64,000 bases of DNA from Candidatus Marsarchaeota archaeon (lineage in GTDB: Archaea; Micrarchaeota; Micrarchaeia; Micrarchaeales; Micrarchaeaceae): assembly GCA_023473665.1 (NCBI GenBank), contig JAMCYM010000002.1, positions 62,001 through 126,000 of the forward strand, read 5' to 3'. Below, in pieces: positions 1-64,000 of this stretch (within the stretch, counting starts at the first letter, position 1; every line of letters starts with the position of its first letter). Position numbers and translations under genes: made by a program. The notes under the pieces are model-generated. The model worked only from the letters and a program-made list of their open reading frames with translations, was not told where the DNA came from and did not search any database.

Positions 1-59
1 ATCACGGTTTACAGTTCCAGCCACGCTGCTGATGAATTAGTGCGCATGCGCGCCCTGCG

Positions 60-1358
60 CTAGGCTTTCGCTGCGCCTATGAACTCCTTGCCCATGTAGG
101 GCACGAGCGCCTTCGGCACGGTTATCGTGCCGTCGCCGTTGGCGTAGGTCTCTGCAATCACCGCAAGCGCACGCTCTATCGATATCGCGGTGGCATTCAA
201 GGTGTGCACGTATTTGCGTTCTCCCTTGTCGTCGTATTTTATGTCAAGCCTCATGCTTTGCCAGTCCGTGCAGTCCGATGCGGATGTTACCTCCCTGTAA
301 TTCTGCTGGCTCGGGAACCATCCTTCAAGGTCGATCTTCTTGGCCGCCACTATCCCTATATCGCCCGTGCACATCTCGATGACCCTGTATGGTATGCCAA
401 GCTTCTGGAAAAGTTCCTCCTCGTTCGCTACGAGCTCATCGTAGAGCTTCCATGAATCTTCCTGCCTGCAGAATATGAACTGCTCCACCTTGTCGAACTG
501 GTGCACTCTGAATATCCCTTTCGTGTCCTTCCCGTGCGATCCTGCTTCGCGCCTGAAGCAGGGGCTTACCCCAACATACCTGAACGGCAGATCCTTAGCC
601 TGCAGCAGTTCTCCGGCATGCATCGCCGCCATGGGGTGCTCAGACGTGGCTATCAGGAACAGCTCCTCGTCGTTTTCGGTATCCGAGCCGGCCTCTTTAG
701 GCCTTCCACCTACATACAGCGCGTCCTCGAAGTCGCCAAGGCCTGTCACTCCCTTGTAGTACTCCCTTTTCATTAGGTAAGGCGTCTGGACCGGAATATA
801 GCCTTTTTTAGCCAATTCATCAAGCGCGAACCTTTCAAGCGCTTTTGCCATGAACACAAGGTCGCCTTTCAAATAATAGAACCTGGCGCCTGCAACCTTT
901 GCGGCACGCTCTATATCGACAAGACCGTTTTTCTCCAAGAGCTCTGCGTGCCCTTGCGACATGCCGCCTTTCGGCTTGCCCCACTTCCTGATTTCCACAT
1001 TCTCGGTCTCATCCTTGCCGTATTTTACCGACTCGTGCAGCACATTCGGCATGTTCCAAAGCAAGTCATCTATCCGCTCCTTGAGTGCAGGCAGCGCGCT
1101 CTCTATCGTGCCTATGGAGTTCTTTGTCTCTGCCAGATCCTTTATCATGGCCGATGCGTCCTTACTATCTTTCTTGAGCTTTGCTATATCCAAGCCTGCC
1201 CTGTTCCTCTTCGCCTGCAGCTCTTGGAGCTTTGTATTCTGCGCCCTCCATTCGACGTCTAGCTTCAGCAGCTCCTCTAGCGGGTAGTCGCTCTTCCTCT
1301 TCTGGAGCGAGGCCCTTATCTCGTCAATATGCTCTCTGACATATCTTGTCGTTATCAT
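60..1358 (-). CDS. serS: Seryl-tRNA synthetase
   Basis: This cytoplasmic class II aminoacyl-tRNA synthetase charges tRNA-Ser with serine. The 432-residue length fits the common (bacterial and most archaeal) SerRS form, not the rare methanogen type. Residues 1-110 form the charged, coiled-coil tRNA-binding arm. The catalytic core shows a class II motif 2 (FRREAGSHGKDTKG) and a motif 3 region near the C-terminus (NATAISIERALAVIAE). The ATG at 1358 is the first start before the coiled-coil arm. The gene runs divergently from the methyltransferase at 1580, with about 220 bases of shared upstream DNA. Confidence 0.97.
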   Translation of the reverse strand: MITTRYVREHIDEIRASLQKRKSDYPLEELLKLDVEWRAQNTKLQELQAKRNRAGLDIAKLKKDSKDASAMIKDLAETKNSIGTIESALPALKERIDDLLWNMPNVLHESVKYGKDETENVEIRKWGKPKGGMSQGHAELLEKNGLVDIERAAKVAGARFYYLKGDLVFMAKALERFALDELAKKGYIPVQTPYLMKREYYKGVTGLGDFEDALYVGGRPKEAGSDTENDEELFLIATSEHPMAAMHAGELLQAKDLPFRYVGVSPCFRREAGSHGKDTKGIFRVHQFDKVEQFIFCRQEDSWKLYDELVANEEELFQKLGIPYRVIEMCTGDIGIVAAKKIDLEGWFPSQQNYREVTSASDCTDWQSMRLDIKYDDKGERKYVHTLNATAISIERALAVIAETYANGDGTITVPKALVPYMGKEFIGAAKA

Positions 1359-1579
1359 GGTTCCACGTTACCATAAAAGTTCAAAATTAAAACCCTTGCC
1401 TTTGCATGGCGCACGCTGCGTCATATGCAGACCTGGAAAAGCAGCCGCTACCTTGGTTCGCGCGTAGTGCGCACAGAATTCGCAGAAAGTGATTGGTACA
1501 CATCACTCACATCCATACTACGCTAGGCATGGTATTTAAGGCTTGCGTTCATTCAAGATAACACGGCGTGGGTGCTTGC

Positions 1580-2140
1580 ATGATATACGACAGCCTGGTC
1601 ATAAACGACTGCACGGACGTGTACAAGCCCAGGGAAGACACCGTCCTTATGGCAAAGGCCGTTGAGGAGCATGCCTTCGGCCAGGTCCTCGACCTAGGCA
1701 CAGGCACTGGCGCGCTCGGAATAGTCGCAGCGAAGAAGGGCTGCAGCGTGACGTTTGCAGACATAAGTGCATCAGCGGTCGAATGCGCAAAATCGAATGC
1801 TGAACTGAACGGCGTTTCGGGCAAATTTGTCGTCAGCGACCTTTTCGATAGCATACGCGGCAGGTTCGACACGATAATATTCAATCCGCCATATCTGCCT
1901 TCAGAAACTACACCAAACGACCCGAAGCTGGTGCCTCTCGAGGGCGGAAGCCGAGGTCGGGAGGTGATAGACCGGTTCCTGGAAGAATACAAGCAGCATG
2001 TAGAGCCTAAGCACAAGGTCTTGCTGCTTGAGAGCTCTATGAACGGATACGAGGGCGACATAGCCCGCCTTGGCGCGAAGATAATAGGCAAGACCCATTA
2101 CTTCTTCGAGGACCTTGTAGTGCTCCTGCTTGAGCAGTAA
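1580..2140 (+). CDS. HemK/PrmC-family N5-glutamine methyltransferase (archaeal HemK2/Mtq2 type)
   Basis: This is a Rossmann-fold SAM-dependent methyltransferase of the short archaeal/eukaryotic HemK2 (Mtq2) class. Enzymes of that class methylate the glutamine of the GGQ motif in the peptide release factor. The SAM-binding motif I is LDLGTGTGALG, and the catalytic NPPY tetrapeptide lies in IIFNPPYLP. The N-terminal YKPREDT stretch is typical of the family. A GTG at 1568 is in frame, but GGGTG lies five bases before the ATG at 1580, so that start is preferred (186 aa). The family is clear; the exact substrate is inferred. Confidence 0.9.
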   Translation: MIYDSLVINDCTDVYKPREDTVLMAKAVEEHAFGQVLDLGTGTGALGIVAAKKGCSVTFADISASAVECAKSNAELNGVSGKFVVSDLFDSIRGRFDTIIFNPPYLPSETTPNDPKLVPLEGGSRGREVIDRFLEEYKQHVEPKHKVLLLESSMNGYEGDIARLGAKIIGKTHYFFEDLVVLLLEQ

Positions 2141-2184
2141 CCGACCGTAAAGCTTAATACCTGTTTACGCAACTATACCTGCAT

Positions 2185-2269
2185 GCAGGGGTAGCAAAGC
2201 ATGGCCAAATGCGGCGGGTTTAGGGCCCGTTCCCGTAGGGGTTCGAGAGTTCAAATCTCTCCCCCTGCA
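2185..2269 (+). tRNA. tRNA-Leu (anticodon UAG)
   Basis: The sequence folds as a class II tRNA. A seven-base acceptor stem pairs GCAGGGG with CCCCTGC, the anticodon loop is TTTAGGG with anticodon TAG, the variable arm is long, and the T arm is GAGAG-TTCAAAT-CTCTC. The discriminator is A, CCA is not encoded and no intron is seen. It shares most of its arms with the tRNA-Leu(CAG) gene near 26.3 kb. Confidence 0.96.
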
Positions 2270-2286
2270 TTCATGCGCATGGCGCT

Positions 2287-3090
2287 CTACGCATGAAGGC
2301 TCCCACTCCCTGACTTCTTTACCATGAAAGAGCCGCTCGGCAACTGCTGCATTACAGCATCTATATTGTTGAAGTCCAAAGCAGCCGCAATGCTTTTCGC
2401 TGCATCTGACTTCTTCTCGCTGCCTTGCTCTACCGTTACGTATGTGCCAGGCTTCTCATTTCCATTCATGGCCTCGAATGTCTTGGCCGGCACGGCATTG
2501 AGCCTGCCATCCTTTACGAACAGGCATAGAGCCAGCCTCACGCCCCGGTACCATTCCCTCTCTCCTCTGAGCGAGAAGCTGCCTGTCCCTAGCGCGCCTT
2601 TGTTGGTGAGCTTGCCCACCTGGTCGCGCTTCATGGCATAGACGTCTATCGTGCCAAGGCCCTTCTCCCATGCGCTGGAATAGCAGGCGGCGAACTGCGC
2701 GGCCTCTTCCCTGACCGCTGTTGGCGCGCCGGTTCCGTTCTTCAGCACCACGACAGAGGCGCCGAATATGTCCGAATGGAAGAAAAGATCGTTGTCATCG
2801 AAATGCTTGGAGTTTATAGCTTCGTTCTGCCTTGCATCGCGGCCCCCTATGGCGAGCATACCGTTGCTGGCAAGGAACCAGTGGAACTTCTCGTACCATT
2901 CCTTCGCAGTCACTGTAGTTATGCTCCTCTTTTTAACTTTCTGCGCAGCTCCGGCTTCCTCAAATCTCTTCTCCAGCTCCGCCATGGCTTTCTCCGCGCC
3001 TGCCCTCTTGCGCTCGAGCTTCTTGGCTTTCTCGTAGTAGGCATTGGCGTTGTCCTGCGCGCTCTTGGTGAAGTCTATGTCAACATCCAT
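2287..3090 (-). CDS. NFACT-R (DUF814) protein, short form lacking the NFACT-N domain
   Basis: This protein resembles the C-terminal half of RqcH/Tae2/NEMF. In full-length relatives that half recognises 60S/50S-nascent-chain-tRNA complexes during ribosome quality control. Residues 1-70 are a charged coiled coil and residues 75-190 the NFACT-R fold, with the family-like run DLFFHSDIFGASVVVLKNG. The N-terminal NFACT-N and HhH domains of full-length RqcH (usually 550-670 residues in total) are absent, and no frame upstream could encode them because secE lies there. GGTGG five bases before the ATG at 3090 fixes the start. It lies 33 bases after secE and is probably co-transcribed with it. Confidence 0.8.
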   Translation of the reverse strand: MDVDIDFTKSAQDNANAYYEKAKKLERKRAGAEKAMAELEKRFEEAGAAQKVKKRSITTVTAKEWYEKFHWFLASNGMLAIGGRDARQNEAINSKHFDDNDLFFHSDIFGASVVVLKNGTGAPTAVREEAAQFAACYSSAWEKGLGTIDVYAMKRDQVGKLTNKGALGTGSFSLRGEREWYRGVRLALCLFVKDGRLNAVPAKTFEAMNGNEKPGTYVTVEQGSEKKSDAAKSIAAALDFNNIDAVMQQLPSGSFMVKKSGSGSLHA

Positions 3091-3123
3091 CCGCGCCACC
3101 AGCGCACGGCAATTGCTGCCGCT

Positions 3124-3321
3124 TCATATCAGAGACAAGGTGCCGGTAACAATCAGCGAGACAACTATGGCGAATACAAGGCCCAGCACCCCGATAAGCA
3201 GTATGCCAAATATTATTATCTTCGCGCTCTTGTTGAACTCCACCTGTGAGGGCTTGTAGCTTATGTTTATTATGTGCCTCGAGTTCTGTATGAAGCTCCT
3301 GAGCGATGCCTTTGTGAACAT
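3124..3321 (-). CDS. secE: Preprotein translocase subunit SecE (Sec61-gamma)
   Basis: This 65-residue protein fits the small SecE/Sec61-gamma subunit, which clamps SecY in the membrane. It begins MFTKASLRSFIQNSRHI and has an amphipathic helix with the family-like segment YKPSQVEF. A single C-terminal transmembrane helix follows (about residues 34-64, containing IIFGILLIGVLGLVFA). The ATG at 3321 follows GGGGAT, and a TATA-like box (GCTATTTAAGC) lies near 3370. The frame stays open further upstream, but that part is antisense to thiI and has no family similarity. SecD, SecF and SecG are also encoded in this window. Confidence 0.9.
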   Translation of the reverse strand: MFTKASLRSFIQNSRHIINISYKPSQVEFNKSAKIIIFGILLIGVLGLVFAIVVSLIVTGTLSLI

Positions 3322-3427
3322 TAAATCCCCATGTATGCATTGTCCGGTAATTGATTGTCGCAGGTGCTTAAATAGCTTGCGCCAGGCCAGATATGGGTTT
3401 TTAGCTGTGTAAAGCCATTGACGAACC

Positions 3428-4567
3428 ATGTACAAGTATGAGCATGCAGTTGTGCATTTCGGCGAGCTCTGGCTGAAGGGGAGGAACCGTGAAGCCTTCA
3501 TACGGTGCCTAGTATCGAATATTCGCACGTCGCTCGATGGGACAGGCGCAAGCATAGAGAGGATGCGCGACAGGCTGATGGTGAACGTTGCTGAACCGGC
3601 AGGCATGGATGAGGTGCTGTCCAGGCTGGGCCACGTGTTCGGGATATCGTGGTACGCGCCTGTTGCCATTGCACGCAGGAATGCCGATGATGCCATTGCC
3701 ATGGCAGCGCGCCTAGTAGACAAAGGAGCTAAGATCAGGCTTGAGGCGCACAGGTCCGACAAGAGCGTTCCATTCACGTCCAAGGATCTTGTCGGCGAAT
3801 TCCTGCGCCGCAAAAACGAGCTTCAATTCACGCTCGACAAGGATGCCAAAGATACGCTCTTCATAGAGGTCACGCGCGAAGGCATGCTGATGCACACCCA
3901 ACATATCGCAGGCCTGGGCGGGCTGCCAGTAAGAGTATCGGGCAAGGCTGTTGTGCTGATGTCAGGGGGCATAGATTCGCCGGTCGCGGCCTTCTACGCA
4001 ATGCGCCGCGGCCTCGAGCCCATATACCTGCACTTCCATGCGTTCCAAAGCAATGACGATGTGAAGGGCACGAAGATACCGTTGATACTAGATATTTTGG
4101 AGCGCTACGGCCCTGCCAGGACCTACTATGCGCCTGCGCATGTCTTCCAGAGCATAGCAATGAAGCTGCCCCAGAAGTTCGAGCTCGTCCTGTTCAAGAA
4201 ATTCATGCTGGCTGTTGCGGAGCGCGTGGCGCTAAAGGAGCATGCGGTCGCCATAGTGACCGGAGAGAGCCTTGGCCAGGTGGCTTCGCAGACGGTCAAG
4301 AATCTCACTGCGTCAGAGCGCAGCACCAAGATGTTCATAATGCGGCCGCTGATAGGGATGGACAAGTCCGAGATAATAGGTGTTGCAAAGCGCATCGGCA
4401 CGTTCGAGCTATCGGTGCAGAAATACCGCGACGTCTGCTCCATACGCGCCAAGAACCCTGCAACTGGCGCATCAGCAGAGGCAATCGGCAGGCTCTACAA
4501 AGACTCAGGCATGACCAGCGCAGTCAGCCAAACCCTAAAAAGGATGGGTGGCGCAGTCAGGGCATAA
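3428..4567 (+). CDS. thiI: tRNA 4-thiouridine synthase ThiI
   Basis: ThiI activates and thiolates U8 of tRNA and, in some organisms, supplies sulfur for the thiamine thiazole. The 379-residue protein has an N-terminal ferredoxin-like region, a THUMP RNA-binding domain (about residues 60-165) and a PP-loop ATP-pyrophosphatase domain with the signature SGGIDSP at about residue 178. There is no C-terminal rhodanese domain, as in other archaeal ThiI proteins. A Cys lies in the C-terminal part (DVCSIRAKNP), the region where archaeal ThiI carries a catalytic cysteine; that role is inferred. It is divergent from secE. Confidence 0.95.
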   Translation: MYKYEHAVVHFGELWLKGRNREAFIRCLVSNIRTSLDGTGASIERMRDRLMVNVAEPAGMDEVLSRLGHVFGISWYAPVAIARRNADDAIAMAARLVDKGAKIRLEAHRSDKSVPFTSKDLVGEFLRRKNELQFTLDKDAKDTLFIEVTREGMLMHTQHIAGLGGLPVRVSGKAVVLMSGGIDSPVAAFYAMRRGLEPIYLHFHAFQSNDDVKGTKIPLILDILERYGPARTYYAPAHVFQSIAMKLPQKFELVLFKKFMLAVAERVALKEHAVAIVTGESLGQVASQTVKNLTASERSTKMFIMRPLIGMDKSEIIGVAKRIGTFELSVQKYRDVCSIRAKNPATGASAEAIGRLYKDSGMTSAVSQTLKRMGGAVRA

Positions 4568-4628
4568 ACCCCAAACTTATCTATTTAAAGCTTGTCATTC
4601 AATATTGTGCAGTGCATAAGGTGTGATA

Positions 4629-4904
4629 ATGGCAGAGAGAAAAATGGTAGTTACATTAGACCCGAGTATGCAGTACTCGAGACAGCTGCATCATGCAGAG
4701 AAACACTCAGGCTGGCACATCTTTAGGGCCCTATACTGGGGCATATACCTATTCTTCATCGGGTCAATCCTGTACGTCTATGTGCCTCTCAGGATTAGCG
4801 TCGCGCAATTCTTCGGCATGTCCCTGCTGGTCTTCTCAATTTTCTTCATAGTGTACGGCTTCGTTACGGCGCTTCACCTGAAGCTGATGAAGAGGTACGC
4901 ATAA
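4629..4904 (+). CDS. Small two-helix membrane protein, unknown function
   Basis: I do not recognise this 91-residue protein. A basic, His-containing N-terminus (about 35 residues) precedes two hydrophobic helices at about residues 37-57 and 61-82, ending in a short basic tail (LKLMKRYA). A GTG at 4623 is in frame, but GGTG lies before the ATG at 4629. The topology suggests a cytoplasmic N-terminus with a helical hairpin. It sits between thiI and secF, reading the same way as both, with its own upstream gap containing TATTTAAAG-like sequence near 4582. Confidence 0.75.
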   Translation: MAERKMVVTLDPSMQYSRQLHHAEKHSGWHIFRALYWGIYLFFIGSILYVYVPLRISVAQFFGMSLLVFSIFFIVYGFVTALHLKLMKRYA

Positions 4905-4991
4905 GCGTACTCTTTTCCTTTTCTTTTTTCTTTAATTTCCGCTCTATCAATGGCTTTTATATCTATCCTGGAAAATAACAACAGAGGGCAG

Positions 4992-5005
4992 AGACCTGCA
5001 GGTCT
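4992..5005. promoter_or_regulatory. 14-bp perfect palindrome in the secF leader
   Basis: AGACCTGCAGGTCT is a perfect palindrome. It lies between the TATA-like sequence CTTTTATATC (about 4951-4960) and the secF start at 5033. Its right half extends to CAGGTCTGC, the same nine bases that form one arm of the hairpin upstream of the Fic gene at 20276-20298. It could be a protein-binding site or a leader hairpin; the sequence alone does not decide. Confidence 0.4.
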
Positions 5006-5032
5006 GCTTTGCCCGCATTACAGACTGATCCC

Positions 5033-6190
5033 ATGCGAAATATCTACGAAGCCAAGCACTACAAGCTCTTCATACTGATACCGCTGTCGTTGCTTCTCAT
5101 CAGCCTGTATTTCATACCGAAGATACAGCTCGATTCATCGCTTGCCGGGGGCGTGAGCATAAGCTTCAGCACCTCAAACGCAGTCAGCGTGCAGAACCTT
5201 ACCAGGGAACTCTCGGCGCATATACCTAACACGCAGGTCTCGAAATCATCGCTCAACGGGGTTACCAGCCTGCTCGTGACGTTCCCTGCAAACTCGAGCT
5301 TGGCGGCCGGAAGCGCCTCGCTGCTTGATGTCTATGGCTGGTATTCGAACTACACTGTCGCATCAGTTGACGTGGCCTCCTTGCAGTCGCAGCTCTCCAC
5401 CCAGCCAGGCAACGCCACCGTAAAAGCGGCTCTTGGCGCTTGGCAGGCGAACCAGACAAAGGCGCTGTCAGCGATGGGTGCATCGCTAGGCGCCGAATTG
5501 TCCGACCTGCGCCCTGTCACGGGCAGCAACTACAGCCCGTCATACAACTCCAGCAGCGCGGCATCTATGCAGTCTGCCGCGCAAGCAGCCTACTCGAATG
5601 CATCTTCAATCTACAAGGCGCATCTGGTAAAGCTGCTGGGCTCTTACGTTACGCTGTCGAATTACTCGTATAACGACGTAACGCCCACACTCGGCAGCTA
5701 CTTCCTGGCGCAGATACGCAACATAATAATCGTCGCCTTCATTCTTGTGGCAATCGCTGTATTCTTCATATTCCGTACGCCAATCCCATCGCTGGCCGTA
5801 GTATTCGGTGCAGCAAACGACATAATCGTGGCGCTGGGCGCCATGGGCGCCTTCCACATACCGCTAGGCATAGCTTCGGTAGGCGGCATACTGATGCTCA
5901 TAGGCTTCTCTATCGATACCGACCTTCTCTCGTCCATAAGGATTCTCAAGAGGAGCGAAGGCACGCCGACCGAGCGCGCCATGTCTACGTTCAAGACTGG
6001 CATTACAATGACGAGCACTGCCATAATATCCTTCGCGACGCTGTTCGCCATCTCGTATTTCGCGTTCATAACTACGTACGTAGAGATATCAGGCGTAGTT
6101 CTATTCGGCCTGCTGGCCGACATATTCACCACGTGGTTTGGCAACACAGTAATGGTGGTATGGTATAAGAAGCGCAGGGATCGCGTATGA
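5033..6190 (+). CDS. secF: Protein-export membrane protein SecF
   Basis: SecF works with SecD as an RND-type accessory complex that aids late stages of Sec-dependent export across the membrane. There is one N-terminal transmembrane helix (LFILIPLSLLLISLYFI), an extracytoplasmic domain of about 200 residues rich in Ser, Asn and Ala, and a C-terminal bundle of about five helices. The ectodomain opens with the family-like LDSSLAGGVSISF. A TTG at 5009 is in frame, but the ATG at 5033 gives the usual SecF N-terminus. The TGA overlaps the secD start (ATGA), so the two are translationally coupled. Confidence 0.92.
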   Translation: MRNIYEAKHYKLFILIPLSLLLISLYFIPKIQLDSSLAGGVSISFSTSNAVSVQNLTRELSAHIPNTQVSKSSLNGVTSLLVTFPANSSLAAGSASLLDVYGWYSNYTVASVDVASLQSQLSTQPGNATVKAALGAWQANQTKALSAMGASLGAELSDLRPVTGSNYSPSYNSSSAASMQSAAQAAYSNASSIYKAHLVKLLGSYVTLSNYSYNDVTPTLGSYFLAQIRNIIIVAFILVAIAVFFIFRTPIPSLAVVFGAANDIIVALGAMGAFHIPLGIASVGGILMLIGFSIDTDLLSSIRILKRSEGTPTERAMSTFKTGITMTSTAIISFATLFAISYFAFITTYVEISGVVLFGLLADIFTTWFGNTVMVVWYKKRRDRV

Positions 6191-7767
6191 GCGCAATATC
6201 ATACTTCAAGGACATGCGCATACTGGCATTGGTAGCCATATTCGTGGCTCTGCTGGTTCTTGATCTCCATTACGGCCTGCACTTCGGGATAGAGTTCCTA
6301 GGCGGCACGCAGATACCCGTGACGTTGCAGCACAGCGTCAACTCCACGCAGATGTCGCAGCTCATATCGGATTTGGACCAGCGCGTCTCGACCTTCGGCC
6401 TCAAGCAAGTCACTGTTGAGGGCGTTGGCAACTCCGAGGTGTATGTCACAATCCCATCGGTATCGCCGAGCGAGATAAACCATACAATTTCGATAATAGA
6501 AAGCCAGGGAAGGTTCGAGGGCATAGTGGCAGGCAGGCAGGCTGTCAACGGCACTGACATACTGCCGGGCAGCATAGGACAGGTGCCTCCCATACTTGTC
6601 AACGGAACTGTCGAGTGGGAGGTAACTTTCTTCATAAAGGAGAGCGCAGTCAACGCCTTCGCAAAGGCGGTGTTCGGCCAGGCCAACCAGCCGTTGTATA
6701 TGTTTCTGGACAGGCCGGCCAACACCATACTGGTGGTGAACTCTTCAATACTTGGCAACGAGTCATTGGGGCTCTCGCAGAGCGCCGCGCTGAGCGCAAT
6801 AGAGGATGCGCTCGCATACAACGCAAGCCCAATACCTGTGCTGACTGTGTCCAACACGGCATCGAGCGAGAACGCGACTCTCGCGTACCTGTCGGCCAAC
6901 AGGCAGCGCTATAGCACTATATTTGCCAGCTCAAACCTCAACAGCGCCTTCCTCGCAAGGATAAAGGCATATAACTACACGGTCATGCTAGAAAGCGCGG
7001 CCAACATGACGCCGTCGTACTTCAACCCCACGATAAACCAGACCGTGGTAAGCTCATGGCCGCTAGTGGGGCTTCTGGAGGCGCCATCGCTAAGCCCGTC
7101 AGTGACGAACGGCACCGCCGGCGACAGCTACATAATATCCGGCTACGCTCCTGCCGGCCTATCAACCACACAGAAAGAATCGTATGCAACGAACCAGACC
7201 AAGACAATAGCGAGCATACTGAGCGGTGGTGCGCTTCCGGTCAGCGTGATAGTAGGCACTCCGACCAATGTCTCGCCCACGCTTGGCAAGAATTCCCTAA
7301 ACGTGAGCGCCATAGCGCTGATAAGCGCAGTGGTGCTCATATCCGTCTACATAACGGTTAGGTACAGGCGCATCTTCCTCGTTCTTCCAATACTAGCCAC
7401 CACGCTGATGGAGCTATTCATAATAGTTTCGATAATAGGCCTTGTCGGCACGATAGACCTGTCGGCGTTCGCTGGCATGATCGCAGTAGTGGGCACAGGC
7501 GTAGACGCGCAGATAATAATAACTGACGAGATGCTCAATCGCGGAGAGTCCGGCACATCGAAGACGGTGCTAGGCAAGGCCTTCTATATCGTCTGGGCGG
7601 ATGCGACCCTGCTTATAATAGCCATGCTGCCGCTGTTCTTCTCCACTTCGCTGGTAACTGTCATAGGCTTCTCGGAATCAACGATAATCGGAGCCCTTAT
7701 GGGCGTCCTGATAACAAGGCCCGCTTACGGCGCCATACTGGGAAGACACTTCAAAGAAGCTGAGTGA
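6187..7767 (+). CDS. secD: Protein-export membrane protein SecD
   Basis: SecD is the partner of SecF in the export complex. The 526-residue protein has an N-terminal transmembrane helix, the hallmark SecD motif GIEFLGGTQIPVTL just after it, a large extracytoplasmic region with many N-X-S/T sequons, and a C-terminal transmembrane bundle (about residues 370-520). The bundle includes the RND-like stretch IAVVGTGVDAQIIITDEML. The start overlaps the secF stop by four bases. The next gene, nmd3, begins one base after the stop, so secF-secD-nmd3 form one operon. Confidence 0.95.
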   Translation: MSAISYFKDMRILALVAIFVALLVLDLHYGLHFGIEFLGGTQIPVTLQHSVNSTQMSQLISDLDQRVSTFGLKQVTVEGVGNSEVYVTIPSVSPSEINHTISIIESQGRFEGIVAGRQAVNGTDILPGSIGQVPPILVNGTVEWEVTFFIKESAVNAFAKAVFGQANQPLYMFLDRPANTILVVNSSILGNESLGLSQSAALSAIEDALAYNASPIPVLTVSNTASSENATLAYLSANRQRYSTIFASSNLNSAFLARIKAYNYTVMLESAANMTPSYFNPTINQTVVSSWPLVGLLEAPSLSPSVTNGTAGDSYIISGYAPAGLSTTQKESYATNQTKTIASILSGGALPVSVIVGTPTNVSPTLGKNSLNVSAIALISAVVLISVYITVRYRRIFLVLPILATTLMELFIIVSIIGLVGTIDLSAFAGMIAVVGTGVDAQIIITDEMLNRGESGTSKTVLGKAFYIVWADATLLIIAMLPLFFSTSLVTVIGFSESTIIGALMGVLITRPAYGAILGRHFKEAE

Positions 7768-7768
7768 G

Positions 7769-8422
7769 ATGATAAAGTACTGTCCGACCTGCAACAGGTC
7801 GAGCAACGAGGCGCGCTTCATAGGCGAATTCTGCGAGTTCTGCGTAGCCGACAAGATAAGCGCATCAATACTAAGCAGCGCAGAGGTAGAGAAATGCAGG
7901 AGCTGCGGGCGCATACGCGCCCCTGAAGGATTTGTTGACATGGACGATGCAACGCTAGCCGCAGCGCTCATGAAGAGCATGCACTTGACGGACTGCAAGC
8001 TTGAGGTTAAGGGTGTTGACGAGAAGCGCCAATCCGCTACAGTGCGCATAACGTGCGGTGAAGGCGGAGATCGCGTGTCCTTCGACAAGACAATACACGT
8101 GAAGTTCCTTAGGACAATGTGTCAGTTGTGCTATAGGCGGAGCTCCGGCTACTATGAAGCACTTGTGCAACTGCGCGGGAGCCCGCGGAACGTCGAGACG
8201 ATAGCAGAGAGCATCACGAAATTTGTTGAGGCCCGAAATGGAGTAATAACGCGAACGGAGCGCGTTCCTCATGGCTACAACATGTACATTGTTGACAAGG
8301 AGCTGGCCAATGCGTACTTCATGATGCACAGGTCCCTTTCGCCGCACCGCTCTTACAAGCTGTTCGGCGTGAAGAAGGGCAAGCGCCTTTTCAGGAACAT
8401 ATATTCGCTGCACCTTGCCTGA
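7769..8422 (+). CDS. nmd3: NMD3-family zinc-ribbon protein
   Basis: This is the archaeal homologue of the N-terminal part of eukaryotic NMD3, the adaptor that binds the 60S subunit during maturation and export. In archaea a role in large-subunit assembly is inferred. The 217-residue protein has four CxxC pairs in the family order (CPTC, CEFC, CRSC, CQLC), which would bind two zinc ions. The C-terminal half is a small alpha/beta domain. It lacks the longer C-terminal region of the eukaryotic protein, as archaeal forms do. It ends seven bases from the convergent thrS stop. Confidence 0.88.
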   Translation: MIKYCPTCNRSSNEARFIGEFCEFCVADKISASILSSAEVEKCRSCGRIRAPEGFVDMDDATLAAALMKSMHLTDCKLEVKGVDEKRQSATVRITCGEGGDRVSFDKTIHVKFLRTMCQLCYRRSSGYYEALVQLRGSPRNVETIAESITKFVEARNGVITRTERVPHGYNMYIVDKELANAYFMMHRSLSPHRSYKLFGVKKGKRLFRNIYSLHLA

Positions 8423-8428
8423 CCCTGT

Positions 8429-10318
8429 TCAGCCCCTGAAGATAGGCCTCTTCGACAGGAGCATGGGCAGCGACATCTTCGCCTTCGGCATTTCACCCAC
8501 AGCCTTTAGGATCTCGCTCTCCAGCTCCTTCGCATCCATCTCCTTCCGCCCACCAGTATTCCTTATCCTCACAGCAAGCTTTCCGGATTTTGCCTCCTTG
8601 TCGCCCACGATGCAGATGTACGGAACCCACTCCTGCTCCGCGTTCCTCACTTTCTTGTCCAGGGTTGCGTTCGTGTCGTCCACATCAGCCCTGACCCCAT
8701 TGGCAATCATGGCTTCTGATATCTGCACGCACTTTTCAACGTGTTTGTCCGATATGGGCAGGAGCCTTACCTGCGTGGGCGACAGCCAGAGCGGCAGAGA
8801 CGGCACCCTGCCTTCCTTCTCATCAATGCCCGCCTTCTCGAGCAATGCGTAAATCACCCTCTCTATTGCGCCGCTGGGAGAATCGTGGAGCACTATTGGA
8901 TATTTCTTGTTGCCATCGCTGTCCACGTAAGCCATGCTATACCTCTTTCCGTTCTCGTGGTCCATCTGGACTGTTGACAAGGCTGTAGCCTTGTCCATCG
9001 AGTCTACCACATTGAATTCGAACTTGGGGTCGAAATACGCGTACCTGAAGTTCCACATCTCTACCAGTATGGGCTTGCCGAACCTCTTCGCAAGCTTCTC
9101 GACGAAGCCGCCGTTCTCCTTCCAGAATCCCTCGGTGAACCTGATTGCCGCCTCGTACGAATCCTTATGTATCCCTATGTCTCCTAAGACAGAGATGCAG
9201 AAATCGAACTGCCTGTTGAATTCCTCCTTGGCCTGGTCGACGTTTGCGCAGAGAGTATGCATATCCGGCATTGTGAAAGCCCTAAGCCTCTTCAATCCTG
9301 TCACCTCCCCGCTCAGCTCCCTCCTGAAGCTGTATCTGGTTATCTCGTAGAACTTGAAGGGCAATTGCTTGTATGAGACGGTCGCGTCCCTCATGAGCAA
9401 GAATTGGCCGAAGTCCCCGGAGAACCTCAAGAAGAACTCCTTGTCATCGGATTTCACTATGTAATGTCTCGCCGGGAACCGATTGAGATACTCCTTCAGT
9501 GCAGGATGGGCGTAGTCATACATTATCGGGGTCTCGACCTCTATCGCCCCGTAGTCAATGACCCTGTTGGTGACGTACCTCTCTAAAAGACCCTTTATCA
9601 GCCTACCATTGGGATAGAAGCGCATGTTCCCAGCATCCGATCCTGGCTCATAATCGACAAGCTGCAGCTTCTGCATCAGCTTTATATGGGCGGGCACCTG
9701 CTGGTAGCTCCTTACCTTAGTTATCTCGTAATCCGCGAGCTTCTTCAGTGTATCGTGCCCCTTGAAGTTGAATTCTTTGACAGGCACCATCTTTCCTTCC
9801 GGCATCAGTATGTACCAGATCGATACGACCTTCTCCTCCTGCGTCAGCGCTTCAGAAACCTCATCCTTCTCGCCCTTCTTTGCGGGAGCCGCTGCCTTAT
9901 CTGATTCGGAGGCTGAATACCTTCTTGACTGCTCGGCCAGAGGATGCCCCTTTATGCTGATTTTCCAGGCCTTGTTCCAACCAAACGGCGCGCGCACGAC
10001 CTCGAGTCCGCTCTTATCTGCATATCTTGCCATTCCGTCAAACAGCTCCATAGCTTTTGCGGGCGATTCGAGATTGTCGCTCAGGTGCGCGAATGGGTAA
10101 AGCACCAATGTCGGCACCTTCTGCTTAGCGGCGAACGCGACTGCCTCATCTACCGCCTTCTGGGCTGCGCCTGCCGTGTCACCCTTCTCTATTGATACAA
10201 ACATAACTACGGCGTTCTTCACCTTTACGCTTCTCTCATCGCTCTTCTCATAGACCTTCAGTTCCGGCTCTATGAGCTCATAGTCCAGCTCATTCACGTC
10301 AAGCTGCAGTATCCTCAT
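8429..10318 (-). CDS. thrS: Threonyl-tRNA synthetase, archaeal type
   Basis: This class II synthetase charges tRNA-Thr. Its N-terminus (residues 1-145, starting MRILQLDVNELDYELIEP) is the archaeal editing domain, related to D-aminoacyl-tRNA deacylase, which removes mischarged serine. A charged linker follows, then the catalytic core (about residues 225-500) with motif 2 in YEITRYSFRRE and motif 3 in SPSGAIERVIYALLE. The C-terminal anticodon-binding domain runs from about residue 510 to 600. The length of 629 residues matches archaeal ThrRS. The start is the ATG at 10318; its promoter must lie in the roughly 240-base gap to the pilin-like gene. Confidence 0.97.
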   Translation of the reverse strand: MRILQLDVNELDYELIEPELKVYEKSDERSVKVKNAVVMFVSIEKGDTAGAAQKAVDEAVAFAAKQKVPTLVLYPFAHLSDNLESPAKAMELFDGMARYADKSGLEVVRAPFGWNKAWKISIKGHPLAEQSRRYSASESDKAAAPAKKGEKDEVSEALTQEEKVVSIWYILMPEGKMVPVKEFNFKGHDTLKKLADYEITKVRSYQQVPAHIKLMQKLQLVDYEPGSDAGNMRFYPNGRLIKGLLERYVTNRVIDYGAIEVETPIMYDYAHPALKEYLNRFPARHYIVKSDDKEFFLRFSGDFGQFLLMRDATVSYKQLPFKFYEITRYSFRRELSGEVTGLKRLRAFTMPDMHTLCANVDQAKEEFNRQFDFCISVLGDIGIHKDSYEAAIRFTEGFWKENGGFVEKLAKRFGKPILVEMWNFRYAYFDPKFEFNVVDSMDKATALSTVQMDHENGKRYSMAYVDSDGNKKYPIVLHDSPSGAIERVIYALLEKAGIDEKEGRVPSLPLWLSPTQVRLLPISDKHVEKCVQISEAMIANGVRADVDDTNATLDKKVRNAEQEWVPYICIVGDKEAKSGKLAVRIRNTGGRKEMDAKELESEILKAVGEMPKAKMSLPMLLSKRPIFRG

Positions 10319-10561
10319 GGTAATCCCTGAGTATCAACGATAGCCATTGGTGCCAAAGTTATATTAATGTAGAAGTGGCCGTTCAAGATGCCGTAATGCT
10401 GACGCACGCGACCCTTGCTGTAATGCAGAAGAAGCACTAGATGCGCCGCGCAATGCGTCGCCATACTGTTTGGAAGTTACCGCCCGCCATAATAACACCG
10501 ATATATCTTTGTGATTGCAGAGTATTTAAGTGTTCCGTGCAAACACCTCTCTCGGCTTGGC

Positions 10562-11035
10562 TCACGTTGACTGTATGTAGACGCATGAGACAGAGGTGTC
10601 GGCCGGGCAGTACGTCTGCGCGCTGACGTTTACTAGGTAAGAGCCGGAAGAGGCTATGCCTCCAAGCGAGCCGCTGACGTTTACCGGAGTGTACGCGGTC
10701 ACGTAGCTCAGGCCTGCGTTGGTCCTTATCTCTATCACGATCTCGTGGCCCACGCCTCCGGAGAGCGTGCCCACTTCTATAGCCGCGATGTCGGGCGGCA
10801 TCTCTATGAGGGTCAGCTGCTTTGCCGGATAGCCCTGCGCGCCTATGTATGTCGCGGTGTCGGCCAGCTTGCTTGCGGTCTGCTGCGCCTCTGTCGTGGC
10901 AAGCGACGAGGACGAAGTTGAGATCTGTATGAACGCTAGCACTACTATAGGCAGCAGTATTATGAGTCCAAACGAAAGCGTGACCAGCAGCTCAAGGCTG
11001 GACTGCGCCTTCGCATTGCTGTGCCTGGCATCCAT
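10562..11035 (-). CDS. Pilin-like protein with class III signal peptide
   Basis: The N-terminus carries a short basic leader ending in Lys-Ala, then QSSLELLVTLSFGLIILLPIV. This resembles archaeal class III signal peptides (pattern K-x-Q-x-S-x-E followed by a hydrophobic helix), which a prepilin peptidase cleaves before the helix. The 157-residue protein therefore probably assembles into a pilus-like filament or sits on the cell surface. The C-terminal part is Ser/Gly/Thr-rich with two cysteines (YCPADTSVSC). GGAGGAG lies five bases before the ATG at 11035, and that ATG overlaps the stop of the CBS gene (TGATG), so translation is coupled. The specific filament is unknown. Confidence 0.78.
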   Translation of the reverse strand: MDARHSNAKAQSSLELLVTLSFGLIILLPIVVLAFIQISTSSSSLATTEAQQTASKLADTATYIGAQGYPAKQLTLIEMPPDIAAIEVGTLSGGVGHEIVIEIRTNAGLSYVTAYTPVNVSGSLGGIASSGSYLVNVSAQTYCPADTSVSCVYIQST

Positions 11036-12171
11036 CACAACTCCTCCTTGACGAACCTGTACTTGTACGTGTCGACCTTATCCTTCCTCTTGAGTATCTC
11101 GCTCCGCATCTTGTCCAGCAGCTCGCCGACCGTCCTGTCCAGCATGAAGCCCGTGTGGTCCATAGCCACCGCGCCGTATTTGCCCAATATGGCGCGCATC
11201 TTGACCTCATACCTGCTGCCCTTCAGCTTCTTTATCCTAATGGTCACGTAATCCGTCTTCAGCTTCTGCAGCTTCTCTGCCTTGTCCATGAACTCGCGCA
11301 CCATCTCCCTCACTTCGTCCTCGTACTGGTATGAGTCCGCGTCGAAACCTGAGAGGATTATCCTGTTCTCGCTTATGCGCCGCCTCGATATCAGCGCCTC
11401 AAGCACGTCGCTGATCGTTATTATCCCGACCGGCTCGTTCCTTGCGGTCACTATGACGGACGATATGCGCCTCTCTATGAAATTCCTGACGCACTCCTCC
11501 AGCTTCGCCGTCTGATCGACTAGCACGGGGTTGCCCTCCATCACGCTGCCCACGGGCACGTTGGCCGGCGAATAGACCTTCGTCTTCATCTCCGGCAGGC
11601 GTTCCTGAGGCTTTGAGTATTTAGCGACTATGTCGTGATTGGTAAGCAAACCTACGAACCTTCCGTTATCCATGACGATCAGCCGATTTAGCTTATTGCC
11701 CGCCATCGCGGCCCTGGCCTGCGAAACGTTCGCGTTAACGTCTATGGCCAGCACCGGGCTCGTCATGACCTCGCTGGCCGTCATGTCCTTGAGATAGCCG
11801 AGCGAGAGCAGCATCCTGAGCAGCGTGTACCTGTCTAGCACTCCCTTTATCTTGCCATTGCCGATGAACGGCATAGCGGTGCTCTGCGATTTGTAGAAGT
11901 ATGCCACCACATCGTCTATTGGGGTGCTCGCAGTTATCTTCGGGGTGCGCACCGCATACTTCTCGACTGTCGCGTTCTTCTTTATCGCGAGACTCTGATT
12001 AGACCTGTACATCGCCCTGGAGTCGACTATGCCATAGAACTCGCCGGCCTTAGTCACCACAACCGTACCGTGGCCGTCTATTATCGGGATTATTTTGGTC
12101 ACTGGGGTCTTCACATCTAAAACGGGCGCCCGCGAGAGCAGCCCCTCTGGTATTACCTTATTTTCAGCCAT
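11035..12171 (-). CDS. Four-CBS-domain protein with C-terminal HPF-like domain
   Basis: The 378-residue protein contains four CBS motifs (about residues 10-60, 68-125, 130-190 and 205-265), which usually bind adenine nucleotides such as AMP, ATP or SAM. The last 100 residues follow the pattern of ribosome-hibernation factor HPF/RaiA: an N-terminal helix, the strands YVTIRIKKLKG and YEVKMRAILGKYG, then a basic helix ending in MRSEILKRKDK. By family knowledge this suggests a nucleotide-sensing protein that acts on ribosomes when energy is low; the HPF assignment is mine by pattern and unproven. It is translationally coupled to the pilin-like gene. Confidence 0.75.
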   Translation of the reverse strand: MAENKVIPEGLLSRAPVLDVKTPVTKIIPIIDGHGTVVVTKAGEFYGIVDSRAMYRSNQSLAIKKNATVEKYAVRTPKITASTPIDDVVAYFYKSQSTAMPFIGNGKIKGVLDRYTLLRMLLSLGYLKDMTASEVMTSPVLAIDVNANVSQARAAMAGNKLNRLIVMDNGRFVGLLTNHDIVAKYSKPQERLPEMKTKVYSPANVPVGSVMEGNPVLVDQTAKLEECVRNFIERRISSVIVTARNEPVGIITISDVLEALISRRRISENRIILSGFDADSYQYEDEVREMVREFMDKAEKLQKLKTDYVTIRIKKLKGSRYEVKMRAILGKYGAVAMDHTGFMLDRTVGELLDKMRSEILKRKDKVDTYKYRFVKEEL

Positions 12172-12261
12172 TACAGCACCGATGCCGCACCTAGCCGCGG
12201 CGACAATACCTTAAAGCACAGAAACTATAAATAGCAGACGTTGAATAACCCTACTGCCGAT

Positions 12262-12332
12262 GCCAGGGTGGCAGATCAGCTATGCAGCCGCCTGCAGAGC
12301 GGCGTAGGAGGGTGCAACTCCCTCCCCTGGCT
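12262..12332 (+). tRNA. tRNA-Cys (anticodon GCA), unusual D and T loops
   Basis: The acceptor stem pairs GCCAGGG with CCCTGGC, the anticodon arm is GCCGC-CTGCAGA-GCGGC with anticodon GCA, and the T stem is GAGGG/CCCTC. The discriminator is U, as required for tRNA-Cys identity. The T loop is TGCAACT, not the usual TTCRANY, and the D stem has only three pairs (GCA/TGC) closing the loop GATCAGCTA. CCA is not encoded. All three main stems pair perfectly, so the gene is probably functional. Confidence 0.88.
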
Positions 12333-12334
12333 TC

Positions 12335-12913
12335 TCAGGCGCTTTCTGCAGCGCTTTTGCCAACGCCTATCCTAATGGTCCATGCGACAAGGGTCTCGAG
12401 CAGCTCCCTTATCTTGTCCCGCGTGTGCGGGTCTGCAAGTTTCCCATCTGCGCCTATCTTCTCCTGCGCGAACGGCACGATTACTTCGGGTTTGTTGATA
12501 GGGTGCATGTCGAGGAATACGAAGACCTGCCTGAGGTGGTATTGCGCGCGTGAGCCCCCCAGCATGCTTCCCGAGGCGCTCATGATTGCTGCAGGCTTGT
12601 CCTTCAGCACGTTGTCGCTGTATGGCCTCGATGCCCAGTCGATCGCGTTCTTCAGAACTCCAGGTATGGAATAGTTGTATTCTGGCGTCGCAATCAGCAC
12701 GGCATCTGCTGCACGTATCGCATCCTTGAACTCAGTGACTCTCTTCGGCATTTCGTTCTCAAGGTCCTGGTCGTAAAGTGGTATGCCGTCCAGATCGAAG
12801 ATTTTAAGCTCGGCGCCCTTCGGCACCAGCTCCTTGGCTGCGCTTATCAGCGCCTTGTTGAATGAGTCCTTCCTGAGGCTTCCTGCAAATCCGATTATTT
12901 TGATTGTTTTCAT
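12335..12913 (-). CDS. NADPH-dependent FMN reductase (flavodoxin-like)
   Basis: This is a cytoplasmic flavin reductase or quinone reductase of the NADPH-dependent FMN reductase family. It uses NAD(P)H to reduce FMN, quinones, azo compounds or chromate. The FMN phosphate-binding loop is GSLRKDSFNK near residue 11, and the signature PEYNYSIPGVLKNAIDW covers the isoalloxazine-contacting loop. The protein is 192 residues, typical for the family. GGTG four bases before the ATG at 12913 supports that start over an in-frame codon at 12946. It ends two bases from the tRNA-Cys gene on the other strand. The physiological substrate is unknown. Confidence 0.9.
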   Translation of the reverse strand: MKTIKIIGFAGSLRKDSFNKALISAAKELVPKGAELKIFDLDGIPLYDQDLENEMPKRVTEFKDAIRAADAVLIATPEYNYSIPGVLKNAIDWASRPYSDNVLKDKPAAIMSASGSMLGGSRAQYHLRQVFVFLDMHPINKPEVIVPFAQEKIGADGKLADPHTRDKIRELLETLVAWTIRIGVGKSAAESA

Positions 12914-12985
12914 TGTTACACCAGAAAAAGGGAATTGCGCCAGCAAGGCTATTAGATGTTATTGCGGGAATTTTGGAGCTCGCTA

Positions 12986-13426
12986 CTACACGTCCAGCAC
13001 TGCACTCGCCCTGTAAGTCCTCCCAACTTTCCATACTTTGAGATCGTATCTGGATACGCCCTTCACGTCGAGCTTGGCGTATCTTGGTTCCTTGTCCTTT
13101 CCTAGCAGCGTGGCGTCTGCCTTATATCCGCCATCCGTTCTTTTGAAGCTAATCCCACTCACCCCATACAGGAAGAAGCCTTCCGCATCAGCGACAGACA
13201 GCGCATCTTGCAATACATACCACAGCAGCGTGCCCAGATCCGGCGCAACGTCTCTCACAGTTATCGTTTTGGTCCTGCCTTTGCCCTTGCAAACTGCAGC
13301 TGTATCAGCAGCCGTATCAAACATAGCTAGCAATGCGTTCCTGAAGAGCATTGCTGGCGTGCCACCGCTCGCCACAAACTCAACGTCGGCCGTGTGCCCC
13401 ATATACCTATAGCCTTTCCTCGGCAT
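12986..13426 (-). CDS. Archease
   Basis: Archease helps RtcB-type RNA ligase through guanylylation and so supports multiple turnover in tRNA splicing and RNA repair. The 146-residue protein starts MPRKGYRYMGHTADVEF, matching the archease signature (aromatic-x-x-HTAD), and ends in the strand DLKVWKVGRTYRASAVLDV. The conserved acidic residues that bind calcium in known archeases are probably the Asp of HTAD and the C-terminal Asp. RtcB is not encoded in this window. The archaeosortase gene diverges from it, about 90 bases away. Confidence 0.9.
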   Translation of the reverse strand: MPRKGYRYMGHTADVEFVASGGTPAMLFRNALLAMFDTAADTAAVCKGKGRTKTITVRDVAPDLGTLLWYVLQDALSVADAEGFFLYGVSGISFKRTDGGYKADATLLGKDKEPRYAKLDVKGVSRYDLKVWKVGRTYRASAVLDV

Positions 13427-13517
13427 CTTCAGCCCTGGCGCATCTTGTGTGCGTGCTATTTATACATTGCCTGCCTATATAAACCCGTCCGATGAAGAAA
13501 AGAGTAACTACTGACAA

Positions 13518-15071
13518 ATGATGAAGCCCATTACGGCCGAGGACAAAACGGTGCGAGCTATGGAAGGGAGGCAGGCGAAGCTCTTCGGCGTTCTAGTTCT
13601 TGTCGTCGCATTCGTAGTTTTTGCAATCAACTCGCTGCGTGCGACGCAGTTCAGCATACAAGACAACAACCCGGCCTCGTATGTTATAGTCGTAATGCTG
13701 ATGCTGCCTTTAGCCATAATATTCGCGCTGAAGGAGGATCTGCATTTCGGGTTTACCGCAAAGGGCACTGCAATCGGCGTCTCCGCGTTTCTTGTATATG
13801 TTGTTGCGGTTTCGTACCTCCGCGCAAGCCTCTCGTTCGTATTCCAAGCGTATCGCATCGATGCCTTACTGTTCCCGTTGATACTCGTATCATTAATATC
13901 GCTGCTCTTCGGCACCGGCGGATTGTCAAAGATGAAGTTTCCTATAATATATTCGATATTCGCCAGCCCGATACTGCTGATTCCTGTGATGCTGCTGAAC
14001 GGCGGCTTTGCCTCCGCCAACGCATACTTGATATTCAATGTCCTCAAGGCACTCGGCATACCTGTCGTGAAGAGCGGCCTGACCATATCTGCTGGCAGTG
14101 CGTCCAGCATATCTATCGCTACAACATGCGCCGACATCGGCGCGTTCATTGCCCTGTTCATGTTCCTAGTACCTGTGGCATATATGCTCAACGGCAGGCC
14201 AAGGAACAAGGCGCTGTGGCTTGTATCGGGCATAGCCCTTATGCTCGCGCTGAACATAGGGCGCATGCTCGCCATATCGCTGCAATGGGCCTATTATGGA
14301 ATAAGCGTGGCCGTTGCGACTCTGCACACGTTTGCCGGCCAAGTCCTGTTTGACATAGCGATAATAGTGATGATACTCATAGCCGGAAGATACTCGCTCT
14401 CTGTCCCGAAAATAAACGCAAAGCGCAATTCGGCCGCCAAGCGCACCAGGCACGCCAAGTCAAAAACGATGCTGGACTATGCAGTGCCTGTAGCGTGCGC
14501 CTTGGTGATAGCATTAGTGGGCTTCTTCGTAACCGTACCATACACCACATCTGTGTACGCAAATCCTTTGAATTTTACAGGCAGAGCGCCAAGCAACTCG
14601 CTGATACAGCAATCTCTCGCAGCGCACCTCAGTAATGCCCATTCCAGCATCGAGGCCATAGGAAGCGTGTCCGGCAGCATGCTTTTCATGCTGCAAAACT
14701 CTTCATACGGCACGGTTTATATACTGGCAGGCATGGTGCCGAAGCCGACGAATGCAAACATAAGGCTTAACTCTTCCACCATACGCTCAAGGAGCGTGCT
14801 ACTGCTCGATAACGGGATTGCGTTGACCCGCATAGAGCTTGAGGCCAACAGCACTACTATTTACATAAACTATTTCTCGATGCCGGTACTTGTCGGCGGC
14901 AATTATACCACAGCCTACTACGAGTTTGTCTCTAACTCGAGCGAATCCACTGCATGTGTACCGCACGTCAGCCTGCAGAATTCCTTCCAGTCGTCGATAT
15001 ATAACCTGCTGCAAGGAAACAGCGACAGCGGCAAGCTGATCTGTGCGGCATATGACGTTGCGATGAGTTGA
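13518..15071 (+). CDS. Archaeosortase/exosortase-family transpeptidase with extracytoplasmic C-terminal domain
   Basis: Exosortase/archaeosortase enzymes are polytopic membrane cysteine proteases. They cleave C-terminal sorting tags (tripartite -CTERM signals) from surface proteins and attach the protein to lipid or glycan. The first 300 residues contain about eight transmembrane helices and the family triad: Cys204 in ATTCADIGAF, Arg249 in LNIGRM, and His270 in LHTFAGQ. Residues 300-325 are a basic linker (KRNSAAKRTRHAKSK), followed by one more helix and an ectodomain of about 180 residues with several N-X-S/T sequons, which is longer than in ordinary family members. The start is the ATGATG at 13518. 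Triad spacing supports the family strongly; substrate identity is unknown. Confidence 0.85.
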   Translation: MMKPITAEDKTVRAMEGRQAKLFGVLVLVVAFVVFAINSLRATQFSIQDNNPASYVIVVMLMLPLAIIFALKEDLHFGFTAKGTAIGVSAFLVYVVAVSYLRASLSFVFQAYRIDALLFPLILVSLISLLFGTGGLSKMKFPIIYSIFASPILLIPVMLLNGGFASANAYLIFNVLKALGIPVVKSGLTISAGSASSISIATTCADIGAFIALFMFLVPVAYMLNGRPRNKALWLVSGIALMLALNIGRMLAISLQWAYYGISVAVATLHTFAGQVLFDIAIIVMILIAGRYSLSVPKINAKRNSAAKRTRHAKSKTMLDYAVPVACALVIALVGFFVTVPYTTSVYANPLNFTGRAPSNSLIQQSLAAHLSNAHSSIEAIGSVSGSMLFMLQNSSYGTVYILAGMVPKPTNANIRLNSSTIRSRSVLLLDNGIALTRIELEANSTTIYINYFSMPVLVGGNYTTAYYEFVSNSSESTACVPHVSLQNSFQSSIYNLLQGNSDSGKLICAAYDVAMS

Positions 15072-15081
15072 TGGTGGTACT

Positions 15082-16038
15082 ATGGAGCTAGCGTTCGACG
15101 GTGGCTGCATAATCTACAGGTATGTCGATGGAGAACGCCAGTTCCTGTTCCTGAAGAGGGCACCTGGCGGCTGGCTTGACCTGCCGAAGGGTCACATTGA
15201 GAAGGGCGAGACTGCCGAGGCTGCAGCCATCAGAGAGACAAAGGAAGAAGCAGGGCTCACAATAAAGCCTGACAGGTTCTACAGGTATCACGAAACATAC
15301 TGGTTCATGTCGAATGGCACTAAGATAAAGAAGCACGTAACCTATTTTCTAACTAGGCAGGCAGCCAGCGCTAAAATAACGGTTTCGCATGAGCACACTG
15401 GCTACGTATGGCTCGACTTCAAGGCTGCGATGAGGCTTGCACGCCTCCAGAGGCCGATGATAAGCGACGTCAACGATTATATCGACAGATTGGAAAGTAT
15501 GGCTGCACTGAACGCCGAATACGCCAGCCTCCCGAAGACAGGGCATTGGGATCTCAGCCGCACGTTCGTGCCTGGCGAAGGCCCTCTCAATGCAAAGGTG
15601 ATGCTCGTGGGACAGGCTCCTGGTGCGCAGGAGGACGCGCAGCAGAGGCCGTTCATAGGCAGGAGTGGAATGCTGCTGACGCATTTGCTGAGGCTCGCAG
15701 GCCTGGGCAGGGACAAGGTTTACATAACGAGCGTCGTGCAGTTCTTCCCTCCGAAGAACCGCATGCCCAGCCCAGAGGAGGTACGCCTTTGCAAGCCCTT
15801 CCTGCTCAGGCAGATTAAGATTGTCAACCCAAAACTTGTGGTGCTTCTGGGAGCACTCTCAGCGCGCGAGGTCATGGGAGAGAAGAAGGTCATGGACGCC
15901 CATGGAAAGACCATAACTACCGGCGGCCGTACATATTTCGTGACAATACACCCGGCCGCGGCAGTCCGTCTGAAAAAGAACATTCCGCTGATAGAGAACG
16001 ATTTCAGGAAGCTGAAGGATGTGCTTGCGGCAATCTGA
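15082..16038 (+). CDS. Nudix hydrolase fused to uracil-DNA glycosylase-like domain
   Basis: Two repair or pool-cleaning domains occur in one 318-residue chain. Residues 1-140 are a Nudix hydrolase with a perfect Nudix box (G37, E43, R51, E52, E55, E56, G58), most like diadenosine-tetraphosphate hydrolases (WLDLPKGHIEKGE). Residues 150-318 are a family-4/5-type uracil-DNA glycosylase: GQAPGAQED (177-185), PFIGRSG, the segment SVVQFFPPKNRMP, and the C-terminal HPAAAVR at 290. Family-4 enzymes bind a 4Fe-4S cluster through four Cys; here only Cys237 remains in that domain, so the cluster is probably lost. It starts ten bases after the archaeosortase stop. Confidence 0.87.
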   Translation: MELAFDGGCIIYRYVDGERQFLFLKRAPGGWLDLPKGHIEKGETAEAAAIRETKEEAGLTIKPDRFYRYHETYWFMSNGTKIKKHVTYFLTRQAASAKITVSHEHTGYVWLDFKAAMRLARLQRPMISDVNDYIDRLESMAALNAEYASLPKTGHWDLSRTFVPGEGPLNAKVMLVGQAPGAQEDAQQRPFIGRSGMLLTHLLRLAGLGRDKVYITSVVQFFPPKNRMPSPEEVRLCKPFLLRQIKIVNPKLVVLLGALSAREVMGEKKVMDAHGKTITTGGRTYFVTIHPAAAVRLKKNIPLIENDFRKLKDVLAAI

Positions 16039-16103
16039 CGCTATAATGCGTTTTATCAAAAGCTTAATAATTATCTTAACCACTCTGAAGTGGAGTGATG
16101 CTG

Positions 16104-16841
16104 ATGCCGAGGCGGCTGGACTATAGGAAAATTGCAGAGTATTACGACATGGTCGAATCTGGTCCAGGTGAGCTGGAGGAGCGGGTCGAGAAGGCACTCA
16201 GACATCACAAGGTCAAAACAGTCCTCGACATCACTGCCGGCACTGGAAAGCAGAGCCTATACCTAGCCGAAAGGGGCTATAAGGTGATAGCGAACGATAT
16301 AGAGCCATCAATGCTCGAAGTTGCAAGAAGCAAGGTGAAGTCCCATAGAATAAGGATGCGGTTCAATGTCGGGGACATGCGCAGCGCCAGGTTAGGCACG
16401 TTCGATGCAATCATATCGATGTACAATTCGGTGGGGCACCTGAGCAAGAGCGGATTTGCGGCGGCGCTCTCCAACATAAGTAGGAGCTTGCGCGCAGGAG
16501 GTATATACGTGTTCGACATAGTGGCAAGGGAGTTCGCCGAAGCGGGGCTCCCATCTCACGAATTTATAGGGACCGCCAAGACAATAGGGGGCACAAAGCT
16601 TGTAGTCTTCATAAGGTATTCGTACCGATCGGACGAGCTGGACGTACACCAAAGGCTCGTGGTGCAGGAGGGGTCTGCCTTGCAAAAAACGATAACGAAC
16701 TCGTGGGGCATGAAGGTCTACTACTACAAAGAGTTAGAGGAGCTGCTCTGGAGGTATGGCTTCAAGGTGCTAAAAGAGGAAAGCGTAAGAGGAGGTGCGG
16801 ACGGCAGGCGCTCCCACTTCGTTGTTGCGATGAAGTCGTGA
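16104..16841 (+). CDS. Class I SAM-dependent methyltransferase
   Basis: The protein has a Rossmann-type SAM-binding core with motif I VLDITAGTGKQSLYLAERG, a motif II acidic residue in VIANDIEP, and motif IV in FDAIISMYNSVGHL. The C-terminal part (residues 150-245) is a beta-sheet-rich region common in small-molecule methyltransferases of the methyltransf_25/11 group. GGAG lies eight bases before the ATG at 16104, which is preferred over GTG 16095 and ATG 16098. It stops 17 bases from the convergent radical SAM gene. The substrate cannot be told from sequence. Confidence 0.85.
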   Translation: MPRRLDYRKIAEYYDMVESGPGELEERVEKALRHHKVKTVLDITAGTGKQSLYLAERGYKVIANDIEPSMLEVARSKVKSHRIRMRFNVGDMRSARLGTFDAIISMYNSVGHLSKSGFAAALSNISRSLRAGGIYVFDIVAREFAEAGLPSHEFIGTAKTIGGTKLVVFIRYSYRSDELDVHQRLVVQEGSALQKTITNSWGMKVYYYKELEELLWRYGFKVLKEESVRGGADGRRSHFVVAMKS

Positions 16842-16858
16842 ACGCGCTCTTATGGGTG

Positions 16859-18247
16859 TTATGCAAGCGCGCACCTGATGTACTCGGCGAGAGCCTCTCG
16901 TCTCGAACTGCAAAGTTCCTCCGATTCCCCTCCAACATCTATAGAGCCGTACGTAGCAAGAGATTCCTTCGTGCATCCGCCCCCGCATTTAACTGGGCAT
17001 TCACTGCAATTTTTGAGATTTAACGCATAGCGCTTGTTCGCAAACTCTGTGAGCTTGTCGTAATTCACGTCAATCTCGAACCCGTCACGTCGATGCTCCA
17101 TCGCTCCGACCCTAAAGATCGGCAGCGGATCATCGCATGCATAGAAGTTCAAGTCTGGACCTAAAGCCAGCATGTAACCTGCCATGAAACCGCATCCGTA
17201 GCATGCCATAGACCAGCTGCTTCCGGCTGGAAGCACCCTCGAGTCCACATTTATGCCCTGCTCTTTGCCATTTGCTATAGCCCTAGCAATGTTCCGTGCG
17301 AAGAGGTCCAAGTCTGGAAGCTTGACGTTGTCAACGGCCCTGCCACTCATCTCGACTGGCTGGATGCTTATCGTTTCAAAGCCAAGGCTGTGCAGATAGT
17401 CTACGCATTCCTGTATGCGATTCTCCATGCCTCCGCATACGGTTGCTCTGACGGTTGCAAAATCTGCAAGCCTGCCATATCTCTTTATCTCTTCGATAGT
17501 CTTGAGCACCTCAGACGCCGAGCCGCCACCGTTGGCCAGCGGCCTGTACTTGTCCTGGAACTCAGGCAGACCGTCGAACGATAGCTCTATCCGTATGTGG
17601 TGCTCAACCAGGTATCTCACAATTTCCTCCCTCTTAGATAAGTAGACTCCGTTTGTGACTATCTCGACTTCGATCTTTGCCGTGTCTATGCCTGCTACTA
17701 TCCTCTTGAGGCTGGAGAGCGCCATGGTCGGTTCTCCCCAACCAAACAGCACAATCTTAGCAGGCTTGAAGTGCCTTACTGCATATAGAGCTGCATCCGG
17801 GTCGAGTTCCTGCCTAAGCCCCGAAACTCCTTTCTGTTCCTCTATGGCCGCACTCTCACCCCCTAGTGCAAAACAATACCTGCATCTTAAGTTGCAGGCG
17901 GTCGATACTATGAGCGAGAGCTCTCGAATTTTGTCCTTGTCTATCTTTGGGCTGAAGGAAAGTGCAGTCCCGCTCGGATACGCGGCATTGACGGATTGCA
18001 CAGTATACACGAAAGAGTCTAGCAGCTCCTCCATGCCTTCGACATTCGAATTCACAAAGTTGTGGGTCCTCGCAAATTCGTATTCGCTGTTGCTGAGCAG
18101 CGCAGCTATGTTGCCAATTGGAGTGTATGCGCATATCCTGCCGTCCTCGGTTCTGAAAAAGTAAAGCTGGGTGTTTATCCTCTTCGGAAAACCTCTCTTG
18201 CGTGTCAACGGCACGTCCTTGAAACTTGTCAGGTTGATCTGTCTCAT
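16859..18247 (-). CDS. Radical SAM/SPASM peptide-maturase-like enzyme
   Basis: The 462-residue enzyme has an N-terminal region of about 110 residues, then the radical SAM core with CxxxCxxC (Cys118, Cys122, Cys125) and a GEP motif at 171. A C-terminal SPASM domain has Cys349, 352, 371, 414, 417, 421, 425 and 446. SPASM cysteines bind auxiliary 4Fe-4S clusters and are typical of enzymes that modify ribosomally made peptides (sactipeptide, ranthipeptide, PQQ, mycofactocin pathways) or of sulfatase maturases. No sulfatase is nearby, but a Cys-rich 40-aa peptide lies in the same operon. The ATG at 18247 overlaps the stop of the 38-aa ORF, and GAGG lies upstream. Peptide maturation is inferred. 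Confidence 0.85.
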   Translation of the reverse strand: MRQINLTSFKDVPLTRKRGFPKRINTQLYFFRTEDGRICAYTPIGNIAALLSNSEYEFARTHNFVNSNVEGMEELLDSFVYTVQSVNAAYPSGTALSFSPKIDKDKIRELSLIVSTACNLRCRYCFALGGESAAIEEQKGVSGLRQELDPDAALYAVRHFKPAKIVLFGWGEPTMALSSLKRIVAGIDTAKIEVEIVTNGVYLSKREEIVRYLVEHHIRIELSFDGLPEFQDKYRPLANGGGSASEVLKTIEEIKRYGRLADFATVRATVCGGMENRIQECVDYLHSLGFETISIQPVEMSGRAVDNVKLPDLDLFARNIARAIANGKEQGINVDSRVLPAGSSWSMACYGCGFMAGYMLALGPDLNFYACDDPLPIFRVGAMEHRRDGFEIDVNYDKLTEFANKRYALNLKNCSECPVKCGGGCTKESLATYGSIDVGGESEELCSSRREALAEYIRCALA

Positions 18248-18360
18248 CCCATCGACCTCGTCCTTTTGACGCGTTTTCCGCGCAGAAGCGCGGCCGCACC
18301 TCTTGTCTGGGCTATAGCGCCATTTACCTCCGCCTCAAGCGCCCTTACTATGTCTACCAT
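18244..18360 (-). CDS. 38-aa basic small ORF coupled to Fic and radical SAM genes
   Basis: This 38-residue frame fills the space between the Fic and radical SAM genes. Its ATG overlaps the Fic stop (TGATG) and its TGA overlaps the radical SAM ATG (ATGA). It starts MVDIVRALEAEVNGAIAQTR, has no Cys or Tyr, is helical in character, and ends in an Arg/Lys-rich tail (RGKRVKRTRSMG). No ribosome-binding site is seen, so translation would depend on coupling. It could be a small accessory protein, a second substrate, or merely a coupling sequence. I do not recognise it. Confidence 0.5.
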   Translation of the reverse strand: MVDIVRALEAEVNGAIAQTRGAAALLRGKRVKRTRSMG

Positions 18361-20273
18361 CAGCTGATCTGAAGCGCGTCTTTCCAAGCGCGAAAGCTTC
18401 TCCTGCACAGCAATAAAAAATCGGTGCCGAAAGTTCCGGCGCCAAGCATCTTGCCCATGCTGGCAGCCTCTATCATGTTTAGTGAGTTGTCCTCAACATC
18501 AAGTGCCTTGAGCATCTCATTCTCGCGACCCTTCTCACCAGTCATTGACAGGAAGACGGCCATGTTCATAAGCAGGTCGTTCGAGCCGTTTACTTCCAGG
18601 CTAGTCCTGGAATGGAGGTAGCCATAGCCCATGTTCCTGCCTAAAGAATACGCGGCGTAGGCTCTCTCGGTTTTGTCTGCGTTTGCGTCATTGGCAATGC
18701 CAGTGAGCATGTTGACATAGATAGGGTTCAGACCTTCTGCAATTGAGAGATGCCCGAGAAGCAGTTTCCTGACCCTGAAGTCTCGAGCAGCTGTCTCCAC
18801 AAGTGTTTCGGCTATGCCGTCAAGATTGATCATGTCCAGTTGCTTGCCGTTCTCCTCCCTCCTGAATCGGACAAGCCATTTTATCACCTCGTCCTTTATC
18901 TCATCGCGTTCTCTGTCTATGGCTCTCAAGTGATTTTCCACGTCTGAGGTCGGAGCATTGGCGATGAACGCAAGCAGGGCGTTGAGGCTTATGTCGAGCT
19001 CCTTGTTCTTGGTATAACTATCCATTATCGTCAATGAATCAGAATTGTGCGAGGCATACCTCAGCGCGTTGAACGTCTGCGCCACCACCCGCGCATCCTT
19101 ACTGTTACTGAGTATCCTGGATACAATATCCTTATTGAGCATCCACATCTTGCCAAGTGTGCTTATGGCAAGAAGCCTCTCCAACTCAGAACCTTCCAAC
19201 GCTATGGCTCTTATCCGCTCTGCCTGTCTCTCCAACTCCGCCACCCCTCCTTTTCTCCCATCGGTAGCCCTCTTCTGCATGGAGAGCATTGCCATAGACA
19301 CCAAGTCTGGATTTTCGCTGTGTATGGCATCGACAAGAATGTCCGCATGAGTCTCAAGGTAACCTGCCATCCACACCACGCCGAGTTTTGTCCGCTTGTT
19401 TCCAGAGGAGTACAGCGCAGAAATCTCACCAGCAAGGGCGTCCTGATTCATCTTGCTATCAAAAATCATGAGGTAGTCCTTTATCAGGCGTCCCTCGTCA
19501 GTTTCGCCAATTCCAGCAGCGAACTCGCCTACGTCCATCCCTGCGCCTCTGATCATCGCGTAGAGCATGAACGACGCAAATGCATCGTAGTACTTGCAGA
19601 AATGGGTCGGGGCCAGGCTGTTGAAATAATATTCCTTCTCAGCCTTTGTCACCAGCACAGGCGCCAGTCCGTTCTTGAGCAGATACCAGTTCATGAGCAC
19701 CCTGACTGTCCTTCCGTTTCCGTCCTCGAATGGGTGTCTATAAATAAACTCTATGTGGAAGTCAAGCGCATTGGAAAAGGCTTCAGCTGCGTTCGAGGCT
19801 TGCCTGTTCAGGACCCCTGACAGTTCCGCAAGCTCATAGAGTATTTTTTCAGAACCCTCGGTTATGAAGTCTGCGACAGAGGTCATGCTCCTTCTGGGTC
19901 CGACATAGAGGTTGTTGAGCAGGTTAGAAAAGAGGGTCTCGTGGATTCCTATTATGTCCTGCGGTGTAATCTCCCTGTCTCCTATCTCGGTGATGCGCTT
20001 GTACATCTCTTTATGGTTTAGAAGCTCTATATAATCGACAAGCCTGCCGTCGCCCACTTCGAGGTCGCCGTTTATCAGCATAGAGGCCGTCGAATCGTCA
20101 AGTCTGTTGCCCTCTATCGCGCTGGAATAGAGAACCGTCTTGGCCATGTTTTCTTTTAGGAGATTTGAACCATTCGATTTAGCGGCAAACCTGTCAGAAA
20201 TCTTACCGAACAGGTAGCTTACGTAGTCGATGCCCTCACGGTCCACAGAATCCCCCTGCCATACGACGAGCAT
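18360..20273 (-). CDS. Fic-domain protein with N-terminal inhibitory helix and C-terminal HEAT-like repeats
   Basis: Fic enzymes transfer AMP or other phosphate-linked groups to protein hydroxyls. The active-site motif is complete: HPFEDGNGRTVR, residues 180-191. The N-terminal inhibitory helix motif S-x-x-x-E-G is SSAIEG (50-55), so activity is probably self-restrained (class II Fic). Residues 260-637 are a run of helix pairs resembling HEAT repeats, a likely protein- or peptide-binding solenoid. ATG 20273 lies two bases after a 9-bp hairpin; GTG 20246, preceded by GGGGGA four bases upstream, is an alternative start. It sits between the Cys-rich peptide and the radical SAM gene, so a role in that system is likely but unproven. 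Confidence 0.88.
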   Translation of the reverse strand: MLVVWQGDSVDREGIDYVSYLFGKISDRFAAKSNGSNLLKENMAKTVLYSSAIEGNRLDDSTASMLINGDLEVGDGRLVDYIELLNHKEMYKRITEIGDREITPQDIIGIHETLFSNLLNNLYVGPRRSMTSVADFITEGSEKILYELAELSGVLNRQASNAAEAFSNALDFHIEFIYRHPFEDGNGRTVRVLMNWYLLKNGLAPVLVTKAEKEYYFNSLAPTHFCKYYDAFASFMLYAMIRGAGMDVGEFAAGIGETDEGRLIKDYLMIFDSKMNQDALAGEISALYSSGNKRTKLGVVWMAGYLETHADILVDAIHSENPDLVSMAMLSMQKRATDGRKGGVAELERQAERIRAIALEGSELERLLAISTLGKMWMLNKDIVSRILSNSKDARVVAQTFNALRYASHNSDSLTIMDSYTKNKELDISLNALLAFIANAPTSDVENHLRAIDRERDEIKDEVIKWLVRFRREENGKQLDMINLDGIAETLVETAARDFRVRKLLLGHLSIAEGLNPIYVNMLTGIANDANADKTERAYAAYSLGRNMGYGYLHSRTSLEVNGSNDLLMNMAVFLSMTGEKGRENEMLKALDVEDNSLNMIEAASMGKMLGAGTFGTDFLLLCRRSFRAWKDALQIS

Positions 20274-20275
20274 AA

Positions 20276-20298
20276 GCAGACCTGAAAGGCAGGTCTGC
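20276..20298 (-). promoter_or_regulatory. Hairpin between the 40-aa peptide gene and the Fic gene
   Basis: On the minus-strand RNA, GCAGACCTG and CAGGTCTGC form a perfect 9-bp stem with a five-base loop. It follows the peptide stop by eight bases and ends two bases before the first Fic ATG, covering the place where a ribosome-binding site would be. Such intercistronic hairpins often let a peptide-precursor gene be expressed well above its maturation genes, by partial termination, RNA stabilisation or translational repression. The fold is seen; the function is inferred. Confidence 0.6.
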
Positions 20299-20306
20299 GG
20301 AGTCCG

Positions 20307-20429
20307 TTACTTGGTACTGCATTCGTTTGAGCAGCCGAAGCAACTGCCCACGGAAGATATCTTGTCCAGATCGACCTCTTCGGACTTTTCGTTGTACTTA
20401 GAGGCGATCCATCTGTTCTTCGAGTTCAT
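20307..20429 (-). CDS. 40-aa Cys-rich peptide, candidate radical-SAM-modified (RiPP) precursor
   Basis: A 40-residue frame with a charged leader-like part (MNSKNRWIASKYNEKSEEVD, then LDKIS) and a C-terminal Cys-rich part SVGSCFGCSNECSTK, with Cys30, Cys33 and Cys37 (C-x2-C-x3-C). A highly charged leader followed by a Gly/Ser/Cys core is the classic layout of a sactipeptide or ranthipeptide precursor. The first gene of the unit, it has a TATA-like box 32-40 bases upstream and only about ten bases of leader; no GGTG site is seen. The radical SAM/SPASM gene three ORFs downstream would be the modifying enzyme. It could instead be a small metal-binding peptide. Confidence 0.68.
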   Translation of the reverse strand: MNSKNRWIASKYNEKSEEVDLDKISSVGSCFGCSNECSTK

Positions 20430-20460
20430 TGCATCCCTATTTGGGTTTATGAAAAACGAC

Positions 20461-20469
20461 AAATATAAG
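20461..20469 (-). promoter_or_regulatory. TATA-like box of the peptide-Fic-radical SAM unit
   Basis: On the minus strand the sequence reads AAAAGCTTATATTTG, with TTATATTT as box A. A start site about 25 bases downstream would fall near 20440, giving a roughly ten-base leader before the ATG at 20429. The surrounding 20430-20520 stretch is clearly richer in A and T than the flanking genes. Confidence 0.5.
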
Positions 20470-20603
20470 CTTTTGGTTACATCTTTGCAGTTGACGATGC
20501 AATCTTATTTGACTGGCGATGTGCGGGTAGCGATGGTTTCTACTCTTCAAGAAGCATACGGCTCTATTATTATAGCCTTCCGGCCTGTCTTCAAAATTGG
20601 GTT

Positions 20604-20630
20604 GGAGCCTGCCTGTAGGGGGCAGGCTCC
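20604..20630 (-). terminator. Strong hairpin after the coiled-coil/winged-helix gene
   Basis: GGAGCCTGCC and GGCAGGCTCC form a perfect 10-bp stem with a seven-base loop. It begins four bases past the stop of the gene at 20635-21171 and is followed, in minus-strand reading, by AACCCAATTTT. It probably ends or protects that transcript and separates it from the peptide-Fic-radical SAM unit. Archaeal terminators usually rely on T-runs, so RNA stabilisation is an alternative. Confidence 0.5.
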
Positions 20631-20634
20631 GTCC

Positions 20635-21171
20635 TTACTGTGGGGGTGAAACAATTAGCAGGTTGGTCGCCTTGCCAGCATCATATTTGTAATAGACCTT
20701 GTGGCCTAGCTGAAGGCGCTCTATGGCGCCCATCTTGTAAAGCCTGTTTAGTCTAGCGCTCGCGGCATTCCTGCCGTTGTAGTTCATGCGCTTGCGTATG
20801 TCGTCCGCGCAGGCCATGCTGTTCGGCGAGAGCTGTATCGCCTGGAGGATCCTGGCATCGACGTCGCTGACGGGAAGCTCCTTTACGGCATTTTTCGAGG
20901 CCTTGACCTCAGTTTCCTCTTCAGTCCCTATCGGCTCGCTCACGACGCTCTCCACCCTGGCGAGCATCTCCGAGATGCTGCCCAGAAGCATGGTTGTGCG
21001 CTTGTTTTCGTCTATCATGTACTTTAGGAGCGTGAACAGCTGCGAACTAGTCTTGTCGCTGCTCTCCTTCTCGGCCATCAGGCCCTTCATGTTTTCATTC
21101 ATGGTTGACAGGTCGGAGAGCTGGCGCTTTATCTTGGTGAGCTCCTCAACAGCTGCTTTCCTCTTGTCCAT
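20635..21171 (-). CDS. Coiled-coil plus winged-helix DNA-binding-like protein
   Basis: The 178-residue protein starts with a long charged helix (about residues 1-75), continues through an acidic linker, and ends with a winged-helix fold (residues 100-165). In that fold SPNSMACADDIRKRMNYNG and ASARLNRLYKMGAIER look like helices 2 and 3, followed by a wing (LQLGHKVYYKYD). This resembles archaeal transcription factors, but no specific family is recognised. The coiled coil suggests a dimer. It lies upstream of the peptide-Fic-radical SAM unit on the same strand, separated by a hairpin, and could regulate it. Confidence 0.7.
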   Translation of the reverse strand: MDKRKAAVEELTKIKRQLSDLSTMNENMKGLMAEKESSDKTSSQLFTLLKYMIDENKRTTMLLGSISEMLARVESVVSEPIGTEEETEVKASKNAVKELPVSDVDARILQAIQLSPNSMACADDIRKRMNYNGRNAASARLNRLYKMGAIERLQLGHKVYYKYDAGKATNLLIVSPPQ

Positions 21172-21346
21172 CGCACCACGGGCCTTTCATGAAACATGCA
21201 TATGCATATCATGATCCGCACATGTAAGAATCATGATTGAGTCACGGTAAGTAAGTGAAAAAGCACCTATAAAAAGCTTTCGCAAATGCGCGCCTTCGCC
21301 TCATTAGCGGAACGCGCACGGTTCCGCTATTATTTCGACGACAAGC

Positions 21347-22261
21347 TTACCTTGCCTGCATCTCGTGCCTGTTTCCGCGGCTTTGGCTCCTCCTGAAATC
21401 GCGCCTCTCCCTGTGAGGCCTGTACGGGCCCTGCTGCGTCGGCCTTTCCCTCTGCGGCGCCTCGTCTATGCGCTTTATGCTCTCCTCTAGGTCCTTGAGC
21501 AATCTGTCCGCTATGCTGTTCTTCGTGAAGTAGTCGGCCTTGAGCGCTATGGCTATCTTCGCCGCATACGCCCTGGCATACCTGCCGCGCAGGTCCTTCC
21601 TGCCTGAGTTGATCTTGGGAAGCTTGAACAGCACGCCGTACTTCGGGGGCTTGCTGCCGTACTTTATGTGCTTGAATAGCGCCTTCTCAGCTCCGAGCAG
21701 CTGTATTGTGCTTGCCGGCATGAGCGCCAGCCTTTCCATCGAGCCGGCCTTGGCGAGCAGCTCCGCCGCTATCTTCTCGTCGGTGAGCTTTGTGGTGTTG
21801 GGCAGAATCCTTTCCGAAGCCACCTTGAGATACGCCTCAATGCTCTTCAGCGCGGCGCCCATGTCCTTGCACATGCCGGCATAGCCGATTAGTGCCGCCT
21901 TCTCGTCGCCGTTCATCTGCCTGCCTATGGTCGACTGCGCTTTGGCGTATATGCTCTCTGCCTTCTCCTTGTCCTTCACAACTGCCAGTATGCTATCCTT
22001 TGTGATCGATGGCTTGTCGTTGAGTGCTATGGCCAGATCTGCCAGCGTGTCTGGGTTGCTCATGCGTATCTCAGGGAAATAGATGCCATACCATTCGGTG
22101 AGACGTTCGTAGGCCAGATTATAGGATTTGCTCGTCTCCCTGTAGGCGTTGACGGCCTGCATCAGCGCATACTCCTCGCTAGTGTATGCACTCTTTATGC
22201 CCTCCTTCGCGGCCTTGAGCATCTTTTCTCTCAATTCGTCGATGTTCCTCCTCTCTGCCAA
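21347..22261 (-). CDS. Nop5/Nop56-family C/D-box RNP protein, lacking the N-terminal domain
   Basis: Nop5 is the scaffold of archaeal box C/D RNPs that guide 2'-O-methylation. It binds L7Ae/K-turn RNA through its Nop domain and fibrillarin through its N-terminal domain. Here residues 25-130 are the coiled coil (with LTEWYGIYFPEI) and residues 150-250 the Nop domain (LAKAGSMERLALMPASTIQL, then GAEKALFKH). The tail is basic, rich in Arg, Gln and Pro. The usual fibrillarin-binding domain of 100-150 residues is missing. The best start is the TTG at 22261, five bases after GGGTG (304 aa); further upstream lies the divergent glyS start, so no hidden domain can be added. Confidence 0.88.
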   Translation of the reverse strand: MAERRNIDELREKMLKAAKEGIKSAYTSEEYALMQAVNAYRETSKSYNLAYERLTEWYGIYFPEIRMSNPDTLADLAIALNDKPSITKDSILAVVKDKEKAESIYAKAQSTIGRQMNGDEKAALIGYAGMCKDMGAALKSIEAYLKVASERILPNTTKLTDEKIAAELLAKAGSMERLALMPASTIQLLGAEKALFKHIKYGSKPPKYGVLFKLPKINSGRKDLRGRYARAYAAKIAIALKADYFTKNSIADRLLKDLEESIKRIDEAPQRERPTQQGPYRPHRERRDFRRSQSRGNRHEMQAR

Positions 22262-22337
22262 AATAACACCCAAGAACAGTAAGTATGCACTGCAAACCTT
22301 AATAAATGAATTAGCAGATTCTATAGTGCGTGTTGCA

Positions 22338-23837
22338 ATGAATATCGAAGAGCTCATAGCCTTTGCAAAGCGCCGAGGCCTGTTCTGGCCCAGCGCCGAG
22401 ATATACGGTGGCGCTGCAGGCACCTACGACTACGGTGACGTGGGCGCGCTCCTTAAGAGGAACTGGGAGAACGCATGGCTGGCATTCTTCGTGGATACCA
22501 ATCCCGACTACCATCTAATAGAGGGCGCAGTCATACTGCCAGAAGCGCCGCTCGTGTTCTCTGGCCATGCCGCGAAGTTCAACGATGTGGTGGTCGAGTG
22601 CTCGAAGTGCAGCACCTTCTACAGGGCTGACGTTCTGCTTAAGGAATCGGGAGTTGCTGTGTCGGAGGGCGCAAGCTCCGCGCAGATTGACAAGGAGCTG
22701 AAGGAGCATAAGGTAAGGTGCCCGCACTGCAAAGCCGTGGCATGGATGCCGTCGAAGCCGTTCAACATGATGATGGACGTTGGCTTAGGCCCGGAGCGCG
22801 CTACGAAAGGCTACCTCAGGCCGGAAACTGCGCAATCCGCATACCTGAACTTCTTCAGGGAGTTCAACGTGCTGCGCAAGAGCCTGCCGCTCGGCCTTGC
22901 CATAATAGGCAGGGCCTTCAGGAACGAGATATCACCCAGGCAGGGGCTCTACCGGATGCGAGAGCTGGTGCAGGCCGAGCTGCAGATATTCTTCGATCCC
23001 GAGAGCTGGAAGGTCGACTTCAAAAGCGTTTCAGGAAGGAAGGTCAAGGTGCGCCTGTACGGCAAGGCTGCCGACGAGACAGTGACGCTAGGCGAACTGG
23101 TCAAGGAGCACGGCATACCTGAATTCTATGCCTACCACATGGGCCTTATAGACGCGTTCTACAGGGATGCCATCGGCGTGCCTGATGGCAAGCTCAGGTT
23201 CCTAGAGAAGGGCGGCGACGAGAAGGCATTCTACAACAAGGTGCACATGGACATCGAGGCCGACATAGAGAGCTGGGGAGGCTTCAACGAGATCGGCGGG
23301 CTGCACTACAGGGGAGACTACGACTTAACCCAGCATTCGAAGGGCTCCAAGCAGGACCACTCCGTGCTTGCCAACGGCAAGAAAGTGATGCCGAATGTGC
23401 TTGAGCTGAGCTTCGGGGTCGACAGGAACGTATGGATGCTGGCAGACATGTTTTACAAAAAGGACGGCGAGAGGGCCGTGCTGCAGATAAAGCCGTTTTT
23501 AGCCCCGTTCAAGGCCGCGCTCTTCTCCTTGCAGAAGGAGCCGGAGCTTGACATTGCTGTGGGCGAGCTCTACAGGGCCCTCAGGCCGCATTTCAAGCTC
23601 TTCCTCGACCAGTCCGGTTCAATAGGGCGGAGGTATGCCAGGATGGACGAGATAGGGACGCCGTTCTGCATAACAGTCGACTACGATACTGTCAGCAAGG
23701 ACTCGCCCAACTATGGCACCGTGACCGTTAGATCAAGGGACGACAGGAAGCAGATCAGGCTCAAGGTATCGGAGCTTGAGGGCTACATATCAAAAGCAAT
23801 CACGTTCAATCCCTATGACTTCTTTGCATTCGATTGA
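22338..23837 (+). CDS. glyS: Glycyl-tRNA synthetase (alpha2, archaeal/eukaryotic type)
   Basis: This class II synthetase charges tRNA-Gly. The family N-terminus RRGLFWPSAEIYGGAAGTYDYG is present, though slightly divergent. A CSKC...CPHC pair in the insertion probably binds zinc. Class II motif 2 is seen at GRAFRNEISPRQGLYRMRE, with the conserved E-L-x-Q-A-E-x-Q-x-F after it, and the core ends with PNVLELSFGVDRNVW (motif 3). A C-terminal anticodon-binding domain follows (residues 390-490). The ATG at 22338 fits the family start; the open frame upstream is antisense to nop5. Confidence 0.96.
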   Translation: MNIEELIAFAKRRGLFWPSAEIYGGAAGTYDYGDVGALLKRNWENAWLAFFVDTNPDYHLIEGAVILPEAPLVFSGHAAKFNDVVVECSKCSTFYRADVLLKESGVAVSEGASSAQIDKELKEHKVRCPHCKAVAWMPSKPFNMMMDVGLGPERATKGYLRPETAQSAYLNFFREFNVLRKSLPLGLAIIGRAFRNEISPRQGLYRMRELVQAELQIFFDPESWKVDFKSVSGRKVKVRLYGKAADETVTLGELVKEHGIPEFYAYHMGLIDAFYRDAIGVPDGKLRFLEKGGDEKAFYNKVHMDIEADIESWGGFNEIGGLHYRGDYDLTQHSKGSKQDHSVLANGKKVMPNVLELSFGVDRNVWMLADMFYKKDGERAVLQIKPFLAPFKAALFSLQKEPELDIAVGELYRALRPHFKLFLDQSGSIGRRYARMDEIGTPFCITVDYDTVSKDSPNYGTVTVRSRDDRKQIRLKVSELEGYISKAITFNPYDFFAFD

Positions 23838-23841
23838 TCGC

Positions 23842-24765
23842 ATGTACGAAACGCTATCTTCAAAAAGCATCGGCGTGTCGCTGTTCGACCTAAAACACAC
23901 ATTCGAGAGCGCGCAGCCATTGGCTTTCCATGCAGACTACAATGCGCAGAGCAACACGCTCACGTACGCGAGCGGCGCCCACATAATAAATGTGGGTGCA
24001 GGCGGCAGCGTCGATAGGGGCACACTGCTTGTCGTGGGCAAAGACATCGGCTATGCGGCGAGGGAAGTGGCCAGGCGCTTCAGGCTCGGGGACAACATGC
24101 GCAGCATATACAGGCAGATAGCAACTGACAGCTTCGTGAAGGCAAGCATAGAGAAATACAAGGGCATGCGCATAACGCTTAACGACCCGTGGGAAACCAC
24201 CTTGTGCTTCATAATATCGCAGTTCAACAACGTCAAGCGCATAAGGCTCATAACAAAGAACATATTGCGCACATTCGGCCCGTCGATAAAGGACGACCGC
24301 GACAATGTCGTTGCCAATTCTTTCCCTGAGCCCGGCAGCCTGGCCAACGCGACAATAAAGGAGCTCATGGCGTGCGGCACGGGCTTCAGGGCCAAGTACA
24401 TAAAGGATGCGGCTGATTACTGCGCCAACAACCTCGATCTATCGAGCCTGCGCACAAAGGGCTATGCCGAGCTGAAGGAGGAGCTCATGCGCATAAGCGG
24501 CGTGGGTGACAAGGTTGCCGACTGCATAGCGCTCTTCGGTTATGGCAATACGCATGCCTTCCCTATAGACGTATGGATGCAGAGGGCGATGGAGCGCACG
24601 TACTTCAACGGCAAGAAGACCAGCGCAAGGAAGATCCACGAATTTGCAGAAGAGCGATGGGGCGCCTATGCAGGGTTTGCGCAGCAGTATATCTACCACT
24701 ATGCCAGAAGCTCGCGAATGGGAGCGGAAGCCAAGCGCAGCCGGGCAAGTAATAAATATCTTTGA
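23842..24765 (+). CDS. OGG1-type 8-oxoguanine DNA glycosylase/lyase
   Basis: This base-excision repair enzyme belongs to the HhH-GPD superfamily. The N-terminal beta-domain begins with FDLKHTFESAQPLAF, resembling OGG1. The helix-hairpin-helix is RISGVGDKVADCIALFGYG, where the Lys of DKVADC is the predicted Schiff-base lysine, and the catalytic Asp lies in AFPIDVWMQRAM. It is thus probably bifunctional (glycosylase plus AP lyase) on 8-oxoguanine. The length is 307 residues. It starts four bases after the glyS stop, so it is co-transcribed; no clear ribosome-binding site is seen. Confidence 0.92.
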   Translation: MYETLSSKSIGVSLFDLKHTFESAQPLAFHADYNAQSNTLTYASGAHIINVGAGGSVDRGTLLVVGKDIGYAAREVARRFRLGDNMRSIYRQIATDSFVKASIEKYKGMRITLNDPWETTLCFIISQFNNVKRIRLITKNILRTFGPSIKDDRDNVVANSFPEPGSLANATIKELMACGTGFRAKYIKDAADYCANNLDLSSLRTKGYAELKEELMRISGVGDKVADCIALFGYGNTHAFPIDVWMQRAMERTYFNGKKTSARKIHEFAEERWGAYAGFAQQYIYHYARSSRMGAEAKRSRASNKYL

Positions 24766-24794
24766 CAGCCCTATACTCGGGAGGGTGAAGCATA

Positions 24795-25859
24795 ATGCCA
24801 GGCGCAGCAAAGTTCATCGGTCTGGGCATTACGGCATTGAAGAGCAATTTCTCATCGCTCAGGGTGCCGTACAAGCTCAATTTCGCAATAACTTACTGGT
24901 GCCAGAGCCGCTGCCTTTCATGCAACATCTGGCAGTTTAAGCCAAAAGGCGAGCTTACCCTAGAAGAGATCCGCGAGTTCGCGAGGAAGAACGCATACTT
25001 CAAATGGATAGAGCTCACTGGCGGCGAGCCGTTCCTTAGGCCCGACATTACTGAAATAGCAAGGGCCTTCTACGAGACCTCGCGCGGCCTTTATGTCATG
25101 ACGATACCGACAAACTCGCTCTGCAGCCACGAGATGGTGGTGAGGCGCGTCGAGGATATACTTATGCTGGGCATACCGAAGCTTGCAGTGACCGTGAGCC
25201 TTGACGGCTATCGCGAGCTGCATGACAAGATACGCGGCGTGCCGGGCAACTACGACCGCGCCATAGAGATGTTCAAGCGCCTAAAGGAACTGGGCATGCG
25301 CCACAAAAACCTCTACGTCGTGTTCGGCTACACAATGAGCAAGTACAACCAGTGGCAGCTGGAGCGCACCTATACAGAAGTAAAGAAATCCATACCGAGC
25401 ATAACGCGCAACGACTTCCATATAAACGTGGCGCAGGTATCTTCGAACTACTACGGTAACTCCAGCATGAGCCTCGTTGCCGACAGCGATGCGATGATGC
25501 ACGAGCTAGCAGACTTCGTGTCGCTGCGCAGGCGCGAGTTCGGCATCATAGGCACGATTGAGAACGCATTTCTGCGCACTCTCCTCCAGTATCTCAAGAC
25601 CGGGAAGATGCCATTGAAGAGCCGCAGCCTCGACGCCTCTTTCTTCCTCGACAGCTACGGCAACATATTCCCGTCTATAATGTGGGACCGGAAGATAGCC
25701 AGCCTGCGCGAGATAAACTACGACGTGCAGAGCGTATGGCGCGGCGAGCTTGCCAACGACGTCCGCAGGGAGATAGCCGAAGGCAAGGAGCCCAAGCAGT
25801 GGACCGCCTGCGAGGCCTTCCAGTCCCTGACCGGAAGGATTACCAGCTTGATAAAGTAA
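24795..25859 (+). CDS. Radical SAM protein, MoaA/PqqE-like core
   Basis: The radical SAM cluster motif is WCQSRCLSCNIW (CxxxCxxC) near residue 36, followed by the family GGEP motif in WIELTGGEPFLRPDI and a SLDG motif. The core spans about residues 25-240. The C-terminal extension (260-354) has a SPASM-like layout (DSYGNIFPSIMWDRKIASLRE) but only one Cys (WTACEAF), so a full set of auxiliary cluster ligands is absent. GGGTGA lies before the ATG at 24795. The substrate is unknown and no obvious peptide gene is adjacent. Confidence 0.83.
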   Translation: MPGAAKFIGLGITALKSNFSSLRVPYKLNFAITYWCQSRCLSCNIWQFKPKGELTLEEIREFARKNAYFKWIELTGGEPFLRPDITEIARAFYETSRGLYVMTIPTNSLCSHEMVVRRVEDILMLGIPKLAVTVSLDGYRELHDKIRGVPGNYDRAIEMFKRLKELGMRHKNLYVVFGYTMSKYNQWQLERTYTEVKKSIPSITRNDFHINVAQVSSNYYGNSSMSLVADSDAMMHELADFVSLRRREFGIIGTIENAFLRTLLQYLKTGKMPLKSRSLDASFFLDSYGNIFPSIMWDRKIASLREINYDVQSVWRGELANDVRREIAEGKEPKQWTACEAFQSLTGRITSLIK

Positions 25860-25979
25860 TTGCAATGGGCAATTGCACCATCGCAAAATCCAGCATCGGC
25901 GAAACTGCGAGGCTCGCGCTATCCCAATGCTGATTTCAGGCGACGTGCCGCTGATCTGTTGCGCCTGTGCTTGAGCTTG

Positions 25980-26165
25980 TTACATCACGGGCGCGTCCTT
26001 TATCGCGGCCTTGACCTTGGCCATCGTGCCCGCATCTATCTGTTGCATGTTGTGTGCGGTCTTGGCGTGCTCTGCTATCTTCTTCATGAGCTCGTCCTCG
26101 CTGTTGGCCCTTGCCTTGAAGCCGCAATTCATTCCTATGTCCCTGCATGCGAATGTCTTTGCCAT
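25980..26165 (-). CDS. DUF1059-family small protein
   Basis: This 61-residue protein starts MAKTFACRDIGMNCGFKARA, matching the DUF1059 pattern: an aromatic-x-C-x-D-x-G-x-x-C-x-F/W signature, then a helix with an A-x-x-x-H segment (KKIAEHAKTAHNM). The two Cys may bind metal; no biochemical role is established. An in-frame start nine codons upstream exists, but the ATG at 26165 fits the family. It lies between a radical SAM gene and a tRNA on the opposite and same strands respectively. Confidence 0.8.
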   Translation of the reverse strand: MAKTFACRDIGMNCGFKARANSEDELMKKIAEHAKTAHNMQQIDAGTMAKVKAAIKDAPVM

Positions 26166-26251
26166 AAAGTTCCACCGATTATGTTTACGCATTGAAGGCT
26201 TATTAGCGTTTTCGTCCGCGAGAAAAAGTGTTACTAATGCATTCCTTCAAG

Positions 26252-26336
26252 TGCAGGGGGTGAGATTTGAACTCACGAACCCCTACGGGACCAGGCCCTG
26301 AACCTGGCGCATTTGGCCATGCTCTGCCACCCCTGC
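26252..26336 (-). tRNA. tRNA-Leu (anticodon CAG)
   Basis: On the minus strand, GCAGGGG pairs with CCCCTGC, the anticodon loop is TTCAGGG with anticodon CAG, a long variable arm is present, and the T arm is GTGAG-TTCAAAT-CTCAC. The discriminator is A, with no intron and no encoded CCA. The acceptor, D and variable arms are nearly identical to tRNA-Leu(UAG) at 2185-2269, so the two are recent paralogues. Confidence 0.96.
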
Positions 26337-26416
26337 ATTGCAGTGTATTCTTGATGCAACAAATATAAAAGCTAACTGCCATCTTGTCCATTGCATTGGA
26401 TTGGTGCGTGCTTTTC

Positions 26417-27736
26417 ATGGCTAAAGGTAGTGAGATAAGCGTCGCTGTGGCTATGGCGGTCGGCCTTGGCGCCATAATAGGCGCAGGCATATTCGTGCTC
26501 AGCGGCACGGCCATAGCGCTATCAGGCGCCTACTCTCTCATAGCGTTCGTGTTCGTCGGCATCGTCGCACTGCTCGTGGCATTCGAGCTCGGCGCCCTTG
26601 GCATGCTCATGCCCCATGCGAAAGGTGCCTCGTACTCCTACGTCTACGAGGCCTTCGGCAGCGAGATGGGTTTCATAACTGGTATAATGCTATACTTCAG
26701 CTTTGCGACCGCAGTCAGCGCTGTCGCTCTCGGCTTCGGCTCGTACCTGGGGAGCATGCTTGGCGTCGCGCAGCACACCTATGAAGTAATATTCGCGATG
26801 GCGCTGATATTGGTGCTGTCATTGGTAAACATAATCGGCATAAGGAAGGCTGCCAAGGCAGACGCCGTCCTAGTTTCAATCAAGCTTGGAGTGCTCTCCC
26901 TGTTCATACTGTTTGCGGTCCTGTTCCTGCTGCTGCACCCCCATGTGATACCGGCCAACTTTGCCACGCCCGCATCCGAGCAAGGCATAGGCGCCATATT
27001 CGCTGCCAGCGTAGCCATATTCTTCGCCTATACGGGTTTCCAGACAATATCAACATTCACGGACAGGGTGAAGGGCGGCCCGGCCAAAGCCGCCAAGGCC
27101 ATAGTGCTATCTGTAGTGGTGAGCCTGATAGTGTATGTGCTCGTCGACGCATCGCTCATGTTCCTCGCGCCCGCAAGCTCGTACAAGATAGCCGCCGACC
27201 CGTTGGCATTCGCGCTGAAGAGCGCCGCTGCCCCGTCCTGGCTCTCCATCACGGTTGACATCGGTGCGTTGATAGCGACTGTCTCGGCTACCATAGCCAT
27301 GATAATGGCGGCGTCGCGCACCGTGTACCAGATAAGCAAGGACCATCTGCTCCCGGGAATGCTGAGGAAGTATAACACCAAGCGCGATGTTGCGGCTAAC
27401 GGCGTCATAGTCACTGCAATTGTCGGGATAATAATGCTATTCTCGGGCAACATATACATAATAGCGGCGATAAGCAACTTCGGCCTGCTTTTCGCCTATA
27501 TCATGAGCAGCCTGGCCGCCATACAGCTCAAGCGCACGCATGGCGACGCCCTGCGGATGCCTGCCCACCCATACCTGCCGCTGGTGACGATAGCGGCGCT
27601 CTTGGCCCTGATCATAGGGATGCCGAAAGAAGCCCTGATACTCGGCTCAGCGCTGATCATGGCGCTCATAGTGGTATATTACTTCTTCAGGGCATACGAG
27701 AACAAGAAGGTAATAAGAATAAAGCTTTTCAAATAG
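26417..27736 (+). CDS. APC-family amino acid permease
   Basis: This is a polytopic membrane transporter of the amino acid-polyamine-organocation superfamily, about 12 transmembrane helices in 439 residues. TM1 contains the substrate-binding GAIIGAGIFVLSGTA, the classic G-[SAI]-G-x-G-I-F pattern of APC proteins. TM6 is around FFAYTGFQTISTFTD, the usual unwound helix. The substrate is probably an amino acid or polyamine but cannot be specified. It starts at the ATG at 26417, about 80 bases after the divergent tRNA-Leu, and is followed by the YchF-like gene 19 bases downstream. Confidence 0.92.
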   Translation: MAKGSEISVAVAMAVGLGAIIGAGIFVLSGTAIALSGAYSLIAFVFVGIVALLVAFELGALGMLMPHAKGASYSYVYEAFGSEMGFITGIMLYFSFATAVSAVALGFGSYLGSMLGVAQHTYEVIFAMALILVLSLVNIIGIRKAAKADAVLVSIKLGVLSLFILFAVLFLLLHPHVIPANFATPASEQGIGAIFAASVAIFFAYTGFQTISTFTDRVKGGPAKAAKAIVLSVVVSLIVYVLVDASLMFLAPASSYKIAADPLAFALKSAAAPSWLSITVDIGALIATVSATIAMIMAASRTVYQISKDHLLPGMLRKYNTKRDVAANGVIVTAIVGIIMLFSGNIYIIAAISNFGLLFAYIMSSLAAIQLKRTHGDALRMPAHPYLPLVTIAALLALIIGMPKEALILGSALIMALIVVYYFFRAYENKKVIRIKLFK

Positions 27737-27755
27737 AATGAAGGTGTGAACTGCC

Positions 27756-28925
27756 ATGCTCGTAGGGATAATAGGCGCGCCTAACAAGGGGAAGAGCACG
27801 CTCTTCTCAGCGCTCACGCTCCACGACGCAGCAATAGCCAACTATCCGTTCACTACCCTAGATCCGAACAAGGGCGTGGCGTATGCGACGGCCCCATGCC
27901 CAGAGACTGAGCTTGGCCTGCACTGCAAAGCAAGGAACTCCCTCTGCAGCAACGGCGTGCGCATGCTGCCTATCAACATAATAGATGTCGCGGGCCTCGT
28001 GGAGGGCGCGCACGAGGGCAGGGGCATGGGCAACCAGTTCCTGAACGATCTGTCAGCCGCTGACGCATTCCTGATAGTTGTCGATGCAAGCGGCAAGACC
28101 GACGGCTCAGGCAATCCATGTGACTCATGCAATCCGGTCGACGACGTAGTCATGGTAAAGGACGAGCTCATAGAATGGGTGGCCGGCATAATCTCGAGCC
28201 ACATGCGCGTCATCACGCACAGCGCAAACGGCCTAGAGGCGCTCGAGGGTGTGCTCTCCGGGCTGAAGCTGCGCCGGGACGATATAGAGCGTGCGGCCGC
28301 GAAGCGCTCTCTTCCGCTCGACAGAATAGAGTGGAACGAGGACGGCATACGCGCTTTCTCGGAGGAACTGTTCTTCAGCACGAAGCGCGTGATGGTGGTG
28401 GCCAACAAGTATGACGAGCCGGGCGCGGAGCGGAACTTCGCAGAGCTCAAGAAGGGCGTTGGCGAAGAGGTTGAATGGACGTCCGCAGCCATAGAGCTAG
28501 CGCTCAGGAAGGCGGAGCACCAGGGCATCATATCGTATGAGCCTGGAGCAAGGGAGTTCAAGGTGCTGAAGGAGGACATCCTGCAGGAGCAGAGGCACGC
28601 CCTCGATTACATGGCCAGCTTCATAAAGCGCAACGGCACAAATGTCCAGAACGTGATCAACAAGGCGGTGTTCGAGCTCCTGGATTGCATAGTTGTTTAT
28701 CCCGTGGAAGACGAACACAAGTACACTGACCACTTCGGGAACGTATTGCCAGATGCAATACTAGTTAGAAGGGGCTCGACGGCCCAAGACCTGGCAGCTG
28801 CGATCCATACGGACTTGGCGCAGGGCATGCTCTACGCGATAGACGCAAGGAGCAAGATGCGCCTGGCAAAGAACTACGTCCTAAAGAACAATGACATAAT
28901 AAAGATAGTCAGTGCCACTAAGTAA
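27756..28925 (+). CDS. YchF/Obg-family GTPase with C-terminal TGS domain
   Basis: This is a translation-associated P-loop NTPase of the Obg-HflX superfamily, archaeal YchF-like branch. G1 is GAPNKGKST at residue 7, the switch I region contains YPFTTLDPNKG, G3 is DVAGLVEGAHEGRGMGNQF, and G4 is NKYD. The last 75 residues form a TGS domain (ILVRRGSTAQDLAAAIHTDL). The four-Cys stretch around residues 45-60 and CDSCNP is common in archaeal members. Ribosome binding is expected from family knowledge. GGTGTG lies upstream of the ATG. secG follows 38 bases downstream. Confidence 0.93.
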   Translation: MLVGIIGAPNKGKSTLFSALTLHDAAIANYPFTTLDPNKGVAYATAPCPETELGLHCKARNSLCSNGVRMLPINIIDVAGLVEGAHEGRGMGNQFLNDLSAADAFLIVVDASGKTDGSGNPCDSCNPVDDVVMVKDELIEWVAGIISSHMRVITHSANGLEALEGVLSGLKLRRDDIERAAAKRSLPLDRIEWNEDGIRAFSEELFFSTKRVMVVANKYDEPGAERNFAELKKGVGEEVEWTSAAIELALRKAEHQGIISYEPGAREFKVLKEDILQEQRHALDYMASFIKRNGTNVQNVINKAVFELLDCIVVYPVEDEHKYTDHFGNVLPDAILVRRGSTAQDLAAAIHTDLAQGMLYAIDARSKMRLAKNYVLKNNDIIKIVSATK

Positions 28926-28963
28926 CCTATAAAAACGTTCACTGAGAAGAAAGCGTGATACGG

Positions 28964-29119
28964 ATGGCATCCTTATATTCACCTCAGTCGCAGGCGGGCG
29001 TACTCAGCTTTTATGATGCGCCTTCGAAAGGGCCAAGGATGAACCCTAAGCTCGTCATCGCGGTTGTGGTCGTCGTAGCGGCGCTCATAATCCTGGCCAA
29101 CCACCTGATATACTACTGA
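28964..29119 (+). CDS. secG: Preprotein translocase subunit SecG/Sec61-beta
   Basis: This 51-residue protein is the archaeal Sec61-beta homologue, the third and non-essential subunit of the SecY channel. It has the family layout: a short cytosolic segment with AGVLSFYDAPSKGPRMNPKL, matching G-L-x-x-F-Y/M-D-E...I-x-P-x-x-V, then a single C-terminal transmembrane helix (VIAVVVVVAALIILANHLIYY is its hydrophobic end). A TATA-like sequence (CCTATAAAAA) lies at 28927-28936. It converges with the AbrB-domain gene 10 bases away. Confidence 0.87.
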   Translation: MASLYSPQSQAGVLSFYDAPSKGPRMNPKLVIAVVVVVAALIILANHLIYY

Positions 29120-29129
29120 GACTGGCTGC

Positions 29130-29996
29130 TCAGGCCTGCCTGAAAACGTCTTTCCTTACCTCAGTCACGTCGCCGTTCTCTGATAGTATGTAAAGCACAG
29201 CCCTTACGCCGTCCTCGTCTACGCCGACGGTGCGCGCTATGTCAGATACGCCAAGGCTCTTCTTCTCTATTGCCTTCAGTATGCCGGGGCTGTTCTTGTT
29301 CAGGAAGCCTCTCGTGGCGATGTAGAAGCGCTTGTTGAACGCCCTCGTCCCCAGCACAAGGCCGCGGCGTATGCTCTCTTCCATGGCCAGCGATACGTTC
29401 TGTGCCTCGGCTTCTGTCGGGATCACTATGAAGCCGTCTGTCTCGAGCTTGCTGATGTACTGCTCTGCGCCCTCCGCAGCCAGTTCACGCGTCGGCCTGA
29501 ACTGCACGACGGCGCTCTTCCTTTGCTGAGGGGCCTGTTGCGCATCTGGCCTCTTCCTCATCAAGAACCTGTCGTATATGCGCTTCGGTATGCTGTATCT
29601 CGCAGTGGCACCCGCTTTGGAGAACAGCTCGACGAAGCCCTCCTTCATAAGCCTCTGCAAGATCTGCTTCTCCTGCGCGATGAGCAGGCCGTTCACCTTG
29701 TCTTCGGTCCTGTCATTGTACCTTAGCGTATCGAGCTTCTTGAGCACCGCTATCTCGTCAGGTGTTGGCATGCCTGCCTGGTGCTGAGGCCCTGGCTCGG
29801 CCATCGCCTGCTGGCGCTTGGCCCCACCAAGCTCGGTAAGCAGCTCTGCTATGTCGCTCTTCTTGGCCATTATGTAGTACCGATCGCGGTACTTGAAGAA
29901 GTCAACCTCGTCGTTCTCCTTGAGGTCGAGGCCGTCCTGTACGTCCCTTGGTATGTAGACGATAAGCTTGTCCTTGCTGCGGTATATTTTTGATAT
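29130..29996 (-). CDS. AbrB/SpoVT-like N-terminal domain plus helical and winged-helix regions; apparent AUA start
   Basis: From the first ordinary ATG (29870) this is a 246-residue protein, but coding similarity continues upstream in frame for 42 codons with an AbrB/SpoVT-like swapped-hairpin domain (SKIYRSKDKLIVYIPRDVQD, then GLDLKENDEVDFFKYRDRYY). No ATG, GTG or TTG occurs in that stretch before an in-frame stop. GGTGGTAAC sits directly before an ATA at 29996, exactly where this genome places its start codons. Either ATA is the start or the sequence differs from the true one by a base. The rest is basic, with a C-terminal winged-helix-like region (residues 245-285, SLGVSDIARTVGVDEDGVRA). 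It is probably a DNA-binding regulator. Confidence 0.7.
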   Translation of the reverse strand: MSKIYRSKDKLIVYIPRDVQDGLDLKENDEVDFFKYRDRYYIMAKKSDIAELLTELGGAKRQQAMAEPGPQHQAGMPTPDEIAVLKKLDTLRYNDRTEDKVNGLLIAQEKQILQRLMKEGFVELFSKAGATARYSIPKRIYDRFLMRKRPDAQQAPQQRKSAVVQFRPTRELAAEGAEQYISKLETDGFIVIPTEAEAQNVSLAMEESIRRGLVLGTRAFNKRFYIATRGFLNKNSPGILKAIEKKSLGVSDIARTVGVDEDGVRAVLYILSENGDVTEVRKDVFRQA

Positions 29997-30044
29997 GTTA
30001 CCACCACGTAAGCATTTTTAGTTGTGCGTTGCAAGAATAGTATC

Positions 30045-31589
30045 ATGCAAAGCTTAAAAGGGTTTACAATATACACGAAGCCCCGCCTGACCGTCGAGGA
30101 ATCGTATGCACTCTATGCGAACATAGCTGCGCTTGGCACGACCCAGGAACTGATGGACGAGGATGCAGGATTCGCAGTCGCATCTGCCTTGATGCACAAG
30201 CACAGGCAAGCCCGCATGCTGTTCGTGTGCGGGACAGGCGGCAAGGGCTCTATAGGGCTGTCAGCAGCGAGGCACGCCATGCTGCATGCAGACGTCGAGG
30301 TTGTACTCATAGGCTCCCCTTCCGAGATCGAGAAGAAGTCCACGCGGCTGAACTACGACCTGCTCAACGACATGCTGGACGTGCACATAATAACGCGCGA
30401 CGACATCCAGGAGTTCAGGCGCCTTGTGAAGCAGTCTGACGTCATAATTGACTCGATAATGGGGGTGGGGATGAGAGGAAGGCTGTCGTGGCTCGTGATC
30501 AACGCAATAAAGGCCATAAACGCATCAGGCAAGTATGTGGTGTCTATAGACGTGCCCAGCGGCGTCAATGCCAACACCGGTGCAATGAACGTGACAGCAG
30601 TCGAGCCAGATCTGGTGCTGGCGATACACAAGATCAAGGTAGGGGTGGAGAAAAGCGTATCGTCGCGATCTGTGACCGTGCTTGACGGATGGATTCCAGC
30701 TTCAGCAGAGCTGTTCACCGGTCCGGGCGATGTAATGCTGGCCACCGAGCCTCGTTTGCTGCTCACAAACAAATACGGACACGGCAGCGTCCTGGTCATA
30801 GGCGGCGGCCCTGTGTTCAAGGGTGCGCCAATCCTTGGCGCATACGGCGCTGCTAACACATTCGCAGCCTTGCGCACCAACTCTGGCTATGTGACGCTCA
30901 TGGCCCCGAAGTCGACCGCGCCGGCTATGTCATCCATGTCTGCCGGGCTGATAGTCAGGTCGATGGCCTCTAACGCGCTGCAGCTGCAGGACGTAAGCGC
31001 GGTCAGGGAAATAAAGCATGACGTGCTCCTCTTCGGCCCGGGAATCGACATCGACATGACGGGCTACAGGGCTTTCAAGGCGCTTCTTGACTACGAGGAG
31101 AGCGCTGGGAATACGGTCGTGGTCGATGGAACTGGCCTCAGGCTTCTTGCAAAATACAAGGACCTTATAGGCAGCAACATGGTGCTCACGCCGCATGACA
31201 GCGAGTTCAAGGCCCTAAGCGGCGCAGAAGTGCGCGACGCGCCGCTCGAGAAGCGCATTCTGGCAGCAATAGACTTCGCGAAGAACTACGGATGTACGCT
31301 AGTCCTGAAGGGCCACGATACGATAATAACGAACGGCAAGCTGCTGAAGATAAACAGGGCCAAGACACCCGCTCTTGCCACTATGGGCACCGGCGATGTG
31401 CTTGCCGGCATGATAGCAAGCTATTCTGCAATTCACAAGGACCTCATGGACAGCGCTGCAGCCGCAGTCTACGTGCATTCGACTATCGGCGACATGCTGT
31501 ATGCGAAGAAGGGCTTGCACATAATAGCTGATGACATAATAGGTGAACTTCCGGGAATGCTGAAGCAGTTTGACGTGATAGCACATTGA
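30045..31589 (+). CDS. nnr: Bifunctional NAD(P)HX epimerase/ADP-dependent dehydratase
   Basis: This enzyme repairs NADH and NADPH damaged by hydration. The N-terminal half (residues 10-215) is the YjeF_N epimerase domain with VCGTGGKGSIGLSAARHA, a variant of the usual GxGNNGGDG loop, and SIDVPSGVNANTG. The C-terminal half (225-510) is the ribokinase-like dehydratase with GHGSVLVIGGG, VLTPHDSEF, and ATMGTGDVLAGMIA. The fusion is common in bacteria and archaea. The ATG at 30045 is chosen over a GTG at 30024. It is divergent from the AbrB-domain gene and overlaps argS closely. Confidence 0.94.
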   Translation: MQSLKGFTIYTKPRLTVEESYALYANIAALGTTQELMDEDAGFAVASALMHKHRQARMLFVCGTGGKGSIGLSAARHAMLHADVEVVLIGSPSEIEKKSTRLNYDLLNDMLDVHIITRDDIQEFRRLVKQSDVIIDSIMGVGMRGRLSWLVINAIKAINASGKYVVSIDVPSGVNANTGAMNVTAVEPDLVLAIHKIKVGVEKSVSSRSVTVLDGWIPASAELFTGPGDVMLATEPRLLLTNKYGHGSVLVIGGGPVFKGAPILGAYGAANTFAALRTNSGYVTLMAPKSTAPAMSSMSAGLIVRSMASNALQLQDVSAVREIKHDVLLFGPGIDIDMTGYRAFKALLDYEESAGNTVVVDGTGLRLLAKYKDLIGSNMVLTPHDSEFKALSGAEVRDAPLEKRILAAIDFAKNYGCTLVLKGHDTIITNGKLLKINRAKTPALATMGTGDVLAGMIASYSAIHKDLMDSAAAAVYVHSTIGDMLYAKKGLHIIADDIIGELPGMLKQFDVIAH

Positions 31590-31600
31590 GCGATGGCATT

Positions 31601-33484
31601 ATGAAATCACCATACACAAAGATATTGAATGAGATAACGGCGCTGCTAGAGAACGCGCTGAAAGATTGCGGCTACTCTTGCGATGTCGCTCCTACCATTG
31701 ACGTATCGAGGGGCTTCGGCGACATAGCGTCGACGTGCGCGCTGAAGATAGCAAAGCAGATGTCCCTCAGCGCAGTTGACGTGGCAGGTAAAATAGCAGC
31801 AAAGCTGCAGAAAGGCAGGTACATAGAAAACGTCACGACCGAGAACGGATTTGTCAACATAAAGCTCAACAGGGACGAGGTCTCAGGGCTCCTAATGTCG
31901 ACCATACGGGCAGAGCGCGAAGCCTACATCAGATCAGGCATTGGTGCGGGCAAGCGCACCATAAGCGAATACATAAGCGCTAACCCTATACATCCCCTCC
32001 ATGTCGGCCAGGTGAGGAGCGCACTGCTTGGAGATGTCGTGTCCAACCTATATTGGGCCTGTGGCTACACTGTCGAACGCGAAAATTACATAGACGATTT
32101 GGGCCGCCAGGCGGCCCAAGTGGTATGGGGCAGCGCGCACCTTGAGCTAATAGGCGTTGGGCAGCAGAGCGGCGAGAAGTACGACCACTATCTGGGCAAA
32201 ATATACGTGGCAGTGAACGAGTACGCCAGGAGCCACGACATAGAGAATGAGATAAGCAACACAATACTGCTGATGGAGCAGGATGGCACCTACGAGTCAA
32301 AGTTCCTTGGGGAGATGGTAGAGCAGTTCATAAATGCAGAGTACGCCACAGCGTTCGGTCTTGGGGTATATCAGGACGTGCTTGTGTGGGAGAGCGACAT
32401 AGTGCGCAACAAGCTTCTGGAAAAGTCAATGGAGATGCTTGACAAGAAAGGCGTCGCTAAGAAAGTGTCCGACGGCAAGTATGCGGGCTGCACGGTAATA
32501 GACTTCAAGGACGTGAAGGACCTGCCGCAAGAGTTCTTGAACCTCAAAGAAGACATGAAGGTGCTGATACGCAGCAATGGCACGCCCAACTATGTGGCTA
32601 AGGATATAGCTTTCCACCTGTGGAAATTCGGGCTCCTCCCAAATACGTTCAGATACAAGGAATTCATACACGCCCAGCCGAACGGCAAGCCGCTGTACAC
32701 CACAGCACAAGAAGGCGAGCCGATGGACTTCGGCAATGCAGACATAACGATCAACTCTATAGACGTGAGGCAGAGCTACGAGCAGTCGCTAGTGAAGCTG
32801 TCGCTCGATGCCCTTGGCTACCCAGACAAGGCGGCTGGCTTCCGGCACCTCTCATACGGCGTCGTGGAGCTGGAAGGCTCGGTAGCGCTTGCCGGCAGGA
32901 AGGGCACATGGCAGGGCTACACGGCCGACGACCTGGTGCGGGAAGCGCAGGAAAAGGCCAAGACCCTGATAGGCACAAGATTCCAGCTTGGCGAGGATGA
33001 GCGAGAGAAGATAGCCAAGGATGTAGCGGTGGCCGCGATAAGGTTCGAGTTCCTGAAGCTGTCGCAGGAGAAGAAGCTGGTTTTTTCGTGGGAACGCGCA
33101 TTGAACTTCGAGGGCGCGTCTGGACCGTACTGCCAGTACATGTTCGCACGTGCAGCGCGCATACTGGAGAGCGCTGGAGCCATTGAAACGAATCCAGGCT
33201 CGAAAATCTCGCTGCCGAGTGAAATAGAGTTCAGCGTAGTGAAGCTTCTGACGCGGGCGCAGAACGTGGTGGAGAAGGCGTGCATAGAGACGAAGCCGAA
33301 CGTGATCATCGATTACATAACAGACTTGGCCGTAGAGTTTGCCAAGTTCTATGAGCAGAAGCCGGTATTGAAGGCCGAATCAGAGACAGAGCGCAGCTCA
33401 AGGCTTGCGCTTGTCGGAGCCTTCAAGCTGGTGATGGACAGCATGCTAAGGATATGCGGCATAACGCCTATAGAGCGGATGTGA
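31601..33484 (+). CDS. argS: Arginyl-tRNA synthetase
   Basis: This class I synthetase charges tRNA-Arg. An N-terminal additional domain (residues 1-110) precedes the Rossmann core with the HIGH-like HPLHVGQ in ANPIHPLHVGQVRSALLGD. The C-terminal DALR anticodon-binding domain shows SGPYCQYMFARAARIL and ends RICGITPIERM. The ATG at 31601 is used; a TTG at 31586 overlapping the preceding stop is possible. tRNA-Arg(CCU) lies 55 bases downstream with its own TATA box. No classic KMSK is evident, as in many ArgRS enzymes. Confidence 0.96.
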   Translation: MKSPYTKILNEITALLENALKDCGYSCDVAPTIDVSRGFGDIASTCALKIAKQMSLSAVDVAGKIAAKLQKGRYIENVTTENGFVNIKLNRDEVSGLLMSTIRAEREAYIRSGIGAGKRTISEYISANPIHPLHVGQVRSALLGDVVSNLYWACGYTVERENYIDDLGRQAAQVVWGSAHLELIGVGQQSGEKYDHYLGKIYVAVNEYARSHDIENEISNTILLMEQDGTYESKFLGEMVEQFINAEYATAFGLGVYQDVLVWESDIVRNKLLEKSMEMLDKKGVAKKVSDGKYAGCTVIDFKDVKDLPQEFLNLKEDMKVLIRSNGTPNYVAKDIAFHLWKFGLLPNTFRYKEFIHAQPNGKPLYTTAQEGEPMDFGNADITINSIDVRQSYEQSLVKLSLDALGYPDKAAGFRHLSYGVVELEGSVALAGRKGTWQGYTADDLVREAQEKAKTLIGTRFQLGEDEREKIAKDVAVAAIRFEFLKLSQEKKLVFSWERALNFEGASGPYCQYMFARAARILESAGAIETNPGSKISLPSEIEFSVVKLLTRAQNVVEKACIETKPNVIIDYITDLAVEFAKFYEQKPVLKAESETERSSRLALVGAFKLVMDSMLRICGITPIERM

Positions 33485-33539
33485 TTGCGTCACAGCAAAA
33501 CTTTATAAAATGCCGAGTGGAATTAATGTCTGCTTATGT

Positions 33540-33614
33540 GGGCCCGTAGCTCAGCTTGGATAGAGCGACGTCCTCCTAAGACGAAGGTCGCGGATTCAAA
33601 TTCCGCCGGGCCCG
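33540..33614 (+). tRNA. tRNA-Arg (anticodon CCU)
   Basis: GGGCCCG pairs with CGGGCCC. The D arm is GCTC/GAGC, the anticodon loop is CTCCTAA with anticodon CCT, and the T arm is GCGGA-TTCAAAT-TCCGC. The discriminator is G, and CCA is not encoded. The first pair of the anticodon stem is an A-A mismatch. A TATA-like sequence (CTTTATAAAA) lies at about 33501-33510, at the right distance for a tRNA promoter. Confidence 0.95.
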
Positions 33615-33632
33615 CTTAAGCACGGTGGTATA

Positions 33633-34673
33633 ATGGAGAAGAGAACAAAGCAGGCAGACAATCAGGCGAAGAAGCAGGAGCCGGTATTTTTGGTTAAGCC
33701 GGCCTCGAGGCTCGGCGGCCTTGACTACCTGCACGTCTCGCTGATTGCGCTGGTCGTGATACTGGTGGCGCTCGCGTTCGTGCTCTCCAACTTCAGGAGT
33801 ACGGTAGTATGTGCATCAGGCGAGCTGAACGGCACGTGCGTCACCCCTGCGCACAACGCCTCGCAGGCGAGTTTGGCTGCAGACCGCGTGCTGGCCGCAT
33901 ACGCAACGGTCAATTCCACGCTCGCGCTGCTGCCGTATTACTCGTTCGTCAACCAGTCATCAGTCTCGTACATTGCGAACCGCGCCGAATGGCTTGTCGT
34001 CATACCATACCTAGACCCGTTCACCGATGAAACGTTCAACGTGTCCATGCTGCTATATGACTCTAACCTGACGCTCGTGCAGCCTTTCATCCAGACAATA
34101 AAGCCGCTGCTATACTCCAACAACAGCGTCGTAGCTCCCGGTGTAATCGGATTAAGCGGCAAGAGCTACTGCTCATACAAGCCTCCAATACCCGTCTACC
34201 TGATGGTTGACCCGTATGCGCCAGGCTCTATGGCCAGCATAATGCAGGCGATAAACGTATCGAAGCTCAACCCCGAAGTCAACGTGAGCTACGATTTCCT
34301 GTTCTCGTCATACGCGATAAGCAAGTACGGTGCGTACGGAGTAAACGCAACGCAGCTGCTCGGCGGCTACCTTGCTTGCGCTTCGGTGCAGCCGAAGTTC
34401 GAACAGTTCATCAGTAATCTGAGCACCGTCTATTCCGGCGAGCCGCCCGGCGCCATGCTGCTCTCCCAGATCGCCAGCTCGTCCGGGCTGAACATGTCGG
34501 CATTCAACCTATGCATGGCCAACATAGCTCCCGCACTGGTGCACCAGGAGCAGCTGGCCAGCTTCTACAACGTAACTGCCACGCCGAGCTACATAGTCAA
34601 CTGCAAGTACTCTACCATACCGCAGAGGCTTAACACCACCATCGGCTATGCCCTGAAGCAGCTGGGATCCTGA
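33633..34673 (+). CDS. Membrane-anchored, DsbA-like thioredoxin-fold protein without active-site cysteines
   Basis: A basic cytosolic N-terminus and one transmembrane helix (residues 33-51) anchor a 290-residue extracytoplasmic domain with more than ten N-X-S/T sequons. The C-terminal part follows the DsbA/thioredoxin layout: the strand PVYLMVDPYAPGSM where the CxxC would be, and the cis-Pro loop FYNVTATPSYIVN near residue 318. Both active-site Cys positions are Ala and Ser (DPYAPGS, residues 193-199), so it is unlikely to be an oxidoreductase. Other Cys (60, 69, 180, 249, 294, 324) may form structural disulfides. GGTGGTATA precedes the ATG. Confidence 0.7.
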   Translation: MEKRTKQADNQAKKQEPVFLVKPASRLGGLDYLHVSLIALVVILVALAFVLSNFRSTVVCASGELNGTCVTPAHNASQASLAADRVLAAYATVNSTLALLPYYSFVNQSSVSYIANRAEWLVVIPYLDPFTDETFNVSMLLYDSNLTLVQPFIQTIKPLLYSNNSVVAPGVIGLSGKSYCSYKPPIPVYLMVDPYAPGSMASIMQAINVSKLNPEVNVSYDFLFSSYAISKYGAYGVNATQLLGGYLACASVQPKFEQFISNLSTVYSGEPPGAMLLSQIASSSGLNMSAFNLCMANIAPALVHQEQLASFYNVTATPSYIVNCKYSTIPQRLNTTIGYALKQLGS

Positions 34674-34677
34674 TCCA

Positions 34678-35154
34678 ATGCATATAATAGTAGGGATAGA
34701 CACCGGGAAGACCTCGGCAATCGCCTGCCTCAACCTTAACGGAAAGCTTGTGCACTCGTCGCACATGGCAGATGCAGGCGTTGGCCGGCTCGTCGAGGCA
34801 ATACGCGCGGTCGGCGTGCCCGACATAATAGCCACTGACAAGCCCGCGTCGACCAGCTTCATAATCAGGAAGGTCAATGCAGCGTTCAATTCGGTGCTCT
34901 ATGCACCCAGAAAGAGCATACCGCTGAGCGAGAAGAAGACCGCCGCCAAGGAGAACAACATAAAGAACCAGCACGAGCGCGATGCCTATGTCGCTGCGAT
35001 TGGCGCATACAACGCCTACGCTAACAAGCTGAAGCAGGCCGAGCGAGCAGCCAAGGAACGGAACTTCGATGACATCGACGCGTTGAAGTCCAAAGTCATC
35101 CACAAATACTCCGTGGACGAGGTAATGATGAATAGGAAGGCGAATAGGCAGTGA
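34678..35154 (+). CDS. DUF460-like RNase H-fold protein
   Basis: The 158-residue protein begins with IIVGIDTGKTSAIACLNLNG, the first strand-turn of the RNase H/RuvC-like fold of archaeal DUF460 proteins, with a conserved Asp. A second acidic strand is IIATDKPAS, and the helix NQHERDAYVAAIGAYNAY carries an Asp in the usual third position. So the set needed for a metal-dependent nuclease seems present, though activity is unproven. Most DUF460 proteins are longer, with a coiled coil and extra domain; this one stops after the nuclease-like part. It starts four bases after the previous gene. Confidence 0.72.
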   Translation: MHIIVGIDTGKTSAIACLNLNGKLVHSSHMADAGVGRLVEAIRAVGVPDIIATDKPASTSFIIRKVNAAFNSVLYAPRKSIPLSEKKTAAKENNIKNQHERDAYVAAIGAYNAYANKLKQAERAAKERNFDDIDALKSKVIHKYSVDEVMMNRKANRQ

Positions 35155-35213
35155 CGCAACTAATTAAATGCTTTTCATCCATTTAATCGGGACCATTACT
35201 TCACGGCGATGTT

Positions 35214-36005
35214 TTGCAAAAACTCAAGGAGAGGCCTGCCCCGAAATCCCGCTCTAACACTGTGCGTGCCCGCCGCGTGCTCTTCAGAGTCAATCTGCTC
35301 TCTATAAAATCGATGCTGTTTGCCATAGATTATGCGCTCAATGAAGCGCCAACCATGTTCGCCAAAGAGCAGGAAAGGGTGGAGCGCGACAAGCGTAGGC
35401 TGGCGCGCCACATGAGGGCGCTTCGCACGCTTGCAGATAATCACTACGCATCGCGGCACGTCAGCCCCACTGATTCATACAGGGCCATACGGACAAGCAT
35501 AACCGCATACGTGAACCTCTTCTATGATGCGAACCCCTCGGAGCTGGACGTCTACATAGCGAAGTGCAAGGCATCGGGGCCAGGTAAGAGACTCAAGCCA
35601 GAGCAGAACATGCTGCTCATACCGGCCCTTATGGCCAGCGCAGGGAAACCAAAGAGTGCTGCAATATCGATGCTGCTGTCAGGCGTTTACAAGAAGCCAT
35701 TCAAGGCCCTATACGATTCAAGCAAGGCCTCGTTGCACATGGAGTTCTTCAAGCGCTCCATAGCAATAGCCAACGCGCCCAAGGCTTCGCTTGAAAGCTT
35801 CTCGCAGACGCTCGACAGGATGTCGGCGCTGATAAAGAACATAGACGGACAAGACATACGCCCAGAGGATGACGATGCGAGCAAAGAGGAATTCATGGAG
35901 CAGCTTCTCAAGCTCAATGACGAGACTGGCATAGACACAATGTCGCTTCTCGAGGAAAAGCTTATGCCGTACGAGTCTGCGAACAGGCGCGTGATTAGGA
36001 AGTGA
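35214..36005 (+). CDS. Uncharacterised basic helical protein
   Basis: I do not recognise this 263-residue protein. It is predicted mostly helical, Lys/Arg-rich in the first 75 residues and acidic near residues 215-240 (IRPEDDDASKEEFMEQLL). There is no signal peptide or membrane helix. The frame opens with a TTG at 35214 preceded by GGCGAT; an internal ATG at codon 34 is an alternative. Codon use resembles its neighbours, so it is likely a real gene. It lies between the DUF460-like gene and tRNA-Glu. Confidence 0.65.
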   Translation: MQKLKERPAPKSRSNTVRARRVLFRVNLLSIKSMLFAIDYALNEAPTMFAKEQERVERDKRRLARHMRALRTLADNHYASRHVSPTDSYRAIRTSITAYVNLFYDANPSELDVYIAKCKASGPGKRLKPEQNMLLIPALMASAGKPKSAAISMLLSGVYKKPFKALYDSSKASLHMEFFKRSIAIANAPKASLESFSQTLDRMSALIKNIDGQDIRPEDDDASKEEFMEQLLKLNDETGIDTMSLLEEKLMPYESANRRVIRK

Positions 36006-36053
36006 ATGCCGTTCCTCACTAATAAATATGTTGCTGGCAAATAGAAGTGTGCA

Positions 36054-36128
36054 GCTCCTATCGTCTAGCCCGGTCAAGGACACGGCCCTCTCAAGGCTGA
36101 AACCCGAGTTCAAATCTCGGTGGGAGCA
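36054..36128 (+). tRNA. tRNA-Glu (anticodon CUC)
   Basis: GCTCCTA pairs with TGGGAGC (one G-U pair). The D arm is GTCT/GGAC, the anticodon loop is CTCTCAA with anticodon CTC, and the T arm is CCGAG-TTCAAAT-CTCGG. The discriminator is A, and CCA is not encoded. The last four bases (AGCA) begin a 15-base sequence repeated about 0.9 kb downstream, beyond an AT-rich epimerase gene. Confidence 0.95.
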
Positions 36129-36139
36129 TCGAGTTAATG
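36125..36139 (+). repeat. 15-bp direct repeat, copy 1 (attachment-site-like, at tRNA-Glu 3' end)
   Basis: AGCATCGAGTTAATG starts within the last four bases of tRNA-Glu and recurs exactly at 37013-37027. The two copies bracket the AT-richer epimerase gene. This matches the layout left by integration at a tRNA 3' end, although the tRNA part is short. Confidence 0.6.
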
Positions 36140-36218
36140 GGTTATATACAGTTAAGGAAACATCCACCAAAAACAACATTTTAGCTAATTATTTAGCCTT
36201 TCATGATAAAAGGTAAGT

Positions 36219-36923
36219 ATGCGGATCTTCGTAACAGGCAGCAACGGATACATAGGCAGTGAATTCATAAAGCATGCTTCAATTAACAAAGAATTGGAAA
36301 TAGTAGGGTACGACCTTAAAAATGGGCAGGACGTCCTAGACTACGGTGGATTGAAAAAAGCAATGAAAGGCTCTGATGTTGTGGTGCATTTGGCCGCAAT
36401 ACGCGGACCGGATCCTGACAAGACATTTTCAGAGTATTTTAAAGTAAATTGCGAAGGCGCATTTAACGTTGCGCATGCAGCACTGGAAAATAAAGTAAAA
36501 CGGTTGGTATATTCAAGTTCAACTTCTTATTATGGCCTTGAACGCGGGATTCCTTTTGTGAAGCCTATAAAAGAAGGGAATCCTATAATTACGCAGCATG
36601 TCAAGCCCCAGGACCTGAATTGCAGGGACTGCGACATAGCCTATTCTACGAGCAAGGTGATAGCCGAACAAATCCTTGCGAATTTTGGATTGATGAAAAA
36701 GCTTGATGTGATAATACTAAGATTCGGGCCGATAGGTGGAAGACCGGGGGAACGATGGGAACTTGACGGGATAAGTCTAAAGATAGAAAATTCGGCGAAG
36801 GCGCTAGAGCTTGCGGTGAGACTCAATAGAAAGCTCTGGTATGAAGTGTTTACTATTACAGACGCAGTCCCAAACGTAGACCTGTCGAAAGCAAGAAGCA
36901 TATTGGGTTACAACCCTGTATAA
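36219..36923 (+). CDS. NAD-dependent epimerase/dehydratase (extended SDR), probably acquired
   Basis: This 234-residue nucleotide-sugar epimerase or dehydratase-like protein has the Rossmann motif TGSNGYIGSEF at residue 7, a conserved region VVVHLAAIRGPD, and the catalytic YSTSK (Tyr-x-x-x-Lys). The predicted catalytic Ser lies in YSSSTSYYG. At 234 residues it is short for the family (usually 300 or more), with a reduced C-terminal substrate domain. Codons are AT-richer (AAA, AAT, TTT, ATT) than in all neighbours, and the gene is bounded by direct repeats next to a tRNA. The ATG at 36219 follows AAAGGTAAGT. The substrate is unknown; UDP- or dTDP-sugar is likely. Confidence 0.85.
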   Translation: MRIFVTGSNGYIGSEFIKHASINKELEIVGYDLKNGQDVLDYGGLKKAMKGSDVVVHLAAIRGPDPDKTFSEYFKVNCEGAFNVAHAALENKVKRLVYSSSTSYYGLERGIPFVKPIKEGNPIITQHVKPQDLNCRDCDIAYSTSKVIAEQILANFGLMKKLDVIILRFGPIGGRPGERWELDGISLKIENSAKALELAVRLNRKLWYEVFTITDAVPNVDLSKARSILGYNPV

Positions 36924-37012
36924 AAATTGAAATGAAATAAAAATAGTAGGAAAAGGCACCCATTGACCTCAACCTAACTAGAATCGATTTTCTATGACTT
37001 ATATATAACCCC

Positions 37013-37027
37013 AGCATCGAGTTAATG
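37013..37027 (+). repeat. 15-bp direct repeat, copy 2
   Basis: This is an exact second copy of AGCATCGAGTTAATG, following an AT-rich segment (ATATATAACC). Beyond it, base composition returns towards that of the backbone. It marks the likely right edge of the epimerase cassette. Confidence 0.6.
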
Positions 37028-37090
37028 CAATATTGCAGAAGATTCATTCTCATGCAAAGCAGACGTATGCAAGCATGTCGAAGTGCGGCA

Positions 37091-37540
37091 TCATTCGCTC
37101 GACTTGAAGAACAGCCAATTGCTCTTTGAGCCGCTGAACGAAGCCTTGACCAGTATGTATTTGCCCTTGAGCTTCTTGCCTTTCAGGTTCACAACAATCT
37201 TGTTTTCGCTTCTCTCCAGCGTCTCGAACGTGCCGGTGTCCCATATCTTTACTACGCCTGCGCCATAGTTGCCCTTCGGTATTGTGCCTTCCCACAAGCC
37301 GTAGAGAAGCGGATGCGGCTCTACCTGCACTGCGAGCCTTTTCACGCCTTCTTCGGCAGGCGGTTCCTTCGGAAGCGCCCAGCTTTCGAGCACGCCGTCG
37401 AACTCCAGTCTGAGGTCCCAGTGCAGCCTTGTGGCGTGGTGCTCGTGTATTACGTACAGCGGCCGCGGAAACTTCTTGCCTTTCAGTTTCGGCAGTATCT
37501 TGTCGTAGAAACTCTTGCTTGCCTCCTCAGTTTGTGGCAT
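37091..37540 (-). CDS. Stand-alone LigD-type 3'-phosphoesterase domain protein
   Basis: The 149-residue protein matches the phosphoesterase (PE) domain of bacterial DNA ligase D, which trims 3'-phosphates and 3'-ribonucleotides at DNA ends. The signature YVIHEHHATRLHWDLRLE carries the metal-binding His residues and the catalytic Arg and Asp. Further conserved segments are GVLESWALPKEPP, HPLLYGLWEGTIPKGNYGAG, and the C-terminal W-x-x-x-K ending. No ligase or polymerase domain is attached, as in some archaeal homologues. It converges with no gene and precedes tRNA-Thr on the same strand. Confidence 0.93.
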   Translation of the reverse strand: MPQTEEASKSFYDKILPKLKGKKFPRPLYVIHEHHATRLHWDLRLEFDGVLESWALPKEPPAEEGVKRLAVQVEPHPLLYGLWEGTIPKGNYGAGVVKIWDTGTFETLERSENKIVVNLKGKKLKGKYILVKASFSGSKSNWLFFKSSE

Positions 37541-37561
37541 CTAAGCACCGCAGTATGCCAA

Positions 37562-37633
37562 AGCCTCAGGAGGGATTTGAACCCTCGGCTTCCAGTTTAC
37601 AAAACTGGCACTCTACCACTGAGTTACTGAGGC
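37562..37633 (-). tRNA. tRNA-Thr (anticodon UGU)
   Basis: GCCTCAG pairs with CTGAGGC, the anticodon arm is CCAGT-TTTGTAA-ACTGG with anticodon TGT, and the T arm is GAGGG-TTCAAAT-CCCTC. The discriminator is T; CCA is not encoded and no intron is present. Confidence 0.96.
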
Positions 37634-37691
37634 GCAATACGCTTAAACAATAGCCTGTAGCATATATAAAATTGCATGCAGCACGCAGCCT

Positions 37692-38807
37692 TCAATCCCT
37701 TACCATGAAGTCATCGAGCCTGCCCTTTATCATTTCCCTGTTGCGTCTGTGCTGCTCCAGGAACGCGTTTATGCGCTTCGCCAAATCTGCTTTGTGCTCG
37801 CCAGCGAGCATCGTGCCGTTTCTTTCAGCATCGAAAATCGCTTCGAGCTTCTTGTCGTCAGGCTCGAACATATACTTGTAGTTTTGGCACACGACGCACT
37901 TTTCAGGGTCGCCCCCATGCTTCCTCTGCAGCTCTGCCGTGGCCTGCTGGCCTGTGAACATTTTGTTGACCTTCTTCCTCACGGTCTCCTCGGTGTCATG
38001 CAGGTATATTGTGTCGCTCGCTGTGCTCGCCGACATCTTTGCACCGCCACTAACTCCTGGCAGGAACTTCGCCTCTATTATCGCTGGCTTGTAGTAGCCA
38101 AGTTTTCCTATCACGTCCCTAGCTATCCTGAAGTGCACGTCTTGGTCAACGGCCAAAGGTATCAGGCATGGCACGTTGTGACCCTCTTCCACGCTCTTGA
38201 GGAACGCGGGTACAGCCTGCATGCTGGTGTAGAATATCCAACCTATATTGGCTTCGTTCGTCATGCCGAACGCGTCCTTCACCATCGAGAAAGTTATGCG
38301 CTTCGCGACGCGGACCGCATTCTTGTACATCGTCTTCGCGTATTCAGTGTCAAGAAAGATTTTCGTCCTCTTCGGATTGAAGCCGAGGGCCGCGATGTTC
38401 AGTGCAGCGTCATATGAGAGTCTGTGGACCTCGTCAAGCGGCACGCCCCTAGCCAGGAATTTCTCCTCGTCAGGTATCTGTATGTACGCCTCGGCGTCGA
38501 ATTTCTCCTGCAGCCACTGTGTCAGCATGAACGGTACGAGATGCCCGATGGTCATCGGTCCGGAGGGCGCTATGCCTGTGTATAAGTAGAACTTATTGCC
38601 TTTCTCGTATTCGTCAAGAAGCCAGTCGAGCTCTCTATGGGCGTAGTATATGTGCCTGCGTATCATGAAGTGCAATTCGCCTGTGTGCTTCTTGATGCGC
38701 TTTTCAAGCTCTTCATCTATAATCTTGAGCCCGAAGCGCTTCGCAAGTATGTCGTAGTCTATACGACCCTCTACCTTGTAGGGCGTCACGCTGAAATCGC
38801 CAGCCAT
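37692..38807 (-). CDS. trpS: Tryptophanyl-tRNA synthetase
   Basis: This class I synthetase charges tRNA-Trp. The HIGH-like motif is in TGIAPSGPMTIGHLVPF (residues 75-91), and the KMSKS-like motif is GGAKMSAST near residue 258. The 371-residue length and the extended N-terminus (VTPYKVEGRIDYDILAKRFG) match archaeal/eukaryotic TrpRS, not the shorter bacterial form. The start is the ATG at 38807. It lies about 50 bases downstream of the CDGSH gene on the same strand. Confidence 0.95.
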   Translation of the reverse strand: MAGDFSVTPYKVEGRIDYDILAKRFGLKIIDEELEKRIKKHTGELHFMIRRHIYYAHRELDWLLDEYEKGNKFYLYTGIAPSGPMTIGHLVPFMLTQWLQEKFDAEAYIQIPDEEKFLARGVPLDEVHRLSYDAALNIAALGFNPKRTKIFLDTEYAKTMYKNAVRVAKRITFSMVKDAFGMTNEANIGWIFYTSMQAVPAFLKSVEEGHNVPCLIPLAVDQDVHFRIARDVIGKLGYYKPAIIEAKFLPGVSGGAKMSASTASDTIYLHDTEETVRKKVNKMFTGQQATAELQRKHGGDPEKCVVCQNYKYMFEPDDKKLEAIFDAERNGTMLAGEHKADLAKRINAFLEQHRRNREMIKGRLDDFMVRD

Positions 38808-38861
38808 TCAATCACAGATAGAGGGACGTCAAAGCTTTATTTGCTTGCGTGCAGCGCCATC

Positions 38862-39140
38862 TTAGCCCTGGTACTCGTTCGGCAGTGCTTCCAGGTTCTC
38901 GATTGCCTGTACTTCCTTCCCATTGCCGTCGATGTCGTAGATGTAGAACTTTCCGGCCTTCTCGTTGCTGGTCTTGGCATGGCTGCCATCGCAGAACGGC
39001 TTGTGCCTTGACAGGCCGCAGGCGCAGAGGTGAACCTCATAGTTCAACAGCTTTTCGTCAGTTGCCAGCTTGGCAAAGCCAGGCGCATCGCGCATCTTTA
39101 CCACAAACGGGTGGTTCCTGTCATGTCTTATGACTCTCAT
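38862..39140 (-). CDS. CDGSH iron-sulfur domain protein
   Basis: CDGSH proteins bind a redox-active 2Fe-2S cluster through three Cys and one His. The motif CACGLSRHKPFCDGSH is complete (C-x-C-x2-S-x3-P-x-C-D-G-S-H). The 92-residue protein carries one such motif plus a short N-terminal strand region (MRVIRHDRNHPFVV) and a C-terminal tail, the layout of type 2-like single-domain members. GTGAT lies four bases before the ATG at 39140, preferred over a GTG at 39149. The cellular role in archaea is unknown; electron or iron-sulfur transfer is likely. Confidence 0.92.
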   Translation of the reverse strand: MRVIRHDRNHPFVVKMRDAPGFAKLATDEKLLNYEVHLCACGLSRHKPFCDGSHAKTSNEKAGKFYIYDIDGNGKEVQAIENLEALPNEYQG

Positions 39141-39211
39141 GCGTATCACATCAACATGTACATCAATATAAATAAATCATGAACCCTCGCATTAATAATC
39201 TGAGTAAATGC

Positions 39212-39613
39212 TCAGTTGCCCCTGTCGATCGTGCTCGTCTTGTAGTTCTTCGGTTTCAGCTCCCCCAATACGTACCTGAACGCGAGCTCCGGGCTGCTTT
39301 TCGCGCCGCAGCTGTATATGTCTATAGTGGCATACGCGCTCTCCGGCCAGGTGTGCAGGGCTATGTGGCTCTCTTCAATGAGCGCAATGACCGAAACGCC
39401 GCCATCTATGCCGTTGTAGCTGTTGAACTTCCTCGTCATAAGCTCCAGGATATGCATGTTGCCTACCTGTGCAGACTTTATCACGATTCTGGTCAGCCTG
39501 TCTAGGTCGCCTATAAGTTTCTCATCAATCCCGTACATGTTAGCATACACGTGCTTGCCTATCACTCTAGGTATCTGTTTTGTCGTCTGTATGGTAATTG
39601 CGTTCTTTGCCAT
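39212..39613 (-). CDS. speD: S-adenosylmethionine decarboxylase proenzyme (pyruvoyl-dependent)
   Basis: SpeD makes decarboxylated SAM for spermidine synthesis. The self-cleavage site that generates the pyruvoyl group lies in IEESHIALHTWPES (Glu-Ser bond). The active-site Cys is in IDIYSCGAKSSPE. The 133-residue length fits the class 1b archaeal/bacterial enzyme. Some archaeal homologues act as arginine decarboxylases, and the sequence alone does not exclude that. An AT-rich 220-base gap separates it from eL40. Confidence 0.9.
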   Translation of the reverse strand: MAKNAITIQTTKQIPRVIGKHVYANMYGIDEKLIGDLDRLTRIVIKSAQVGNMHILELMTRKFNSYNGIDGGVSVIALIEESHIALHTWPESAYATIDIYSCGAKSSPELAFRYVLGELKPKNYKTSTIDRGN

Positions 39614-39840
39614 CTGTGTTCACCTGGGCGTTTGCCCATGATGTTTTCATCAATCAACAAATATTCTTTTAAGCATATGCCCGTGGCGACTTGTACAATA
39701 TGATTCGCGTCTTTATCGCGATGGAAGGCCCATCGATTCGTGGCCATAGTTAGATATTTATTAGTTGTTGCGTCTAATGTATGCTTGATTCATGCTTAAC
39801 GCCTTAATCGGCGGTTCGCCAATGCATTGATGGTGCTTTT

Positions 39841-39993
39841 ATGGGGAAATTTCCGATAGCAGATGCAGCGCAGTCCAAAATTTGGATCTGTAGGCGCTGT
39901 AAGGCCAGAAACAAGGCAGGCAGTACCACATGCAGGAAATGCGGTTACCACGCCCTGAGGCCGAAGCGCAAGAACACGCGCGTGAAGAAGTAA
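39841..39993 (+). CDS. rpl40e: Large-subunit ribosomal protein eL40
   Basis: This 50-residue zinc-finger ribosomal protein starts MGKFPIADAAQSKIWICRRC and continues to the second pair CRKCGYHALRPKRK; Cys17, Cys20, Cys31 and Cys34 bind zinc. The basic tail (RPKRKNTRVKK) and size match archaeal eL40. GGTG lies five bases before the ATG. It begins a short plus-strand operon with the winged-helix gene at 40026 and the gene at 40252. Confidence 0.93.
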   Translation: MGKFPIADAAQSKIWICRRCKARNKAGSTTCRKCGYHALRPKRKNTRVKK

Positions 39994-40025
39994 CGCTGAA
40001 TCTTGTATGAGCGAAAGGTGTCAGT

Positions 40026-40247
40026 ATGGCAGATCTTAATCCAACCGAACAGCTTGTGGTCAAGGCGCTGCAGGACCTCGGCGCGACAAAAGACTCTTCG
40101 ATAAAGACGGCGGATGACATAACCAAGAAGTGCAACAGACCGAAGGGCCTTGTCAACAATACCCTTGTTGCGCTGGTCCAGAAGGGTGTCATAAAGCGCG
40201 TGGCGCGCGAGAAGGCGTCAGGCTACTATATACTCGGGGAAAAGTGA
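40026..40247 (+). CDS. Small winged-helix protein
   Basis: This 73-residue protein consists almost only of a winged helix-turn-helix: helix 1 TEQLVVKALQDLG, helix 2 KTADDITKKC, recognition helix PKGLVNNTLVALVQKG, and a wing VIKRVAREKASGYYIL. It resembles small archaeal MarR-like or replication/translation-linked winged-helix proteins and the fold of archaeal S25-like proteins. GGTGT precedes the ATG. Being between a ribosomal protein gene and another housekeeping-like gene, it may act in translation or transcription. Confidence 0.75.
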   Translation: MADLNPTEQLVVKALQDLGATKDSSIKTADDITKKCNRPKGLVNNTLVALVQKGVIKRVAREKASGYYILGEK

Positions 40248-40251
40248 AAGC

Positions 40252-40713
40252 ATGAGCACGCCAGAAGAATACATAGATTTCTCTGCCAAGTACAAGGACT
40301 GGCTATCGATAAAGAGGCTGGCCATCCATCCTGACACCAAGCCAGAAGAGGTAGTGTTCCACCTTGCAGGCGTCCGCAGCACCATAGACGGCAAGATGTT
40401 CAAGATACTTGGCGTGAAGACTGAGGTGTTGGACAGCTTCGCGGTCAGCAAGACCTCGTCGCTCAGGGCTGGCTATTCCTCGCTCGCAGAGGCGCTCCAC
40501 CACGTCGACAGCGCAGATGCCAAAAGGGCCATTGAGGAATCATGCGAGAACAAGACTCTAATGCCGTTCGCGAAGACCTATCTTCTCAACAGGCTAATAA
40601 CTTCGCTCAAACTCGACACAGGCATCAACCAGCAGGCTATGTCAAAAGTGTTCCCGAACCTGAAGCCCCCGAAAGCCCCTGGCAGGATGGGTAAGGCAAA
40701 AGCTCCTGTCTAA
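40252..40713 (+). CDS. DUF2666-like protein
   Basis: The 153-residue soluble protein has IDFSAKYKDWLSIKRLAI near its N-terminus, which I associate with the archaeal DUF2666 family, whose function is unknown. The protein is mainly helical, with a conserved-looking AGVRSTIDGKMFKIL turn and a basic Pro-rich tail (KPPKAPGRMGKAKAPV). The start follows the preceding stop by four bases, so it is co-transcribed with the winged-helix gene. Its stop overlaps the convergent HMG-CoA synthase stop. Family recognition is moderate. Confidence 0.65.
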   Translation: MSTPEEYIDFSAKYKDWLSIKRLAIHPDTKPEEVVFHLAGVRSTIDGKMFKILGVKTEVLDSFAVSKTSSLRAGYSSLAEALHHVDSADAKRAIEESCENKTLMPFAKTYLLNRLITSLKLDTGINQQAMSKVFPNLKPPKAPGRMGKAKAPV

Positions 40714-42398
40714 TACCTTGGCAGTATGTCAACAATATTGGTCCCATCTGAGTATGCCGCGTTCCACGTGCCGTCCACGTTCCTGTTCCTGAGGTAGAAG
40801 CCCTCCGGAAGGACTTTCTCTTTCCTGTCCCTCAACAGCATTAGCATGTCCTTGTTGATCAGGTCTATCTTCCCTGCATTCATGGTGCGATCCGCATCGC
40901 CCCTGAGCAGGTTCTCGTGGACCGCAATGTATTGGCTGGCGTCTAGCGGTATGTCGTGCGATCCGAAGGTCACTATTATACCATTCTCTATCTCCTTCCT
41001 GCTCTTGGCTGCCAGCTTGGCGTAGAATGCTTCCGTGATGAGTCCGCTGCCGTAGTACGCCACCACGAAATCGGTGCCGTTGCCATACAGAAGCTCGCTC
41101 GCAAGCGCGACGTGCGTGGAGCCGGTGTAGGAGTTGCCCACTTCAGCAGGCAGTATGAGCGCGCTGTCTATATTAAGCCTTTTGATGAACTTGTCGAATT
41201 CCAGCCATCTCACGTGCCTCTTTTCTGTGGCATCTGAAGAATCTGGCATCTCCCTGAGTTTCTTGAGCCAGTCCCAGTACGCCTTTATCTCCTTATCCTT
41301 GGTTATGTAGTCGACTATATCGCTGTCCTTGCCACGGAATGCTACAAGCTTCTCCCTAACGAGGTCTGTGAATTTTCTGCTGTCTATCGGGCTAGGGCCT
41401 ATGTCCGGCTTGGCCTGCAGCTCGTCGAACAACTCCTTGTCGTAGGTCTTCAGGTAGTGCTCGAAGAGGAAGCTGGCAAAGTATATTGCCTGCTTCGGGA
41501 ACGGCACGTGGCTGATGAACGCGTTGATTACGGCTATGAGGCCCTTTCCATTCCCATATTTGTTCTCAAGCTCCTCAACGGCCTCAGCCGCAGCGTAAAC
41601 AAAGCCTATCTCAGAGAACGTCCCATAGGTCAAGGGGTTGCGGTTCCCGAACTTTGTGAAATCAGGGTATGACAGCGTGAATTTGCCATAGCCTTTGCTA
41701 TACTCTATTTCGAGCAGCTTCGGGTTTCTGGTCACCCATACCAGTGTAGCCGATGAACCCTGAGTGGATTCTGCGTTTGGCGACCTAGCGTTATCATAAA
41801 CTGCGGTATCGGTCGACAGTATAATTGCGGATTCCTTCCTCCCAAATGTGTATGCTGCGTATATGCTCTCCAGCGCATTGGAAAGCGAAAGCCCCGCGCC
41901 TGCGCATGCGAACGTGACCTGCTTGAGCTCAACGTGCCTCAGCATGTCGATGTACGGCCTATATAGCGTCTCGTTCTCGTTGAGGAGCCGCGATGTAGCC
42001 ATGCTGAGCGCGACGACTGCCTCCGGCCTGCTGAAGTCGTCGTTGCTCTCGGTCGCATAATAGATTGCGTTTATAGGTTCGGCGAAGAACCTCTCTCTGT
42101 CATCGTCGTTTGCTGCAACGCTCTTGATGAACTTGTATACCGCATTTGCAGCAAGGGTCGCGTTGCTTTGCGAGTATGTTGGCAGCCGCGCCTTATTCAC
42201 GCCGAGGCCTATACTTATCCTATCGGGATCAAGGCCCGTGGCCTCTCCGAGCACCTGGCTCGACACGTAAGTGTCAGGCGCAACTACTATCATCTTGTTG
42301 AAGCCTATCTTAGGATACGATTCCATGCCCGACTTCCTTGCCGCACTGCCTGCCCTGTTTGCGGCTTCTGTATCTATTCTCTCAACGGTTGTCATCAT
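40710..42398 (-). CDS. mvaS: Hydroxymethylglutaryl-CoA synthase
   Basis: This enzyme condenses acetyl-CoA and acetoacetyl-CoA to HMG-CoA, feeding archaeal isoprenoid lipid synthesis through mevalonate. The thiolase-fold catalytic residues are visible: Glu117 (YYATESNDD), Cys165 (TFACAGAG) and His297 (ISHVPFPKQ). GNSYTGSTHVALASEL matches the C-terminal substrate loop. At 562 residues it is much longer than typical archaeal enzymes (about 350) and nearer to bacterial/eukaryotic MvaS, with insertions around residues 325-410. The start is ATG 42398; an in-frame ATG at codon 25 is possible. Confidence 0.92.
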   Translation of the reverse strand: MMTTVERIDTEAANRAGSAARKSGMESYPKIGFNKMIVVAPDTYVSSQVLGEATGLDPDRISIGLGVNKARLPTYSQSNATLAANAVYKFIKSVAANDDDRERFFAEPINAIYYATESNDDFSRPEAVVALSMATSRLLNENETLYRPYIDMLRHVELKQVTFACAGAGLSLSNALESIYAAYTFGRKESAIILSTDTAVYDNARSPNAESTQGSSATLVWVTRNPKLLEIEYSKGYGKFTLSYPDFTKFGNRNPLTYGTFSEIGFVYAAAEAVEELENKYGNGKGLIAVINAFISHVPFPKQAIYFASFLFEHYLKTYDKELFDELQAKPDIGPSPIDSRKFTDLVREKLVAFRGKDSDIVDYITKDKEIKAYWDWLKKLREMPDSSDATEKRHVRWLEFDKFIKRLNIDSALILPAEVGNSYTGSTHVALASELLYGNGTDFVVAYYGSGLITEAFYAKLAAKSRKEIENGIIVTFGSHDIPLDASQYIAVHENLLRGDADRTMNAGKIDLINKDMLMLLRDRKEKVLPEGFYLRNRNVDGTWNAAYSDGTNIVDILPRY

Positions 42399-42529
42399 CG
42401 CATACGCCTTTTTTTGTTGCTTTCCCCATAGGATTGCAGTGGCATGGATGGCAACATTAATAAACGACGAATTGTGATTAGACGATTAGCGAATATAGGA
42501 AAAGATGCTACAAGGTGCAGGCGCCTGAA

Positions 42530-42724
42530 ATGGCCCAAGATTCGGATAAGCCAGTCTACATGAGGAGTCTTAGATACTCACTGCCTGGGATGGCAAATGC
42601 AACGCTCTCCTACAATGGCCCCATACCTGAAAACTAATATGTCTTCCCTCTGAATTTTACATCTGAAAACTATACTGTTACTGTGCTCACAAGCGCCGGC
42701 AAGGTCCAGCGGAACTTTACGTGA
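42530..42724 (+). pseudogene. Remnant of a surface-protein gene with an in-frame stop
   Basis: In one frame, ATG 42530 reads through NATLSYNGPIPEN, meets TAA at 42635-42637, and continues in the same frame with YVFPLNFTSENYTVTVLTSA before a TGA at 42722. The residues on both sides have the Asn/Thr/Ser-rich, strand-like style of archaeal extracellular Ig-like domains, with N-X-S/T sequons. It looks like the end of a decayed surface protein. The rest of the 42400-42780 gap holds nothing else I can support. Confidence 0.4.
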
Positions 42725-42779
42725 TAAAAAGTTATAATCAAGTAGTCCCCCGGAGGGAAAAAGAATGGTTTTCAGCCAT

Positions 42780-42923
42780 TCATTTGAGATCTTTCGGGAA
42801 GTACTGTTCTAGCCTTCCTAGATCCCACTTGTCTATTTTGCAAGACACACCTTCTTCGCCTGGAATGCGTTCTCTGAGCAGCCCGGCCAGGCCCGGCTGC
42901 TGTTTGTCCTTTGATTCGCTCAT
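42780..42923 (-). CDS. 47-aa microprotein, unknown function
   Basis: This small frame starts MSESKDKQQPGLAGLLRERI and ends WDLGRLEQYFPKDLK. GGTGA lies exactly five bases before the ATG at 42923, one of the best ribosome-binding sites in the window. The protein is soluble, charged, with one Cys (GEEGVSCKID) and a single Trp. I do not recognise a family. It lies between the decayed fragment and tRNA-Gly and appears to be a single-gene transcript. Confidence 0.65.
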   Translation of the reverse strand: MSESKDKQQPGLAGLLRERIPGEEGVSCKIDKWDLGRLEQYFPKDLK

Positions 42924-43004
42924 TTCTTTCACCTAAGCGTAAATCAAAGGTGTGTCTGCGATTTTGTTTACATGCACAGATACTTATACCTAACTGTAGG
43001 AAGA

Positions 43005-43077
43005 TGCGACCTCCGGGATTTGAACCCGGGTCGCTGCCTTGGCAAGGCAGCGTCCTACCAGGCTAGACTAAGATCGC
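43005..43077 (-). tRNA. tRNA-Gly (anticodon GCC)
   Basis: GCGATCT pairs with AGGTCGC (one T-G pair), the anticodon arm is GCTGCC-TTGCCAA-GGCAGC with anticodon GCC, and the T arm is CCGGG-TTCAAAT-CCCGG. The discriminator is A; CCA is not encoded. Confidence 0.95.
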
Positions 43078-43167
43078 ATGCAATTCTGACTGCAAAAAGC
43101 AGTATATATTATGTGGCAGGATTTTAAACCTTGTGCCGGCATGTGCACGGCTGGCCTGATGGCGCCA

Positions 43168-43623
43168 TTACTTCTGTGCAGGTTTGAAGAGGGGGTTGGC
43201 CTTGAGAAGCAGTCGCTGGCCTTCTCCGATACTGAATGAGTCTGCGACACCCTCATCGATGAAGATCTCATTAACGTAGGGGCTGCGACTGTTCTCTTTC
43301 GGCAGCTTATCTCCAGCTACACGCAGCAGTTCCACATCCTTCATCATCAAGCTGAACGTATACATATACTTAAGGAACGCGATGTCTGTTATGGGCTTAG
43401 CCTCGAAAATGTGCCCTACAAGCTCTTTATTCAAAGCGTAGCCTATGTATGCCCTGCCTCTGATGTAGTAGTTCGGGTGCACTGGACTCTTGGTATTGAT
43501 CGTGCCTGATATCTGTTCGATTTCCGGCAAACCCGACCTGTTCAGACGCACCAGGTATTCCTCTTTGTCGTCACGGAGCTTGTGGACTATCCTGCAGCTT
43601 GCAAGTAGGACGCTCTCTACCAT
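43168..43623 (-). CDS. Uncharacterised protein
   Basis: I do not recognise this 151-residue soluble protein. It mixes strands and helices, with notable segments YYIRGRAYIGYALNKELVGHI and IFIDEGVADSFSIGEGQRLL, without known catalytic motifs, signal peptide or membrane helix. The start is the ATG at 43623; a start six codons further upstream is in frame. It is bordered by two tRNA genes on the same strand and has ordinary base composition, so it is probably a real gene. Confidence 0.65.
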   Translation of the reverse strand: MVESVLLASCRIVHKLRDDKEEYLVRLNRSGLPEIEQISGTINTKSPVHPNYYIRGRAYIGYALNKELVGHIFEAKPITDIAFLKYMYTFSLMMKDVELLRVAGDKLPKENSRSPYVNEIFIDEGVADSFSIGEGQRLLLKANPLFKPAQK

Positions 43624-43711
43624 TGAAGCACTGCTTGGCACATCTGAGCGTCAAGATATATAGAGCTTTTCTACGGCCATGATTCTGCGCTCTGCACAAA
43701 AAAGCATAAAT

Positions 43712-43783
43712 TGCCGCTGGTCGGATTTGAACCGACGACATTCCGCTCTTCAGGCGGACACTCTCCCACTGAGTTACAGCGGC
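43712..43783 (-). tRNA. tRNA-Phe (anticodon GAA)
   Basis: GCCGCTG pairs with CAGCGGC, the anticodon arm is TCCGC-CTGAAGA-GCGGA with anticodon GAA, and the T arm is GTCGG-TTCAAAT-CCGAC. The discriminator is A; no intron and no CCA are encoded. Confidence 0.96.
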
Positions 43784-43872
43784 ATTGGCGCTTCTATTAT
43801 TGCGCGGTTAGATTTTAATACCTGCCCACGCACCTCTTGCAATTAAAAGCCTTCCAACACAACTACTAATGC

Positions 43873-45435
43873 ATGGCGGAATGGAAGGAACTAGAGCCCT
43901 ACTCAAAGCTCGTCAATGTCTCGGAGCTTGAGCCGCGCGCCTATCAGATCAACATAATACGGAGCGTACTCTCAGGCAAGAACAGCCTTGTAGTCCTGCC
44001 AACAGGCCTTGGCAAGACACTGATAGCGATATTTGCGATAGCGAAGGCGCTGCATGAAGGCAGGAAGGCCATAATACTGGCTCCTACGAAGCCTTTGAGC
44101 GAGCAGCACTACAATTCGCTGCTTAGCATGCTAAACGTCAGCAGCGAAAGCGTGCTGCTTCTCACCGGTGCGATATCGGGCAAGAAGCGGAAGGCGCTCG
44201 AGGAGCAGGCAGCAGTCCTTGCGGCAACTCCCCAGACGATAGCCAACGACCTTGCCTCAGGCCGGCTCTCGCTTGATGGCTTCGGCATAGTCATATTCGA
44301 CGAATGCCACAAGGCCGTTGGCCGGTACGCATACACGTACGTCGCGAACGAATGCAAGCTAAAGGGCGTGCAGCTTCTCGGCCTGACGGCCTCGCCCGGC
44401 AGCGACAGGAAGCGCATCAATGCGCTCATAGAGACGTTCGGCATACAGAACATAGAGATACGCGGCTCCCTCGACGGCGATGTGGCACCGTACGTGATGG
44501 GCAAGTCAGTATACACCCAGTACGTCGACAAAAGCCCGGCCATCAACGGCATACTGCTGCGCATCAAGCCGGTCATAGCTGAGCACCTCATGAAGCTCCA
44601 CTCAATGGGCCTTAGCCCCTACACCTCATTCGAGCGCATGCCAAAGGGGAGGCTCATAGAGATAGGCAGCAACATCGACAAAATACAGGCCAGGAACTAT
44701 AAGTTCGGGGCGCTTATGCACTATGTGTACGTGCTCCACCTTACGCACGCGTACGACCTGCTGGCTACTGAGGGCATATACCCATTCCTGAGCTACATGG
44801 ATGCGCTGCAGGCCAAGGAGAAGAAGAGCAGGAGCGTCGAGGGCCTGCTCAGGAATGCGAACGTCATGGAAGCCGTGCGTATGGCCCGCGAGGCCCAAAG
44901 CAGAGGCGAGGAGCACCCTAAAATGGCTAAACTCCTAGAGCTGATGGCCGGGCCGCTGAAGGGCAAGAGCATCATAATCTTCGTGCAGTACCGTTCCACA
45001 ATAAAGCGGCTTGTAGAGCTGCTCAGTGCCAGCGGCGTGAGCGCCAGGCCGTTCATGGGCAAGAAGGAGGGAATCACGCTGGAGCAGCAGAGCGGCACAA
45101 TAAGCGATTTCCGCGAAGGTGCGTTCAAGGTGCTTGTCGCCACCTCTATAGGCGAGGAGGGCCTAGACATACCGAGCGTAGATGCTGTCGTGTTCTACGA
45201 GCCAATACCAAGCGAGATAAGGAACATACAGCGGAAGGGCAGGGCCGGCAGGATAAGGTTCGGAGAGGTGGTGATACTTGTCACAAGGGACACGAAGGAC
45301 GAGGCCTATCTGATGGTGTCGCGCGTGCGCGAGAGGCGCATGGTAGAGCTAGTGCACCGCATAAAGGAAGGCATCGAAAAAGGAACTTATAGGTTTGCGG
45401 CCAAAGAGAAGCAGAGCCAGAAGAGGCTGTTCTGA
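43873..45435 (+). CDS. Hef/FANCM-family DEAD-box-type DNA helicase (no nuclease domain)
   Basis: This superfamily 2 helicase acts on forked and branched DNA in replication-fork repair. Motif I is VLPTGLGKTLIA (residues 42-53), motif II is FDECHKA, motif III is LTASPG, and motif VI is QRKGRAGR. The helical insertion between the two RecA folds (about residues 205-345) is typical of Hef/FANCM/Mph1. The XPF-like nuclease half of euryarchaeal Hef is absent, as in crenarchaeal and many DPANN forms. Its stop overlaps the antiporter start (TGATG). Confidence 0.93.
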   Translation: MAEWKELEPYSKLVNVSELEPRAYQINIIRSVLSGKNSLVVLPTGLGKTLIAIFAIAKALHEGRKAIILAPTKPLSEQHYNSLLSMLNVSSESVLLLTGAISGKKRKALEEQAAVLAATPQTIANDLASGRLSLDGFGIVIFDECHKAVGRYAYTYVANECKLKGVQLLGLTASPGSDRKRINALIETFGIQNIEIRGSLDGDVAPYVMGKSVYTQYVDKSPAINGILLRIKPVIAEHLMKLHSMGLSPYTSFERMPKGRLIEIGSNIDKIQARNYKFGALMHYVYVLHLTHAYDLLATEGIYPFLSYMDALQAKEKKSRSVEGLLRNANVMEAVRMAREAQSRGEEHPKMAKLLELMAGPLKGKSIIIFVQYRSTIKRLVELLSASGVSARPFMGKKEGITLEQQSGTISDFREGAFKVLVATSIGEEGLDIPSVDAVVFYEPIPSEIRNIQRKGRAGRIRFGEVVILVTRDTKDEAYLMVSRVRERRMVELVHRIKEGIEKGTYRFAAKEKQSQKRLF

Positions 45436-46733
45436 TGCTAAACGTAAACGTGCTGTTCGCGTTCCTTGCCGGAGTCGTGTTTCTTGGATTCATACTCAAC
45501 GCCCTGTTCGACAAGCTCAAGGTCGCCAGCGTGCTGCCCCTGATGCTCATCGGCCTGCTCATCGGGCCCGTTTTCAAGGTTGTAAGCACAGGTCCATCGA
45601 GCACGATCGTGCAGCTTACCCCTTACATCACCGCACTTGCCTTAGCATTCATACTGTTTGACGTCGGGCTGAACATGAGGTTCTCGCATCTCAGGCGCGT
45701 CGTCGTGACGGCCACGAAGTTCACGTTCAGCCTCGAGATAGCTACCGGCATAGTAGTGGCAGTTGGCGCGTTCCTCGCAATGCACTTCTCTTTCGGCTGG
45801 TCGTTTGCTGAATCGCTGATATTCGGGTTTGCGTTGGCCGGACCGAGCGCAGTGATCGTCCCAACCCTGATGAAGCTGATCAGGATGCCTGAAGACCTGA
45901 AGACGTCGCTGCTGTATGAGAGCGTGTCTTCCGACATGCTGGAGCTGATCGTGCCCATAATGCTGCTGCAGTTCATCGCCAGCACAGGCATAGGCCTTGG
46001 TGCTGCGATAGGCACGGCCTTTGCATCAATCATATTTGGCGCTGCTCTCGGCTTCATATTCGCAGTCGTATGGCTGGTCGTGCTTAACAGGTTCAGCAAG
46101 ATTAGCAAGAGCTACAGCTGGATGCTTACCATAGCCATGGTGCTGGCGACGTACGGAGTGGCAGAGCTGCTGGGCCTGTCCGGCGCCATAACAATATTTG
46201 TGTTCGGCCTTGCGTTTGGGAACCTAGGCTCAGCGAAGCCTGATGGAACCATAGAGCACGAGCCGACCTTTATTGAACGCTATCTCTCCATGCCATACGA
46301 CATAGAGCACGTGCGCAAGTACCAGCGCGAGATCGTGTTCTTCACGAGCACCTTCTTCTTTGTGTACATAGGCATGCTGTTCAACGTATCGCAGCTTAAC
46401 CTAATGATAGTCGCGCTGGCATTGCTGCTCACGCTCATCTTCGTGCTGCTGCGCATCCTGTTCGCGCCGATGCTGAGCAAGTACATGCATGGCGGTACGG
46501 TGCGCAGCCCCGAAGGCTCAATAGTGTACTACAACGTGGCGCGCGGCTTATCGCCTGCCATAGTCGCCACGCTGCCGCTTGCATATGGGATAACAATACC
46601 CTCCTTCCTCGACGCAATATTCCTGGTCATACTTGTGAGCAACATAGCCGCTACCGTTGGCATTTTCGCATTCTATAAGCCAGGGAAGGACTCGCAGCAG
46701 GGCACCAGGCCAGCTGTCACCCCTGCCGCATAA
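45435..46733 (+). CDS. CPA2-type cation/proton antiporter
   Basis: This is a membrane antiporter of the Kef/NapA-like monovalent cation:proton antiporter-2 family, with about 12 helices in 432 residues. The stretch FILFDVGLNMRF and the unwound-helix segment GFALAGPSAVIVPTLMKL match the family; the proton-coupling acidic residues probably include Asp in FDVGL and SSDMLEL. No TrkA-N domain is attached. The likely role is Na+ or K+/H+ exchange and pH balance; ion choice is unknown. It is coupled to the helicase gene by a TGATG overlap. Confidence 0.9.
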   Translation: MLNVNVLFAFLAGVVFLGFILNALFDKLKVASVLPLMLIGLLIGPVFKVVSTGPSSTIVQLTPYITALALAFILFDVGLNMRFSHLRRVVVTATKFTFSLEIATGIVVAVGAFLAMHFSFGWSFAESLIFGFALAGPSAVIVPTLMKLIRMPEDLKTSLLYESVSSDMLELIVPIMLLQFIASTGIGLGAAIGTAFASIIFGAALGFIFAVVWLVVLNRFSKISKSYSWMLTIAMVLATYGVAELLGLSGAITIFVFGLAFGNLGSAKPDGTIEHEPTFIERYLSMPYDIEHVRKYQREIVFFTSTFFFVYIGMLFNVSQLNLMIVALALLLTLIFVLLRILFAPMLSKYMHGGTVRSPEGSIVYYNVARGLSPAIVATLPLAYGITIPSFLDAIFLVILVSNIAATVGIFAFYKPGKDSQQGTRPAVTPAA

Positions 46734-46784
46734 GGGCTCAGCAACCTATTTATACAGCTCACTGCATATCATAGCGGCGAGCCG

Positions 46785-47189
46785 GTGCACAGGTATGTCA
46801 AGGGCGCAAGAAGCGAGCGCGAACTGCTTGAGATATTCCACAGTAACGGCTATTCGGTGATGCGCTCGGCAGGCAGCGGCGTCAACTCTGTGAGCCCTGA
46901 CATCATCGTGTTCAGGCAGCACAGGGGCATGGCGTTTGAGTGCAAGGCTTGGGACAGGACAAGCCTTGCGATAGAGGCAGAGAAGGTGGATGTGCTCCGC
47001 AAGTGGGAGCTCAATACCGGAATGGAGTTCTATGTTGCATGGCGCATGAACGGCAAAGGCTGGTTTTTCATAAAGCTATCGGAGCTCAGCAAGGCCGACA
47101 AGAACTACACTGTGACAATGAAGAACGCCGTATCGATAAACAGGCGCGTAGAGCATCTCCTTGGTCAAGTTCCGGCCGTCAGCCCCTGA
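46785..47189 (+). CDS. hjc: Holliday junction resolvase Hjc
   Basis: Hjc cuts four-way junctions during recombination. The 134-residue protein has the archaeal layout: KGARSERELLEIFHSNGYSV (Glu in the first helix), RSAGSGVNSVSPDIIVF (catalytic Asp), and AFECKAW (E-x-K). The GTG at 46785 is the start. A TATA-like box (CTATTTATACAG) lies about 30 bases upstream, which puts transcription start at or next to the GTG, so the mRNA is probably leaderless. Confidence 0.92.
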   Translation: MHRYVKGARSERELLEIFHSNGYSVMRSAGSGVNSVSPDIIVFRQHRGMAFECKAWDRTSLAIEAEKVDVLRKWELNTGMEFYVAWRMNGKGWFFIKLSELSKADKNYTVTMKNAVSINRRVEHLLGQVPAVSP

Positions 47190-47300
47190 ATGGCAGTGCA
47201 TGAAACGGCCGTAGGCAATACTTATATATCTATCCAGTCCATACCCCTGTGTAACGATCCGCAAGTGTGTCAGAAGCAACAGCTATGTAGGTGCTTAAAA

Positions 47301-47420
47301 ATGTGGCAAAGTGCAAAAATTCATCCTTATCGTCGTGCAGACGATGGCCTGGCGGGCGTGCCTCTGGCGCGCCGGCTTGACCCACGATGCCTCCTGGCGG
47401 CAGCGATGCTGCCTGCTTAA
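47301..47420 (+). CDS. 39-aa upstream ORF in the dnaG leader, doubtful
   Basis: A frame starting MWQSAKIHPYRRADDGLAG and ending LLAAAMLPA is preceded by GGTG seven bases before the ATG. It lies between a TATA box (CTTATATATC, about 47220-47229) and dnaG, 46 bases before the dnaG start. The composition is Arg/Ala-rich and may be chance. If translated, it could act as a leader peptide. Confidence 0.3.
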   Translation: MWQSAKIHPYRRADDGLAGVPLARRLDPRCLLAAAMLPA

Positions 47421-47466
47421 GCCGTGTGAAGCATAGCTGATTCTGGCACCATGCAAGGGTGTCAAC

Positions 47467-48981
47467 ATGGCAAAATCATACATAGACATAGTCAAGTACA
47501 TGGTGGAGGCGAAATTCGAGATATCGGGCTCGGTGGAAAAGCCCGACATAATAGGTGCAGTCTTCGGCCAGACGGAAGGGCTTCTCGGCAGCGACCTTGA
47601 TTTGCGAGAGCTCCAGAAGAACGGTAAGATAGGCCGCATAGAGATCGAGTCCGGAAGCTCGGGCAACAAAACATACGGCAAGCTGCTCCTGCCGTCATCT
47701 CTCGGCAGGGTCGAGACGTGCATACTTGCTGCCGCAATAGAGTCTGTAGACAGGGTTGGCCCGTTCGACACCTCATTCAAGATAGAAAAGATAGAAGATA
47801 CCCGGAACGAGAAGCGCACGAAGGTAATAAACCGCGCCAAGGAGCTCGTCAAGAACCTTATCGAGACCGTTTTGCCTGATAGTCGGGAGATAAGTGACCT
47901 CGTAGAGGCGGAAGTCAAATCCGACACTGTCGTGACGTACGGCCCAGACAAGCTGCCGGCCGGCCCGGACATAGACAAGAGCGATGACGTAGTAATAGTC
48001 GAGGGCAGGGCAGACGTCGTGAACCTGCTCAAGAACGATGTGACTAACTGTGTTTCAATAGGCGGCGCCACTGGCACAATACCAAAGAGCGTCGTCGACA
48101 TGTGCAGCAAGAAGGAAGTTACCGTGTTCCTTGACGGGGACAGGGGCGGCGACATAATACTGCGCAGCCTGACTAATGTGGCCGAAATCGACTTCGTGGC
48201 TCGGGCTCCCGACGGCAAGGAGGTTGAGGAGCTGACGCGCAAGGAGATCATAAAGGCCCTGAGGTCGAGGGTTCCGTACGAGCAGTCCCGCAGCAATGGC
48301 CAAGACCGGCAGCAACAGCAGCACTTCAGGAACGACCGCAATGCACGCTTCGAGCAGCAGCAGGCGCAGCGCCAGGATATGAGGCAGGGGCAGTACAGGG
48401 AGCAGCGCGGCCAGCAGCCGCAGCATACCATGCAGCAGGCCCCGCAACCAGAGCAACGCACCGCGCAGCAGGCATACGAGGAAGGCGTGCTCAGCCCTTC
48501 AGAGATATCGAACAGGATGGAGAGGCGTGCGCCAGAGCCGCGCGAGCAGATGGAACGCCCTGCCGCACAGCGCGCCCGGGGCCCAGAACCGCTAGGGATA
48601 ACGCGCATAGGCTCGGAGGGCCCTGAGAGGGGCACTGAGCTGGAGCATGTCGATTTCGGCCAGAAGCCTGCGCAGGGTCAAGGGGCGCAACCTAATGCAA
48701 CGTACGTGGCTGCGCTCAACGAGCTCAAGAACACGCTCAGGGGCAGGCTCTATTCCATGGACGGCACGATGCTCTCAGAGATACCGATAAGGGAGCTGAT
48801 GCAGACTGTCCAAGACACAAAAGGGACATACTCGATAGTGTTCGACGGCATAGTCACGCAGAGGCTCATAGAGCTAGCGTATGCGAACGGCGTGCGCGAG
48901 GTGTATGGAACAAGGGCGAGCCAGATATCAAAGAAGTATCCGGATCTCCTCGTATACACCGGGGAGCGCGGGGTCGTCTGA
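47467..48981 (+). CDS. dnaG: Archaeal DnaG (TOPRIM primase-like, exosome-associated)
   Basis: Archaeal DnaG is a TOPRIM protein that joins the RNA exosome and can prime DNA in vitro. An N-terminal region (1-160) is followed by the TOPRIM domain with VVIVEGRADVVNLL and FLDGDRGGDIILR, which carry the metal-binding Glu and Asp residues. Residues 275-335 are a Gln-rich, low-complexity linker. The C-terminal 100 residues form a small conserved domain. GGGTGTCAAC precedes the ATG. The 277-base gap upstream contains a TATA box and a structured GC-rich leader. Confidence 0.93.
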   Translation: MAKSYIDIVKYMVEAKFEISGSVEKPDIIGAVFGQTEGLLGSDLDLRELQKNGKIGRIEIESGSSGNKTYGKLLLPSSLGRVETCILAAAIESVDRVGPFDTSFKIEKIEDTRNEKRTKVINRAKELVKNLIETVLPDSREISDLVEAEVKSDTVVTYGPDKLPAGPDIDKSDDVVIVEGRADVVNLLKNDVTNCVSIGGATGTIPKSVVDMCSKKEVTVFLDGDRGGDIILRSLTNVAEIDFVARAPDGKEVEELTRKEIIKALRSRVPYEQSRSNGQDRQQQQHFRNDRNARFEQQQAQRQDMRQGQYREQRGQQPQHTMQQAPQPEQRTAQQAYEEGVLSPSEISNRMERRAPEPREQMERPAAQRARGPEPLGITRIGSEGPERGTELEHVDFGQKPAQGQGAQPNATYVAALNELKNTLRGRLYSMDGTMLSEIPIRELMQTVQDTKGTYSIVFDGIVTQRLIELAYANGVREVYGTRASQISKKYPDLLVYTGERGVV

Positions 48982-49042
48982 ACGCTGCACCGGTTTTTTT
49001 ACGCAGGGTTACTCCCTGCACCGCAACATTTATAAGCGCGAA

Positions 49043-49076
49043 TAGTTTAATTATAAACTAGTTTAATTTTAAACTA
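49043..49076. promoter_or_regulatory. Two tandem 18-bp palindromic operators of the PadR operon
   Basis: TAGTTTAATTATAAACTA (49043-49060) and TAGTTTAATTTTAAACTA (49059-49076) are two perfect or near-perfect inverted repeats that share TA. They lie between the TATA box (ATTTATAAGC, about 49029-49038) and the regulator start at 49084, overlapping the expected transcription start. This is the standard place for autoregulation by a dimeric PadR repressor. Confidence 0.75.
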
Positions 49077-49083
49077 TGGTGCG

Positions 49084-49476
49084 ATGGTGCACGGGAAAGC
49101 GATGGGGGCAGCAGGCATGCGCAGCAGCCTGATAAGCCGGGGATTCATGGGCAAGGGGCCAAGGCAATTCATGATAAAGGCAATGCTGCTCGTGAAGATC
49201 AGTCGCGAGCGCACCTATTCCTACAAACTGATGAAAGAGCTCTTGGTGTTAGCGAAAGCGCGCCACCTCGAAACAGACATGCTAGGACTGAAGAACGAAG
49301 TCTACAACTCAATCGCATCGCTGGAGAAGGCTGGATTCATAAGATCCTCGACAGACTTCAGCTGGGGCAAAACGAGGAAGTACTACTCGCTCACGCCGAA
49401 GGGGAGGAGCGCGCTGCGAATGATGCGCACGACCATACGGAATGCCGTAAGGGGCATGAGCCAGATACTAAAGTAG
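49084..49476 (+). CDS. PadR-family transcriptional regulator
   Basis: The 130-residue protein carries a PadR winged helix: RQFMIKAMLLVKISRERTYS begins helix 1, ELLVLAKARHLETDML is the helix-wing region, and NEVYNSIASLEKAGFIR holds the recognition helix, followed by KTRKYYSLTPKGRSAL, the PadR beta-wing signature. PadR proteins often repress an adjacent ABC exporter, and here the next gene starts seven bases downstream. Two palindromes lie just upstream. The first 25 residues are Gly/Met-rich, so a start at 49102 is also possible. Confidence 0.9.
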   Translation: MVHGKAMGAAGMRSSLISRGFMGKGPRQFMIKAMLLVKISRERTYSYKLMKELLVLAKARHLETDMLGLKNEVYNSIASLEKAGFIRSSTDFSWGKTRKYYSLTPKGRSALRMMRTTIRNAVRGMSQILK

Positions 49477-49483
49477 CGATTGC

Positions 49484-50479
49484 ATGGCCAACATAATAGA
49501 AATAAGCAATGTAGTCAAGAAGTTTGGCGACTTTACGGCAGTCGACAATGTGTCCATTTCTGTTAAGGGGGGCGAGATATTCGGGATTCTAGGCCCCAAT
49601 GGCGCCGGCAAGACCACCACGATAAACATGCTGCTGAGCATACTGCCGATGACGTCAGGAACCATACATGTGGCCGGCATAGATCTAGCAAAGCATCCTG
49701 GGCAGGTAAAGCAGCTCATGGGCATGATGACACAGGAAACAGTTGTAGAAGCTGACCTTACAGCGAGGCAGAACCTCGATATATTCGCGGCGCTCTACCA
49801 CATAGAAGAACCGCTCAGGAGCTGGCGTGTAGCCGAGGCGCTGAAGGAAGCCGAGCTGGTGAAGTTCGCTGATGTCAAGGCCGGCACGTTTTCGGGGGGC
49901 ATGCAACGCAGGCTTGAGCTTGTAAAGTCTATGATCCAGGACCCGAAGATACTGATACTCGACGAGCCGACTACGGGGCTGGACGTCCAGAACAGGCTGA
50001 GCATGTGGGAACGCATACGCGCCCTGAATGGCAGCGGCGTCACGATAATACTCACTACGCAATACCTTGAGGAGGCCGATGCGCTCTGCGACCGCATAGC
50101 GATAATAGACCATGGCAAAGTGAAGGCCATAGGGACCCCATCAGAGCTCAAGAGCATGGTGAGCAAGGGCAACATACTAGAGATAACGCTCAAGCTCTCT
50201 GATGCGGAGAAGGCATACCGCGTCCTGAAGGACAAGCTGAATGTGCCCCTTGAGATCAGGGGCGACCGCATATTGGGCAGCCTCGAAAAGGCGGAGCCAA
50301 GCGTCATAAGCAAGGCCATATCAGTGCTCGAGCGTGAGCATATACAGCCCTTAGCCATAGGGACGCACCTGCCGACGATGAACGATGTGTTCGTGAAGCT
50401 TACGGGCGCGACGCTGCGTGACGCTACAGGCGAACAGACAAGCAACATTGTGAAGATGAGACGCGGGATGCAGAGGTAG
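49484..50479 (+). CDS. ABC exporter ATP-binding protein (DrrA-like)
   Basis: This is the cytoplasmic ATPase of an ABC-2 type exporter. Walker A is GPNGAGKTTTIN, the signature is FSGGMQRRLEL, Walker B is ILILDEPTTGLD, and a C-terminal DrrA-like extension runs from about residue 225 to 331. The partner membrane protein begins four bases after its stop. The operon PadR-ATPase-permease-surface protein suggests export of a drug, lipid or surface component under PadR control. Confidence 0.95.
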   Translation: MANIIEISNVVKKFGDFTAVDNVSISVKGGEIFGILGPNGAGKTTTINMLLSILPMTSGTIHVAGIDLAKHPGQVKQLMGMMTQETVVEADLTARQNLDIFAALYHIEEPLRSWRVAEALKEAELVKFADVKAGTFSGGMQRRLELVKSMIQDPKILILDEPTTGLDVQNRLSMWERIRALNGSGVTIILTTQYLEEADALCDRIAIIDHGKVKAIGTPSELKSMVSKGNILEITLKLSDAEKAYRVLKDKLNVPLEIRGDRILGSLEKAEPSVISKAISVLEREHIQPLAIGTHLPTMNDVFVKLTGATLRDATGEQTSNIVKMRRGMQR

Positions 50480-50483
50480 TCGC

Positions 50484-51608
50484 ATGAGTTTCATTGGTGA
50501 TACGTTTACCCTGTACAAAAGAGAGATGCTGATATTCGCAAGCAGGATGAGAACAAACGTCATTCGCTCAATAATGTTCCCGCTCATCCTGATACTCCTG
50601 CTTGGCAACATAGGCAACAGCTTCCAGCACGTGCCAATAGTTGTAGTCAATTATGCGGACAACCCTACTGCCGGATCGTTCATAAGCGCTCTCCAATCCC
50701 AGAATACACTGTCGGTTATCGCGATAGCGCCCCAGGACGTTGCGATGGCTGACGTATCGAACAACAATGCGGTGCTCGCAGTTGTGATACTACCGGGCTT
50801 CCCGGGCCATACTGGCGGAGCGCCAGCCATAGACCTATACTACAGCAACACCGAGGTAACAGAATCGGAGACCGCGCTGCAGACTGTCGAGTCTGTTGCA
50901 TCTTCATACGGTGCGACCCTGCAGGGTGATCCGCCTTCTGCTGCTACGCCCTCGGCACCTCCAAGCATGTTCTCGTTGCTGCCGCTGGCAGGCGCAACAA
51001 GCACATACAGGACGTTCCTAATCGGCGGCATAATAATCATGGTGGCCGCATTCGGGGCGATGTTCGGCGGTGGAATGTCAATAATAACCGACCGTTCGCT
51101 CGGGAACCTTAAGGCTTTCCTGATAACCCCTATAAACAAGAACACAATAGTGCTGAGCAAGATACTGTCCGGTACGACGCAGTCGCTATTCTCAGGATTC
51201 CTAGCCCTCGGCATAGGGCTGCTGGCCGGAGCTGGAGTGGCGATGGGAGTGCTAGGCTTAGCGTGGATAATCCTCATAGTGTCGCTGCTGTCGCTGGGCT
51301 TCTCAGCTCTTACTGTGACTATAGCGTCTAGGACTTCGAGGCCCGAGATTTATGCAATATTCGCGCAGACCATAACGCTTCCGCTGTGGTTCCTTTCGGG
51401 GGCCTTCTTCCCAACCTCGTCTCTGCCGTCGTGGATATACCCTCTGAGCGTTGTCAACCCGCTCACCTATGCCGCAAACGGGGTGCGCGATGTCATGATG
51501 GCCGGCGTATATCCCGTTGCATCAGCCGCGCTTGATCTGTCTATAGTAGCGGCGTTCAGCCTGATAATGATAATCCTTGCATTCAAGACGTTCAAGAGGA
51601 CGATATGA
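50484..51608 (+). CDS. ABC-2 type exporter permease
   Basis: The 374-residue membrane protein has the ABC-2 layout: TM1 near residues 25-40, an extracellular domain of about 145 residues including the Pro/Ser-rich stretch PPSAATPSAPPSMFSLLPL, then five transmembrane helices from residue 175. The conserved segment LPLWFLSGAFFPTSSLPSWI lies before the last two. It pairs with the ATPase upstream. The stop overlaps the next start (ATGA), so the surface protein is produced together with the transporter. Confidence 0.93.
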   Translation: MSFIGDTFTLYKREMLIFASRMRTNVIRSIMFPLILILLLGNIGNSFQHVPIVVVNYADNPTAGSFISALQSQNTLSVIAIAPQDVAMADVSNNNAVLAVVILPGFPGHTGGAPAIDLYYSNTEVTESETALQTVESVASSYGATLQGDPPSAATPSAPPSMFSLLPLAGATSTYRTFLIGGIIIMVAAFGAMFGGGMSIITDRSLGNLKAFLITPINKNTIVLSKILSGTTQSLFSGFLALGIGLLAGAGVAMGVLGLAWIILIVSLLSLGFSALTVTIASRTSRPEIYAIFAQTITLPLWFLSGAFFPTSSLPSWIYPLSVVNPLTYAANGVRDVMMAGVYPVASAALDLSIVAAFSLIMIILAFKTFKRTI

Positions 51609-53269
51609 TGAGTGGCAAAAACCCGAAAGGCATAAGAATGGGACACGAAGCTATGGCAATTGGAATGGCGGCGCTGATGTTGCTCTGGTTTGCCAGTGCG
51701 GCAAGCGCCCAGTCGACAAGCTATGTTTCCGGAGCGCTGAGCCTGGCCAACCTTGTGATAAGCCCGCAGCCTGTTGTTGCAGGCAGCAACGTGACCGTGC
51801 AGTTCCAGCTGTACAACGACTACAACAACCCGCTGCAGAATGTGAACCTGCAGCTCGAGGCGCAGAATCCAATAATAAACGTATCCCCGTCGCACACCTA
51901 CATAACTGATAGCATAGGCCAGGGCATATTCGGTGGCATAGGCTACAGCATATTCACCTATACGCTCCACATCCCGGCCTCGCTGCCTGCAGGCTCATAC
52001 GAGATAGATGTAGTGGCCACGTACGAATCATCGGCGCCTTCCACATCAGGCCTTAGTTCGAACAACGAGCCGGGCGAATCTGATATGCCGATCTACATCT
52101 ATGTGTACGGCACGCCAAGCATCTCCGTTACAGCGACGCCCTCTCCGCAGATAACGCCTGGCATGACCTCGCTGCTGACGCTCGCTGCGGAGAACAGCGG
52201 CACAGACACGGCGCGGAACGTGAACATAACAATCCTTAGCACCAACGGCATCGCCGTCTCTGGTCCTAGCAGGATAAGCCTTGGCACCATGGCGCAGGGT
52301 GTGCCGGAGCAGGCGAGCACCTCTGTATACGCGCTAACCAACATAAGCGCCGGTACGCAATACATCCCGATGAGGATATCATACACAGCACCCGACGGCA
52401 TGCAGTACGTGCAGGATGTCAACGCACCCGTAAGCGTGTCCATACCAGAGCCTGACGTCGTGGTCAGCATAGAGGGTTCGCAGCCTGCGCAGCTCTACGC
52501 AGGCTCCAACGCCAGCGTCGAGCTTCTCGTGCAGAACATAGGCGGGGGCACAGCAAAAAACGTAAGCATTAACGTGGAATCCAGCAAGTACCTGATAGCT
52601 GGCGGCGCGGCATCAACCTTCTTCATAGGCTCGCTGCCATCAGGTGCCTCTACTACAGAGACCACATTCATAAGCGCCAACAGGAGCTCAGGAAGCGCAC
52701 CATACTACCTGCCTGTCAACGTCTCATACAAGAACGGGGATTACTCCTCAAAGCTGTCGGCAGTTCAGTACGTACCGATAAACATGCAGAATGCCGCGCT
52801 CTTCAACGTTACCTCTGTTATCGATTCGCTTGCGCCAGGCACTTCGTATGCGTCAGTGACATTTTCGATCAGGAACACAGGTAGCGAGACAGCGCAGGAG
52901 ATAACGCTGAGCCTGCAGTCCATCTATCCTATAACAGTGATAAACTCCAACAACTACGTGAACAGCTTGGCGCCAGGCCAGGAAGTAAACGTGACATTCT
53001 ACGTGAGTGCAGATTCGCGCGGCAAGCCAGGAGAGTATCCGGTTACGATATACGAGCAGTGGCGCCAGCCAAACGGGGCTGCTGGCCAGCAGTACTCGGC
53101 GTCTAACGGCTACTATGTTACTGTTGGCTCCGGTGCTGGTTCCTCAGGTTCTATAGGGTCTGACGCAGCATACGCAGTAATAGCAATCGTCATAGTAGTG
53201 GCGATAGCGATGGTGCTGCGCCGCAGGCGCGCAGGCAAGGGCGCGAGGGCGAAGAAGGCAAAGGAATAA
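51605..53269 (+). CDS. COG1361-like extracellular CARDB/S-layer-type protein with C-terminal anchor
   Basis: The 554-residue protein has a signal peptide ending ASAASAQS at about residue 36, followed by at least four tandem Ig-like/CARDB repeats. These open with phrases such as NLVISPQPVVAGSNVTVQFQ, TLAAENSGTDTARNVNIT and LLVQNIGGGTAKNVSINV. A Gly/Ser linker (GSGAGSSGS) precedes one hydrophobic helix and a basic tail (RRRRAGKGARAKK). COG1361 proteins next to ABC-2 genes are common in archaea and may be accessory extracellular subunits. The C-terminus has the three-part form of a sortase-type sorting signal; see findings. Confidence 0.88.
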   Translation: MMSGKNPKGIRMGHEAMAIGMAALMLLWFASAASAQSTSYVSGALSLANLVISPQPVVAGSNVTVQFQLYNDYNNPLQNVNLQLEAQNPIINVSPSHTYITDSIGQGIFGGIGYSIFTYTLHIPASLPAGSYEIDVVATYESSAPSTSGLSSNNEPGESDMPIYIYVYGTPSISVTATPSPQITPGMTSLLTLAAENSGTDTARNVNITILSTNGIAVSGPSRISLGTMAQGVPEQASTSVYALTNISAGTQYIPMRISYTAPDGMQYVQDVNAPVSVSIPEPDVVVSIEGSQPAQLYAGSNASVELLVQNIGGGTAKNVSINVESSKYLIAGGAASTFFIGSLPSGASTTETTFISANRSSGSAPYYLPVNVSYKNGDYSSKLSAVQYVPINMQNAALFNVTSVIDSLAPGTSYASVTFSIRNTGSETAQEITLSLQSIYPITVINSNNYVNSLAPGQEVNVTFYVSADSRGKPGEYPVTIYEQWRQPNGAAGQQYSASNGYYVTVGSGAGSSGSIGSDAAYAVIAIVIVVAIAMVLRRRRAGKGARAKKAKE

Positions 53270-53335
53270 CGGGCGCTGCTGCACGGCAGCGCAGTCCCTG
53301 CCATAAGTTTATAGAATTATAACCTAGGAATATAA

Positions 53336-54271
53336 GTGGGGATTGGATTGAACGCAGGCGTCATGGGTCTATTGGATCCAGTGCTCAAGAAGTACAACGT
53401 GCCAGAGTGGCTGAGACCATACCTATACGAGTACGCGCGCAAGGACCCCATCAACGCGATCAAGCGCGCCACCAGCTTCATAGACGTAAAGAGGAAGAAG
53501 GGAGTCGTTACGAGCAGCTACATCAAGCTGCCGAACAACATCACCTTCAAGACCGAGAGCGTGGTGCACATACTGAGCCTGTTCTTCTACGGCGAGGAAG
53601 AGGCAGCTAAGATAGCGAAGGAATGGGCGTCCGGGCACGACATGCCGAGCAGGGAGTATGCTGAGCAGTTCGCCGGCATGGTCGAGATGTACGAGAAGCA
53701 CCTGCGCGCCATAAAGAACCTGCTTGGAGGGATGGGCTACAAGCCCACCGAGCCCACGAGGGAGGTGCGCGAGGTGTTCGACTACATGCACGCGATAGAG
53801 GGCTGGCCGGAGCGCATGGTTGCAGCGAATATTTTGCTCAAGCAGTCATACGGCGCAGCTTTCGGCTCCACCTTCTACAAGACTTTTTACTTCGTGATGC
53901 CTGAATTCATGCGCTCGTTCGGAAAGGTGTTCAATGATACGAACAACATAGCTGTTAGGGGTGCGGATCTCGCCAATGTGGCGGTCAAGTCGAAGGCGGT
54001 TCCCGACGCGCGCCTCATCGAGCTTTCGGAGGGCATGCTCTCAAGGGTGGCGCGCTCCATAGACTCGGAGATGCCTATGGCCAGGGCGTCTGGCATAAAG
54101 AACGAGGCTGAGCTGCTGCGCAGGCTGGCGATTGCGTATCCGTTGCACACGCTGAAAGAGCTCGGCGTAGAGCTTGACATCGAGGGGGAAGAGCAGGCGA
54201 TATCCGCGATGGCTGGAAGATTGGGCGCAGCCAAGCCAAGAGCAAAACGGAGCGCACACGGCAAAGGCTAA
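53336..54271 (+). CDS. Uncharacterised helical protein
   Basis: I do not recognise this 311-residue protein. It is predicted almost all helical, with EYAEQFAGMVEMYEKHLRAI and AAFGSTFYKTFYFVMPEFM being the most striking amphipathic segments, and a basic tail (GAAKPRAKRSAHGKG). No signal peptide or transmembrane helix is clear. A TATA-like box (GTTTATAGAATTATAA, about 53307) is about 25 bases before the GTG at 53336, consistent with a leaderless start; TTG 53348 and ATG 53363 are alternatives. Good coding composition makes it a real gene. Confidence 0.7.
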   Translation: MGIGLNAGVMGLLDPVLKKYNVPEWLRPYLYEYARKDPINAIKRATSFIDVKRKKGVVTSSYIKLPNNITFKTESVVHILSLFFYGEEEAAKIAKEWASGHDMPSREYAEQFAGMVEMYEKHLRAIKNLLGGMGYKPTEPTREVREVFDYMHAIEGWPERMVAANILLKQSYGAAFGSTFYKTFYFVMPEFMRSFGKVFNDTNNIAVRGADLANVAVKSKAVPDARLIELSEGMLSRVARSIDSEMPMARASGIKNEAELLRRLAIAYPLHTLKELGVELDIEGEEQAISAMAGRLGAAKPRAKRSAHGKG

Positions 54272-54332
54272 ATATGTTACCGCAAAATTCTCTTTGCAAA
54301 CGCCTCAGAAGCAAAACTAAGCAAGTGATACT

Positions 54333-54635
54333 ATGGACGAAAACACACAAATCGCAGGGACGCAGCAGAAGGAGAATATAGTGTATATAGGAAAGAAGCC
54401 CACCATGAACTACGTGCTTGCGGTGGTGACGCAGTTCAACAGCGGCGTGCCAACTGTGACAATAAAGGCGCGCGGTAATGCCATATCGAGGGCTGTCGAC
54501 GTGAAGGAGATAGTGATGAACAAGTTCATGCCCAACGTAAAGGAGCGCGGCATAACCACCTCGTCCGAAGAGCTTACGAACGAGGACGGCACGAGGTCGA
54601 AGGTCAGCGCCATACAGATAGTCTTGGCTAAGTGA
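54333..54635 (+). CDS. albA: Chromatin protein Alba
   Basis: Alba is a dimeric DNA- and RNA-binding chromatin protein. The 100-residue protein has the family core from residue 15: [20 protein letters not shown] (with the conserved Lys of IGKKP), followed by [20 protein letters not shown], the DNA-contacting loop region. The C-terminal hairpin is [20 protein letters not shown]. The TATA box lies about 35-60 bases upstream. It precedes the aspS leader on the same strand. Confidence 0.95.
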
Positions 54636-54720
54636 CCTCCTCTTTTTCTTAAATGCATCGGCCAGCATGCCGATGCAGACAAGCTTTTTATAGCTGGTTA
54701 CTCATTACAGAATGTATAGC

Positions 54721-54755
54721 AGAAAGCCCCTATCCTTTAGATAGGAGAGGATGTC
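54721..54755 (+). mobile_element. Possible relic of an IS200/IS605 (TnpB-type) right end
   Basis: The sequence AGAAAGCCCCTATCC, a five-base loop region, and GATAGGAGAGGATGTCAG form a small hairpin (CCTATC/GATAGG) followed by GGATGTCAG. Archaeal TnpB-carrying elements often end with a GC-rich hairpin of the same style before GATGTCAC. No tnpB or tnpA frame is present, so at most a solitary end remains. The match is from memory of the pattern and is uncertain. Confidence 0.3.
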
Positions 54756-54787
54756 AGACTGCAGGGACTTCTGCGCAAGCGATTTCC

Positions 54788-56077
54788 ATGATGCGCACAA
54801 ACTTCATAGGCGAACTCGACAGCGGCATGGACGGCAAGGAGGTTACGCTTGCCGGCTGGGTCCACGAGGTGCGCGAGCTCGGCAAGATGACATTCCTTTT
54901 GCTCAGGGATAGCACAGGCATAGCGCAGGTCATAGCCAAGAAGGGCGAGGCCGACGAAGCCCTCATCAAGCGCATGTCCCTACCGAAGGAGAGCGTCATA
55001 GTTGTCAAGGGGATAGTGCGCGCGAACAAGGAGGCGCGCGCGGGCTTCGAGATAGTGCCGAGCAGCATAGAGAACGTCAACCCGCTATCGGCAGGCATAC
55101 CTTTCGAAGTAACAGGCAAGGTGCCCGTAGAGCTCGACGTGCGCCTGAACAACAGGCACATAGACCTAAGGCGCATACATACTTCCTCGATATTCAGGAT
55201 AGAGTCGACAATACTGTCGGCGTTCAGGAAGACCTTCATGGAGAAAGGCTTCACCGAGATCCGCACCCCGTCAATAGTGGCAGAGGCGACAGAAGGCGGC
55301 ACCGAGCTCTTCCCTGTGCAGTATTTCGAGAGCAAGGCCTATCTGGCGCAATCGCCCCAACTGTACAAGCAGCTTGCAATAATCGGAGGCCTCGACCGCG
55401 TGTTTATAGTGACGCCAGTGTTCAGGGCAGAGAAATCGAACGACGTATACCACCTCAACGAGTCTACGCAGATGGATATAGAGGTGAGCTTCGCAAACCA
55501 TGACGACGTGATAGCAATGCTAAGCGAAACAGTCGTCAATATCGTGAAGACTGTCATTGCAGAGAACAAGAGGGATCTGGACGGACTTGGCGTGAAGTTG
55601 CAGGTGCCAAAACCAGTGGTAATTACGTATACTGATGCTGTCGACAAGCTGAACTCTGCTGGTCACATGATAAAGCTTGGTGATGACTTCACACGAGAGC
55701 ATGAGAAAGCTATAAGCGAGCTGTTCGGTGAGGCAGTCATAGTTAAGGAGTATCCCACAGCGCTGCGCGCCTTCTACTCGATGCCCAACGACAGTAATCC
55801 CGAGCTCTCGAACAGCTTCGACCTGATATACAAGGGCCTTGAGGTGTGCAGCGGCGCGCAGAGGATCCACCTGCCGGAGATGCTTATATCATCGATAAAG
55901 CGCAAGGGCCTAGACCCGAAGGGCTTCGATTTCTACATAAACGCGTTCAGGTGCGGTGCGCCGCCCCACGCAGGCTGGAGCATAGGGCTCGAGCGCATTG
56001 CGATGCAGATAACCGGCTCGCACAACATACGCGAGGCTTCAATGTTTCCGAGGGACAGGAAGAGGCTCACGCCATGA
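54788..56077 (+). CDS. aspS: Aspartyl-tRNA synthetase (archaeal type)
   Basis: This class II synthetase charges tRNA-Asp, and in some archaea also tRNA-Asn. The N-terminal OB-fold (residues 1-105) includes VTLAGWVHEVRELGKMTFLL. The catalytic core begins with the flipping/motif 1 region. Motif 2 is in VTPVFRAEKSND and motif 3 in GWSIGLERIAMQ. The protein is 429 residues from ATG 54788, as in archaeal AspRS, without the bacterial insertion domain. Whether it is discriminating cannot be told. Its last 11 bases overlap the convergent aIF2-gamma gene. Confidence 0.96.
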   Translation: MMRTNFIGELDSGMDGKEVTLAGWVHEVRELGKMTFLLLRDSTGIAQVIAKKGEADEALIKRMSLPKESVIVVKGIVRANKEARAGFEIVPSSIENVNPLSAGIPFEVTGKVPVELDVRLNNRHIDLRRIHTSSIFRIESTILSAFRKTFMEKGFTEIRTPSIVAEATEGGTELFPVQYFESKAYLAQSPQLYKQLAIIGGLDRVFIVTPVFRAEKSNDVYHLNESTQMDIEVSFANHDDVIAMLSETVVNIVKTVIAENKRDLDGLGVKLQVPKPVVITYTDAVDKLNSAGHMIKLGDDFTREHEKAISELFGEAVIVKEYPTALRAFYSMPNDSNPELSNSFDLIYKGLEVCSGAQRIHLPEMLISSIKRKGLDPKGFDFYINAFRCGAPPHAGWSIGLERIAMQITGSHNIREASMFPRDRKRLTP

Positions 56078-57281
56078 CGCCGTAGCCTGTCAGGCGCCAT
56101 CTCTGCGCCACGCTCCTCATCACGGCTATCTTTATCCCCTTCTCTGCACATACCGGGTGGCGAAGCTCGAGCTTCAGCACGCTCTTCTTCGCCTGCACCA
56201 CGTAGCCGACTACAGTCAGCGTGCCAACGCTGAGTATGACTGGTTCGTTGTCTGCGAAGCTCCTCTCTGGTATGTCCTTCCTGTTCAGCGTTGTGTAGCT
56301 CATGCTCATTGAATTTACCACGTCAGGCAGCTTACCTTTGCGCCCCACAACGTTGCCGACAAGCCCGTCAGCCTTCGTTATAGAGGGATCCATCTCGGTA
56401 GAGAGGCCTATCAGGCCGCCAGGTCCCGCATCGGTCAGCTCATCAGTGCCGTTGCTTATGGCGTCTATTTTGGTTATTATGGGCTTGTAGGTCTCGCGCT
56501 TGTGCGCGGTGCTCTTCAGGCCCGGCCTTATCTCCACCTCGTCGCCGGTCTTCAGCATGCCCCTGACTAGTGTGCCGCCCATAACCCCTCCCTTGAGCGA
56601 GCCAACCTTTGCCCCCGGCCTGTTGACGTCGAAAGACCTCGCTATGTACATGAATGGATCAGCGTTGGGGTCATGCTTCGGCACAGGCAGCTTGGTTATC
56701 ATCTCCAGCAGCACGTCGACATTTATGCCTTGGTTGGTCATCACAGGTATTATCGGCGCATTCTCTATCACGCTGCCCTTGATGAAGTCCTTTATCTGCC
56801 TGTAGTGCGCTACTGCCGCCTCCTTGCCAACTATGTCGACCTTGCTCTGTACTATTATCGTGTCCTTTATGCCAAGCAGGTTTATTACCATCAGGTGCTC
56901 GCGCGTCTGCTGCATCGGGCACGGCTCGTTAGCGGCTATCACGAACAGTATCGCATTTATTATGTTGGCGCCTGCTATCGCTGTAGCCATGAGCGTCTCA
57001 TGGCCCGGCGCGTCGAGTATGGATATGCGCATGACCGGCCTGGCCTCGCCGCCGCATTCCGTGCATTTATCGCCTATCGTGTACGCCTCTGGGCCCCTGC
57101 ACCTCTCGCATCTCCTTATTATCGTATCTGCATAGCCGAGTTTTATCGTCATGTTGCGCTTCAGGCTCTCGCTATGCCTGTCGGTCCAGACGTTGGTCAG
57201 CGCCCTCACAAGCGACGTCTTTCCATGGTCTATGTGCCCGAGCGTGCCTATGTTGAGCACGCTCTGCTTGAAACCTTCCAT
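56067..57281 (-). CDS. eif2g: Translation initiation factor aIF2 subunit gamma
   Basis: aIF2-gamma is the GTP-binding core of the factor that brings initiator tRNA to the small subunit. G1 is GHIDHGKTSLVRAL (residues 14-27), the zinc ribbon is CERC...CTEC, G3 is LDAPGHETLM, and G4 is QSKVD (NKxD variant common in aIF2-gamma). Domains II and III follow, with GGTLVRGML and the conserved QPSLTIG-like region replaced by DPSITKADGLVGNVVG. The length of 404 residues is normal. It follows eS6 by 11 bases in the operon CDC48-eS6-aIF2gamma. Confidence 0.96.
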   Translation of the reverse strand: MEGFKQSVLNIGTLGHIDHGKTSLVRALTNVWTDRHSESLKRNMTIKLGYADTIIRRCERCRGPEAYTIGDKCTECGGEARPVMRISILDAPGHETLMATAIAGANIINAILFVIAANEPCPMQQTREHLMVINLLGIKDTIIVQSKVDIVGKEAAVAHYRQIKDFIKGSVIENAPIIPVMTNQGINVDVLLEMITKLPVPKHDPNADPFMYIARSFDVNRPGAKVGSLKGGVMGGTLVRGMLKTGDEVEIRPGLKSTAHKRETYKPIITKIDAISNGTDELTDAGPGGLIGLSTEMDPSITKADGLVGNVVGRKGKLPDVVNSMSMSYTTLNRKDIPERSFADNEPVILSVGTLTVVGYVVQAKKSVLKLELRHPVCAEKGIKIAVMRSVAQRWRLTGYGVMA

Positions 57282-57292
57282 AAGCTAACCAA

Positions 57293-57697
57293 CTACTGTT
57301 TTGCCTCCTGTGCCTCGCCGGCCGGCTTCTCCTTCTTCGGGAGAACCTCGTCTATGCTCTTCGCGCCATACTCTACTATGACTGCGTTGACCTGCTCGGT
57401 GTTCTCGCTTACCATCGAGCCTGCGACCGTCCTGCGCGTCCTTACCCCCTTGTCGCGGCCCGATCTCTTGGCCTGGCTGAGCATGCTCCTCTTGCCGGAG
57501 CCCTGCAGCGACGCATCCATCGGGAAGCCGCTCTTGTCCGAGCCGCCGGTTATCTGCAGCTTGTAGCCGCTCAGGCCTATCACCGCGCCATCCACCACGT
57601 CGCCTATCCTCCTGTTCAGAAGCAACGGCTTCATCTCATCAGTAATCTCTGCCTGTGCGCTCCTTCCAGTCTTCTTGTCGGAATATACCATTTTCAA
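57293..57697 (-). CDS. rps6e: Small-subunit ribosomal protein eS6
   Basis: The 134-residue eS6 protein begins LKMVYSDKKTGRSAQAEI and includes GDVVDGAVIGLSGYKLQITG, GGSDKSGFPMDASLQGSGKR, and RSGRDKGVRTRRTVAGSMVS, matching the conserved body of eS6. It ends in a Lys/Glu/Ala-rich tail without the phosphorylated C-terminus of eukaryotes. GGTGG lies five bases before the TTG at 57697, which gives the normal M-K-x-V start; an in-frame GTG at 57706 and ATG at 57691 are alternatives. It is in an operon with CDC48 and aIF2-gamma. Confidence 0.94.
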   Translation of the reverse strand: MKMVYSDKKTGRSAQAEITDEMKPLLLNRRIGDVVDGAVIGLSGYKLQITGGSDKSGFPMDASLQGSGKRSMLSQAKRSGRDKGVRTRRTVAGSMVSENTEQVNAVIVEYGAKSIDEVLPKKEKPAGEAQEAKQ

Positions 57698-57706
57698 GTG
57701 ACCCAC

Positions 57707-59881
57707 CTACCTATACATGTTCTCCGGCTCCTCCTTGAAGCGCCGTATGCGCTCTGCTAACTCCTTCGGCACCGCCGGCCTTACCTCAGTAAGCGCGTAA
57801 TCGAAGTCCGCTTTCGTGACTTCCACCTTCTTTATGTCGATATCTATGTTGCTGCGTATCGCGCTCATGCCTGCCTCTCTTGCAAGGTTCTCAAGCTCCG
57901 CGCCTGTATATCCGTCTGTCGCCTTCGCCAGCCCTTCCAGATCCACGTCCTTTGCCAACGGCATGCGCTTCGTGTGCACCTTAAGTATGGCGAGCCTCAT
58001 GCGCGCGTCAGGCATCGGTATCTCTATTATCTTGTCGAACCTGCCCGGCCTGAGCAGCGCAGGGTCTATTATGTCCGGCCTGTTGGTCGCAGCTATAACA
58101 ATGACGTTCTTGAGCTCCTGCAGCCCGTCCATCTCTGTCAGCAAGGTGTCCACTACGCGCTCCGATACCAGCGAGTCGCCGGAATCGCCCCCACGCGCGA
58201 ACGCCACTGAGTCTATCTCGTCTATGAATATTATGCACGGCGACGCCATCTTTGCTTTCCTGAACACCTCGCGCACTGCCTTCTCGCTCTCGCCCACGTA
58301 CTTGCTCAGGAACTCAGGGCCTTTTATCGATATGAAATTGGACTCGCGCTCAGTTGCTACCGCCTTGGCGAGCAGCGTCTTGCCTGTGCCTGGCGCACCA
58401 ACCAGCAGTACGCCCCTGATCGGCCTTATGCCTATGTGCTCGAATGTCTCGGGCCTCTTTATTGGCAGCTCTATTGCTTCCTTGAGCTGCTCCTTTATTT
58501 CGTCGAGGCCTCCGACATCGTCCCAGTGCACGTTCGGCCGCTCGACGAACACCTCCCTGAGGGCGCTCGGCTGTATGCTGTTGAAGGCTTCCAGGAAATC
58601 GTTCTTCGTCACTTCTAGGCTCATCAGCAGCTCGTTCGGCACCGAGCGCTTGTCGATTATCTTCGGCAGTATGCGCCTAAGCGTCGACATTGCAGCCTCT
58701 CTGGCGAGCGACGTTATGTCAGCTCCAGTATAACCGTGCGTAAGGTCTGCCAGCTCGTCTATGTTCACATCCTTCGCGAGAGGCATGTTCCTGGTGTGTA
58801 TCTGCATTATTTCCTTCCTGGAGTTCCTGTCCGGCACGCCTATCTCTATCTCCCTGTCGAACCTTCCCGGGCGCCTCAACGCCGGGTCTATGGCGTTCGG
58901 TCTATTGGTAGCGCCGATTATTATGACCTGGCCGCGGGAATTCATCCCGTCCATAAGGGCCAGCAGCTGCGAGACCATGCGGCGCTCCACCTCGTTCGTT
59001 GCTTCCTCGCGCTTCGGTGCTATCGCGTCAATCTCGTCCATGAAGATTATGGTAGGCGCCTTCTCTTTTGCTTCCTCGAACATGCTCCTAAGGCGCTCCT
59101 CGCTCTCTCCCACGAACTTGCTGACAAGCTCCGGGCCCGATATGTCTATGAAGTTGGCGTCGCTCTCGTTTGCTACTGCTTTGGCGAGCAGCGTCTTGCC
59201 TGTGCCTGGCGCACCGTATAGAAGCACGCCCTTCGGCGGCTCTATGCCCAGCCTTTCGAACAGCTCAGGGTAGCGTATCGGCAGCTCAACCATCTCCCGT
59301 ATCTTCTGTATCTCTGTCTTGAGGCCGCCTATGTCCTCGTAGTGCACCTCACCTATCCTGACGAGCGACTCGGGCACAGGCTCTGTCTTCACCACCACCT
59401 CTGTGTTCTGCGTAACCCTCACCACTCCGTGCGGCACAACCTGCGCCACTACGAAGTTGAAGACATAGCCGAACATCGGCACTGGTACCACGTCGCTCTT
59501 CACGAGCGGCTTGTTCTCGAGCTTGCTCTTCGCGTAGCTTGCGAAGTCGGGGCTTATCGGCGTGCGCTGGTTCTGCGGCGGGGCTAGTATAATCCGCTCG
59601 GCGTCGTTCACAGTGGCTTTTGTCACGAACGTCTTGTCGCCTATGCCGACGCCTACGTTCTGCCGTATGTAGCCGTCTATGCGTATGAAGTCCAGGCCCT
59701 CGTCCTGCTGGTGGGCTTGCCATACTACGGCAGCGGTGCTCCTGCGCTTGCCCTTTATCTCGACTATATCGCCGGATATGACGCCCAGGAGCTTCCTCGC
59801 TTTCGAGTCTATCCTGGCTATGCCCCTGCCGTCGTCCGTGACCAGTGCGCCAGCGACTGTCAGCTCTATGCCGTTAACCAT
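57707..59881 (-). CDS. CDC48/VCP-like AAA+ ATPase
   Basis: CDC48/VAT is a hexameric unfoldase that extracts and unfolds proteins for degradation. The 724-residue protein has an N-domain (1-180, with double-psi barrel strands such as VAGALVTDDGRGIARI). The D1 AAA domain has GAPGTGKTLLAKA and IIFMDEIDAI, and the D2 domain a second GAPGTGKTLLAKA and IIFIDEIDSV. Arg fingers are in RRPGRFDREIEI and LRPGRFDKIIEI. The C-terminus ends with PENMYR, close to the HbYX-like signal that docks to proteasomes. GGTG lies six bases before the ATG at 59881. Confidence 0.97.
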   Translation of the reverse strand: MVNGIELTVAGALVTDDGRGIARIDSKARKLLGVISGDIVEIKGKRRSTAAVVWQAHQQDEGLDFIRIDGYIRQNVGVGIGDKTFVTKATVNDAERIILAPPQNQRTPISPDFASYAKSKLENKPLVKSDVVPVPMFGYVFNFVVAQVVPHGVVRVTQNTEVVVKTEPVPESLVRIGEVHYEDIGGLKTEIQKIREMVELPIRYPELFERLGIEPPKGVLLYGAPGTGKTLLAKAVANESDANFIDISGPELVSKFVGESEERLRSMFEEAKEKAPTIIFMDEIDAIAPKREEATNEVERRMVSQLLALMDGMNSRGQVIIIGATNRPNAIDPALRRPGRFDREIEIGVPDRNSRKEIMQIHTRNMPLAKDVNIDELADLTHGYTGADITSLAREAAMSTLRRILPKIIDKRSVPNELLMSLEVTKNDFLEAFNSIQPSALREVFVERPNVHWDDVGGLDEIKEQLKEAIELPIKRPETFEHIGIRPIRGVLLVGAPGTGKTLLAKAVATERESNFISIKGPEFLSKYVGESEKAVREVFRKAKMASPCIIFIDEIDSVAFARGGDSGDSLVSERVVDTLLTEMDGLQELKNVIVIAATNRPDIIDPALLRPGRFDKIIEIPMPDARMRLAILKVHTKRMPLAKDVDLEGLAKATDGYTGAELENLAREAGMSAIRSNIDIDIKKVEVTKADFDYALTEVRPAVPKELAERIRRFKEEPENMYR

Positions 59882-60061
59882 CAGAAACACCCACGACTGG
59901 CGCACCCAAGAGAGCGCGCCATGCCATCAATCTATTATCTGTATTACTCTTTTATACCTTATTATTCTTTGCTTGGCATCCATGGCACTGCGTACAACCT
60001 GCGAGAAAAAGGGGTCAAATAAATAAAAGAAATACACAACGCCCTAGTCGATTCTGGCCTG

Positions 60062-60163
60062 TTAAGAGTCGTCGCCGTCGCTGTCCATGTCGTCATCGTC
60101 GCCGTCGTCTAGTTCCTCGTCGTCATCGTCGTCTTCGTCTTTCTCGTCGTCCATCTTCGCCAT
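60062..60163 (-). CDS. 33-aa poly-acidic microprotein
   Basis: The protein is 33 residues with 22 Asp or Glu, reading MAKMDDEKDEDDDDDEELDD and then GDDDDMDSDGDDS. A consensus GGTGAT lies four bases before the ATG at 60163, and a TATA-like box (TTTTTATATG on the minus strand) lies around 60210, so it looks like a genuine gene. Such acidic peptides could buffer basic proteins (chromatin or ribosomal) or bind divalent metal; no family is recognised. It is divergent from EF-1alpha and precedes the CDC48 operon. Confidence 0.65.
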   Translation of the reverse strand: MAKMDDEKDEDDDDDEELDDGDDDDMDSDGDDS

Positions 60164-60257
60164 TCGTATCACCTGCCTGTGGCCGGATAACTCTTTCTAT
60201 ACATGTGGAAACATATAAAAATTTATCGCAACGGTTCGCATCTTCGACGACTCAAAA

Positions 60258-60506
60258 CATTTATAAACCTTTAAGTTGAATAAATCCTGCAGCCGAGGCA
60301 GCGCTACACATCAATGGCGTCTACCGACGGCATTTATAGATAGAGATAAATATCTGAATGGAGACAATCTGAAACGAAAGTTCTATTGCTGGCCGCACGC
60401 GTTGCAGCTCGGCCGGTACCGGCCAAAGAGCCGCGACCGGCTGTTCCAGAAGCAAGGCCTGGAATTCAGCAAAGCACTCGGAAACATTGCGCTAAAAAGT
60501 GATACA
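60258..60506 (+). promoter_or_regulatory. Promoter and long structured leader of EF-1alpha
   Basis: A TATA box (CATTTATAAACC) at about 60258-60269 is followed by roughly 220 bases before the EF-1alpha ATG. A second TATA-like sequence (GCATTTATAGA) lies near 60330. The leader includes the 14-base palindrome GGCCGGTACCGGCC (about 60411-60424), the hairpin AGCCG-CGAC-CGGCT next to it, and TTCCAG...CCTGGAA. A frame stays open through it, but it has no family similarity. It may hold a structured RNA or control translation. The stretch 60164-60257 contains only the divergent promoters. Confidence 0.5.
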
Positions 60507-61787
60507 ATGGTAGAAAAACCGCACCTTAATCTGATCTTCATAGGGCACGTGGACCACGGAAAGTCAACCACCGTAGGGCGCCTGCTCTACGAGACCGGCG
60601 TGATAACGCAGAGGGACATCGACAGGTACAAGGAGATAACGCAGCAGCTCAACAGGCCCACATTCGAGTTCGCATTCGTCATGGACCAGCTCAAGGAGGA
60701 GCGCGAGCGCGGAATAACCATAGACATCATGCACAGGGACTTCAACACTCCCAAGTACTACTTCACGATAATAGACGCGCCTGGCCACAGGGACTTCGTC
60801 AAGAACATGATAACCGGAGCGAGCCAGGCCGATGCGGCTGTGCTCGTGGTCAGCGCCGCCGACGGCCCACAGGCCCAGACGAGGGAGCACGCCATACTGG
60901 CCAACGTCCTCGGCATAGGGCAGCTGATAATAGGTATCAACAAGATGGATGCCGCGAACTACGATCAGACCAAGTACGAGGCCACGGCCAAGGCGGTCAA
61001 GGACCTGCTGAAGAGCCTCGGCTACAAGAACGTCGACACAATGAAGGCGGTGCCATACTCTGCGCTCCAGGGCGATAACATAGCCAAGAAGAGCGAGAAG
61101 ATGGCATGGTACAACGGCCCGACGCTCCTTGAGGCGCTGGACACGCTGACAGTGCCTCCAAAGCCGACAGACAAGCCGCTCAGGCTGCCGATCCAGGACG
61201 TTTACAGCATATCAGGTTTCGGCACGGTGCCGGTCGGCAGGGTAGAGACCGGAACGGTAAAGCCCGGCGACCAGGTGATCATAATGCCCAGCGGAGTAAA
61301 GGTCGAAGTAAAGAGCATAGAGATGCACCACCAGCAGCTGCAGAAGGCCGAGCCTGGTGACAACATAGGCTTCAACGTAAAAGGCGTCGAGAAGAAGGAC
61401 ATAAAGCGCGGCGACGTGGTCGGCTCGACGAGCAACCCGCCGACAGTTGCTTCTGAATTCACCGCGCAGATAATAGTGCTCCACCACCAGAATGTCATAG
61501 CCAGGGGCTACACGCCTGTCTTCCACATCCACACGGCCCAGCTTGCATGCACAATCTCAGACATACTTGAGAAGAAGGATCCCAAGACCGGCCAGACGCT
61601 CGAGAAGAATCCAGAGACTATCAAGACTGGCGACATAGCCATTGTGAAGATAAAGCCTACAAAGAACATCTGCGTGGAGAAGTTCAGCGACTTCCCGCCG
61701 CTCGGCAGGTTCGCTATAAGGGACATGGGCGAGACGGTTGGCGCCGGCGTGATACTGGATGTCACGCCTGCTACACAGGCGAAGTGA
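60507..61787 (+). CDS. tuf: Translation elongation factor EF-1alpha (aEF1A)
   Basis: This GTPase delivers aminoacyl-tRNA to the ribosome. G1 is [20 protein letters not shown], switch I includes [12 protein letters not shown]3 is [13 protein letters not shown], and G4 is [11 protein letters not shown]. Domains II and III follow, with [15 protein letters not shown] and [16 protein letters not shown] near the C-terminus. The protein is 426 residues from ATG 60507, normal for aEF1A. uS10 follows 16 bases downstream, as in many archaeal genomes. Confidence 0.98.
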
Positions 61788-61803
61788 ACTGCAGCGTGAT
61801 GAT

Positions 61804-62112
61804 ATGGTTGGCGTAGCTGTTATAAAGCTCTCGAGCATCTCCCAGAAGGCTGCCGATTCGGTGATGCAGCAGATAAAGACGATAGCTATGTCAGCTGGCG
61901 TGAAGTTCTCCGGGCCGGTGCCGTTGCCTACCAAGCACATCAGCCATACCACAAGGAAGGCTCCTGGCGCAGATGGCAGCCACACCTACGAGAAGTGGGA
62001 GCTCAGGGTGCACAAGCGCCTCATACAGCTCTACGCGAACGACCAGGCGCTCAGGCAGGTGATGCGCATCCCCGTGCCCGATACGGTGCAGATAGAGATA
62101 AGCCTGAGCTGA
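61804..62112 (+). CDS. rps10: Small-subunit ribosomal protein uS10
   Basis: The 102-residue protein shows SQKAADSVMQQIKTIAMSAG, the conserved loop region SGPVPLPTKHISHTTRKAPG and KWELRVHKRLIQLYAND, matching uS10, which also serves in archaeal transcription-translation contacts. It ends QIEISLS. The ATG at 61804 follows GTGATGAT. It is in an operon with EF-1alpha. Confidence 0.96.
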   Translation: MVGVAVIKLSSISQKAADSVMQQIKTIAMSAGVKFSGPVPLPTKHISHTTRKAPGADGSHTYEKWELRVHKRLIQLYANDQALRQVMRIPVPDTVQIEISLS

Positions 62113-62227
62113 TAGCGCTTCTTGCCATCCTTTTTTCTTTTTATTTCCTATTTTCCTTTCATACAACTCTGCGACGCAAACTGCTTTATACCTGAAGCTG
62201 GAAGCTCTAACGCTTACGGTGTGCATT

Positions 62228-62518
62228 ATGTCGACAATCAACGAGGTCGTAGAGGCGCTGAAGCAGTGCAAGGACCCGGAGCTTGATGCTAACATCGTAG
62301 ACCTGGGCCTGATCTACGGCATAACGATGAAGGAGGGTGGCGTGAAGGTCACTATGACGATGACTTCGGCGATGTGCCCCGTAACGTCGCTCATACTCGC
62401 TGATGCGCAGCTGAGGCTCGAGGCCGTTCCGGGCATAGGCAAGGTGGAGCTGGAGCTCGTCTGGGACCCGATGTGGAGCCCTGACATGATGAGCGACGAG
62501 ATAAAGTACAGGAACTGA
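62228..62518 (+). CDS. MIP18/DUF59-family iron-sulfur assembly protein
   Basis: This 96-residue protein is of the DUF59 (SufT/MIP18/PaaD-like) group, which helps mature iron-sulfur proteins. Characteristic segments are CKDPELDANIVDLGLIYGI, VTMTMTSAMCPVTSLI (with a conserved Cys) and VELVWDPMWSPDMMS. GGTG lies nine bases before the ATG at 62228, and a TATA-like CTTTATACC is about 35-43 bases upstream. It converges with ndk. Confidence 0.9.
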   Translation: MSTINEVVEALKQCKDPELDANIVDLGLIYGITMKEGGVKVTMTMTSAMCPVTSLILADAQLRLEAVPGIGKVELELVWDPMWSPDMMSDEIKYRN

Positions 62519-62526
62519 AATGCCCC

Positions 62527-63090
62527 TCAGTAAATGACGTCCTCATCCGACCTTTTGTAAGAAGCAATATCCTTGCTGGAGAACCATACCCCTATCTCGC
62601 GCTCGGCTGTGGGTGTCGAGTCAGATGCGTGTACTATGTTACGAAGCACCCTTTTCTTCGAATCTGAGAAGTCATACGAGTCTGTAGAATACATGCCCCG
62701 TATGCTAGATGGGTCTGCCCTATTCGGAGCTGTTGCCCCTGCGATTTTTCTTACAGCTGCAATTGCATCATTACCCTCGACCACCATTGCTACCACAGGG
62801 CCGCCTGTCAAGCTTTCCATAAGCCAGCCCCTTATACGCTCGCCGAGCTGGAGCGGCGTTTCATCCATCTTAAGGCCTTTCTCATCATAACCCTTCTTTG
62901 TGTTCTTCCATGCATTAGTGTACCATTCCTTGTCAAGCGGGTAGTGCATGCCTGCGAGCTTCTTGTCTGGAAGCGTAAGCTTGAGTGCCACAACCTTGAG
63001 GCCTGCGTCCTCAAACCTTGAAATGACCTTGCCTATCAGCGCCCTTCTTACTCCATCCGGCTTGACAAGCACCAGAGTGCGTTCTATCAT
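62527..63090 (-). CDS. ndk: Nucleoside diphosphate kinase with internal insertion
   Basis: NDK equalises NTP and dNTP pools. The N-terminus MIERTLVLVKPDGVRRALIG is typical, and the catalytic His lies in LRNIVHASDS, followed by the usual substrate loop AEREIGVWF. At 187 residues it is about 35-40 longer than standard NDK (about 150). The extra residues lie around KNTKKGYDEKGLKMDETPLQ and the helix GERIRGWLMESL, as also seen in some archaeal NDKs. The start ATG at 63090 is divergent from mazG. Confidence 0.94.
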   Translation of the reverse strand: MIERTLVLVKPDGVRRALIGKVISRFEDAGLKVVALKLTLPDKKLAGMHYPLDKEWYTNAWKNTKKGYDEKGLKMDETPLQLGERIRGWLMESLTGGPVVAMVVEGNDAIAAVRKIAGATAPNRADPSSIRGMYSTDSYDFSDSKKRVLRNIVHASDSTPTAEREIGVWFSSKDIASYKRSDEDVIY

Positions 63091-63163
63091 ACAATCATCA
63101 TTATTCTTTCACCTGAAAAACAATAAAAAGGATGGCGTATAATCCATCTGCGATGGTGAGACA

Positions 63164-63484
63164 ATGGATATAAATGACTATCAGGCGAAGGCCGCGATTA
63201 CTGCGCTGTACCCTAATGAGCTAAAGGGGGGCATCTTCTACCCATCATTGGGCTTGGCTGGAGAAGTTGGGGAGCTTCTGAACAAGATAAAGAAGATTGC
63301 CAGAGATAATGCAACACCTGATAAAGACGGCATCAAGGCAGAACTTGGAGACATCTTGTGGTATGTGGCACGCATAGCATCAGAAATGGACATTACGATG
63401 GATGAAATTGCAAACTACAACATAGAAAAACTTGCGAAACGAAAGGAGAACGGTACCATCCATGGGAATGGAGACTACCGATAG
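63164..63484 (+). CDS. MazG-like nucleotide pyrophosphohydrolase
   Basis: This 106-residue protein is of the all-alpha NTP pyrophosphohydrolase group, which hydrolyses non-canonical or deoxy-NTPs. Metal-binding acidic residues appear in GLAGEVGELLNKIKKIARD (E-x-x-E) and KAELGDILWYVARIASEM (E-x-x-D). GGTGAGAC precedes the ATG. It neighbours ndk and dCTP deaminase, so the three probably share nucleotide-pool control. The exact substrate is unknown. Confidence 0.9.
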   Translation: MDINDYQAKAAITALYPNELKGGIFYPSLGLAGEVGELLNKIKKIARDNATPDKDGIKAELGDILWYVARIASEMDITMDEIANYNIEKLAKRKENGTIHGNGDYR

Positions 63485-63559
63485 ATGACAAGTAAGTTCT
63501 TATTGTATAGACATCTGTTGCCATCCAATTCTAATGGTGACATTTGCCAGGGCAATCGG

Positions 63560-64000
63560 CTATGATACGCTCTTCTGCTTCTTCTGCACCCTAAGCTCCA
63601 AAGCAATCTTTGTTACTTCTGGCTTGTCTATACCTAGATACTTGCCTCTGTAAGGTATTGTGGGCCGCGAAAGCTCTTCAAGCATGAGCGAACAGAACCT
63701 GATCCCAGGATTCAACGATACGGCCAAAGGACCCTGATTTGCAATCTCCAAGGTTATGTTACCATAAAATCCAGGATCGATTCTTGGGGCCATTTCGACT
63801 ATCAATCCGAGCCGGGCGAAGCTTGATCTTCCAGTAATCTGCCCTACCAAATCATTCGGTATCCCTACTTGCTCTGCTGTCATACCTAGTACAAGCGTAC
63901 CTGGATGAAAGGTGAATTTTTGAGCGTTTTCCCTCCTTACTTCCTTTACCGGAATATCAAGTTTGGGGATGGTAAGGTCTATTGAAGGGGTTTGGTCAAT
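63560..64000 (-). CDS. dcd: dCTP deaminase (partial, runs off the window end)
   Basis: The visible 146 C-terminal residues belong to dCTP deaminase or the bifunctional dCTP deaminase/dUTPase, trimeric enzymes that supply dUMP or dUTP for dTTP synthesis. Motifs seen: FHPGTLVLGMTAEQVGIPND, the catalytic-loop GQITGRSSFARLGLIVEMA and RIDPGFYGNITLEIANQGP. The first 30-40 residues lie beyond position 64000. Which of the two activities it has cannot be told from this part. Confidence 0.9.
   Translation of the reverse strand: MDQTPSIDLTIPKLDIPVKEVRRENAQKFTFHPGTLVLGMTAEQVGIPNDLVGQITGRSSFARLGLIVEMAPRIDPGFYGNITLEIANQGPLAVSLNPGIRFCSLMLEELSRPTIPYRGKYLGIDKPEVTKIALELRVQKKQKSVS

Follow-up and report, generated by a model that had tools for sequence, protein, structure and literature searches.

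A candidate RiPP-type cassette from a very small archaeal genome, with a Fic-HEAT protein and a predicted programmed -1 frameshift

The DNA considered here, a stretch of 64,000 nucleotides (the ‘window’), carries what we take, with a probability of roughly two in three, to be a three-gene RiPP-type cassette, that is, genes for a precursor peptide, a Fic-HEAT protein, and a radical SAM/SPASM maturase, within which a predicted programmed -1 frameshift adds a tail to the Fic-HEAT protein. A preliminary description had claimed a layout of four genes (peptide, Fic/HEAT protein, 38-aa ORF, and radical SAM/SPASM enzyme) behind one visible promoter. All four open frames are indeed present, on the minus strand, in the window sequence and its ORF list, and a single TATA-like box is found ahead of the peptide gene. 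The host genome is archaeal, of 0.78 Mb, and agrees with a DPANN assignment. The features, with positions being those of the window, are as follows:

20462..20469, minus strand: TATA-like box CTTATATT, by sequence reading the probable operon promoter, 33 bases 5' of the peptide ATG.
20307..20429, minus strand: precursor peptide gene, 40 aa, MNSKNRWIASKYNEKSEEVDLDKISSVGSCFGCSNECSTK, with a Trp/Lys leader and core GSCFGCSNECSTK; homologues stand at the same place in three other genomes (G063, G131, and G025).
20276..20298, minus strand: perfect 9-bp hairpin between the peptide and Fic genes (RNA folding z -3.3 over 20262-20310).
18360..20273, minus strand: Fic-HEAT protein, zero-frame product (PF02661, and homologues).
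18414..18420, minus strand: slippery heptamer T_TTT_TTA in the zero frame, the predicted -1 frameshift site, at a conserved place in Fic-HEAT genes.
18244..18420, minus strand: -1 frame tail, (F/L)IAVQEKLSRLERRASDQLMVDIVRALEAEVNGAIAQTRGAAALLRGKRVKRTRSMG, containing the 38-aa ORF (18244-18360); open in four of four cassettes.
16859..18247, minus strand: radical SAM/SPASM peptide maturase, 462 aa (PF04055).
16095..16841, plus strand: class I SAM methyltransferase of the island, facing the radical SAM gene in convergent orientation, a putative system member (PF13649).
16039..20573, strand not applicable: island with cassette and methyltransferase, missing at the matching site of a same-genus genome.

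The stop of the Fic frame overlaps the 38-aa ORF as TGATG, and the stop of that ORF overlaps the radical SAM start as ATGA. The true Fic-HEAT start likely is the GTG at 20246, with homologues aligning from there. In G063, G131, and G025, too, A/T-rich, TATA-like stretches are found ahead of the peptide. The intergenic hairpin, possibly an attenuator or a processing site, is a feature of the window only, visual inspection of the other cassettes having revealed none.

Searching related genomes for the claimed four-gene order finds it complete in G063 and G131, and in G025 up to the contig end. A peptide profile run against 301 genomes of the phylum returns, at E <1e-16, exactly the four cassette peptides, with no additional orphan peptides that are convincing. 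This recurrence, together with a profile that finds only these four peptides, argues that the order is not due to chance. In two further genomes, G007 and G158, the Fic gene is intact, the peptide gene is broken, surviving as decayed remnants, and the radical SAM enzyme is absent; loss of the maturase, that is, accompanies decay of the peptide. The cassette is, moreover, a mobile gene set, one that is patchily distributed, island-borne, and repeatedly decaying. In a genome of the same genus (G002, L129) both island flanks lie approximately 145 bases apart, with cassette and methyltransferase missing, and in G001, likewise, the shared flanking gene is followed by no cassette. Among viral sequences no homologues of the maturase were found, and just a single distant Fic-only match, while a single-sequence search of genome contigs returned merely distant bacterial radical SAM genes. 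G131 also has a methyltransferase 3' of its radical SAM gene, one that looks unrelated to that of the window; as the two match at 24% over 89 residues only, a shared methyltransferase part was rejected and is not claimed here.

A RiPP ‘precursor’ can be described in terms of a conserved leader, a variable core, and a gene standing beside that of a maturase. All of this is seen across the four cassettes, along with co-decay in G007 and G158. The peptides have in common a Trp-containing leader and a C-terminal Cys, with the Cys/acid core varying among them: Cys-x3-[DE]-Cys is found in G131 (CYYEDC), in G025 (CYYQDC), and twice in G063 (CGPDEC and CVHSEC), with Cys-x2-Glu-Cys in the window. Upon alignment, therefore, the core proves to be variable, as would be expected from the preliminary description, but the C-x2-C-x3-C pattern suggested there is not conserved as such, and what is shared instead is a core Cys-x(2,3)-[Asp/Glu]-Cys along with the leader Trp. 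A lack of any conserved peptide near homologous radical SAM enzymes would have told against a cassette; the peptide, however, is conserved.

The window enzyme matches Radical_SAM (PF04055) at E 4.5e-19. Its cysteines had been claimed to be complete, and indeed CxxxCxxC (C118, C122, and C125) as well as seven SPASM-type residues (C352, C371, C414, C417, C421, C425, and C446) are invariant in three homologues, the maturase homologues being at 43% and 35%. The best NCBIfam match is to PapB (NF047865; E 8e-32), at 110.7 bits versus a curated cut-off of 340 bits, and PapB is the top family match for all three members. By profile the closest solved structure is that of the SCIFF maturase CteB (5wgg; E 3.2e-25), with the SCIFF maturase family scoring 78 bits versus a 425-bit cut-off. 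A PqqD/RRE domain gave no Pfam match up to E 1; a detectable RRE is not universal among RiPP maturases. The AF2 model of the maturase, with a pLDDT of 57, is too poor for comparison of folds.

Supported overall is the earlier view of radical SAM/SPASM maturase plus small Cys-rich peptide as a RiPP-type cassette of the ranthipeptide/SCIFF kind. PapB makes Cys-Asp/Glu thioethers in CX3D/E motifs, tolerating n=0-6 (PMC9413430), a range of spacing within which the window's Cys-x2-Glu falls. As with PapA/PapB, a short, Cys-rich precursor here adjoins a radical SAM/SPASM enzyme; there, however, six motifs are found per peptide, versus one or two here, and the present cassette is archaeal, with a Fic-HEAT partner. 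As with CteB, the enzyme has an N-terminal extension before the barrel and, presumably, forms thioethers, whereas the six-Cys-in-forty-five motif of the SCIFF peptide is missing from the cassette peptide. We view it as a possibility, albeit a tentative one, that the enzyme instead installs a sactionine, a C-C cyclophane, or a decarboxylation, or else turns the peptide into a redox cofactor. The enzyme falls under the cut-offs of all known maturase families, and neither a protease nor an exporter was found in the cassette, though with PapB topping the matches of every member, and Cys plus an acidic residue recurring in every core, the ranthipeptide-like reading is favored.

The 38-aa ORF is, as judged from comparison of sequences, probably not a separate gene but rather the end of the -1 frame tail of Fic. 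T_TTT_TTA is a textbook -1 slippery site. As such it conforms to the X_XXY_YYZ heptamer rule for ribosomal slippage (PMC8211752). It stands at the same place in six of seven cassette-type Fic-HEAT genes, with C_TTT_TTA in the seventh, and is the sole in-frame copy among 45 genes of the window, as well as the sole one among sampled genes in each of G007, G025, and G158. In G099, both T_TTT_TTA and the maturase have been lost. TTA makes up 1.9% of Leu codons, and the chance of Phe-Leu being spelled TTT.TTA, given local codon usage, is 0.0028 in the window, 0.013 in G025, 0.021 in G007, 0.064 in G063, and 0.37 in G131. A zero-frame heptamer is followed by an open -1 frame, with both site and -1 sequence conserved in six genomes. 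In each of the four cassettes the tail stop coincides with the radical SAM start. In G007, where the cassette is broken, the -1 frame carries a TAA.

Substitutions point in the same direction. Upstream of the slip site they peak at codon position 3 (16/13/27 for window/G158 and 22/15/32 for G025/G131), whereas from slip site to zero-frame stop they peak at zero-frame position 2 (5/10/6 and 1/4/2, respectively), which is the third position of the -1 frame. Similarity in the -1 frame exceeds a synonymous recoding null (P 5e-5 for either of two sets), and across six genomes is reached by 0 of 20000 recodings, with this null treating synonymous sites of homologues as independent. In a sliding test along the Fic gene, the slip region ranks top of 146-156 segments; the +1 frame also scores high there, and the signal therefore is in part plain nucleotide conservation. 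No significant conserved fold was found downstream in the four cassettes (z -0.01 to +1.5), such stimulatory structure being usual for -1 frameshifting but not obligatory.

It is conceivable, if rather unlikely, that fic is coupled in translation to a separate small gene, this being the 38-aa ORF or a slightly longer version that begins at -1 codon 4, with the run of T being incidental. Translational coupling of the middle two genes had been proposed before, and a TGATG overlap is indeed seen in the window, though what it joins is most likely Fic and its own tail. Separate initiation is possible in that Shine-Dalgarno-like GAGGTG and GAGGT precede a small-ORF ATG in G063 and G131; ORF lengths are similar across genomes, and in five of seven genes a possible start (GTG, TTG, or ATG) stands at -1 codon 4. 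In G131 and G025, however, that codon reads ATA, and it lacks a ribosome-binding site, and between heptamer and nearest upstream stop the -1 frame is without a start codon in six of seven genes. Constraint on the -1 frame, furthermore, begins at the slip site, 5' of the ATG, and a T_TTT_TTA of rare codons at one place in six genomes would be left without explanation. A predicted frameshift is preferred for these reasons. The fucA1 gene of Saccharolobus solfataricus, also an archaeal cellular gene, similarly has an X_XXY_YYZ heptamer and overlapping frames that are joined by -1 slippage. Any fucA1 activity needs the slip, however, whereas here the predicted slip merely adds a tail; and most fucA1 relatives have not kept a split-gene site, whereas the present, predicted site is conserved across genera.

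That a Fic/HEAT protein is a fixed partner in the cassette, as had been proposed, is borne out by the conserved gene order. The window protein matches Fic (PF02661) at E 2.1e-16, HEAT repeats are called in three of five homologues, and an AF2 model (pLDDT 83) has a Fic fold together with a helical-repeat solenoid. Active-site and N-terminal inhibitory motifs (HPFEDGNGR and SSAIEGN in the window) are intact in seven of seven Fic-HEAT genes, as in class II Fic proteins. FICD, which heads the PDB matches by sequence (E 1.6e-28) and by fold ranks with the top ones, shares with these the Fic fold, the HxFx[DE]GN[GK]R active site, and the (S/T)xxxE(G/N) inhibitory motif, though with TPRs rather than a HEAT solenoid, and the present protein differs too in belonging to a peptide-modification cassette and in its predicted frameshift-encoded tail. 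G131 and G025 have GNKR, which is found also in Doc-type kinases, and chemistry may therefore differ between members.

The cassette might also be viewed as a conflict module, that is, with Fic-HEAT as a nucleotidyl-transferase effector (of abortive-infection or toxin type, cf. SoFic) and the modified peptide as its regulator or antitoxin. That would fit with a patchy, island-borne distribution with repeated decay, with conservation of the class II inhibitory motif, and with PADLOC matches of SoFic and PDC-S04 to the Fic domain, matches which, however, span just the fold common to Fic proteins in general. Fic-HEAT genes that are more distant, in contrast, are located among housekeeping genes, and between G007 and G158 changes by codon position number 234/167/396, i.e., purifying selection following loss of peptide and maturase, which is unexpected of an unneutralised toxin. 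A conflict module we thus consider to be unlikely, and the intactness of Fic-HEAT in these two genomes suggests that Fic also works without its partners.

How might a modification cassette so constituted operate? From one promoter on a small, gained island, peptide, Fic-HEAT, and maturase would be expressed. The maturase would bind the Trp leader and join core Cys to nearby residues, an inference that is well supported, with links that by analogy to PapB-type ranthipeptides most likely would be Cys to Asp/Glu thioethers. Where the HEAT solenoid ends, at T_TTT_TTA, ribosomes translating fic are predicted, on comparative evidence, to move back by one base, such that a fraction of Fic-HEAT would gain a basic tail of 58 residues, predicted to be helical. 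Six T residues are short for RNA polymerase slippage. Despite the homopolymer run, slippage of that sort is very improbable given a conserved final A and tandem zero-frame codons, i.e., the ribosomal form, and an indel is likewise very improbable. An assembly error that splits one Fic gene was rejected, six separate genomes having the same zero-frame stop and the same heptamer. Slipped ribosomes would terminate at the radical SAM start, and therefore one signal could set both the ratio of tailed to untailed Fic and maturase synthesis. Lastly, and least securely, the tail might dock Fic-HEAT onto maturase or peptide, with the Fic domain perhaps moving a nucleotide either onto a Ser/Thr/Tyr in the neighborhood of the core or onto some shared target. 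The whole, i.e., a new archaeal RiPP pathway in which the peptide gets both thioether cross-links and a nucleotide, and a frameshift-made docking tail on Fic-HEAT meters the maturase, is a speculative and indeed quite unlikely extension.

Among archaeal cellular genes, programmed -1 frameshifting has been confirmed in one gene only (PMC8211752, PMC8037382). The case predicted for Fic-HEAT is comparatively supported and directly testable, and within one archaeal phylum it spans genera and two families. If true, then, judging from the literature searched, no earlier peptide-modification cassette would have a Fic enzyme among its core partners, and the present one would offer a lead on the chemistry and signalling of archaea of very small genome.

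The cassette of four ORFs proposed in the preliminary description is confirmed, and its order is found in other genomes of the phylum. As read in the window sequence it consists of the following:

20429 to 16859, minus strand: the cassette of four ORFs
Peptide gene, minus strand: 40 codons, first in cassette order
Fic gene, minus strand: 637 codons, probably 628 from a GTG at 20246, since homologues begin there
Small ORF, minus strand: 38 codons, between the Fic and radical SAM genes
Radical SAM gene (maturase), minus strand: 462 codons, last in cassette order

Pfam matches within the cassette are Fic and Radical_SAM, with HEAT repeats called in three of five Fic homologues. The window's genome, 96% complete in three contigs, is archaeal, as a Nop56-type neighbor shows, and its size of 0.78 Mb would suit a DPANN archaeon. 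A perfect 9-bp hairpin (20276-20298; z -3.3), seen in none of the other cassettes, lies between the window's peptide and Fic genes and perhaps serves as an attenuator, so that peptide would be made in excess of enzyme. Several kb from the cassette lies another, unrelated radical SAM gene (24795-25859; PF04055, E 1.3e-16).

Searching all 301 genomes of the phylum for the maturase yields intact relatives only in G063, which belongs to another family (43% identity to the window's), and in G131 (36%), each with the order peptide, Fic-HEAT, small ORF, radical SAM. Searching instead for Fic-HEAT adds a fourth cassette, in G025, where the contig stops 60 bases past the radical SAM start, along with matches in three further genomes. 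In two of these, G007 and G158, Fic is intact, the peptide gene is frame-broken and the radical SAM gene is missing; the third, G099, has Fic-HEAT alone, peptide and maturase being lost. G026 and G039 carry decayed copies of the maturase gene, and G018 carries fragments of it (L050:9038-10283, L051:9634-9951, L052:9352-9540, L053:3213-3428; same 301-genome search, same radical SAM family); no Fic-HEAT is detectable near these remnants, which point to repeated gain and loss. In G002, from the window's genus, the genes flanking the cassette sit ~145 bases apart, so that cassette plus adjoining methyltransferase is, by this comparison, an island of ~4.5 kb absent from that genome. The cassette is both real and mobile.

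A class I methyltransferase gene directly follows the radical SAM gene at both loci readable on that side (window, 16095-16841; G131, L068:8589-9323), the two products being weakly alike. In G131, a gene some 2 kb past the radical SAM gene (L068:6411-7229), on the far side of translation-factor-like genes, resembles, by a motif identified by eye, CPBP-type membrane proteases, which are found in bacteriocin systems.

The four peptides are MNSKNRWIASKYNEKSEEVDLDKISSVGSCFGCSNECSTK (window), MESIEWVPSKSNKKVVNLTKKLGGKACGPDECITYCVHSECIGF (G063), MSNKKQILVWTKLNADKSVQKNSIFLKRKDKASACYYEDCESTA (G131) and MRERKTEKSMWTIVKRSTRKEMKKRIIINRKAKTSVCYYQDCESTA (G025). All share a Trp within a basic leader plus two Cys, and each core contains a Cys followed, after two or three residues, by Asp or Glu and then another Cys. 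Searched with a profile of the four, the phylum yielded no other convincing peptide. Among named families the maturase is closest to PapB (E 8e-32; 110.7 bits versus a cut-off of 340), then to other RiPP maturases, and the nearest solved structure is CteB. PapB joins Cys to Asp/Glu in CX3D/E motifs, tolerating 0-6 intervening residues (PMC9413430), and by analogy the products here are most likely Cys-Asp/Glu thioethers. The G131 radical SAM gene lacks ATG, GTG or TTG at its expected start (L068:10731); an ATA or ATT just after an AGGTG motif aligns with the TTG of G025, making a non-standard start codon possible.

The cassette, its peptides and a slippery heptamer within the Fic gene are conserved, and the -1 frame beyond that heptamer is constrained. 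The heptamer, GA[T TTT TTA] at 18420-18414 in the Fic reading frame, is T_TTT_TTA at the same place in six genomes (window, G063, G131, G025, G007, G158) and C_TTT_TTA in G099. TTA makes up 1.9% of Leu codons in the window and TTT 14.5% of Phe codons; a Phe-Leu pair would be written TTT.TTA by chance with a probability of 0.0028 there, 0.013 in G025, 0.021 in G007, 0.064 in G063 and, at the high end, 0.37 in G131, which is AT-rich. Among sampled genes of the window, G007, G025 and G158, the Fic site is the sole in-frame T_TTT_TTA, and both of the two found in G063 are inside Fic-HEAT.

In each of the four cassettes, the -1 frame past the heptamer stays open as far as the end of the small ORF. 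Substitutions peak at the Fic-frame third position upstream of the heptamer and, from there to the Fic stop, at the Fic-frame second position, which in the -1 frame is the third. The -1 peptides resemble one another far more than they do when the Fic frame is recoded at random with synonymous codons (P 5e-5 both across the four cassettes and across window, G007 and G158), with none of 20000 recodings reaching the observed likeness for the six-genome set. In a sliding test along the Fic gene the slip region scored highest, and as the +1 frame also is raised there, nucleotide conservation contributes to that score. Between heptamer and nearest upstream -1 stop, six of the seven Fic-HEAT genes lack a start codon, and in G158 that stop abuts the slip site. 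Folding of the cassettes revealed no stimulatory RNA structure. Taken together, the open and constrained -1 frame, conserved heptamer and lack of start codons fit a programmed -1 frameshift rather than an independent small gene. The preliminary interpretation is partly supported and extended, with its reading of the small ORF as a separate, translationally coupled gene disfavored. Shine-Dalgarno-like motifs preceding the small ORF in G063 and G131 nevertheless leave room for independent initiation alongside frameshifting. Among archaeal cellular genes, -1 frameshifting is confirmed only for the Saccharolobus alpha-fucosidase; outside cellular genes, a few haloviruses also use it (PMC8211752, PMC8037382).

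Under programmed frameshifting, a single transcript would supply peptide, Fic-HEAT and maturase, with a fraction of ribosomes slipping to add a helical, basic tail to Fic-HEAT. The window's tail stop overlaps the maturase start codon (ATGA), and in the other cassettes it lies within about ten bases of the maturase start; because slipped ribosomes would end there, maturase synthesis could be coupled to slippage. The tail itself may dock on maturase or peptide.

A literature search, weak evidence as few subscription papers were covered, found no radical SAM RiPP system in which Fic or AMPylation is a partner; its single hit was a pan-genome study on another subject. In its AlphaFold model (pLDDT 83), Fic-HEAT has a Fic domain and, after it, a solenoid of helical repeats, with uncertainty confined to the last 45 residues. 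The best structural matches are Fic proteins, FICD among them, and next come solenoids of the armadillo/HEAT type. Since all seven genes retain the active site and the inhibitory motif, regulated nucleotide transfer would be expected. More distant Fic-HEAT genes from another family (L055:8491-10596, L056:8268-10322, L057:9068-11074, L058:8938-11010) are without peptide or radical SAM gene; their recurring neighbors, read from sequence, resemble HAD-type hydrolase, sugar nucleotidyltransferase and phosphodiesterase-like genes, a neighborhood which suggests an older role. Since Fic-HEAT stays under purifying selection where peptide and maturase are lost, and the distant copies sit among housekeeping genes, the cassette seems to have recruited a pre-existing Fic-HEAT enzyme.
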